Positions 1 to 29,216 of a stretch of DNA of 29,216 nt are shown one piece after another; the first letter of the stretch is position 1; every line of letters begins with the position of its first letter. The notes beneath the pieces are model-generated. The model saw nothing but the letters and a program-made list of their open reading frames with translations. It had not been told where the DNA came from and made no database searches. This DNA comes from a virus. The stretch spans positions 1 to 29,216 of the IMG/VR virus record IMGVR_UViG_3300049847_000276. One strand, 5' to 3'. Made by a program: the position numbers and the translations under genes.

Positions 1-101
1 CGTTCGACGCTACCCGGAGTGCGGCCTCGTTGCCGAACGGTGGGTGCGTGGCGTTTACGCGGGCGGATTATCAACCCATCAATATTGGAGACAAGACAAA
101 A

Positions 102-707
102 ATGTCAGACGACAACAAGTCCGGTCCGACGGCGCAGGAGTTGCTCGACAAGATCATGCAGCTCACGAACCGCGTGACCGAAGCAGAGGGCGAGAATTCG
201 CGGCTGAAGAGCCAAATTTCCTCGTTCTCGTCCGTCAAGCAGAAGGCTGCTGACCTGGAAGCGGCCGTGGCCAAGCGCGACCGTGACGAGCGCCGTGCGG
301 CGTTGGCCGCAGTGTTCACTGCCGCGATCGACAACGAGGAAATCGTTCCCGCCGCCCGCGAGCGTTTCAGTCGCGTGTACAAGCTGGACGACGATGAGGC
401 GGTGATGGCGGTCACTGTGGACGACGCCAAGCAGTTCGTGCGCGAGAACCCCTCGCCGCTGCCGCGCCGCAAGGCCAAGGTCACCAAGTTCTCGCTCGAC
501 CGCGCCGATGGCGAAGTGCCCCCGGGCACCTCCCCGGACGTTGAAGCCCTGATGCGCGCGCAGGCGTTGCTGAAGAGCCGCAACATCCACGCGCCGACGT
601 GGGAACAGCTGGCAGGGGCGGCCAAGGAAGTGTTCGCTGCGAACACTGAACTGGGCACGCGGTACAAGTTCCACCCGGATCAGGTCGCTCGCGCGGCGCT
701 GAACTAA
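102..707 (+). CDS. Capsid scaffold-like protein (Mu I/Z C-terminal type)
   Basis: This 201-residue protein is probably the internal capsid assembly scaffold. Residues about 10-75 are charged, heptad-rich and predicted coiled coil. They are followed by an Ala-rich segment containing NEEIVPAARERF, which resembles the region after the coiled coil in Mu protease I and scaffold Z. The C-terminal part has no recognisable motif. It lies two genes upstream of the major capsid gene, the usual scaffold position. I chose the ATG at 102 because GGAG lies at 87-90. A TTG at 30 in the same frame would add 24 residues but has no good ribosome binding site. The frame stays open to the left edge, so an in-frame upstream protease (a Mu I/Z or lambda C/Nu3 arrangement) cannot be excluded. 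The scaffold role is inferred from position and architecture. Confidence 0.6.
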   Translation: MSDDNKSGPTAQELLDKIMQLTNRVTEAEGENSRLKSQISSFSSVKQKAADLEAAVAKRDRDERRAALAAVFTAAIDNEEIVPAARERFSRVYKLDDDEAVMAVTVDDAKQFVRENPSPLPRRKAKVTKFSLDRADGEVPPGTSPDVEALMRAQALLKSRNIHAPTWEQLAGAAKEVFAANTELGTRYKFHPDQVARAALN

Positions 708-726
708 CAGGGAGACTAACTGATCC

Positions 727-1119
727 ATGTCGACTTCAAACAACGTTGAACTGTACACCGTGCAGGCTACGGCAGATTTGTCTGCACAGGCCTCACGGTT
801 CCGCGCGATCACGATCGCCGGTACGCTCGTGGCGGCTAACCCCGTCGCTGGTGCTTCCGGTCAAGCCATTGGCGTGCTGTGGTCGTCTACTCGCTCTGGC
901 GATCAGGCCACCTACGCATATCAGGGCATCGCCAAGTGCGTGGCTGGCGCTGCTGTGAGCACGCTGGGCTATCCCGTCATGACCGGGTCGTCCGGTTATT
1001 TCTTTGCTGCCAACTCAGGCTTCGCCCACATCGGACGTGCGCTGGAAACTGCGGCCTCTGGAGATTTGTTCCAGGCGCTCGTGGACTTCACGCAGCTGTC
1101 CTTGTGGACGGGCGTGTAA
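727..1119 (+). CDS. Capsid decoration / head-stabilising protein (DUF2190-like)
   Basis: This is a 130-residue, Ala/Gly/Ser-rich protein of beta character with no membrane segment. The repeated small residues and segments such as AIGVLWSS and YPVMTGSSGYF resemble the small capsid cement proteins encoded just before major capsid genes (DUF2190 type). These bind the outside of the capsid lattice and stabilise it. GGAG at 711-714 supports the ATG at 727. The gene sits between the scaffold-like gene and the major capsid gene, the standard place for a decoration protein. Family assignment is by pattern memory and the role by position; a minor head protein is the alternative. Confidence 0.6.
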   Translation: MSTSNNVELYTVQATADLSAQASRFRAITIAGTLVAANPVAGASGQAIGVLWSSTRSGDQATYAYQGIAKCVAGAAVSTLGYPVMTGSSGYFFAANSGFAHIGRALETAASGDLFQALVDFTQLSLWTGV

Positions 1120-1161
1120 TCGCGCAGTTAACAACCCAAACCAACAGGAGACTTTGAAACA

Positions 1162-2139
1162 ATGGGTTCAGCAACAGGCCGCGATTTACATGTCGACACT
1201 CTGTTGACGCAAATCGCCATCAACTACCGTCCGGGGGGCATGATCGCCGATCAGATCGCGCCCATCGTGTCGGTCGCAAAGGAAACGAACTCTTACCCGG
1301 TGTTCAACCGTGGTGAGGCGTTCGCGATTGAAAAGACCAATCGGTCGCGTGGCGCAGAAGCCAACCGCGTGACGCGTTCGGTCAGCAGCGCACAGTACAG
1401 CGTGAAGAACTACGCGCTGGCCTATGACCTGCCGATTGAGGACCGGGCGAACATGGACGCCACGTTCACGTTCGAGCTGGAAACGGGTGCGGTGCGGTAC
1501 CTGCAGGACAAGCTCATGCTCGACTGGGATCGTCGCATTCTGCTCGCCGCTGTGGCGGGCGTGGGCACGACGTTCCTGACGGGCAGCTCGTGGGCGGCCA
1601 GTGGTGCGAACGTGGGCGACCCCGTCAGCACCATCTGGAAGGCCATGGAGCAGGTGCAGCGTGTCACGGCGCAGAAGCCCAACAGCCTGATCTTTGGCTG
1701 GCAGGCGTACAACTTCGCTCGTCGCAACAGCAACTTCCGCAACTTCGTCATGGGTCTCAACAACGGCGGCAACAATGTCAGCCGTCAGGGCATCCAGGCG
1801 GCGTTCGAAGTTGACCGGTTGCTCGTCGCCGAGGGGTTCTACAACCCCGGCAACGAGGCGCAGACCGCGACCTTCAGCAACTACTTCCCGGCTGATGCTG
1901 TCATGGCGTACTACGCCCCGATGGCACCGTCGCTGGAAGCCCCGTCATTCATGTACTCGTTCCGCTGGACGGCTCCCGAACTGGGCACGCCGATGGGCGT
2001 GACGCGGCATGAGTTCGAGACGCGGTCGAAGGTCGAGGGCATCGAGCTGGCCTACTACCAGGACGAAAAGGTCACTGGTGGTGAGTACAGCGCGATCATC
2101 ACCGGCGTGGGTTCGGCGCAGGCCAACGGGCTGATCTAA
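1162..2139 (+). CDS. Major capsid protein
   Basis: This 325-residue protein forms the icosahedral shell. The N-terminal RDLHVDTLLTQIAINY block, a YPVFNRGE strand segment, the YDLPIEDRAN motif (about residues 88-97) and the long helix LETGAVRYLQDKLMLDWDRR match a family of phage major capsid proteins predicted to have the HK97 fold. The length is ordinary for a protein without a cleaved delta domain. A strong AGGAG precedes the ATG at 1162. An intrinsic terminator directly follows the stop, as expected for the gene that needs the highest expression in the late region. The tyrosine- and asparagine-rich C-terminal half probably forms the A domain. The general function is secure; the exact family name is not. 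Confidence 0.85.
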   Translation: MGSATGRDLHVDTLLTQIAINYRPGGMIADQIAPIVSVAKETNSYPVFNRGEAFAIEKTNRSRGAEANRVTRSVSSAQYSVKNYALAYDLPIEDRANMDATFTFELETGAVRYLQDKLMLDWDRRILLAAVAGVGTTFLTGSSWAASGANVGDPVSTIWKAMEQVQRVTAQKPNSLIFGWQAYNFARRNSNFRNFVMGLNNGGNNVSRQGIQAAFEVDRLLVAEGFYNPGNEAQTATFSNYFPADAVMAYYAPMAPSLEAPSFMYSFRWTAPELGTPMGVTRHEFETRSKVEGIELAYYQDEKVTGGEYSAIITGVGSAQANGLI

Positions 2140-2155
2140 GGCGTTAGTCCAAGTG

Positions 2156-2182
2156 AGCGGGGTTGTGAGCCCCGCTTGTTTT
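2156..2182 (+). terminator. Intrinsic terminator after the major capsid gene
   Basis: A perfect 7-bp stem, AGCGGGG (2156-2162) paired with CCCCGCT (2170-2176), closes a 7-nt loop and is followed by TGTTTT (2177-2182). It begins 16 nt after the major capsid stop. It probably lowers transcription into the downstream block, giving high capsid and lower accessory expression. No clear sigma70 promoter is visible between it and the next gene, so read-through or antitermination is implied. Confidence 0.75.
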
Positions 2183-2201
2183 CACAGACAGGAGAACGAC
2201 G

Positions 2202-2519
2202 ATGGGTATTTGGCATCACACGGACAAGGACGGCAAGCGCACAGCCGTGGAGCTGGACGCAGAGCAGTCGGCAGCGGACACCGCGCTGGTCGCAGAGTTT
2301 CAGGGGCTGGAAGGCGACGCCGCGCGTGGCGTGGATGTGGCCGCCAGCAAGGCACACGCCGAACAAGTGTCACGCTGCGTGAAAGCGGCTGACTCTCTGC
2401 CGTCGCTGCGCAAGGCGCATTGGCGCGGAGAGCTGGCGCGCATCGGCGCAATACCGGCTGATTCGGCTCCCAAGGCCCCTGCTGCGGCAGCGGCCCCGAC
2501 CACAATCGAACGCAAGTAA
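2202..2519 (+). CDS. Hypothetical protein, 105 aa
   Basis: I do not recognise this protein. It is 105 residues, hydrophilic and acidic to neutral. The N-terminal region (MGIWHHTDKDGK) could form a short beta hairpin, the middle is an Ala-rich probable helix, and the tail is an Ala/Pro-rich disordered segment. An ACAGGAGAAC ribosome binding site precedes the ATG at 2202. It is the first gene after the capsid terminator and is separated by 30 nt from the large glycosyltransferase fusion. Small genes here are often head-tail joining or minor head proteins, but nothing in the sequence proves that. Confidence 0.6.
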   Translation: MGIWHHTDKDGKRTAVELDAEQSAADTALVAEFQGLEGDAARGVDVAASKAHAEQVSRCVKAADSLPSLRKAHWRGELARIGAIPADSAPKAPAAAAAPTTIERK

Positions 2520-2549
2520 GCAGTCATCAACAATTCTGGAGGCAGTGAA

Positions 2550-5500
2550 GTGAATGAGACAACGCAAAAACGTGGGCTGACAATCAACATCCATGCATTC
2601 GGTATGCCGTTCAACGGCGACACGGTCAAGACCAAGTCGCTCGGCGGCAGCGAAAGCGCAGCGTACTACCTTGCCCGCGAACTCGCGGCGCGTGGCCACA
2701 ATGTGAATGTGTGGAACAACGAGAAGACTGACAGTCAGTGCGACAACGTGCGTTACATGCACGTGGGCGATGTGACCAAGGACTCGCCTCTGGGCAGTCG
2801 CTTCGAGCTGTACGCCCGCAACACGCCGCACGACGTGCTGATTGTGCAGCGTTGGCCTCATGCGTTTCATCGCCAGTTTGCCGCCAAGGTGTGCATCTGG
2901 CAGCTTCACGACCTTGCCCTCTACCGCTCGAGTGCGCAGATGATGGCGGGCGTATGGCAGTGCGACGCGATCACGTGCGTCAGCCAGTGGCACGCGGATC
3001 AGGTGCAGAAGGTCTGGAACATCAACCCAGCCGTGTTGCACGTGGTGCCCAATGGCGTTGACCCGGCGTTGTACGCGGACCAGATCGAAGGCATTGTGCC
3101 TGTGGCGCGCAGTGCCAGTATCGACAAGGTCGGCACGTTCACTGTGGGTGAGCAGAAAGTGGTTCAGCTCCCCGAGGACAAGTTCATCATGCTCTACCAG
3201 TCGCGCCCTGAGCGCGGGTTGGAGCACCTCGTGCGTCCGGGCGGCATCATGGATCGACTGCGCGACACGGCGACTGAGCTGGTGGTGTGCGGCTACGACA
3301 ATACCGTGCCGCAGATGGAGCAGTTCTACGGGCAGCTGGAGGAGTGGGGTCGCGCGCTGCCCAACGTTACATTCCTGGGCGCGTTGACCAAGCTCCAGCT
3401 TGCGTCGTTGCAACAGCACTGCGACCTGCTCTGCTACCCCACGGAATTCGAGGAAGTGTCCTGCATCACGGCGATGGAAGCCATGCATGCGGGCTTGCCG
3501 ATGCTTACGAGTGAGTGCGCCGCACTGACGGAGACGTGCAAAGGTTCCGGCACAACGCTGATCCCATTGAAAGATGGGAAGGCGGACGAGGACATGTTCG
3601 TTGCGCGCATCAACACTTACGCTAGTGGCGATCGCAGCGAGTGGCTGGAAGCCGCGAAGGACCTGCAATCTGTTGCAGCCCGCTCCCGCAAGTGGTCGGA
3701 CGCGGCTGACTGCCTTGAGGACGTGATCGACAAGTGCTTCGCCAAGCGCAACACCACGCCCGCAGTCCTGCGTCACGCCATCGAGCACAGCGACATAGAC
3801 TTTGCACGGTGGGTGTTGGATGCGCGCTCGCTGCCGACCGATAGCGCCGACTCTGTTACGGAGAACGCGCGTCAAGAAGTGCACCGCATGTACGCTTTCA
3901 CTGAGTCCGACGCTACCTACGAGGCGCACTACAAGAAGCACCAGACCGCGTACTACGACGAGCATGAGCAGAACGTGATCGGCGAGGACGTGACCAGCAG
4001 CACGCGGTATCGTGGGGTGTTGTCGTTGTTGGCGGAAGCGAAGAACGAACATCGTGGTCACATGCGCGTGCTGGATTACGGCTGCGCCCACGGGCACTAC
4101 AGCATTCCACTGGCCAAGACCTTTGCTGATTGCGACTTCGTAGGGGTGGACATCAGCTTCCGCGCCATCGAAGCCGCCAACAAGTGGAAGGACAAGGTCG
4201 GGGCGAAGAACGCCGAGTTCGTCACACTCGGTTCCGACTACTGGCAGCAGGGCCAGTACGAGGTGATTATTGCCGCTGAGGTGCTGGAGCATGTGCGCAG
4301 CCAGGACGAGTTCCTGCAGCAGATGCGCAGCTTGCTGGCACCCGGCGGCTGTTTGATCTTCACCACGCCCACGGGGCGCTGGGAGTGGCAGGGAACCGAG
4401 GCGTTCCGTACGGGGCGCGAGCATCTGCGGCTGTACGAGCGCGCCGATATCGAGGACCTGTGCGGCGCAGACCGGCATGAAATCATGCAGGCTCCCGCAT
4501 CGCATGACCGGGCAGGCGCGGCCTTGGGCAGCTTTGTGTGGGCGGTGTGGCCAACGGAAACGTTCGGCTCCCGCAAGATCGACTACGAGCGCAAGCTCCG
4601 TAACTACGCCCCACGGCAGACGGTTAGCGCATGTCTCATCGTTAAGGACGGAGAAAAGACGCTGCGCAAATGCGTGGAGTCATTCGTGGACTTTGTGGAT
4701 GAGGTCATCATCTGCATCGACCCCACGACCCGTGATCGCACGCTGAGCATTGCGAATGAACTGGCCAGCGATTTCCCTAATCGCCCGTTCATTATCGGCA
4801 CGGCTGAGCGCTCGGCGGTTCGTGACGGGTTCGATGAGGCACGGAACGAGAGCATCGCCAAGGCCAGCGGCGACTGGATTCTGTGGTGCGACGCGGACGA
4901 AGAGCTGCGCCATGCGGAACGCATCAGCATGTTCCTGCGTCCCAGCATGCACAACGGCTTCGGGTTCCCGCAGGTGCACTACAGCGCCGAACCCGATCAG
5001 GTGCTGACCACAGACTTTCCGTGCCGGCTGTTCCGCAACCGTCAGGGCATCAAGTTCTATGGCGTGGTGCACGAGCACCCGGAGACGGAGATCGGCAAGG
5101 CGGTGACGTGGTCGCTGGTACGGCACGACATGAAGTTCTTGCATGCCGGGTACGTGGACGAGCGCACGCGCCGGGCTCGGTACGAGCGCAACCTGCCACT
5201 GCTGATGCGTGACCGCAAAAAGTTCCCGAACCGAGATCTGAACAAGTTCCTCATGGTCCGTGACATTGCCCAAGGGCTGATGTTCGAGCAGCAGCAGACG
5301 GGCGGGCAGGTGATGCCATGGCAGCGCGATCAGGCGTTGGAAGGCATCCGGATCATGGAGGAGATGTGCGCACGACCGGACGCCCCGGTACGCATGATCG
5401 CTGACGCTATGCAGTACTACTCGCACTGCGTTGTGACGACGGGCGGCGGCTTTGATGCAGAGATCGACGTAAAGACCAAGAATGACATCGCCCCCGATCT

Positions 5501-5612
5501 GGCCGTGTCATTCAATATCAAGGGACGATTCCACTCACGCGACTTTTACACCAAGCTGTCGCACAAACTTCTACAGGAGAGCACTAAGCTATATGAAGAC
5601 CGATACCTCTGA
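2550..5612 (+). CDS. Three-domain GT4 glycosyltransferase / SAM methyltransferase / GT2 glycosyltransferase
   Basis: This 1020-residue protein joins three enzyme domains. Residues about 10-395 form a GT-B (GT4-like) glycosyltransferase: GGSESA at 32-37, PNGVD at 167-171, RPERGLEHL at 219-227 and an EX7E motif at E302/E310. Residues about 450-660 form a class I SAM methyltransferase: DYGCAHGHY at 509-517 (SAM-binding loop), VGVDIS at 531-536 and EVLEHV at 577-582. Residues about 690-880 form a GT2-like GT-A glycosyltransferase with CLIVKDGEKTL and a DAD metal-binding motif at 781-783. The remainder is a helical tail. A GTG at 2550 sits 7 nt after GGAGG; the next gene overlaps by 20 nt. All key motifs look intact, so it should be active. 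The acceptor is unknown: virion protein, host envelope glycan and DNA base are all possible. Confidence 0.85.
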   Translation: MNETTQKRGLTINIHAFGMPFNGDTVKTKSLGGSESAAYYLARELAARGHNVNVWNNEKTDSQCDNVRYMHVGDVTKDSPLGSRFELYARNTPHDVLIVQRWPHAFHRQFAAKVCIWQLHDLALYRSSAQMMAGVWQCDAITCVSQWHADQVQKVWNINPAVLHVVPNGVDPALYADQIEGIVPVARSASIDKVGTFTVGEQKVVQLPEDKFIMLYQSRPERGLEHLVRPGGIMDRLRDTATELVVCGYDNTVPQMEQFYGQLEEWGRALPNVTFLGALTKLQLASLQQHCDLLCYPTEFEEVSCITAMEAMHAGLPMLTSECAALTETCKGSGTTLIPLKDGKADEDMFVARINTYASGDRSEWLEAAKDLQSVAARSRKWSDAADCLEDVIDKCFAKRNTTPAVLRHAIEHSDIDFARWVLDARSLPTDSADSVTENARQEVHRMYAFTESDATYEAHYKKHQTAYYDEHEQNVIGEDVTSSTRYRGVLSLLAEAKNEHRGHMRVLDYGCAHGHYSIPLAKTFADCDFVGVDISFRAIEAANKWKDKVGAKNAEFVTLGSDYWQQGQYEVIIAAEVLEHVRSQDEFLQQMRSLLAPGGCLIFTTPTGRWEWQGTEAFRTGREHLRLYERADIEDLCGADRHEIMQAPASHDRAGAALGSFVWAVWPTETFGSRKIDYERKLRNYAPRQTVSACLIVKDGEKTLRKCVESFVDFVDEVIICIDPTTRDRTLSIANELASDFPNRPFIIGTAERSAVRDGFDEARNESIAKASGDWILWCDADEELRHAERISMFLRPSMHNGFGFPQVHYSAEPDQVLTTDFPCRLFRNRQGIKFYGVVHEHPETEIGKAVTWSLVRHDMKFLHAGYVDERTRRARYERNLPLLMRDRKKFPNRDLNKFLMVRDIAQGLMFEQQQTGGQVMPWQRDQALEGIRIMEEMCARPDAPVRMIADAMQYYSHCVVTTGGGFDAEIDVKTKNDIAPDLAVSFNIKGRFHSRDFYTKLSHKLLQESTKLYEDRYL

Positions 5613-6129
5613 GACCCTGATCGCTGACCAGCTTCAACCGTTGGGCACGATCCGTGTCCGGACCTTCCGCGCCGATGGTTCGGGCGGTTGGCGGCAGTTG
5701 ACCGAGAAGGAACTGAAGAACGTTGTCACCAGTGCGGGGCTGAACCGCATTGCCAACCGCGCCGTGAACGCAACGGGCACGTCGCCGCTGTACATCATCG
5801 GCGTCGGCTCATCCACGGCCACGCACTCGCTCGCGAGCGTGCAGGCGGGACTGGGCGAGGTGAAGCGCAAGACCAGCAACTTCACGGGCACCAGCGCGCA
5901 GTCGCGCGAGTGGATTTTCCTTCAGTGCACGATTGGCGGCGCAGCGGACTCGGTCACGAGCGTGGCGCTGGATACCGTGTTCATGGCGGACTTCCCGAAC
6001 TCGCACGCCAGCACGGGCATCATCGGCGCGGCGACCAACGGACTCGGCGTGACGCTGGCAGGTAGCGACCTGCTGGACCTCACCTACCGCATCCGCGTGG
6101 GATCGCACGACGTGTCACACACGACTTGA
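5593..6129 (+). CDS. Phage structural-type protein, 178 aa
   Basis: The 178-residue product resembles a widespread phage structural domain: a TSAGLNRIANRA start motif, YIIGVGSST, a GLGEVKRKTSNF segment, then alternating beta strands ending in LLDLTYRIRVG. Proteins of this type are found beside capsid or fibre genes and are taken to be virion-surface or fibre-associated. The ATG at 5593 has AGGAG at 5575-5579 and overlaps the preceding gene by 20 nt, so translation is probably coupled. An in-frame start at 5482 was rejected because its extra residues are a shadow of the other gene. Being coupled to the glycosyltransferase fusion makes it one candidate substrate, which is inference. Confidence 0.55.
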   Translation: MKTDTSETLIADQLQPLGTIRVRTFRADGSGGWRQLTEKELKNVVTSAGLNRIANRAVNATGTSPLYIIGVGSSTATHSLASVQAGLGEVKRKTSNFTGTSAQSREWIFLQCTIGGAADSVTSVALDTVFMADFPNSHASTGIIGAATNGLGVTLAGSDLLDLTYRIRVGSHDVSHTT

Positions 6130-6138
6130 GGAGGACTG

Positions 6139-6402
6139 ATGGGCTTCAGCAATTCACTTGTGTTCCGGGTCCTCTGCGCCATTGACGTGTTTGTCAGTAG
6201 CGTAGTGTGGCCGGGGCAGTGCATCACCATCTCCGCTCGTGCCGGGATGGAGATGCGCGACAAGCAGAACTCCATGTGGTGGGCGCGGTGGCTGAGCCGT
6301 GCATTGAATGTACTGGGCAAAGACCACTGCCAGAAAGCCATCGCGGGTGACTTGGAACGGGCGCGCGCAGCGATAGCGCGGCTGATCGGGGTGCTGCGAT
6401 GA
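6139..6402 (+). CDS. Small conserved-looking phage protein, 87 aa
   Basis: This 87-residue protein has a hydrophobic N-terminal helix (LVFRVLCAIDVFVSSVVW), a short ITISARAGMEMR motif, and a basic helical half with GKDHCQKAI followed by an Ala/Arg-rich helix. I recall similar small proteins in other proteobacterial phages, without a function. GAGGA lies just before the ATG at 6139, and its stop overlaps the radical SAM start (ATGA). Two cysteines besides C13 (C28, C64) are notable. Because short proteins coupled to radical SAM/SPASM enzymes are often their substrates, a precursor role was considered. However, there is no typical leader/core layout. Confidence 0.6.
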   Translation: MGFSNSLVFRVLCAIDVFVSSVVWPGQCITISARAGMEMRDKQNSMWWARWLSRALNVLGKDHCQKAIAGDLERARAAIARLIGVLR

Positions 6403-7109
6403 TCCGCCTCACCAACATTCACCAGATCGAGATTACGTCGCGGTGCAATCTGCGATGCAAATACTGCGCGCACCCGACGATGACGCGGGTCAAGCAGGAT
6501 ATGCCGCGCGGCATCTTCGAGGCGGCGTTGGAGTGGGCCGTGTACTTCAAGCATCAAGGCACGCAGTCCTCACTGAACCTCGCAGGCATCGGTGAATCCA
6601 CCATGCACCCGGAGTTCGTGGACTTTGTAGCGCTAGCGCGCGAGCGACTGGGTGAGACGCAAGACTTGGTGCTAGCTACCAATGGGTTGCTGATGACCGA
6701 TGCACTGGCCATGGCGCTCAAGCCCTACCGCCCACGCGTGTACGTGTCGCTACATCGTCCGGAGCGTGCCGGGCCAGCCGTGGAGGCGCTCAAGCGTGCC
6801 GGGCTGATAGCGGGTGTGAGCGTAGACGCCGCCGTGAGCGCAACGGACTGGGCAGGGCAGATCAAGTGGCACGTGAGTGCGCAGCGCAGCATGTGTCCGT
6901 GGGTGTTGGGTGGCTGGGCCATGGTGCTGAGCGACGGGCGCTTGACGCGCTGCTCATTCGACGCCACGGGCATTGGCGTATTCGGCAACGTGACAGACGA
7001 CCTGTCATTGCTTCAGACCAGCCCTTACTCGCTGTGCGAGAAGTGCCATCAGGATGTTGGATTCGTAAAGGTTAACGAGGAGGTTCATCGTGAAGAAGTG
7101 GCTGCTTAG
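6399..7109 (+). CDS. Radical SAM enzyme with SPASM-like C-terminus
   Basis: The 236-residue protein has the canonical CX3CX2C cluster motif at C16, C20 and C23 (CNLRCKYC), which binds the 4Fe-4S cluster and SAM. A GIGES motif follows at 63-67, in the place of the usual GGE SAM-contact segment, with ATNG at 93-96. Four further cysteines (C166, C185, C213, C216), with the CEKC pair at the end, form a SPASM/twitch-like auxiliary cluster region. Such enzymes typically modify peptides or carbohydrates by radical chemistry. It is short for the family, suggesting a minimal barrel. It overlaps the 87-residue gene by 4 nt and the exported Ig/Fn3 gene by 20 nt. The enzyme class is clear; substrate and reaction are unknown. 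Confidence 0.85.
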   Translation: MIRLTNIHQIEITSRCNLRCKYCAHPTMTRVKQDMPRGIFEAALEWAVYFKHQGTQSSLNLAGIGESTMHPEFVDFVALARERLGETQDLVLATNGLLMTDALAMALKPYRPRVYVSLHRPERAGPAVEALKRAGLIAGVSVDAAVSATDWAGQIKWHVSAQRSMCPWVLGGWAMVLSDGRLTRCSFDATGIGVFGNVTDDLSLLQTSPYSLCEKCHQDVGFVKVNEEVHREEVAA

Positions 7110-7890
7110 TTTGTTGCTACCGTTATCGGCAATTGCCGCCCCTACCGTGACACTGACACCAAGCGTCACGACTGGCGCTGTGCCTTTGAGCCTCACCCTC
7201 ACATGGTCGAGCACTGGTGCAACGGGCTGTATCGCTTCGGGCGGCTGGTCTGGCACCAAAGCGGTCAGCGGATCTGAAGTCGTGACTAAATCCACGACTG
7301 GAGCGACTGCTTACACGCTGACATGCACCGAGCCGGGCGATACGACTGCGGCCCTCAGTTGGACGCCACCGATCCAAAATACTGATGGGACACCGTTGAC
7401 GAATCTTCAGGACTATCGCGTCTATAGCCGCGTCGGAACCGCCCCGTTTGCTGTTGTTCAAACCCTGGCTGCACCGCGTAGTGCATTTACATTCACGGGT
7501 TTAGCGCCGGGCGCGTGGGAGTTCTCGCTCACCGCGCGCAATACGGCAGGCACGGAATCGGCACAGAGCTCGGTTGCCAGCAAGACGCTGACCGCGCCGA
7601 GTGCTACCACCGTGACGGCCACCGTGACCGGCACGGCGATCGTTGTGCCGAATCCGCCGAGTAACGTCACGATAGCCGTGGTGGTGGGAGCGAATGTGGC
7701 TCCGGCCTACAAGATTCTCGCCAATGGCGCACGTTCCGACGTGCTCGCTGGGTTTGTCCCTGCCGGGAAGGCTTGTGACGGCCCGGTGGTGTTCACGTAC
7801 CGTGGGTCCAAGTTTAAACGAGTAGCGCCAGCCGACGTGCAGTGGTGGTCAACTACGTCAACCTCAGCAGTGGCAGCGCCATGCGGCTGA
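7090..7890 (+). CDS. Exported Ig-like/Fn3 domain protein
   Basis: The 266-residue protein begins with a signal peptide (MKKWLLSLLLPLSAIAA, probable cleavage after residue 17) and is therefore predicted to leave the cytoplasm. Residues about 18-90 resemble a bacterial Ig-like repeat with the GCIASGGWSGTKAVSGS motif. Residues about 92-165 form an Fn3-like domain with LSWTPP, DGTPLTNL and YRVYSRVG motifs. The Ser/Thr/Val-rich rest ends in a domain with two cysteines. A GTG start at 7090 follows GAGGAGG and overlaps the radical SAM gene by 20 nt. A signal peptide is unexpected in a virion gene block. It could be a cell-surface moron protein, an exclusion factor or a secreted substrate of the neighbouring enzymes. 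Confidence 0.7.
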   Translation: MKKWLLSLLLPLSAIAAPTVTLTPSVTTGAVPLSLTLTWSSTGATGCIASGGWSGTKAVSGSEVVTKSTTGATAYTLTCTEPGDTTAALSWTPPIQNTDGTPLTNLQDYRVYSRVGTAPFAVVQTLAAPRSAFTFTGLAPGAWEFSLTARNTAGTESAQSSVASKTLTAPSATTVTATVTGTAIVVPNPPSNVTIAVVVGANVAPAYKILANGARSDVLAGFVPAGKACDGPVVFTYRGSKFKRVAPADVQWWSTTSTSAVAAPCG

Positions 7891-8099
7891 CATTGGACGA
7901 GCACTTGCGTAAAGCCGCTCAAGAGTATCTCGCTGAGGTACTTGAGGAGTGTGGCGGGCGCGTTGTCGAGGCTGCGAAGATCGCCGGGCGCAATCGCACC
8001 GCGTTGTACCAAATATTGCGCGGGGAAAATATTCGCGGCGTACCAAAAGGGCGCTACGGCAATTGTGGGAACGCCGCGTGGCAGGAGCTTCGTCACTAA
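7881..8099 (+). CDS. Fis-type helix-turn-helix protein
   Basis: The 72-residue protein consists mostly of a Fis/NtrC-type DNA-binding fold. Helices span about residues 5-22 (DEHLRKAAQEYLAEVLEE), then GGRVVEAAKIAGRNRTALYQ supplies the helix-turn-helix, where AAKIAGRNRTALY is the recognition unit. The tail is short and basic with one Cys. The ATG at 7881 overlaps the previous stop by 10 nt and has no convincing ribosome binding site, so coupling is likely; a GTG at 7842 would add 13 residues. Fis-type domains bind DNA as dimers. Late structural operons rarely encode one, so it may tune late transcription or host genes. The fold is fairly clear; the target is unknown. Confidence 0.65.
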   Translation: MRLTLDEHLRKAAQEYLAEVLEECGGRVVEAAKIAGRNRTALYQILRGENIRGVPKGRYGNCGNAAWQELRH

Positions 8100-8100
8100 G

Positions 8101-9954
8101 ATGGCGCAGTGGAAGCGACAGCGAAGATACGGTGCGGCGCGCCTTAAGACGGTGAGCAGCGGCAACACCTTTGACATCACGCAACTGCCCGTTGCCGCGC
8201 AGGGTCTCGGCGACTGGAATGCGCTCGCAGCCGCAGGCGGCACCTCGCTCGCGGTTAACTCAACATGGACTTGCAGCACCGGCGTGCCGATTCGTCGGTT
8301 GACAAACGCATCGACGCCGGTCGGCAACACGTCCTGCGGCATTCTTTACACCACTGGCGGGCGTGACGTGTCGCGCCGCTATGGGGCCGGCAACGACACC
8401 GTGCATGTGATTTACGAGGCTTTCGGGTCTGGTGGTCGCATGATGAACTACCAGCGTGGTGTGGGCGTCCTGTCGGATGTCTCCTACACGCTGTCGTCAA
8501 CGTCTCGGCTCGCCTACTGTTTCTCAAAGAAGGCATCTGAGCCGCACATCCTGTATTTCGCTACCGATGGCTCCGGGGTCGGGGCGGGAACGGGGGCGAA
8601 GCTGCATCGTTATGATGTCAATGCCGGGGCTTACGCGGCCAATTCCATCTTCACCGGCGCAACTGCCAGCATCGACATCTATGGGCAGTACGTCTATTGG
8701 TGCCAGCAGACTTGGGATGGCACTTGCATGTCGTTGCACACCACCGATGCAGGTGGCGACACCTATGCTGTGCAGTACATCGAACTGGACACCGGCACGA
8801 TCTACACCTACGCGGGTGTTGGTGACGCCTTTGGCACATCGTACTCCATCACAGCAGCGACACAGGCGAACCCGTGCCAACTCACGCTCAGCGGTAGTCT
8901 CACAGGGCTAAACGTCGGTGATTACCTGACGATCAGCGGCGTGGGTGGAATGACAGCACTGAACGGACAGTACGTCCGTGTTCTCTCCAAAGCTGGCGCA
9001 AACATCACTATCGGCGGTACTGCGAACACTTGGGCGAACGTCAATTCGACCGGGTACGGCGCGTACACATCAGGCGGAAGTTGCGTCAAGACCAACAATC
9101 TCAACGACATGAGAATTGGTGCTGATAGCGGGTTGAAATTCTGCGCGCTGGCGGGCAATGCCCGTGACAAAGCGTTCTGGTTCCCGGTCACCAACCACGT
9201 CACGGCATGGACACAACAGTGGGAAGGTTATGGGCACTCAGATGGCCTGCTCGATGCGTACATAGCGGAAGCGGCTGACGGAACAATTTTCTTTCAGCGC
9301 ATCCTACCGGGCACTGATCCTGGTGAAGGGGCGGCGTGGAACGGCTCCAAGACCAATGTGGCCACCAACCAAAGCGGAGTTCCTGTACTCACCGGTGACT
9401 ACCATCCCGGCAAAGGCTGGGTGCAGCCGTACACGGGCACCGATCAGTATTTCGTGCTGGAGTCTGAAGACAGTCTAGACAACCTGAGTCTAACGACGTG
9501 GACGCTGCACAGCGGCAGCATCTACAAGTGCACAGCCACATTTACAAGTTACATGGGCGGCGCTGATTCGATTTCTGGTGTCTACAAAGTTTCCGGGTCG
9601 AACTTCATCGGACACATGGTAAAAGCGGCCAGTCTTGGCGCAATGGTGTCGGGCACTTACTTCTATGACCCGACCGGCAACGTGATATACGTTTGGCATC
9701 CGAGTGGCGACCCAACAGGCTTAGTGCGTCCCGTTGCCTACGGGCGCATCGGGCTGGCTTTCGGCGCTATCAGGATGAGCAACGACAATGAGCGGCTGTA
9801 CTGCTACACCTACCAGCAGCCTGATACTTACGTTTATGAAAAGACCCCGTTCCACTGCCAGAGTCCTGACGGCGACCTGCTATTTTTCACATCCTCGCTA
9901 GGCGTTAACGCCGGGCGAACCGACGTGTTCTGTGCGGAGTTACCCGTCATATGA
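8101..9954 (+). CDS. Large beta-rich virion protein with FCCH-like domain
   Basis: This 617-residue protein has a basic N-terminus (MAQWKRQRRYG) and then long stretches of beta-strand sequence. Segments such as LHRYDVNAG and IYGQYVYWCQQTW recall beta-propeller or solenoid fibres. Residues about 247-300 (ITAATQ, LNVGDYLTISGVGGM, LNGQYVRVL) match the small FCCH-like beta domain seen in many phage structural proteins. The C-terminal half is Gly/Tyr-rich. AGGAG at 8083-8087 supports the ATG at 8101. A longer frame from 7942 only mirrors the HTH gene. It probably makes a head or tail fibre or a carbohydrate-contacting surface protein, with no enzyme motif visible. The role is inferred from composition and neighbours. 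Confidence 0.6.
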   Translation: MAQWKRQRRYGAARLKTVSSGNTFDITQLPVAAQGLGDWNALAAAGGTSLAVNSTWTCSTGVPIRRLTNASTPVGNTSCGILYTTGGRDVSRRYGAGNDTVHVIYEAFGSGGRMMNYQRGVGVLSDVSYTLSSTSRLAYCFSKKASEPHILYFATDGSGVGAGTGAKLHRYDVNAGAYAANSIFTGATASIDIYGQYVYWCQQTWDGTCMSLHTTDAGGDTYAVQYIELDTGTIYTYAGVGDAFGTSYSITAATQANPCQLTLSGSLTGLNVGDYLTISGVGGMTALNGQYVRVLSKAGANITIGGTANTWANVNSTGYGAYTSGGSCVKTNNLNDMRIGADSGLKFCALAGNARDKAFWFPVTNHVTAWTQQWEGYGHSDGLLDAYIAEAADGTIFFQRILPGTDPGEGAAWNGSKTNVATNQSGVPVLTGDYHPGKGWVQPYTGTDQYFVLESEDSLDNLSLTTWTLHSGSIYKCTATFTSYMGGADSISGVYKVSGSNFIGHMVKAASLGAMVSGTYFYDPTGNVIYVWHPSGDPTGLVRPVAYGRIGLAFGAIRMSNDNERLYCYTYQQPDTYVYEKTPFHCQSPDGDLLFFTSSLGVNAGRTDVFCAELPVI

Positions 9955-10652
9955 GCATCGCAATCGGCGCAGCCATGTCGGCCATGGCCACAGGGGCCGT
10001 CAACACGGTTACTACAGGAGCATTGACCACATCCGCCTCGGGTAGCATTTTCGTTGTTTGTTGTGTTGGAAATACCGGAGGCACGCGCTCTGTCACGGAC
10101 AGCAAGGGCAATACTTATGCGTTAGTGACTAATGGCGGACCTCTAACCAACACCAACTCCGGGTACACAGTTTACATATACGCTTGCGTCAACGGCACGG
10201 GTGGAGCGTCGCATACGTTCACATTCAACGATAGCGCTCAGAGTGTCCCCGGTGCTTTTGCGTTTGAGATAACCGGGGCTGCCACCTCCTCGGCTTTGGA
10301 TGTTGATGCTGGCGCTGGTAACACCGCAGGCACCCCAGTTAATAACCCGGTCACAACGACTGTTACAAATGATCTTGTCGTGTCGTTTTGCCTAGATGAG
10401 CGTCTGCTGGACACGCCTGCTATTGGTGGAGGATTCACCTCCTTGCTCTCAGAGAGCAACGCGGTTCTTGGTGTTTCATTTGGAGCTGGTTGGAAAGCAG
10501 CACCAACAACTGGCAGCTACGATCCGACGTATACCGTTTCTGCGACTAAGCAATGCGCCGTGTGGACGGGTGCGTTCAAGCAATTGGCGGGCGGAGCAAT
10601 ACCTAACAATCGCGGCATCTACGCCCGCATCAATCGGAGCATCGCAGGGTAA
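9951..10652 (+). CDS. Beta-sandwich fibre-type protein, 233 aa
   Basis: This 233-residue protein is rich in Thr, Ser, Gly and Ala. The motif order SGSIFVVCCVG, VTDSKGNTYALV, YTVYIYACVN and a late FAFEITG strand matches a beta-sandwich module common in phage fibres and adhesin-like proteins. The C-terminal domain of the TIM-barrel protein at 24313-26280 appears to have a similar fold (VILIIASGN, WSDNNGATSF). The ATG at 9951 overlaps the previous stop (ATGA). The gene is clearly AT-richer than the next one: one sampled line, 10021-10080, has 29 G+C of 60. That suggests recent module exchange. It is probably a surface fibre component, with binding target unknown. Confidence 0.55.
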   Translation: MSIAIGAAMSAMATGAVNTVTTGALTTSASGSIFVVCCVGNTGGTRSVTDSKGNTYALVTNGGPLTNTNSGYTVYIYACVNGTGGASHTFTFNDSAQSVPGAFAFEITGAATSSALDVDAGAGNTAGTPVNNPVTTTVTNDLVVSFCLDERLLDTPAIGGGFTSLLSESNAVLGVSFGAGWKAAPTTGSYDPTYTVSATKQCAVWTGAFKQLAGGAIPNNRGIYARINRSIAG

Positions 10653-11647
10653 TGCCGTTCCAACTATTCACCAACAACGCCAAGAGCACGCTGAGCGTGG
10701 CGGTGTCGTCCAACACGCAAGCGTCGCTGACGTTGCAGTCCGGCCACGGTGCGCGGTTCCCAACGCCGCAAGCGCCCGACTACTTCCATGTGACGCTGGA
10801 CGATGGCGTGAACGTGGAAATCTGCAAGTGCATCGCGATCAGCGGCGACGTGTTGACGGTGCTGCGCGGGTATGAGGGCACGACGGCGCAGGCGTCATTC
10901 GCCACGGGCACCAAGTGCGAGCTGCGACTGACGGCATTCGCGCAACAGCGCAATCCGGTGCGTTGGACGTTCGATACCAAGTACATCAAGCCCGCTGCCA
11001 ACGTCACCTCATGGCATGTCATGGGCGCGACACTGCCCACGGTGGTGAATTCTCAAATTGCCGGTACGTTGACCAACTCCTCTGCGCGCGAACAGAACGA
11101 GCGCATCCGTCTTACGCAAGCCAATAGTGCGCAGAACCCGATTGAGTGGCGGTTAGCGCAGCCAACAGTCGTTGTTGCCAATGGGTTCCGGTATTCGCAA
11201 CGCTTTGGTTTTGCCATCGTGCCGAACTCATCGCACTGGTTCATGGGGCTGGTGAATACCACGGGAGCAGTGACTAGCGTTTTCCCGCCGTCCTCACTGC
11301 AGAACGGCATCGTTGTCGGATGGGCCAACGCCGGGTCATTACAGGGCACCAACCTCAGCATCTGGCGTGCGAACAGCGCCAGCCCCGCCGTGCAGTTAGA
11401 CCTCGGCAGTTACTTCAACGTCAATACGCAGGCGTGGTACGAGGTGGAGTTTACGGCTGATCCAAACAACACGCGTATCGACTACACCGTGAGGCGATTG
11501 GATGTCAGTAGCATCGCCGACGCGTCCAGTTTCTTCACGACCAGCATTCCAGGCAACTCCCTGTGGCTCAGTCCCTACATGCACGGCTCCACGATGGTGA
11601 CCAGCGGCATGGCGGTGGAATTGGGCGGGGCGGTGTGGCGCTCATGA
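10652..11647 (+). CDS. Fibre-type protein with phage N-terminal domain and lectin-like C-terminus
   Basis: Residues about 1-95 (LFTNNAKSTL, then FPTPQAPDYFHVTLDDG, CKCIAISGDVLTVLRGYEGT and a closing CELRLTA) are a recurrent N-terminal domain of phage fibre and collar proteins. Residues about 105-331 are a run of beta strands with FRYSQRFGFAI, WYEVEF and a closing SGMAVELGG. They resemble a concanavalin/LamG-like lectin sandwich. The ATG at 10652 shares its A with the previous TAA. The layout, an anchoring N-terminal domain followed by a glycan-binding-type C-terminus, suggests a receptor-contacting or head-fibre protein. No catalytic residues are apparent. The fold is inferred from sequence pattern only. 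Confidence 0.6.
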   Translation: MPFQLFTNNAKSTLSVAVSSNTQASLTLQSGHGARFPTPQAPDYFHVTLDDGVNVEICKCIAISGDVLTVLRGYEGTTAQASFATGTKCELRLTAFAQQRNPVRWTFDTKYIKPAANVTSWHVMGATLPTVVNSQIAGTLTNSSAREQNERIRLTQANSAQNPIEWRLAQPTVVVANGFRYSQRFGFAIVPNSSHWFMGLVNTTGAVTSVFPPSSLQNGIVVGWANAGSLQGTNLSIWRANSASPAVQLDLGSYFNVNTQAWYEVEFTADPNNTRIDYTVRRLDVSSIADASSFFTTSIPGNSLWLSPYMHGSTMVTSGMAVELGGAVWRS

Positions 11648-13086
11648 ACTTTGAAGAACTCAACGCCGCACCGATCAACGACAGCACGTCGTTGTTTAAT
11701 CTCGGTAATGTCAGCACGAAGTCTGAAAGTTTCATGCTGGACGACACCGAACGCAATTTTGCGTGGGTAGTGACGGCGACGGCCAACCTGACCATCTTCG
11801 ATGAGTTCATCAAGTCCGTCATCTCTGGTGGTGGATCGATCATCACACGCGTGACGAGCGAGACGGTCGTGGTGTCGGATGGGTTGATTAAGTGGGTGTA
11901 CCGCCGCCGCGATCTGGCCGATGCGTTCGCGGTGCTCGACAACACCGGGCTGATGCGTCAGCGCATAACGCAACTGACCGAGCAGTTAGTGGTCTCCGAC
12001 GGCCTCGCCTTTGGTCGCACCTTGGGTCGGCAAAGCACCGAGCAGCTGACTACGTTGGACAACATGGTGAACTGGCGTCGGCGCGTGGTGGTGAGTTCCG
12101 ACGTGCTGACGCTGATCGACTCTTTGAGCGCGTTTGCTGGTCGTATCAGCACTATACTCGCCACGGAACCCATCACGCTCAATGACACGGGACGCACGCT
12201 GGAGTGGGCGGTAACAGCGGAAGGCACGCTCACGGTCATTGAGTCGTTTATTAAGGCCATCGTGCGAGGCAGCAGCATACGCACCATCGTCGCGAGCGAG
12301 AACATTACGCTGACGGATGGCGTCTACTATTGGGTGCTCCGCCGCCGTGACGTGTCGGAAATACTGGAATTGACGGAGGCCAGTGGGCTGTTTCAAGAAG
12401 TGGCGACTGAGGACGCCATTGTGATGTTCGACGAGTTCATCAAGAACATCATCCGCGCGGGAGGCAGTCAGATTGTCGTGATCGGCGACAACCTCACCGT
12501 GACCAGCGACACCGGGCAGAGCTGGACGTACCGCACGCGGGCACTGACCGATGCGCTGAGCATCGTAGAACAGGTTACGCAGTACCGGCTACGCGGGCGC
12601 GTGATCGAAGATGACCTGACGGTACGCGATGAGCTGATCTTCATGCGTCGGCTGGTACGCACTATCGACGAAACCGTGACGCTGGTTGATGGTCTTGTTA
12701 AGTCAGTGCTGGGGTTCGGCACCACCTACACACGCATCCTGTCAGAGTCCATGGTCATGCAAGACCTGTCTGGCCGCGCGGTGTTCCGCACGACTATTGC
12801 CACGGAAGCGTTGTTGCTGAACGACACGCAGCTGAGCTGGTTGCGGCGCATTCGCTTGTTGACGGACTCGGTGGACGTGCAGGACGGCGTGGTAACGGTC
12901 CGCGTGCTGCGCCGTGACATTGCCGAGCTGCTCGGACTCACGGATGCCATCGTGTCACGCTACATCCCGGCGCAACTGTTTGAGGTACGTATCCGCATTG
13001 GCGCGCGCATCGGGGAGAACATCCTCGGCATGGTCAATGCCATAGTGCTCGGCACCCTGCAACCCAACTACGTCGGAGGTCACTGA
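11644..13086 (+). CDS. Repeat protein with about 20 degenerate 20-residue units
   Basis: The 480-residue protein is almost wholly built from imperfect repeats of 18-25 residues. The consensus is roughly E-x-L-T-L-x-D, a variable hydrophobic stretch, then an Arg-rich turn (for example WVYRRRD, WVLRRRD, WRRRVVV). Examples of the core are TSETVVVSDG, LTEQLVVSDG, ASENITLTDG and IDETVTLVDG. Longer units containing FIKS, FIKA, FIKN or LVKS recur, showing a higher-order duplication. The last 45 residues leave the repeat (VRIRIGARIGENILG). The start at 11644 overlaps the previous stop. The regular pattern suggests an elongated solenoid or shaft, probably a fibre stalk or tether. I know similar repeats from phage proteins, but not a function. 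Confidence 0.7.
   Translation: MNFEELNAAPINDSTSLFNLGNVSTKSESFMLDDTERNFAWVVTATANLTIFDEFIKSVISGGGSIITRVTSETVVVSDGLIKWVYRRRDLADAFAVLDNTGLMRQRITQLTEQLVVSDGLAFGRTLGRQSTEQLTTLDNMVNWRRRVVVSSDVLTLIDSLSAFAGRISTILATEPITLNDTGRTLEWAVTAEGTLTVIESFIKAIVRGSSIRTIVASENITLTDGVYYWVLRRRDVSEILELTEASGLFQEVATEDAIVMFDEFIKNIIRAGGSQIVVIGDNLTVTSDTGQSWTYRTRALTDALSIVEQVTQYRLRGRVIEDDLTVRDELIFMRRLVRTIDETVTLVDGLVKSVLGFGTTYTRILSESMVMQDLSGRAVFRTTIATEALLLNDTQLSWLRRIRLLTDSVDVQDGVVTVRVLRRDIAELLGLTDAIVSRYIPAQLFEVRIRIGARIGENILGMVNAIVLGTLQPNYVGGH
11710..12960 (+). repeat. Tandem degenerate coding repeats, about 60 nt per unit
   Basis: About 20 units of roughly 60 nt lie end to end inside the 480-residue protein gene. They are conserved mainly at protein level (E-x-L-x-L-x-D), so DNA identity is low and the array must be old. 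Longer units with FIK or LVK fall at about 11806, 12247, 12436 and 12694. This points to earlier duplication of multi-unit blocks. Confidence 0.65.
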
Positions 13087-13089
13087 CGC

Positions 13090-13371
13090 ATGCGTCCAGC
13101 CGTGATTGAAAAACTCGCGGGCACGACGCTGTTCGTGACCTTCGTTAACACCGGGGCTACGGCCAGCCCGATCAGTAGCGCTGTGCTCGACAAGAACGAG
13201 ACGCTGGTGAATAGCGTCGCGGCAACCAGCAGCGGCAATGGCATGTACTACGCCACGCACCTGATGCCCGGCTCCGCGCAGTGGCTGGTGAATGAGTGGA
13301 AAGCGGTGATCGCTCCCAACACCTATGTCGAGCGCCAGTTCGTGCGCGTGTTCAAGATGGAGACCGACTGA
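13090..13371 (+). CDS. Small beta-rich protein before the connector genes, 93 aa
   Basis: The 93-residue protein is beta-rich, with LFVTFVNTGATASPISSAVLD followed by SGNGMYYATHLMP and a closing VERQFVRVFKMETD. This strand pattern fits a small Ig-like or jelly-roll virion protein. GGAGG at 13075-13079 supports the ATG at 13090. Its stop is one base before the gp36-like connector gene, so the two are probably co-translated. I do not recognise a named family. A neck, head-closure or fibre-base role is plausible from position. Confidence 0.5.
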   Translation: MRPAVIEKLAGTTLFVTFVNTGATASPISSAVLDKNETLVNSVAATSSGNGMYYATHLMPGSAQWLVNEWKAVIAPNTYVERQFVRVFKMETD

Positions 13372-13372
13372 T

Positions 13373-13825
13373 ATGGGCGGCAGATACATTGACTGGTCGG
13401 ACGTGGTGAACCGGTACGCGGACGTGGCCAAGGACGGCGTCGATTCACAGCGCGCCGACTACAACATTGCGGATGCGGAGGGCGAGGTGGACTCGCGGCT
13501 GGCTCCGCGCTACACCGTCCCGTTCGGCGGCAGCAGCACAGCACCGCAGATGGTGCGCACGCTGGCTGTAGACCTGACTTACTGGCGGTTTATCTGGGCC
13601 AGCGACCGCGCCGATAAGCTCAAAGAGTACATTGACGCGCGCTTCGATTCATTGGTCTGCGGCAGCATGTCGCTGGTATCCAGCGGCGTGATCCTGTCGG
13701 ACAACGTGGTGCAGGCGTGGAGCAACACGGAGTATCGCAGCGCCTTTGGGCCGGACGACCCGATCAACTGGAGCGTCAGCAGCGCCGCACAGTACGACGC
13801 GCAGCAGGAGCGGGACTTTGATTAG
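13373..13825 (+). CDS. Head-tail connector protein (Mu gp36-like, DUF1320)
   Basis: The 150-residue protein has the features of the Mu gp36-like adaptor family. A short N-terminal helix (DWSDVVNRYADV) is followed by a helix containing ADAEGEVDSRLAPRY, then a PFGG segment and a long helix with LAVDLTYWRF. Family members form a ring on the portal and join the head to the tail. GGAG at 13359-13362 precedes the ATG at 13373. It is followed, with an 8-nt overlap, by a gpG-like morphogenesis gene and then a gp37-like gene. That conserved order supports all three calls. Confidence 0.8.
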   Translation: MGGRYIDWSDVVNRYADVAKDGVDSQRADYNIADAEGEVDSRLAPRYTVPFGGSSTAPQMVRTLAVDLTYWRFIWASDRADKLKEYIDARFDSLVCGSMSLVSSGVILSDNVVQAWSNTEYRSAFGPDDPINWSVSSAAQYDAQQERDFD

Positions 13826-14288
13826 CGTTGAAGTCAAGTCCGCTGAGGCGCTGGCCGCGCTGCAAAAGGTGGCCGGGTCGGTGAAGAACCGTGCGCCAGC
13901 CAATCAAAAATTGGCGGCTCAGCTCAACTCATTGTGGTTCCGTGGGTTTCATAACCAGAGCACTCCGGAGGGCAAGCCTTGGCAACCGCTGAAGTTAGGT
14001 GGGCGATGGCATGGCAAAGGAAAAGACCGTCGGTTTGATCCGACTGCCAAGATTCTTCAGGACACTGGTAACCTTCGCGACAAGGCGATGCACACGGCTT
14101 ACGACAACGACCAAGTAAGCATCTTTGTGCAGGCTGGTGTAGGTTTTGATTACGCCGAAGTGCACGAGAACGGCACGTCGCGCGTTCCTCAGCGCAAGAT
14201 GCTACCAGAAGAACGTACCGCCATTGACTACGCGCAGCGCATCTATGACGCGTACATCGCCACCAGCATCAAAGGAGCCGGGTTGTGA
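13818..14288 (+). CDS. Virion morphogenesis protein (Mu gpG / P2 gpS-like tail completion)
   Basis: This 156-residue basic protein matches the phage virion morphogenesis family. The hallmark middle segment contains STPEGKPWQPL, then a basic loop, ILQDTGNLRDKA and YAEVHENGTSRVPQRKML. These proteins complete the tail end so that it can join the head. I chose a TTG start at 13818 because AGGAG at 13806-13810 lies 7 nt upstream and the protein then begins MISVEVKSAEAL, typical for the family. The start overlaps the gp36-like gene by 8 nt. The stop overlaps the next gene's GTG. Confidence 0.85.
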   Translation: MISVEVKSAEALAALQKVAGSVKNRAPANQKLAAQLNSLWFRGFHNQSTPEGKPWQPLKLGGRWHGKGKDRRFDPTAKILQDTGNLRDKAMHTAYDNDQVSIFVQAGVGFDYAEVHENGTSRVPQRKMLPEERTAIDYAQRIYDAYIATSIKGAGL

Positions 14289-14746
14289 CGATCCAGGTGC
14301 TCGACACGTCCACAGTCACCGCCGCGCTGGTCACTCAGATTCTCAATGATCCTACGGTGGACAGCACAGGCGCGCGCGTGGAAAGCAACGAGCCCATGAA
14401 CCTGGATGGTGGACGGTGCCCGTGGGTCGGCATCTACCAGACCCGTCACGACTTCAACACGCGCACGCTGGGCGTGGCCAGTGGGTTCCGCATGCACCGA
14501 CTGAGTATCGACGTGGTGGTGACCGAGACCAGTTCCACGTCAGGGGCGGACTGCGAGCGCAAGACCGAGAAACTGTTGTCTGCGGTCGTCGGGGCGATCC
14601 TGTCCGATACGTCCATTGGCGGCACCATGCTGGTGACCGCCGATCCGTTTTCCGTCACCTATGCCAATTACCGGGCAGAAGGTAATGCGTTTTTCAAAGC
14701 AGCCGTGATCAGTTTCACGGTCGAAGTTCCAGTCACAGTTACTTAG
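14285..14746 (+). CDS. Tail terminator / gp37-like protein
   Basis: The 153-residue protein falls between the morphogenesis gene and the major tail gene, the position of Mu gp37-like or tail-terminator proteins that cap the finished tail tube. A mixed alpha/beta pattern is seen: an N-terminal helix (TVTAALVTQILND), CPWVGIYQ, then MHRLSIDVVVTE and a long helix with CERKTEKLLSAVVGAIL. AGGAG about 10 nt upstream supports the GTG at 14285, which overlaps the preceding stop. No motif is diagnostic, so the call rests on length, fold pattern and gene order. Confidence 0.65.
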   Translation: MTIQVLDTSTVTAALVTQILNDPTVDSTGARVESNEPMNLDGGRCPWVGIYQTRHDFNTRTLGVASGFRMHRLSIDVVVTETSSTSGADCERKTEKLLSAVVGAILSDTSIGGTMLVTADPFSVTYANYRAEGNAFFKAAVISFTVEVPVTVT

Positions 14747-14761
14747 GAGGTTTGAACACGA

Positions 14762-15757
14762 ATGAGCTATGGCGCACAAATCAAGTACGGGCTGGCCCGA
14801 CAGGCTGCGGGTGGTACCGCTGTTGTCGCTGCCGGTTCATTCCACGGGTTCGCACTGACGAGCGAGAGTGTCGGGCTGGAGAAGGACGAGCTGGTTAGCC
14901 AGAACCTTGTTGGCCGGTTCGAGCAGGGCGCGGTGTACAGCGGTATCGCCAAGATCGCGGGCACGATTGAGTTCGAGCTGACGCCACGCAATTTGCATGT
15001 GGCGTTGGCCACAGCGGTGAACTGGTCGCCCGCTTCGGTCACGTCCGCTGCAATCCGCACGCTGACGTTCCTGCCCAACACACAGGACTACGACAGCACC
15101 TACGTCAAAGCCCCGTGGACGCTTTACAAGCAGTTCACCGACGCCGCGTCGGCGGAGTCGTTCTATGACGTGCAGTTCGGGCAACTGGAGTTGACCATCG
15201 GTCAGGGCCAGTTCCTGAAGGGCAAGCTCACCGCCAACGGCGGCGCGCGCAGCCCCAACGGCGTTGGTTCACTGTCGGTCATACCGGACGCGGCAGACGT
15301 GGGCGTGCTGTTCCCCTGGAACGTGACGTCCATCAGCTACGGCGGCGCGGCTATGGCGCAAGCGGCGGACATGACCATCACGATCAATGAGAACGTGGAT
15401 GCACTCTACACCGTCAACGGCACCCTGAGTCCGTTCAAGTACAGCCGCACCGGGTTCCGCGAAGTGACGGTCAACGGCAACTTCTACTTCAACGACCGCA
15501 CGATGCTGAACAACTTCACGGCGGAGACGCAGGCGCGGTTGCTGGTGACGATCCAGAACACACGCAGCGCGGTGCAGAGTGGGTACTACAACACGCTCAC
15601 CATCGACGTTCCGCAGTTGAAGGTGACGGCTTTCAAGCCCTCGGTCAGCGGTCCGGGCGAAGTGTCGGTGCCGTTCACGGGGCGCGCGGTGCTCGACCCC
15701 ACGAGCTTCTATTCGATTCAGTTCACCACCGTGACCACATGGATCGCGGGCTTCTAA
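14762..15757 (+). CDS. Major tail (tube) protein
   Basis: The 331-residue protein has the strand-rich composition and N-terminal SYGAQIKYGL start common to siphovirus tail tube proteins. Internal segments such as AGTIEFELTPRNL, FGQLELTIGQGQFLKGKL and REVTVNGNFYFNDR are typical tube-fold strands. The very strong TAGGAGG before the ATG at 14762 fits high expression. It is followed by the G/GT chaperone pair and the tape measure gene, the conserved siphovirus order. The C-terminal SVPFTGRAVLD segment matches the end of the tube fold. Tube subunits stack as hexameric rings around the tape measure protein. Confidence 0.85.
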   Translation: MSYGAQIKYGLARQAAGGTAVVAAGSFHGFALTSESVGLEKDELVSQNLVGRFEQGAVYSGIAKIAGTIEFELTPRNLHVALATAVNWSPASVTSAAIRTLTFLPNTQDYDSTYVKAPWTLYKQFTDAASAESFYDVQFGQLELTIGQGQFLKGKLTANGGARSPNGVGSLSVIPDAADVGVLFPWNVTSISYGGAAMAQAADMTITINENVDALYTVNGTLSPFKYSRTGFREVTVNGNFYFNDRTMLNNFTAETQARLLVTIQNTRSAVQSGYYNTLTIDVPQLKVTAFKPSVSGPGEVSVPFTGRAVLDPTSFYSIQFTTVTTWIAGF

Positions 15758-15770
15758 CAGGAGGATCAAA

Positions 15771-16079
15771 GTGAGTGGCTATCTACGCAATGTGATTTAC
15801 AAGGGCAGCTTCGACGGTGACGAGGTCGAAGTGGTGATGCGTCCGCTGGAACTGGGCGACGCGCTCCGGCTGCGGAAGCTGCCGGAGGACGCGGATCAAG
15901 CCGAGGTGCTCGCTGACCTGCTGAAACGGTACGCGGTATCCGTTAAGGGTATCCGTGCCGCCGACGGCAGTGACGTGACGCTGGAGGAGATGTTGGGTGG
16001 GAGCTACTTCGCATCCGTCATCGCCAGCGCGGCCATGGAGTTGGTCACGCGTGCATCGCCCAAATCCCCAAAAGCGTAG
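15771..16079 (+). CDS. Tail assembly chaperone, short form (lambda gpG-like)
   Basis: The 102-residue product is the unshifted tail assembly chaperone. It has a VEVVMRPLELGDALRLRKL segment and a helical C-terminal half ending in AMELVTRASPKSPKA. AGGAGG lies 8 nt before the GTG at 15771. The slippery heptamer near its end allows a second, longer product. Chaperones of this type coat the tape measure protein before tube assembly and are absent from the virion. Position between tube and tape measure genes makes the assignment strong despite low sequence conservation in the family. Confidence 0.85.
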   Translation: MSGYLRNVIYKGSFDGDEVEVVMRPLELGDALRLRKLPEDADQAEVLADLLKRYAVSVKGIRAADGSDVTLEEMLGGSYFASVIASAAMELVTRASPKSPKA

Positions 16080-16330
16080 GCCAGATCGCGCAGCGGCTGA
16101 TGGCGGGTCTGGCGCCATTCGCGGAACCCGTCGACCCGCTGGAGGGCGGACTGGACGTGGACAGCTGGCTGAGATTATGGAAGTGCTGTCACGCGGCGAC
16201 GGGACAAGGTATCTGGCGCACCTCGTGGCCGGACGACACATGCGCATTGCAGCAACCCGCGCTGACGATAGCGATGTTCGATGTGCTCAGCAACATAGTG
16301 GCTAAGGAAATCTACAGCGATGGCAAATAA
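15771..16330 (+). CDS. Tail assembly chaperone, frameshifted long form (GT-like fusion)
   Basis: The -1 frameshift at 16067-16073 joins the first 101 residues of the chaperone to 85 residues from the next frame, giving about 186 residues. The T-like part contains LAPFAEPVDPLEGGLDVDSW, a helical core and a C-terminal NIVAKEIYSDG. It ends 11 nt inside the tape measure gene. In lambda, the small amount of GT fusion binds the tape measure and the tube subunit, whereas G alone does not. No independent ribosome binding site precedes the first ATG in this frame (16100), favouring the fusion. It is a join across two frames and is not a single open frame. Confidence 0.8.
16067..16073 (+). promoter_or_regulatory. 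Programmed -1 ribosomal frameshift site (C CCA AAA)
   Basis: The heptamer CCCCAAA is aligned as C CCA AAA in the chaperone frame (codons TCC, CCA, AAA), two codons before the TAG at 16077-16079. It fits the X XXY YYZ rule for -1 slippage. After slipping, translation continues as SVGQIAQRLMAG and stays open to 16330. A GC-rich tract follows that could form a stimulatory structure. Position and alignment are as in lambda G/GT. Confidence 0.8.
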
Positions 16331-18266
16331 CATCATTGAGCTGGTGATTAAGGCAACGGACCAAGCCACGGCTCCGTTGCAAAAAGTCACTGAGTCTCTG
16401 GGCGGCATGAAGACCGCATTGCTGGGGTTTATCGGCATCGCTTCTGCGGGTGCGTTGTTCAAGGGCATCATCAGCAACTCGTCAGAGGCCGAACAATCAC
16501 TCGCACATTTCAACCGCGCGTTCGAGGCATTCGGTGACACGCTCGGCGTCACACGCAAACAACTGAATGACTTTGCCGTATCGACACAGAACAGCACTCG
16601 GTTCAGCGATGAAGCGGTGCGTGATCTGCAGGCTACTCTGATACGATTCGGAACTATCACTGGGGACAACTTCAAACGTGCTCAGCAGGCAGCCGTAGAC
16701 CTTGCGGCTGGAATGGGCATAGACCTGTCGTCTGCCGGTAATATTCTTGCGCGAGCCATGGCCGCGCCGGAAAGCGCCATGCGACTACTTCGCCAAGCTG
16801 GCATCAATTTGACAGCTGCCCAAAAAGACCTCATCAAGTCGTTCAGCGAGACGGGTGATTCTGCAAGATCGATGGACTTGATTCTTTCGCTGATTGAAAA
16901 ACGGTTCAGTGGGGCAGCGGTTGCCGATGTCCATACATTCGAAGGTGCGTTGAAGAACCTCAAGAATGTGTTTGACGAACTGTTGGAAACCAACGTCGGT
17001 CCGTTGGCGTCCGGAATCAATGAGGTAGCGGCTACGGTTAAAGACCCGGCGTTTGCTGATGCTGTAAAAGGTATTTTCGGAGCCATCACCGCTGGGGCGG
17101 CGCTTGCTGTCAAAGCATTGGCCCCCGTAATTGAGGCGCTTGCGAATATCACAGTCAAAGCGACTGAGGGTTATTCGAAAATCGGAGCCGCGCTCACCTT
17201 ATTTGACGCCAAGACAGGCATCGGTAATTTCCGTCCGGTCGAAGTATCTGATTCCGTGACGTCCGACATTGCCAAGCTGGGCGGGTTGGATGCCGCAAAG
17301 AAAAAAGCCGCTGCCGATACTCGCGGCATATCGCTGGACTTCATCAAGGCCACCCCTCACGTGCTTTCTGATGAAGACAAGAAATCGATTCGGCGTCTGG
17401 CTGAGGCCGCTGCCAAAGAATCAGAGCGCGTCAACAAAGAGCTGCGGGCTACGATTCTTCAAGACGACACTGGTGGATTTTTGATGAAGCAGATTCAGGG
17501 CATGGACCCTGCTGCTGTGCGCAATACCGGAGGCGACCATCAGCTGGCCGATAACGGCGATTTAACGCCTTTCAAGTTGATGCGCGGAGATTTTGGGGAT
17601 GCCGGTGTCACGCACAGCTTGGAAGAACCCAAGAAGGCGATGGACGATTTAATCAAGACCATGAACGATGCCGACGAAATGGCCGCAGCGCTCGGCAAGC
17701 ACCTGTTCGATGCTTGGGACCCGGCCATCGTAGGAGTCAACGCCTTTGTGGACGCGTTCAAGAGCGGCTTCGCTGACATGCTGCAGAATGGCAAGTTGAC
17801 TATCGGAAACCTTGTACGCTTCATTATTGCCGAACTCGCCAAGAAGGCGTTGTTCAACGCGATCGATAACATCGGCAACAGCATTAAGGACGCTTTCAGC
17901 GGCAGTGGTAGTTCTGGTGGTGGCGGAGGGTTCGTAAAGAGCGCCTTTAGCTTTCTAGGCACTTTGTTTGGTCACAATGCAGGTGGTGGTTCCGCTTCCG
18001 GTTGGACCACGTTGGGCGAGGAGGGTCCGGAGAACGTGTGGCTTCCGGGCGGCAGCAAGGTGATGAATCAGCGGCAAATGGCGTTTGCTGGCGGTGGCGC
18101 AGCGCCCAATGTATCCACCACCAGTAGCATTGTGATCCAGGCCAAGTCAGACGACGCCGCGCAGCTGCGACAGGAATTCTACAACGCCATGCAGATCAAC
18201 AATCGCAAGCAGCGCACAGAACTAGAACGCTCGCTGTATCGCAATGGCTTCGGGAGGCTGACCTGA
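16320..18266 (+). CDS. Tail tape measure protein
   Basis: The 648-residue protein sets tail length. The N-terminus (IELVIKATDQATAPLQKV) is the standard start of many tape measures. A Gly/Ala-rich hydrophobic stretch follows near residues 33-50, and then long helices. The C-terminal 150 residues match the lambda gpH type: FKSGFADMLQNGKLTIGNL, a hydrophobic segment, a Gly/Ser-rich linker, then LGEEGPENVWLPGGSKVM. At about 0.15 nm per residue, a tail near 95-100 nm is predicted. No peptidase or muramidase motif was found. TAAGGAAA precedes the ATG at 16320. The gene is AT-richer than the tail genes on either side, as often seen for this class. Confidence 0.9.
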   Translation: MANNIIELVIKATDQATAPLQKVTESLGGMKTALLGFIGIASAGALFKGIISNSSEAEQSLAHFNRAFEAFGDTLGVTRKQLNDFAVSTQNSTRFSDEAVRDLQATLIRFGTITGDNFKRAQQAAVDLAAGMGIDLSSAGNILARAMAAPESAMRLLRQAGINLTAAQKDLIKSFSETGDSARSMDLILSLIEKRFSGAAVADVHTFEGALKNLKNVFDELLETNVGPLASGINEVAATVKDPAFADAVKGIFGAITAGAALAVKALAPVIEALANITVKATEGYSKIGAALTLFDAKTGIGNFRPVEVSDSVTSDIAKLGGLDAAKKKAAADTRGISLDFIKATPHVLSDEDKKSIRRLAEAAAKESERVNKELRATILQDDTGGFLMKQIQGMDPAAVRNTGGDHQLADNGDLTPFKLMRGDFGDAGVTHSLEEPKKAMDDLIKTMNDADEMAAALGKHLFDAWDPAIVGVNAFVDAFKSGFADMLQNGKLTIGNLVRFIIAELAKKALFNAIDNIGNSIKDAFSGSGSSGGGGGFVKSAFSFLGTLFGHNAGGGSASGWTTLGEEGPENVWLPGGSKVMNQRQMAFAGGGAAPNVSTTSSIVIQAKSDDAAQLRQEFYNAMQINNRKQRTELERSLYRNGFGRLT

Positions 18267-19252
18267 TGACTGTCGAGTCAATACTCACCCCGGATATCAC
18301 GCCCGTCACCCCGGAGCAGTTCGAGCTGGTTGACGACCTGACCGTAACACACATGCCGTCGCAAGGGCGCGGCGTGGCGCAGCGCGTGAGTTTTGGTGAT
18401 CCGCGTTGGCGCATCAAGCGCAAGTACATGCTGCGCACGGCAGAGCGAGCCAAGCTGATGTCGCTGTTGCAGAACGCACAGGGCGGCTATGCCACGGTAT
18501 ACGCCAACCCCGGCTACGTGCAGCGCGGCAGCTTTCCGAACACGGAGCTGCTGACCAATCCGCACTTTGTGAGTAGCACGAGCGGCTGGACCGCGATCAG
18601 TTCCTCGGAAGCCCCGGACTTTACCGTGGCGGATCAGATCGCCCGGCTCACACGCACGGGCGCGAGCAACGGATACGCGATCAAGCAGGCCATCACCACC
18701 GTTGCATCGGCGGCCTATGTGGGGCGCGGGTTCTTTATCGGTGCCAACGACGCCCCGACCTACGGCGTGCGTATGGACACCGTTGCCCCGACCTCTGCGA
18801 CACTGGGCGGCATCGCCTATGGCATGCGCATCGCCACGACCACATCAATGAATATAGGCTTTGAATCCGTGGGCGCAACAGCAACGGGCGGTTACTTCGG
18901 CATCGCACACACATCCGCCTCCCGCTGCGCACTGGTGGACAGCGGCACATGGGGCGGCAACAACGGGTGCAACCTGCTGGCACTACCCACTAGTACGGCT
19001 GGCCTAGGGTACGCCGGGGACTTCATTTCCATCAACGGCGAGTTGAAGCAGCTCACCGCGCCCATCAATAGCAACGGCTCGGGCAAGGCGTACGCACAGT
19101 TCCGCCCCGCGTTGTTCCGTAGCCCGAATGTCAATGACCCCGTGATCTTCAGCAACCCCATGGGCAAGTTCCGTATCAGTGAGCTGCGGTGGGACAACAT
19201 GTACGGACTGTACAACGACCTATCGCTCACTCTTGATGAGGTGTACGAATGA
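18266..19252 (+). CDS. Distal tail protein with inserted carbohydrate-binding-like domain
   Basis: In this 328-residue protein, residues 1-87 and about 243-328 look like the two halves of a distal tail protein. The halves carry RRKYML-type and GGYATVYANPGY segments at the front and a closing KFRISELRWDN plus YNDLSLTLDEVYE. Between them, residues about 88-242 form a separate Thr/Gly/Ala-rich beta domain beginning LLTNPHFVSSTSGWT. That opening is typical of carbohydrate-binding modules inserted in Dit proteins. The ATG at 18266 overlaps the tape measure stop, with GGAGG upstream. Dit rings link the tail tube to the tip. The insertion probably gives extra contact with host surface glycans, which is inference from the NPHF/GW opening. 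Confidence 0.7.
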   Translation: MTVESILTPDITPVTPEQFELVDDLTVTHMPSQGRGVAQRVSFGDPRWRIKRKYMLRTAERAKLMSLLQNAQGGYATVYANPGYVQRGSFPNTELLTNPHFVSSTSGWTAISSSEAPDFTVADQIARLTRTGASNGYAIKQAITTVASAAYVGRGFFIGANDAPTYGVRMDTVAPTSATLGGIAYGMRIATTTSMNIGFESVGATATGGYFGIAHTSASRCALVDSGTWGGNNGCNLLALPTSTAGLGYAGDFISINGELKQLTAPINSNGSGKAYAQFRPALFRSPNVNDPVIFSNPMGKFRISELRWDNMYGLYNDLSLTLDEVYE

Positions 19253-19884
19253 CCCGTGATACCAGCACCAGCGTGACCAGTGCCAATGCGGCGACGCAAG
19301 TGTCGTGGGCGATCCTTGTGAAAGTCGCGCTCAACAGCAGCACGTTGTATGCAGCGACGGGCATGCGGTTCCTGACAGATGGCACCAACACCTACACGCC
19401 GCTGGGCGGGTTCGGCGGCATTGAAGCCATCCGCGAGGATACGGAACTGAAGCCCAAAGGCGCGCGCCTATGGATGGCGGCGCTCAACAGCGCGCAGATG
19501 TACGAGCCATTCACAGAAGCGCTGTTCAACAAGGAAGTCCGCATTTATCGCGCCGCACTGAGCGGCTCATCGACTATTGTCGGCACCCCGCAGCAGGCGT
19601 TCAAGGGCTACATCAACAAGGTGGATGTGAAGCTGGGCGATGCGGAGCGCGGCAATTATTACGAGGTGGAGTGTGAGAGCCGCATCCGGCGCGAAGCCGC
19701 TAACGCGTTCTACACCGAGGAGTATCTAGCGCAGACCTACAGTGGTGATACGTTCTTTAAGTACGTCACGAAGATTCCGGGGTTTCAGAGCAACTGGGGT
19801 GGTAAGGATCAGGTGCTCAGCGGCCTTGCACCGCCACCCGCCCCGGCTTCCGGCTACGACACCGGCGGTTGGGCAGGGTTCTGA
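19249..19884 (+). CDS. Minor tail protein (lambda gpL / DUF2163-like)
   Basis: The 211-residue protein follows the distal tail gene and precedes the tail peptidase, matching the place of gpL/DUF2163-like minor tail proteins. Recognisable features are VSWAILVKVAL at the start, a LGGFGGIEAI loop, FNKEVRIYRAAL and a closing YEVECESRIRREA core. The last 50 residues are Pro/Gly-rich. These proteins form part of the tail tip hub. The ATG at 19249 overlaps the previous stop (ATGA), and GAGGTG lies upstream. Family assignment is moderate: strand pattern and order fit, but no unique motif is present, including no clear iron-sulphur cysteines like those of gpL. Confidence 0.6.
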   Translation: MTRDTSTSVTSANAATQVSWAILVKVALNSSTLYAATGMRFLTDGTNTYTPLGGFGGIEAIREDTELKPKGARLWMAALNSAQMYEPFTEALFNKEVRIYRAALSGSSTIVGTPQQAFKGYINKVDVKLGDAERGNYYEVECESRIRREAANAFYTEEYLAQTYSGDTFFKYVTKIPGFQSNWGGKDQVLSGLAPPPAPASGYDTGGWAGF

Positions 19885-19886
19885 CC

Positions 19887-20291
19887 GTGCGCAAGACACA
19901 AGGATGGGAGACGCGACTGGATGCCGTCATGGTCGCCGCGCTTGCCAAGCCGTTCGTATGGGGCACGCATGATTGCGGCACGTTCGCAGCGGAGTGCATC
20001 GATGCACAGTGCGAGACGGGATTGGCGCAAGAGTTGCGCGACGCGGCAGTGTATGCGAGTGCTGAGGACGCCGCGCTGCTGGACCTCAAGGCCACGGTCT
20101 CGCGCTGGCTAGGCCCCAAGACCTACCCCATCAACCGCTGCACCAAGGGCGACATCGTGCTGTACGCGGATGATGAGGGCGACCCTTACGGACTGGCGGT
20201 GTACGAGGGGCAACAGATCGTTGCGCCGCACGCGGACGGGTTGAAGCGCGTGAACATGCGCCGCGCCATTTGTGGCTGGAGGGTCGGCTAG
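19887..20291 (+). CDS. Tail tip NlpC/P60-like peptidase (DUF6950-like)
   Basis: The 134-residue protein has the motif FVWGTHDCGTFAAEC, where C30 is the expected catalytic cysteine of an NlpC/P60 papain-like fold. A KGDIVLYADDEGDPYGLAVYEGQ segment follows, the region that usually carries the GDIVL strand, but the catalytic histidine is not obvious: H28 lies before the Cys and APHAD is near residue 106. Peptidases at this position in lambda-like tails cut cell-wall peptides during DNA entry. I prefer the GTG at 19887, 2 nt after the upstream stop, with an AGGG 8 nt before it. A TTG at 19869 is an alternative. The stop shares its G with the next start. Confidence 0.7.
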   Translation: MRKTQGWETRLDAVMVAALAKPFVWGTHDCGTFAAECIDAQCETGLAQELRDAAVYASAEDAALLDLKATVSRWLGPKTYPINRCTKGDIVLYADDEGDPYGLAVYEGQQIVAPHADGLKRVNMRRAICGWRVG

Positions 20292-23116
20292 TGCCACCAG
20301 CCTTAGCCGCTATTGGCACATGGGTCGCAGGTCTCGGAGCCGTAGGCTTCGCGGTCGTGCAGACTTTGTTCTACATCGCCGATGCCTTGCTGATCAATAC
20401 CGTGCTCAAGGTGCTATCACCCAAGGCACCCAAGTACGCCAGCGCCCCTCGTACGCAAGCTATTGCTGATACACGTACCCCCGCCAAGCTCCTGTTCGGC
20501 ACCGTCAACGTCGCCGGTATGCACACGCTTCCTCCTATCACTACGTCCGGCACATCCACCACAGGTGTCGTGTATCCCGGCGCGTGGACTCACCGTATAC
20601 AGACGCTGGCGACGCATGAATGCGATAGCTTTGCTGACGTGTACGTAGAGCAGACCCTGATCGCGAACAAGGACATCAGCACTACACTCTCCGGCACGCT
20701 GAGCGCGGGCAGTGTGCTCACGGGGCCGAGCAAGTATGTCGGGGATCGACAGCTGATGATCCGTCGCTACACGGGCACTGCGACCCAAGCGGTCGATTAC
20801 ATTCTCAACACTGTGGACGGCACGGCATTCCCCGCCACGTTTCAGGGACTGGGCATGACCTACGCGGCCGTGACCGCGAACTTCAACGCTACGATATTCC
20901 CCAACGGTCTGCCGCCCATATCCTTTGTTGTCCACGGCATGAAGTGCTATGACCCTCGCAAGGATACGACGAATGGCGGCAGCGGATCGCACCGTTACGC
21001 GACGCAGAGCACGTGGTCGTGGACCAACAACCCCATCCTGCATGCCGCCACGTTGACGATGCTCGACAAGCGCATGGGCGGCGGCGCGGCGGACCCTACC
21101 ACGGATATCAACTGGACCACGGTTGCCGCAGCCGCAGCGGTGTGCGAGGTGGGCGTGCCATCGGCCAGTCCGTGGATCACGTATGCCGCGTCCACCAACG
21201 CATCCATCTCCGGCAACCTTTGCTCGCGCACGGGCGGCAGCACGGGGTCTGGTGTCGGCGTGGCCAGCACCGTCGGCATGAGCAAAGGCAGCATGCAGGT
21301 GATGGACGTGGCGGGGCAGTTGCGGTGCTTTGCCGGACTCACCACCATCGCCCCCGGCTCTCCCGGCTCGCACGACTACACCTACACGTACATGGACTAT
21401 TGCTGGGAGTTGAACGATAGCGCCTCGCCTATCCGCGCTTACGTGGCGGGCACGGTAGTGGCCACCGTGCCGGCAGCTGACGTGCGCACCAACGGCACCA
21501 ACACTTATCGCATCGACTATGACGGTGCGTACATGAAGTTCATCTTCAACGGTAAGATTTACTACACCGTCGCCGCGTCGGTCAATGCGTCGTTCTACTT
21601 CATGTCTGACTTGTACACAGCCAGTTCCTCGTTCTATGTGGACTACCAGCAGCGCTACACCAACAACATCGAGCTGGAATGCACGACGCTGTTTGAGGAC
21701 AACGTGGCGAAGCTTCTGTATTCCGCGCTCGGCAAGGCGTTCGAGCAGGGCGGGGTATGGAACTTCTACGCGGGCGGATGGAGCACGCCAACGTTCACCG
21801 TTAACCAAACCGACTGGATCGGTCCGCTGTCGATTCAGGCCGTGGCTCCCCGGCAAGAGGGCCGCTGGAATGCGGTGACCGCGTGGTACTACGATCCGAT
21901 GCGCAACTGGCAGCGCGTACCGTCGTTCACCCGCTACAACAATACGTACATCGCGGTGGACGGCGGCGAACGGATTACGGTGGAGATCGATCAGCCTGGA
22001 TGTAACGACGAGAGCGAGGCGCAGCGCAAGGCTGAAGCGATCCTGATTCAGTCACGCAACGGCATTCACGTGACCGGCAAGTTGGGGCCTAAGTTCCAGT
22101 ACCTCGCGATGTTCGAGACCGGCATACTCAACTACGCATCACTGGGCTGGACCAGCAAGACGTTTCGGCTGCTGGGCTACACGCTGAATGATGACGGCAG
22201 TGTGTCAGTGAGCTTCGGTGAGGAGCAGAGTACGGACTGGGCGGACCTGACGACGAATGACGAGAACTTGCCGAGCCTTACGCCGCTGCCCGCCACTAAC
22301 GGGACTACGCCGGGGGTCCCGCAGAATTTCACCGTAGTTCCAGACGAAGGGTTTTTGCGCTTTGATTGGGACGTGCCGATAGTGATGCCACTGTATGCGC
22401 AGTATCAGTTGGCGCGCAGTGTCTCGTCGGATATGGCAGTCAATAGTATTGTGTGGCAGGGACTGACGGATAAACTCGACCTGCTGGCAGACCCGCGTTC
22501 GCCGTACTGGTATGCTGTCAGAGCCGTCACCAACAGTGCACAAAGCGGATTTAACCCTAGCACGTATGGACTTTACGCAGTTCCATACCCCGCGCCATCG
22601 GCGTATCGAGGCGCGAAGATTTTGCCTGATGGCGATTTTACCTATGCTACATCCAGGTACTGGCTTCTGCAGTCTGTGCAACCGGGAGCGTTCTTAAGCA
22701 ACTCTAACGGGTTGTACACGGGGCGAGGGCTAGCTTATCTGCCACCCTCTTCAGCATTTTTTCCTCAGTTGTTTCCTCTCAACCCGTTGACCAACGCGCA
22801 AGACGTTGGGTCAAACTACTTCCCTATGAGTCCCGGACAGAAACTGTCTGGATACTTTACTGCCAAGTGCGACTCTCCCGGCATAGGTCATACACTGACC
22901 ATGGATATTTTTGCCGCGCGCTTCTGGACCCCTACCAGTTACACGGACGGCGTGTACTTGGGAGGCTTTAGCGGCAATGTTGGAAGCCTACAAACTTTTG
23001 TAGGCAGTTGGACAATGCCTAGCTCACCTTATCGAAATGCCATAGGGCCAGCAATCAGTGGCGCTGCTGTATCCCCCGGAGTGACTGTTTATGCAATGCA
23101 GGTGACCGGGGTATGA
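20291..23116 (+). CDS. Tail tip / host specificity protein (lambda J-like)
   Basis: The 941-residue protein is the probable central tail tip and receptor-contact protein. The hydrophobic N-terminal region (about 2-42), KAPKYASAPRTQ, an RIQTLATHECDSF strand segment, then GGVWNFYAGGW and a VDGGERITVEIDQPGCNDES block follow the J family order. About 160 residues (290-451; 21160-21645) appear inserted between the CEV and QQRYT anchors and look like a lectin sandwich. Residues about 670-770 form an Fn3-like domain. The last 170 residues form another beta domain with lower GC. The GTG at 20291 overlaps the upstream TAG and has GGAGGG 8 nt before it. The receptor is unknown. Confidence 0.8.
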   Translation: MPPALAAIGTWVAGLGAVGFAVVQTLFYIADALLINTVLKVLSPKAPKYASAPRTQAIADTRTPAKLLFGTVNVAGMHTLPPITTSGTSTTGVVYPGAWTHRIQTLATHECDSFADVYVEQTLIANKDISTTLSGTLSAGSVLTGPSKYVGDRQLMIRRYTGTATQAVDYILNTVDGTAFPATFQGLGMTYAAVTANFNATIFPNGLPPISFVVHGMKCYDPRKDTTNGGSGSHRYATQSTWSWTNNPILHAATLTMLDKRMGGGAADPTTDINWTTVAAAAAVCEVGVPSASPWITYAASTNASISGNLCSRTGGSTGSGVGVASTVGMSKGSMQVMDVAGQLRCFAGLTTIAPGSPGSHDYTYTYMDYCWELNDSASPIRAYVAGTVVATVPAADVRTNGTNTYRIDYDGAYMKFIFNGKIYYTVAASVNASFYFMSDLYTASSSFYVDYQQRYTNNIELECTTLFEDNVAKLLYSALGKAFEQGGVWNFYAGGWSTPTFTVNQTDWIGPLSIQAVAPRQEGRWNAVTAWYYDPMRNWQRVPSFTRYNNTYIAVDGGERITVEIDQPGCNDESEAQRKAEAILIQSRNGIHVTGKLGPKFQYLAMFETGILNYASLGWTSKTFRLLGYTLNDDGSVSVSFGEEQSTDWADLTTNDENLPSLTPLPATNGTTPGVPQNFTVVPDEGFLRFDWDVPIVMPLYAQYQLARSVSSDMAVNSIVWQGLTDKLDLLADPRSPYWYAVRAVTNSAQSGFNPSTYGLYAVPYPAPSAYRGAKILPDGDFTYATSRYWLLQSVQPGAFLSNSNGLYTGRGLAYLPPSSAFFPQLFPLNPLTNAQDVGSNYFPMSPGQKLSGYFTAKCDSPGIGHTLTMDIFAARFWTPTSYTDGVYLGGFSGNVGSLQTFVGSWTMPSSPYRNAIGPAISGAAVSPGVTVYAMQVTGV

Positions 23117-23601
23117 ACCTCTTTCTCACCCGCGACTTCCGTGATCCAACCGTGACGCTGGGCACACTGAGCGTGAACGACTATCGGTGGCAGACGCTGG
23201 AGCGTCCATGGATCGCCAGCGGGCTGTCCATCGCCGGGACCAAGGGCGTGAGCTGCGTGCCCGCTGGCATCTACAAGCTGGTGCCGCACAACAGCGAGTC
23301 GCACCCTAAGGTGTGGGCGCTCGTGAACCCCGTGCTACAGGTGTACCACTGGGATCAGGACGTGCCGAAGCCAATGCTCGGCATCGCGCGTACCACGGTG
23401 TTGATCCACTCCGCCAACTACGCCAGCGAGTTGCGCGGTTGCATTGCGCCGGGCAAGGAGCGGAAGAAGAACGGCGTGTGGGGCGTGTTCCGCAGCCGCG
23501 ACGCACTCAACGAACTGCGCAACGCCATGGGCAGCAGCTATGACTTGACCCTTACCATCACTGAGTCGGCCACGTGTTTGCCGCCCTCCGTGACAACGTG
23601 A
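23113..23601 (+). CDS. DUF5675-family protein, possible cell-wall enzyme
   Basis: The 162-residue protein matches DUF5675: an opening TLGTLSVNDY strand pair, LERPW, VSCVPAGIYKL and the signature LIHSANYASELRGCIAPGK. H99 and C110 in that signature recall the His and Cys spacing of L,D-transpeptidase (YkuD) active sites, so a cell-wall role is possible. It has no signal peptide or membrane segment. The ATG at 23113 overlaps the J-like stop. It directly follows the tail genes and precedes two membrane proteins, where an endolysin is often found, and no classic endolysin is visible here. The function remains unproven. Confidence 0.7.
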   Translation: MNLFLTRDFRDPTVTLGTLSVNDYRWQTLERPWIASGLSIAGTKGVSCVPAGIYKLVPHNSESHPKVWALVNPVLQVYHWDQDVPKPMLGIARTTVLIHSANYASELRGCIAPGKERKKNGVWGVFRSRDALNELRNAMGSSYDLTLTITESATCLPPSVTT

Positions 23602-23622
23602 CAACGCAGGAGGTTTATATCG

Positions 23623-24093
23623 ATGGGTGTACTCGCGCAATGGTTCGCTGCAGTTGCTGGGGCGTTGATACCTAGCATGAACGCTGATCCTAAAAAGCAA
23701 TATCAGTGGCGCGTGCGAGTGGGGTTGGTGCTGTGCTCTACGTTCGGCGGTCTGTGCGCTGTCACGGTGCTGGCCTTCGGTCTTGCTCCTGCTTTTTTCA
23801 GCGGCTTCGCGCAAGCGGATGCCCTGGATGCGAAGATTCAGGAAGCCATCAAGCCGATCAGGGTCGAGCAGACAAAAGTAGGGGCACAGGTGAGCCGCAT
23901 CGAATCGCTGCTTATTGAGCAATTGGTCAAGAGCAAAGCCGGGGAGCTGCGTGAGACCAAGCGCAAGTTTTGTAAGGCCGAGCCCGGCTCACGCGACCGT
24001 GACCAATTGCAGGAAGAACTGGAGCGGTTGCAAGACAGTTACAAGGCGTTGCGAGGCTTTGCGTACGCCATACCGATGTGCGCGGATTTATAA
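23623..24093 (+). CDS. Membrane protein with coiled coil, 156 aa
   Basis: The 156-residue protein has a hydrophobic segment at about residues 31-58 (VGLVLCSTF through LAFGLAPAF), followed by a long charged helix from about 65 to 145 with heptad spacing (IKPIRVEQTKVGAQV, LQEELERLQDSYKAL). AGGAGG at 23609-23614 gives a strong start at 23623. Together with the next small membrane protein it occupies the usual lysis position between tail genes and spanins. It could be a holin partner or an antiholin-like regulator. No family was recognised. One N-terminal membrane anchor with a soluble coiled coil is also the layout of an inner-membrane spanin, but a clear spanin pair lies downstream. Confidence 0.6.
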   Translation: MGVLAQWFAAVAGALIPSMNADPKKQYQWRVRVGLVLCSTFGGLCAVTVLAFGLAPAFFSGFAQADALDAKIQEAIKPIRVEQTKVGAQVSRIESLLIEQLVKSKAGELRETKRKFCKAEPGSRDRDQLQEELERLQDSYKALRGFAYAIPMCADL

Positions 24094-24102
24094 GGAGACG
24101 AC

Positions 24103-24312
24103 ATGGAAACGCTGAAGTTCATCTGGTCCATATGGGTCGATCACGGCACGAAGGTGCTCGGCACTTTGTCCGTCATCGTGTCGGGTCTGGTGCTGATCCC
24201 AGACCTCATCTCTCCCGGCCACGCCAAATACTGGCAAGCCGCCAACGTGGTGCTGGGCGCACTGACCATCAACCGAGGCGTGACCAACAGCAAGTCGCAG
24301 CCGGATCAGTAA
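24103..24312 (+). CDS. Holin-like small membrane protein
   Basis: The 69-residue protein has one clear hydrophobic helix (about 18-36, VLGTLSVIVSGLVLIPDL) and a weaker second one (about 43-57, YWQAANVVLGALTI), with a polar tail ending NSKSQPDQ. Size and layout fit a class II-type holin that opens the inner membrane at lysis. AAGGAGACG supports the ATG at 24103. It follows the coiled-coil membrane gene by 9 nt. Charged residues at the C-terminal end and the tandem position with another membrane gene strengthen the lysis reading, but holins have no diagnostic motif. Confidence 0.6.
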   Translation: METLKFIWSIWVDHGTKVLGTLSVIVSGLVLIPDLISPGHAKYWQAANVVLGALTINRGVTNSKSQPDQ

Positions 24313-26280
24313 ATGGTCGTCCGCTACTACAAGCGCAGTGACTTCACGGTCGGCAACCGCATCCTCACCAAGGTGCTGTCGGAAGCGCTGACGGTGCCGG
24401 ACACCCCGTCGGCAAAGTATCCAGGCAAGGTCACGCGCAAAGTGATGAGCGAATCTGTCACGGCAGACGCAACGTTCCTGCGCGGCGCGGGGATCAAGTT
24501 CAACCCCGGACATTACGCGTGGTATGTGCCGCCCTACGACGCCACGTTCCTCAGCGGCTACCGCATCGACTACTACACCGCTGCCTACGTCACGTTCATC
24601 AACACGCTGGCCGGAAACTCCAATATCAAAGGCGTGTTGATATCGCCTTACTGGAAGGCGCTGGAAGGTGCCACAGCCGGTGACTACGCGGCGGGGTTCG
24701 CCGCCATGGACACCATCCTTGCGGCGGCAGCGGCTATCGGCAAGAAAGTCATCGTTCGTGCCGAGTCGAGGGTGGACGGAGGGTTCGGGCAGCTCAACGA
24801 TGTATTCCCGGACTACATCGTGAACGGGGCGAGCTACGGAACGCAGATCATCTACCACAGCGGCACGACGATCTACAGCAGCACGACGGCGAAGGTGTGG
24901 GAAACGGCGACGATGGATCGCTACATCGCAATGACCCAAGCGTATGCCGCGCGGTATGACAGCAACCCGACGCTCACCATGTGGGGAAACGGCGAGACCG
25001 CGATCAGCATTCCTAACGGTACTGGCACATTCACGCAACTGGACTGGCTGACGCAACTCAAGCGCTATCTCATCGCCGCGCGCACCGCGTTCGCTACCAC
25101 AGAGATTCGGTGCTGCGCCAATGACCTATACCCCGGCACCGGAACCGCTATCGATCTGTACATGGACGACCTACTGTCCACTTGTGACACCTACGCCATT
25201 GCGGTGGGTGGGCCGGACGTGTACCCCGCGACCGTGACACAGGCCGACCGCATGTTCGCGGGACTCGATATCGCTGGCGCGAGTGTGTACACGGATCGCC
25301 GCGACCGCATTCCGTGGGCGGTAGAGGCGCAGTTTCAGTCCTTTGTGGCCACCAGTTTCACCGCCAAGTCACTGTTCGAGTCCGAGTACTACGGCTACAC
25401 GGCCACGGGTTGGTTGTACTCCGGTGGTGCCAGCAACGGCCAGCCCTACGTGATGCCGACCATGAAGGTGCGGTATTTCATCTGGTACGTGAATGAATAC
25501 GACCCCGCACCCACTAGTACCAATATCCTGTGGTTGCGCGACGTGGTGCCGTACATCAATAGCATCGCGGGACTGATCTACACCACACGCCCCACGCAGT
25601 ACGGCGTGGGCGGAGGTGGTGGTGGAGGTGGTGGTGGAACGCCGGACACGTCGGTGCGCAGCACGTCCAGCGCCACGACGGCCAGTGCCAACACGCTATC
25701 CGTCACCAAGCCATCCGGCGCGATCACTGGCGACGTGATCCTGATTATTGCCAGCGGCAATACAGCCGGGACATGGAGCGACAACAATGGTGCTACGTCG
25801 TTCGCCAAAGACCTGACCGACCAGCAGGAAGGCACGGGCGGTAGCGACGTGGCGATATTCTCCCGCCGCCTCACGGGCGCGGAGGGCAGCAACTTCTCGT
25901 TCAACTACTCCGCCACGGTGCGACTGACGCTGAAGGCTATCTGCATCAAAGACCCGCATGCCAGTGTGATCTATGACGTGACTCCGGCCAGTGGCAACAC
26001 CAACATCAACTCAACGGTGGGCGGCACGACCACGAGCAACAGCATCACCACGGGCACGGCCAAGGCGCTGCACTTCGTCACTGTCACGGTGGACAACGGT
26101 GGTGGCGCTGTGACCGCTACGCCGTCCGGGTATACGGTGCCGGAGAACAGCGGTGATCAGTGCACGGCGGTGGCCTACAAGCAAATCGCGGCGGCTGGCG
26201 CTACGGGCACACAGAACTGGAGCTACACGCCGGACACTGAGTCCATTGCCTGTTCGTTCGCCATACGGAACAACGTATGA
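24313..26280 (+). CDS. Fibre-type protein with TIM-barrel glycosidase-like domain
   Basis: The 655-residue protein has four parts. Residues about 12-57 hold two units resembling the repeats of the 480-residue protein (KVLSEALTVPD, KVMSESVTAD). Residues about 60-430 resemble a phage TIM-barrel family: IKFNPGHYAW, KGVLISPYWKALEG, KKVIVRAESR, LTMWGNGETA, AVGGPDVYP and KSLFESEYY. E228 (in GNGETA) and E356 or E358 are candidate acids of a glycoside hydrolase. Ten glycines at 433-442 form a linker. Residues 443-655 are a beta-sandwich. The ATG at 24313 abuts the preceding TAA, with no strong binding site, so coupling is likely. It probably degrades or binds surface polysaccharide; activity is inferred from fold and acid residues. 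Confidence 0.65.
   Translation: MVVRYYKRSDFTVGNRILTKVLSEALTVPDTPSAKYPGKVTRKVMSESVTADATFLRGAGIKFNPGHYAWYVPPYDATFLSGYRIDYYTAAYVTFINTLAGNSNIKGVLISPYWKALEGATAGDYAAGFAAMDTILAAAAAIGKKVIVRAESRVDGGFGQLNDVFPDYIVNGASYGTQIIYHSGTTIYSSTTAKVWETATMDRYIAMTQAYAARYDSNPTLTMWGNGETAISIPNGTGTFTQLDWLTQLKRYLIAARTAFATTEIRCCANDLYPGTGTAIDLYMDDLLSTCDTYAIAVGGPDVYPATVTQADRMFAGLDIAGASVYTDRRDRIPWAVEAQFQSFVATSFTAKSLFESEYYGYTATGWLYSGGASNGQPYVMPTMKVRYFIWYVNEYDPAPTSTNILWLRDVVPYINSIAGLIYTTRPTQYGVGGGGGGGGGGTPDTSVRSTSSATTASANTLSVTKPSGAITGDVILIIASGNTAGTWSDNNGATSFAKDLTDQQEGTGGSDVAIFSRRLTGAEGSNFSFNYSATVRLTLKAICIKDPHASVIYDVTPASGNTNINSTVGGTTTSNSITTGTAKALHFVTVTVDNGGGAVTATPSGYTVPENSGDQCTAVAYKQIAAAGATGTQNWSYTPDTESIACSFAIRNNV
25606..25641 (+). 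repeat. Polyglycine linker tract (GGN codons)
   Basis: Ten consecutive GGN codons, written as GGA and GGT in a near-tandem pattern after one GGC, lie between the TIM-barrel and beta-sandwich domains. The tract is a flexible hinge. Its DNA is simple enough to expand or contract by slippage, which would only change linker length when it moves in steps of three. Confidence 0.75.
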
Positions 26281-26375
26281 GGACGTATTTCATGGTGGTG
26301 GGTATGCTGCTGCACGTGTTTGTGCTGAGCAGTTTGATTGGTCACTATTTGCGGATTCGCAGCTACAAGGATTGA
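26277..26375 (+). CDS. Small single-span membrane protein, 32 aa
   Basis: This short frame begins at an ATG overlapping the previous stop (ATGA) and encodes 32 residues. A hydrophobic helix (about 5-21) is followed by LIGHYLRIRSYKD, a basic tail. It lies between the TIM-barrel protein and the Rz-like spanin, whose ATG starts 4 nt after its stop. Size and layout fit a small holin, antiholin or lysis regulator. It is too short for homology judgement, but overlap and spacing favour a real gene. Confidence 0.5.
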   Translation: MRTYFMVVGMLLHVFVLSSLIGHYLRIRSYKD

Positions 26376-26379
26376 CGCC

Positions 26380-26892
26380 ATGATTCCAGACGTAGTGAAG
26401 CCATACATCAAGTTGATTGAATGGGGATTGGTGGTCGTGCTTGCGGCGTTGGTGTTCTTTTGGTATCGCGGCAAGATCGACGAAGCCCACGAGCGGGGCA
26501 AGACGGAAGCGGAAGCGGCTATGCAGATGGTGGTGGATGAGGCCAATGCGCGGACGCGCGAGATGGAGTTGAAGCAGCAGGAGGCGCAACACAATGCGGA
26601 GAAGTATCATGAGGAACTGGTTACTAGTGGCAAGCATACTACTGATAGCATCGCTGTCAGCCTGTCAGTCATTCAAGACGCGCTACGTCGCAACCTTCTG
26701 CCCGGCACCATGGGTGATCCCGCCGTCGCTGGCGGTGCCCCCGCAGGCTCCGGCAGCGCTGGAGAACTTCAAGCAGCAATCAGCTCGTTTATCGCGGCTG
26801 CTAACACCCTCAGCACCTCCTGCCTCGCCGACACCTCCGAACTAGGGGCGATACTCCAGCAAGCGCGGGACAATGGGGCGCTGGCTCACTAG
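26380..26892 (+). CDS. Inner-membrane spanin (Rz-like)
   Basis: The 170-residue protein has an N-terminal membrane anchor (about 13-32, WGLVVVLAALVFFW) followed by a long charged helix with coiled-coil character (EAHERGKTEAEAAMQM, ARTREMELKQQEAQHNAEKY). The last 70 residues are Ala/Gly/Ser-rich with a single Cys. This is the i-spanin layout: it spans the periplasm and fuses inner and outer membranes with an Rz1 partner. The Rz1-like gene is nested inside it in the +1 frame, a diagnostic arrangement. AAGGA about 9 nt upstream supports the ATG at 26380. The C-terminal Ala-rich region is longer than in lambda Rz. Confidence 0.8.
   Translation: MIPDVVKPYIKLIEWGLVVVLAALVFFWYRGKIDEAHERGKTEAEAAMQMVVDEANARTREMELKQQEAQHNAEKYHEELVTSGKHTTDSIAVSLSVIQDALRRNLLPGTMGDPAVAGGAPAGSGSAGELQAAISSFIAAANTLSTSCLADTSELGAILQQARDNGALAH
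26609..26845 (+). CDS. Outer-membrane spanin lipoprotein (Rz1-like), nested in Rz
   Basis: The 78-residue protein is read in the +1 frame wholly inside the Rz-like gene. It has a lipoprotein signal peptide with lipobox LSAC (C19), then a Pro-rich region (CPAPWVIPPSLAVPPQAP) and a polar tail with more prolines. These are the hallmarks of Rz1 o-spanins. The mature chain would be about 60 residues. The ATG at 26609 follows GGAG at 26598-26601. Earlier in-frame starts would lengthen the signal peptide only slightly. With Rz it disrupts the outer membrane at lysis, which indicates a Gram-negative host. Confidence 0.85.
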   Translation: MRNWLLVASILLIASLSACQSFKTRYVATFCPAPWVIPPSLAVPPQAPAALENFKQQSARLSRLLTPSAPPASPTPPN

Positions 26893-27223
26893 CCTCGCGC
26901 TCTTGGCGGGGTGTTCGTCCGGGGGCGGCAGTTCGGCCCCGCCTGCCGTGAACCCCGCTCAGGCTGCGCCGTACGCAGCCGACGTGCGCTGGACGCAGCC
27001 CACGGAGCGAGAGGACGACACTCCACTAGCCCCACAGGACCTGACGCGAGCCTGCGTGTACTACGGACGCGCCCCGGCGCGGGAGCATAGCCAGTGCGAG
27101 GACACGGGCGGCACCAAAATGACCGTGCCACTGCCAGCGGGCGGCGCGTGGTGGTTTACGGTGACCGTTTTCGCGGGCGCTTCCGAGTCAGCGGAAGGAC
27201 CTTGGCTGGAGGCGACGTTTTAA
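26873..27223 (+). CDS. Fn3-like lipoprotein
   Basis: The 116-residue product carries a short lipoprotein signal with lipobox LAGC (C14) followed by a Ser/Gly-rich tether. Residues about 38-116 look like an Fn3-type domain: VRWTQPT, DDTPLAPQDL, CVYYGRAP and GAWWFTVTVFA match the order LSWTPP, DGTPLTNL, YRVYSRVG, GAWEFSLTA in the exported protein at 7090-7890. A disulphide between C62 and C75 is possible. The ATG at 26873 lies 20 nt inside the end of the Rz-like gene. It is the last gene of the + strand late region. It may be an envelope moron, a superinfection exclusion factor or a lysis helper. Confidence 0.7.
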   Translation: MGRWLTSLALLAGCSSGGGSSAPPAVNPAQAAPYAADVRWTQPTEREDDTPLAPQDLTRACVYYGRAPAREHSQCEDTGGTKMTVPLPAGGAWWFTVTVFAGASESAEGPWLEATF

Positions 27224-27225
27224 GT

Positions 27226-27432
27226 TCATTCGTCCTTCTCCACAGCAGCAAATTCTACGTCCCACGCATCCCTCAGCTTTTGCTCCACAGCTCGGAATGC
27301 TTTTACGGCTGCTTCGTATTCATTGTACAAAGCACGTGGGACCAGAAACGTGTTGCGCCCACGCTTAATATACGGAGTCGCAACTGGATACCACTCCTCA
27401 TCTTCAAGTTGTATGCGCACCATCTTTCTCAT
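27226..27432 (-). CDS. Small acidic protein, 68 aa
   Basis: I do not recognise this 68-residue protein. It opens MRKMVRIQLEDEEWYPV, then has a short strand (RNTFLVPRALYNEY) and a charged helix with VKAFRAVEQKLRDAW, ending EKDE. GGGGAG lies 8 nt before the ATG at 27432. Its start overlaps the stop of the Cys-rich gene (ATGA). It is the last gene of the - strand block, and its stop lies 2 nt from the stop of the convergent lipoprotein gene. The fold could be a small alpha/beta regulator or a phage-encoded inhibitor. Confidence 0.55.
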   Translation of the reverse strand: MRKMVRIQLEDEEWYPVATPYIKRGRNTFLVPRALYNEYEAAVKAFRAVEQKLRDAWDVEFAAVEKDE

Positions 27433-27641
27433 CGGTCCCACTCCCCGCACCACTGATCACCGGTGATTCGCGGGAATCCGGATATGCCAAGATTGCCAAA
27501 GCTAGGGTGAAAGTTGACGCTGGGTGAGCGACGATGACAGAAATACCAGCGCTGCTCAGGGCCCATGAGTTCCCACGCTGTGATGATGTAATCACGTTCG
27601 GCAAATTTGCAGTTATCACAGATACGATCGCGATGCCTCAT
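27429..27641 (-). CDS. Small Cys-motif protein (possible zinc-binding), 70 aa
   Basis: The 70-residue protein has cysteines at C8, C11, C35 and C65, with the phrases CDNCKF, YFCHRR and DQWCGEW. A CxxC near the start, a single Cys-His in the middle and a WCGE close to the end recur in small proteins of phages and their hosts. They suggest a zinc knuckle of unknown function. GGGAGGA precedes the ATG at 27641, and the start overlaps the previous stop. Position in a run of small genes fits a host-takeover role, which is not shown by sequence. Confidence 0.65.
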   Translation of the reverse strand: MRHRDRICDNCKFAERDYIITAWELMGPEQRWYFCHRRSPSVNFHPSFGNLGISGFPRITGDQWCGEWDR

Positions 27642-27817
27642 GGATTCCTCCCCACTACGTACCCCGCCACAAAGGCCGACGCGCTCCACACCATCGACCA
27701 CATGAACCACGTCACGTCGCGCGCCTTGACGTACTGCTCCAGTAGGCTCAGCGCGCGCCACTCGTTGGGCAAGACGCGTAGGCGACGCAACAACTGGGCG
27801 AGTGGCACCTCATTCAT
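27638..27817 (-). CDS. Small membrane protein, 59 aa
   Basis: The 59-residue protein has a basic N-terminal half (LAQLLRRLRVLPNEWRAL) and a hydrophobic C-terminal helix (about 35-55, WFMWSMVWSASAFVAGYVV) ending GRNP. The layout is a tail-anchored or single-span inner membrane protein. GGAG lies upstream of the ATG at 27817; the start overlaps the previous gene by 8 nt and the stop overlaps the Cys-motif gene by 4 nt. No family was recognised. Confidence 0.55.
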   Translation of the reverse strand: MNEVPLAQLLRRLRVLPNEWRALSLLEQYVKARDVTWFMWSMVWSASAFVAGYVVGRNP

Positions 27818-28145
27818 GGGTCTTCTCCAACTCAATGTACCGCAGCAACCGGACATTGACCTTTTGCAGCCCGGCCAGTTGCGGCCAGTAGAAGTAGGTC
27901 ATTGTATACGGATTCCGGAACCCAGTCGGATGTTCGCTCTGGTACTCAATGTCGTAGACCTGATTGTGCACCACCCGACGCGCCTCCTCTTCGGCCTTAT
28001 AGTATGCACGCTCCTCCTCTGGAGTCGGGTTTCCGGGCATCAGCGGTAACATGATGACCTCTGGTTCAAGTCGCTGCCTAGCTTTCACGATGGCATCGGT
28101 CAGTTGGTCGTGGACAGCGGTCAATATCGTAACTGCGTTGCTCAT
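27810..28145 (-). CDS. Hypothetical acidic protein, 111 aa
   Basis: The 111-residue protein opens MSNAVTILTAVHDQL with an amphipathic helix, then has a Pro-rich loop (MLPLMPGNPTPEEE) and a charged helix (RAYYKAEEEARRVV), and a Tyr-rich end (NPYTMTYFYWPQLAGL). GGGGAAGG precedes the ATG at 28145, in a segment shared almost exactly with the next gene upstream. No recognisable family or motif. It overlaps both neighbours, so it is expressed as part of the - strand operon. Confidence 0.55.
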   Translation of the reverse strand: MSNAVTILTAVHDQLTDAIVKARQRLEPEVIMLPLMPGNPTPEEERAYYKAEEEARRVVHNQVYDIEYQSEHPTGFRNPYTMTYFYWPQLAGLQKVNVRLLRYIELEKTHE

Positions 28146-28381
28146 GGCCTTCCCCGCAAACGCTGCCACAGCATAGGCAGAGTCAACTCATACCAGTGCC
28201 TGTTGGTCGTTTCAATGGCCGCGATGAACTCGCGTTGAGCGGTAGACCTTAGCGCAGATAGCTCGGCTTGTTCATAGCTTCCATGGAGGAGATACTTACT
28301 AACGGCAACTCGTGCGATTATCGACAGCATGTTTGATTGGTGGTTGGCGTGTACCAACATCCTTCGCTGGTAGCGGTTCAT
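28142..28381 (-). CDS. Hypothetical basic protein, 79 aa
   Basis: The 79-residue protein is strongly basic at its start (MNRYQRRMLVHANHQ) and mostly helical (SIIARVAVSKYLL, QAELSALRSTAQREFIAAIE), ending LPMLWQRLRGRP. A small nucleic acid-binding or inhibitor protein is conceivable, but no motif is visible. GGGGAAGG lies before the ATG at 28381. It overlaps both neighbours by 4 nt. The end (RLRGRP) resembles the end of the preceding protein (RLWGRP). Confidence 0.55.
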   Translation of the reverse strand: MNRYQRRMLVHANHQSNMLSIIARVAVSKYLLHGSYEQAELSALRSTAQREFIAAIETTNRHWYELTLPMLWQRLRGRP

Positions 28382-28394
28382 GGCCTTCCCCACA
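28378..28394 (-). repeat. Duplicated start region, copy 1 (with 28142-28158)
   Basis: The + strand sequence TCATGGCCTTCCCCACA here and TCATGGCCTTCCCCGCA at 28142-28158 differ by one base in 17. Each contains the stop/start overlap (ATGA) and GGGGAAGG ribosome binding site of a - strand gene. The match suggests duplication or copying of a translation initiation module. Confidence 0.6.
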
Positions 28395-29001
28395 GCCGTA
28401 CGCGCAGGCTGACGCCCACTTGATCCACTCCGTAGTCCTTGCCGGTACACGGCAACGACTCGTGACGTGCGTACACAGTGCCTTGCCAGCGGCCCATGGA
28501 CTGAGCTACGCCGAGTTCCACGTGCCCCAGCATGGGGCTATACTCCGTTCTGTCGAACCGGCAATACTCTGCCACATGCCCGTTGATGTCACACGCGGGG
28601 TGTCGGAACTGGTAAGCCAGTCCGCCCTGCAAGTAGACCTCAGCACCGTGCGCAGTGGTGGAATAGAGCGACGCCACTAACAGAACCAGGACAATGACGG
28701 CAGCACCTATGAACCAGTACGCTGTTGCACGTACTCCGCTTTGAGCGTCCTGTTCGCTTTCGTCAGGCCAACACCTGAAGCACGTGTCTTCAGCCATAGG
28801 CTTGCGGTATATCTGACCGCACTTGATACACTGAAATCCTTTGTTCACTTCATTCTCCTTGATATCGCGTTTGCGCAAGTCATCGTAGCGATCTTGCTCG
28901 TCCTTCAAAGCCCGTTCCAGGTACTCGATGCGCTCTTTGGCGAAGTCGCGCACACAGGGGCCGTCAGGTCTAATCAGGTCGCGGCGGGCGGTGTCAGTCA
29001 T
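28378..29001 (-). CDS. Zinc-ribbon, membrane-anchored protein with C-terminal beta domain, 207 aa
   Basis: The 207-residue protein has four distinct parts: a charged coiled-coil region (about 18-53), a zinc-ribbon-like CIKC...CFRC (C58, C61, C74, C77), one hydrophobic helix (about 94-113, WFIGAAVIVLVLLVASLY) and a beta-rich C-terminal part (about 120-207) with EVYLQGGLAYQF, PMLGHVELGVAQ and GVDQVGVSLRVRLW. TTAHGA followed by EVYLQ looks like a signal cleavage site, so the C-terminal part may be periplasmic or outer-membrane and the N-terminal part cytoplasmic. The ATG at 29001 follows GGTGA. An ATG at 29040 is less likely because it lies inside the upstream gene. A gene fusion is possible. 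Confidence 0.6.
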   Translation of the reverse strand: MTDTARRDLIRPDGPCVRDFAKERIEYLERALKDEQDRYDDLRKRDIKENEVNKGFQCIKCGQIYRKPMAEDTCFRCWPDESEQDAQSGVRATAYWFIGAAVIVLVLLVASLYSTTAHGAEVYLQGGLAYQFRHPACDINGHVAEYCRFDRTEYSPMLGHVELGVAQSMGRWQGTVYARHESLPCTGKDYGVDQVGVSLRVRLWGRP

Positions 29002-29216
29002 TTCTTCACCGGTTTGTTGAGTTCGCAGATGGCGTACCATGTGTCGCCCAGTCTTACGCGCCCCTGCTTGAAATCCTTCTCCGCCGCCCTCGCGACGGCC
29101 AGCAGGGCCAGCAGATCGTTCGATTCCACCACTTCAGGCAGTACGAAGTCTGCCGCACCGGCCTTGACGCTGTAGAACCGCGAGCGTGCTTGATGCGCCT
29201 CACGACTGCTCCTTCG
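28998..29216 (-). CDS. Partial CDS, C-terminal 72 aa, cut by the window edge
   Basis: The last 72 residues of a gene whose start lies beyond the right edge; the first visible codon is at 29216. The chain contains FYSVKAGAADFVLPEVV, a helix (NDLLALLAVARAAEKDF) and the end LGDTWYAICELNKPVKK. Its stop TGA overlaps the next ATG (ATGA), which makes it the upstream partner of the 207-residue gene in the - strand operon. The short helix followed by QGRVRLGDTW loosely recalls antitoxin C-termini, but this is not enough for a call. Confidence 0.55.
   Translation of the reverse strand, partial: RRSSREAHQARSRFYSVKAGAADFVLPEVVESNDLLALLAVARAAEKDFKQGRVRLGDTWYAICELNKPVKK

What the first reader, a model, noticed from the sequence alone, without database searches (positions are those of the whole stretch)
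2550..5612. GT4, SAM methyltransferase and GT2 domains fused in one 1020-residue phage protein beside the capsid gene
Motifs of all three enzymes are intact in one frame: EX7E (302/310), DYGCAHGHY (509-517) and DAD (781-783). Phages do encode glycosyltransferases, but a GT-B/methyltransferase/GT-A fusion in the capsid region suggests a self-contained enzyme that adds, caps and extends a sugar. Possible acceptors are capsid or fibre proteins, host glycans or DNA. Which one is inference.
Basis: partly seen in the sequence, partly recalled or inferred. Interest (0 to 1): 0.65.

Follow-up and report, generated by a model that had tools for sequence, protein, structure and literature searches.

The report
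Capsid-linked three-in-one phage sugar enzyme
An uncultured phage and its many relatives carry, right behind their capsid gene, a single protein that joins two sugar-transferring enzymes and one methyl-transferring enzyme; it most likely builds a methylated sugar decoration on the virus particle, something known from algal giant viruses and, with separate genes, from a few mycobacterium phages.

Summary
The 1020-residue ORF at 2550-5612 is real: GT4, class-I SAM methyltransferase and GT2 domains in one frame, all three active sites intact. It is no assembly artefact. Relatives with the same GT4-MT-GT2 order (27-64% identity) occur in about 100 viral contigs, with catalytic residues kept in nearly all of 78 non-redundant members and dN/dS well below 1. 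A separate search with the capsid protein found the fusion downstream in 68 of 70 contigs long enough to show it; the other two end among intervening genes. In a distant lineage with a different capsid family the fusion again sits directly behind the capsid gene. AlphaFold gives a confident model (pLDDT 88). The GT2 module's closest solved relatives are protein/peptide glycosyltransferases: GmaR (flagellin), SunS and ThuS (bacteriocins). Best explanation: a soluble three-activity enzyme that glycosylates a virion protein, most likely the capsid: GT2 places the first sugar, GT4 extends it, MT methylates it. Acceptor, sugars and order are inferred. Nearest working analogues: PBCV-1 A064R, WsaE, and the unfused capsid-side genes of mycobacteriophages. 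A radical-SAM gene often accompanies it. New variant of a known kind.

The parts
2550..5612 (+). GT4-methyltransferase-GT2 fusion protein, 1020 aa
2577..3749 (+). GT4 module (residues 10-400), GT-B fold, E302/E310
4002..4469 (+). class-I SAM methyltransferase module (residues 485-640), DYGCAHGHY 509-517
4617..5609 (+). GT2 module with helical C-terminal part (residues 690-1020), SunS/GmaR type, DxD 781-783
2538..2542 (+). Shine-Dalgarno-like GGAGG before the GTG start
1162..2139 (+). major capsid protein, favoured acceptor
   Evidence: phrog_1005 2.8e-57; fixed neighbour of the fusion
727..1119 (+). head scaffolding protein
   Evidence: phrog_673 1.6e-9
2202..2519 (+). small protein of unknown function between capsid gene and fusion; found at a different place in some relatives
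5593..6129 (+). fibre-like protein, alternative acceptor; likely start overlaps the fusion stop by 20 nt
   Evidence: phrog_4176 1.1e-6; overlap conserved
6399..7109 (+). radical-SAM protein with four C-terminal cysteines (twitch/SPASM-like), frequent companion
   Evidence: Pfam Radical_SAM 8.8e-13

Best explanation
The gene encodes a soluble, cytoplasmic, three-activity enzyme that glycosylates a virion protein, most likely the major capsid protein encoded just upstream. Proposed steps: the C-terminal GT2 module (SunS/GmaR type) puts the first sugar on a protein side chain; the N-terminal GT4 module adds a second sugar; the central methyltransferase methylates the glycan, perhaps ending its growth. 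Host nucleotide sugars and SAM would be the donors. Shown: three modules with intact active sites, purifying selection on each, a confident fold, and a fixed place behind the capsid gene. Inferred: acceptor, sugars, order of steps, and that methylation caps the chain.
For: Three domains above cut-off, all present in 21 of 22 diverse members. Catalytic residues kept in nearly all of 78 members; low dN/dS in each domain. Capsid-seeded search: fusion downstream in 68 of 70 contigs with room. Same slot behind a different capsid family in L031 and its three relatives. GT2 module closest to GmaR, SunS, ThuS. No membrane-like segment. Precedents: A064R, WsaE, Corndog genes and mycobacteriophage capsid glycans.
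Against: No activity, glycan or virion has been measured. Nearest neighbours by capsid and by fusion agree in only 22 of 72 loci, so the pair is not strictly co-inherited. The GT2 relatives fix neither donor nor acceptor, and the methyltransferase gives no substrate signal. The conserved overlap with the fibre-like gene could point to that protein instead.
Confidence: 0.68

Rival explanations
1. The enzyme decorates the fibre-like protein encoded immediately downstream (5593-6129), or another tail protein, rather than the capsid.
For: The fibre-like gene is the next gene in 37 of 68 loci and its start overlaps the fusion stop by exactly 20 nt in 35 of 41 fibre-bearing loci, which suggests translational coupling.
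Against: In 17 of 68 loci the next gene is a head-tail connector, with no fibre-like gene there; the capsid gene is the constant neighbour.
Confidence: 0.17
2. The enzyme adds sugars and methyl groups to phage DNA, protecting it from restriction, as other phage glycosyltransferases do.
For: Phage glycosyltransferases that hypermodify DNA are known (Pyle et al. 2024, cited in PMC12619734).
Against: A thymidylate-synthase-family gene (the family of dCMP hydroxymethylases) was found in only 1 of 15 records, though these are incomplete. The GT2 module groups with protein/peptide glycosyltransferases and the gene lies among late head genes.
Confidence: 0.05
3. The enzyme changes a host surface glycan such as O-antigen, for superinfection exclusion.
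For: The GT4 module resembles PimB', PimA, WaaG and other lipid- or LPS-directed enzymes; WsaE, a methyl-capping analogue, works on a lipid-linked glycan.
Against: No membrane-like segment; fixed place among late head genes in two capsid lineages; no flippase-like neighbour seen among the window genes scanned.
Confidence: 0.08

Closest known systems
PBCV-1 A064R (chlorovirus GT-GT-methyltransferase for the capsid glycan)
   Same: One viral protein with two glycosyltransferase domains and one methyltransferase domain, each verified biochemically, acting on the glycan of the major capsid protein.
   Different: 638 residues, order GT-GT-MT, acts on an N-glycan outer part; virus of algae. Here the order is GT4-MT-GT2 and the GT2 module is SunS/GmaR-like.
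WsaE of Geobacillus stearothermophilus (S-layer glycan)
   Same: Soluble three-activity enzyme with one methyltransferase and two glycosyltransferase domains; methylation is taken to end chain growth.
   Different: Order MT-GT-GT, polymer built on a lipid carrier and then exported; bacterial.
Mycobacteriophage virion glycosylation (Corndog gp35-gp38; Che8, Rita capsid glycans)
   Same: Methyltransferase and glycosyltransferase genes beside head genes; glycans reported on capsid and tail tube proteins.
   Different: Separate genes, located between portal and protease genes in Corndog; no full-length relative of the fusion was found among isolate phages.
GmaR, SunS and ThuS protein/peptide glycosyltransferases
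   Same: The GT2 module is their clear homologue (1e-28 to 1e-19; SunS fold match over 299 residues).
   Different: They carry a single glycosyltransferase domain; GmaR also has TPR and anti-repressor regions. None carries GT4 or methyltransferase.

Membership tests
GT4 glycosyltransferases | GT-B fold with GT4 domain pair | tested here: met
   Pfam Glyco_transf_4 2.5e-15 and Glycos_transf_1 8.8e-10; GT-B structures Z 18-20 over residues 7-400
GT4 glycosyltransferases | EX7E motif | tested here: met
   E302 and E310 in the window; first position Glu in 60 and Asp in 18 of 78 relatives, second Glu in 77
GT4 glycosyltransferases | retaining sugar transfer | not testable with these tools
   needs enzyme assay
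Class-I SAM-dependent methyltransferases | SAM-binding motif I (D-x-G-x-x-x-G) and acidic motif II | tested here: met
   D509, G511, G515 and D534 kept in 77-78 of 78; Pfam Methyltransf_23 1.7e-22
Class-I SAM-dependent methyltransferases | sugar as substrate | not testable with these tools
   profile search gives mixed substrates
SunS/GmaR-type GT2 glycosyltransferases | GT-A domain with DxD and homology over the whole catalytic domain | tested here: met
   profile match over positions 6-204 with DADE aligned; D781 in 78 and D783 in 77 of 78
SunS/GmaR-type GT2 glycosyltransferases | transfer of sugar to a protein or peptide side chain | not testable with these tools
   needs assay with acceptor protein
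A064R-like viral capsid glycan synthases | domain order GT-GT-MT | tested here: not met
   order here is GT4-MT-GT2: an analogue, not a member
WsaE | N-terminal methyltransferase followed by two GT domains | tested here: not met
   methyltransferase lies between the two GT modules
Phage virion glycosylation systems | glycosyltransferase genes within the head gene module | tested here: met
   68 of 70 capsid-seeded contigs with room
Phage virion glycosylation systems | glycan on a virion protein | not testable with these tools
   no virion is available

The most novel reading that the evidence does not exclude
A large uncultivated phage clade makes capsid glycosylation a core function through a single three-activity enzyme that starts, extends and methylates a glycan directly on the capsid protein, often with radical-SAM enzymes adding a further modification; the same enzyme also occupies the same slot behind a different capsid family.
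Probability: 0.4. Interest if true: 0.8.

Novelty: new variant of a known kind. Interest (0 to 1): 0.62.

Why it matters
In the papers found here, glycans on tailed-phage virions are documented for mycobacteriophages. A fused enzyme that stays behind the capsid gene across a whole clade suggests that capsid glycans are a core trait of some phages rather than an ornament. It would be a compact one-protein route to a methylated glycan on protein, and a clean test system: one gene, one likely acceptor. The frequent radical-SAM gene beside the capsid is itself unexplained.

Tried and rejected
Assembly artefact or chance fusion: rejected by many full-length relatives. Degraded active sites: rejected. 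Cellular origin with the same fusion: one genome-contig scan found only partial GT4-like matches in Patulibacter and an actinobacterial MAG; the patterns were narrow, so absence is not shown. Host: not found; capsid and tail hits among isolates are distant and mixed. The first AlphaFold run with 8 sequences was poor (pLDDT 60.6) and was replaced by the 22-sequence run. Freeman et al. 2023 is not held, so it is cited only through papers that quote it. GPCR entries were ignored as chimaeras: at least one is named as fused to PGS, and the matches fall in the GT-B region. A literature search for a multi-domain phage enzyme of this kind gave nothing. Capsid-versus-tail co-evolution did not separate the acceptors: fusion distances follow tail-protein distances about as well.

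Full report
Observation. The ORF at 2550-5612 (+) encodes 1020 residues without a stop, preceded by GGAGG at 2538-2542. Pfam finds a GT4 pair (32-173; 206-342), a class-I methyltransferase (489-638) and a GT2 domain (693-798), all above cut-off. The window is a 29,216-base IMG/VR virus record whose genes read as a tailed-phage head and tail module: scaffold, major head protein, fusion, fibre-like genes, connectors, tape measure, distal tail.

The fusion is a conserved gene. A first search gave seven contigs at 55-63% identity; profile searches gave 30 loci and then 114 matching stretches, of which 80 were kept. Of 22 diverse members scanned, all carry methyltransferase and GT2 and 21 carry GT4; the exception, L030, has an ORF that begins near its contig end. 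Among 78 members below 95% identity, R219 is invariant, E310 is kept in 77, D509 in 77, G511 and G515 in all, D781 in all and D783 in 77; E302 is Glu in 60 and Asp in 18. Pairwise dN/dS is about 0.02-0.32 in each domain wherever synonymous change could be measured; one close pair has no amino-acid change at all in the methyltransferase. So all three activities appear to be under selection.

It belongs to the capsid. To avoid the bias of searching with the fusion, I searched with a capsid alignment. Of 80 contigs, 10 end too soon; of the other 70, 68 have the fusion downstream and 2 (L097, L098) end after two radical-SAM genes. This covers capsid proteins at least about 40% identical to the window's, the best 80 of 303, and some contigs are near duplicates. 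In 74 loci the gap from capsid to fusion is 13-2144 nt, mostly under 500. In several loci (for example L021, L024, L056, L074) the fusion lies between the capsid and head-tail connector genes with no fibre-like gene. Fusion distances follow capsid distances (Mantel r 0.69, none of 2000 permutations as high), though nearest neighbours agree in only 22 of 72. Cultured phages with remote capsid homologues show no gene of this size directly behind the capsid gene in the two stretches read (Tedan, RHph_Y60), and no isolate record encodes the full fusion.

A second capsid lineage. L031 and three contigs about 90% identical to it (one of them partial) carry a fusion; L031's is 27% identical to the window's over nearly the full length. 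Its upstream gene is a different major head protein family (phrog_1328, 1.5e-60), not detected by the window capsid profile and related to the capsid of Sporosarcina phage Lietuvens. In Lietuvens small genes follow the capsid gene and no such fusion is annotated there. So the gene occupies the same slot behind two capsid families that sequence profiles do not connect.

Structure and kinship. With 22 sequences AlphaFold gives mean pLDDT 88 and pTM 0.87. The GT4 module matches GT-B enzymes such as a Rickettsia glycosyltransferase, PimB', WaaG and MshA. The top structural match by Z is SunS (Z 22.4, rmsd 3.8, 299 residues, reaching residue 1008), then ThuS, so part of the helical C-terminal region is probably shared. 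A profile of the GT2 module finds GmaR (1.3e-28), SunS (4.1e-24) and ThuS (1.2e-19), then a drop to 2e-7. GmaR is a flagellin glycosyltransferase (PMC3150276, with established knowledge for the acceptor); SunS and ThuS glycosylate bacteriocin peptides (entry titles; established knowledge). The methyltransferase profile gives no decisive substrate. There is no membrane-like segment (maximum 19-residue hydropathy 1.13).

Mechanism. Most likely GT2 places the first sugar on a virion protein, GT4 extends it, and the methyltransferase modifies it, all in the cytoplasm around head assembly. The capsid protein is the favoured acceptor because it is the constant neighbour. The fibre-like protein is the main alternative: its start overlaps the fusion's stop by exactly 20 nt in 35 of 41 fibre-bearing relatives, but another gene follows the fusion in many loci. 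DNA and host glycans are less likely: a thymidylate-synthase-family gene was seen in 1 of 15 incomplete records, and no lipid-linked glycan machinery was seen among the window genes scanned.

The radical-SAM companion. Window 6399-7109 encodes a radical-SAM protein with CxxxCxxC and four conserved C-terminal cysteines. It occurs in 0, 1 or 2 copies in 12, 7 and 7 of 26 loci with wide flanks, between capsid and fusion, downstream, or upstream of the scaffold. Distant solved relatives include ChlB and BtrN. It may modify the sugar or the protein; this is open.

Known analogues. PBCV-1 A064R is a GT-GT-MT protein for the capsid glycan, verified domain by domain. WsaE is an MT-GT-GT enzyme whose methylation is taken to end the S-layer glycan. 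Corndog has O-methyltransferase and glycosyltransferase genes beside its head genes, and mycobacteriophage capsids and tail tubes carry glycans. Many other uncharacterised GT and methyltransferase multi-domain proteins exist in viral structure libraries. The present protein differs from the characterised ones in domain order, in its GT2 type, or in being one gene fixed behind the capsid. I therefore file it as a new variant of virion glycosylation, by analogy and location, not as a member of A064R or WsaE.

Limits. Contigs are incomplete, the host is unknown, and no activity has been measured.

Noticed in passing
window 6399-7109; L003-L006, L012, L013, L017-L020, L036, L037, L050, L072, L077, L079 and others: Radical-SAM gene with twitch/SPASM-like cysteines beside the capsid genes, in one or two copies and at varying positions; no match in isolate phages.
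   Followed up: partly
window 5593-5612 and relatives: The fibre-like gene starts exactly 20 nt before the end of the fusion in 35 of 41 loci that have it.
   Followed up: partly
L031:6583-7728; L166, L167, L168: A different capsid family (phrog_1328) stands before a 27% identical fusion.
   Followed up: yes
window 2112-2139 and relatives: Capsid C-termini are short conserved tails, often Ser/Thr-rich such as AVNSST or NVTSSS.
   Followed up: no
L079-L085, L087, L088 upstream of the capsid gene: Two tandem scaffold-like ORFs instead of one.
   Followed up: no
L065:5955-6902: Capsid gene appears split in two ORFs, perhaps a sequencing error or an insertion.
   Followed up: no
window 7090-7890 and 7942-9954: A fibronectin-III protein and a 670-residue protein with a weak tail-protein match lie between the fibre-like gene and the connectors; many relatives lack this stretch.
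   Followed up: no
L155:2604-5252: A relative in which the methyltransferase module aligns over only 43%, possibly a natural loss or an assembly gap.
   Followed up: no
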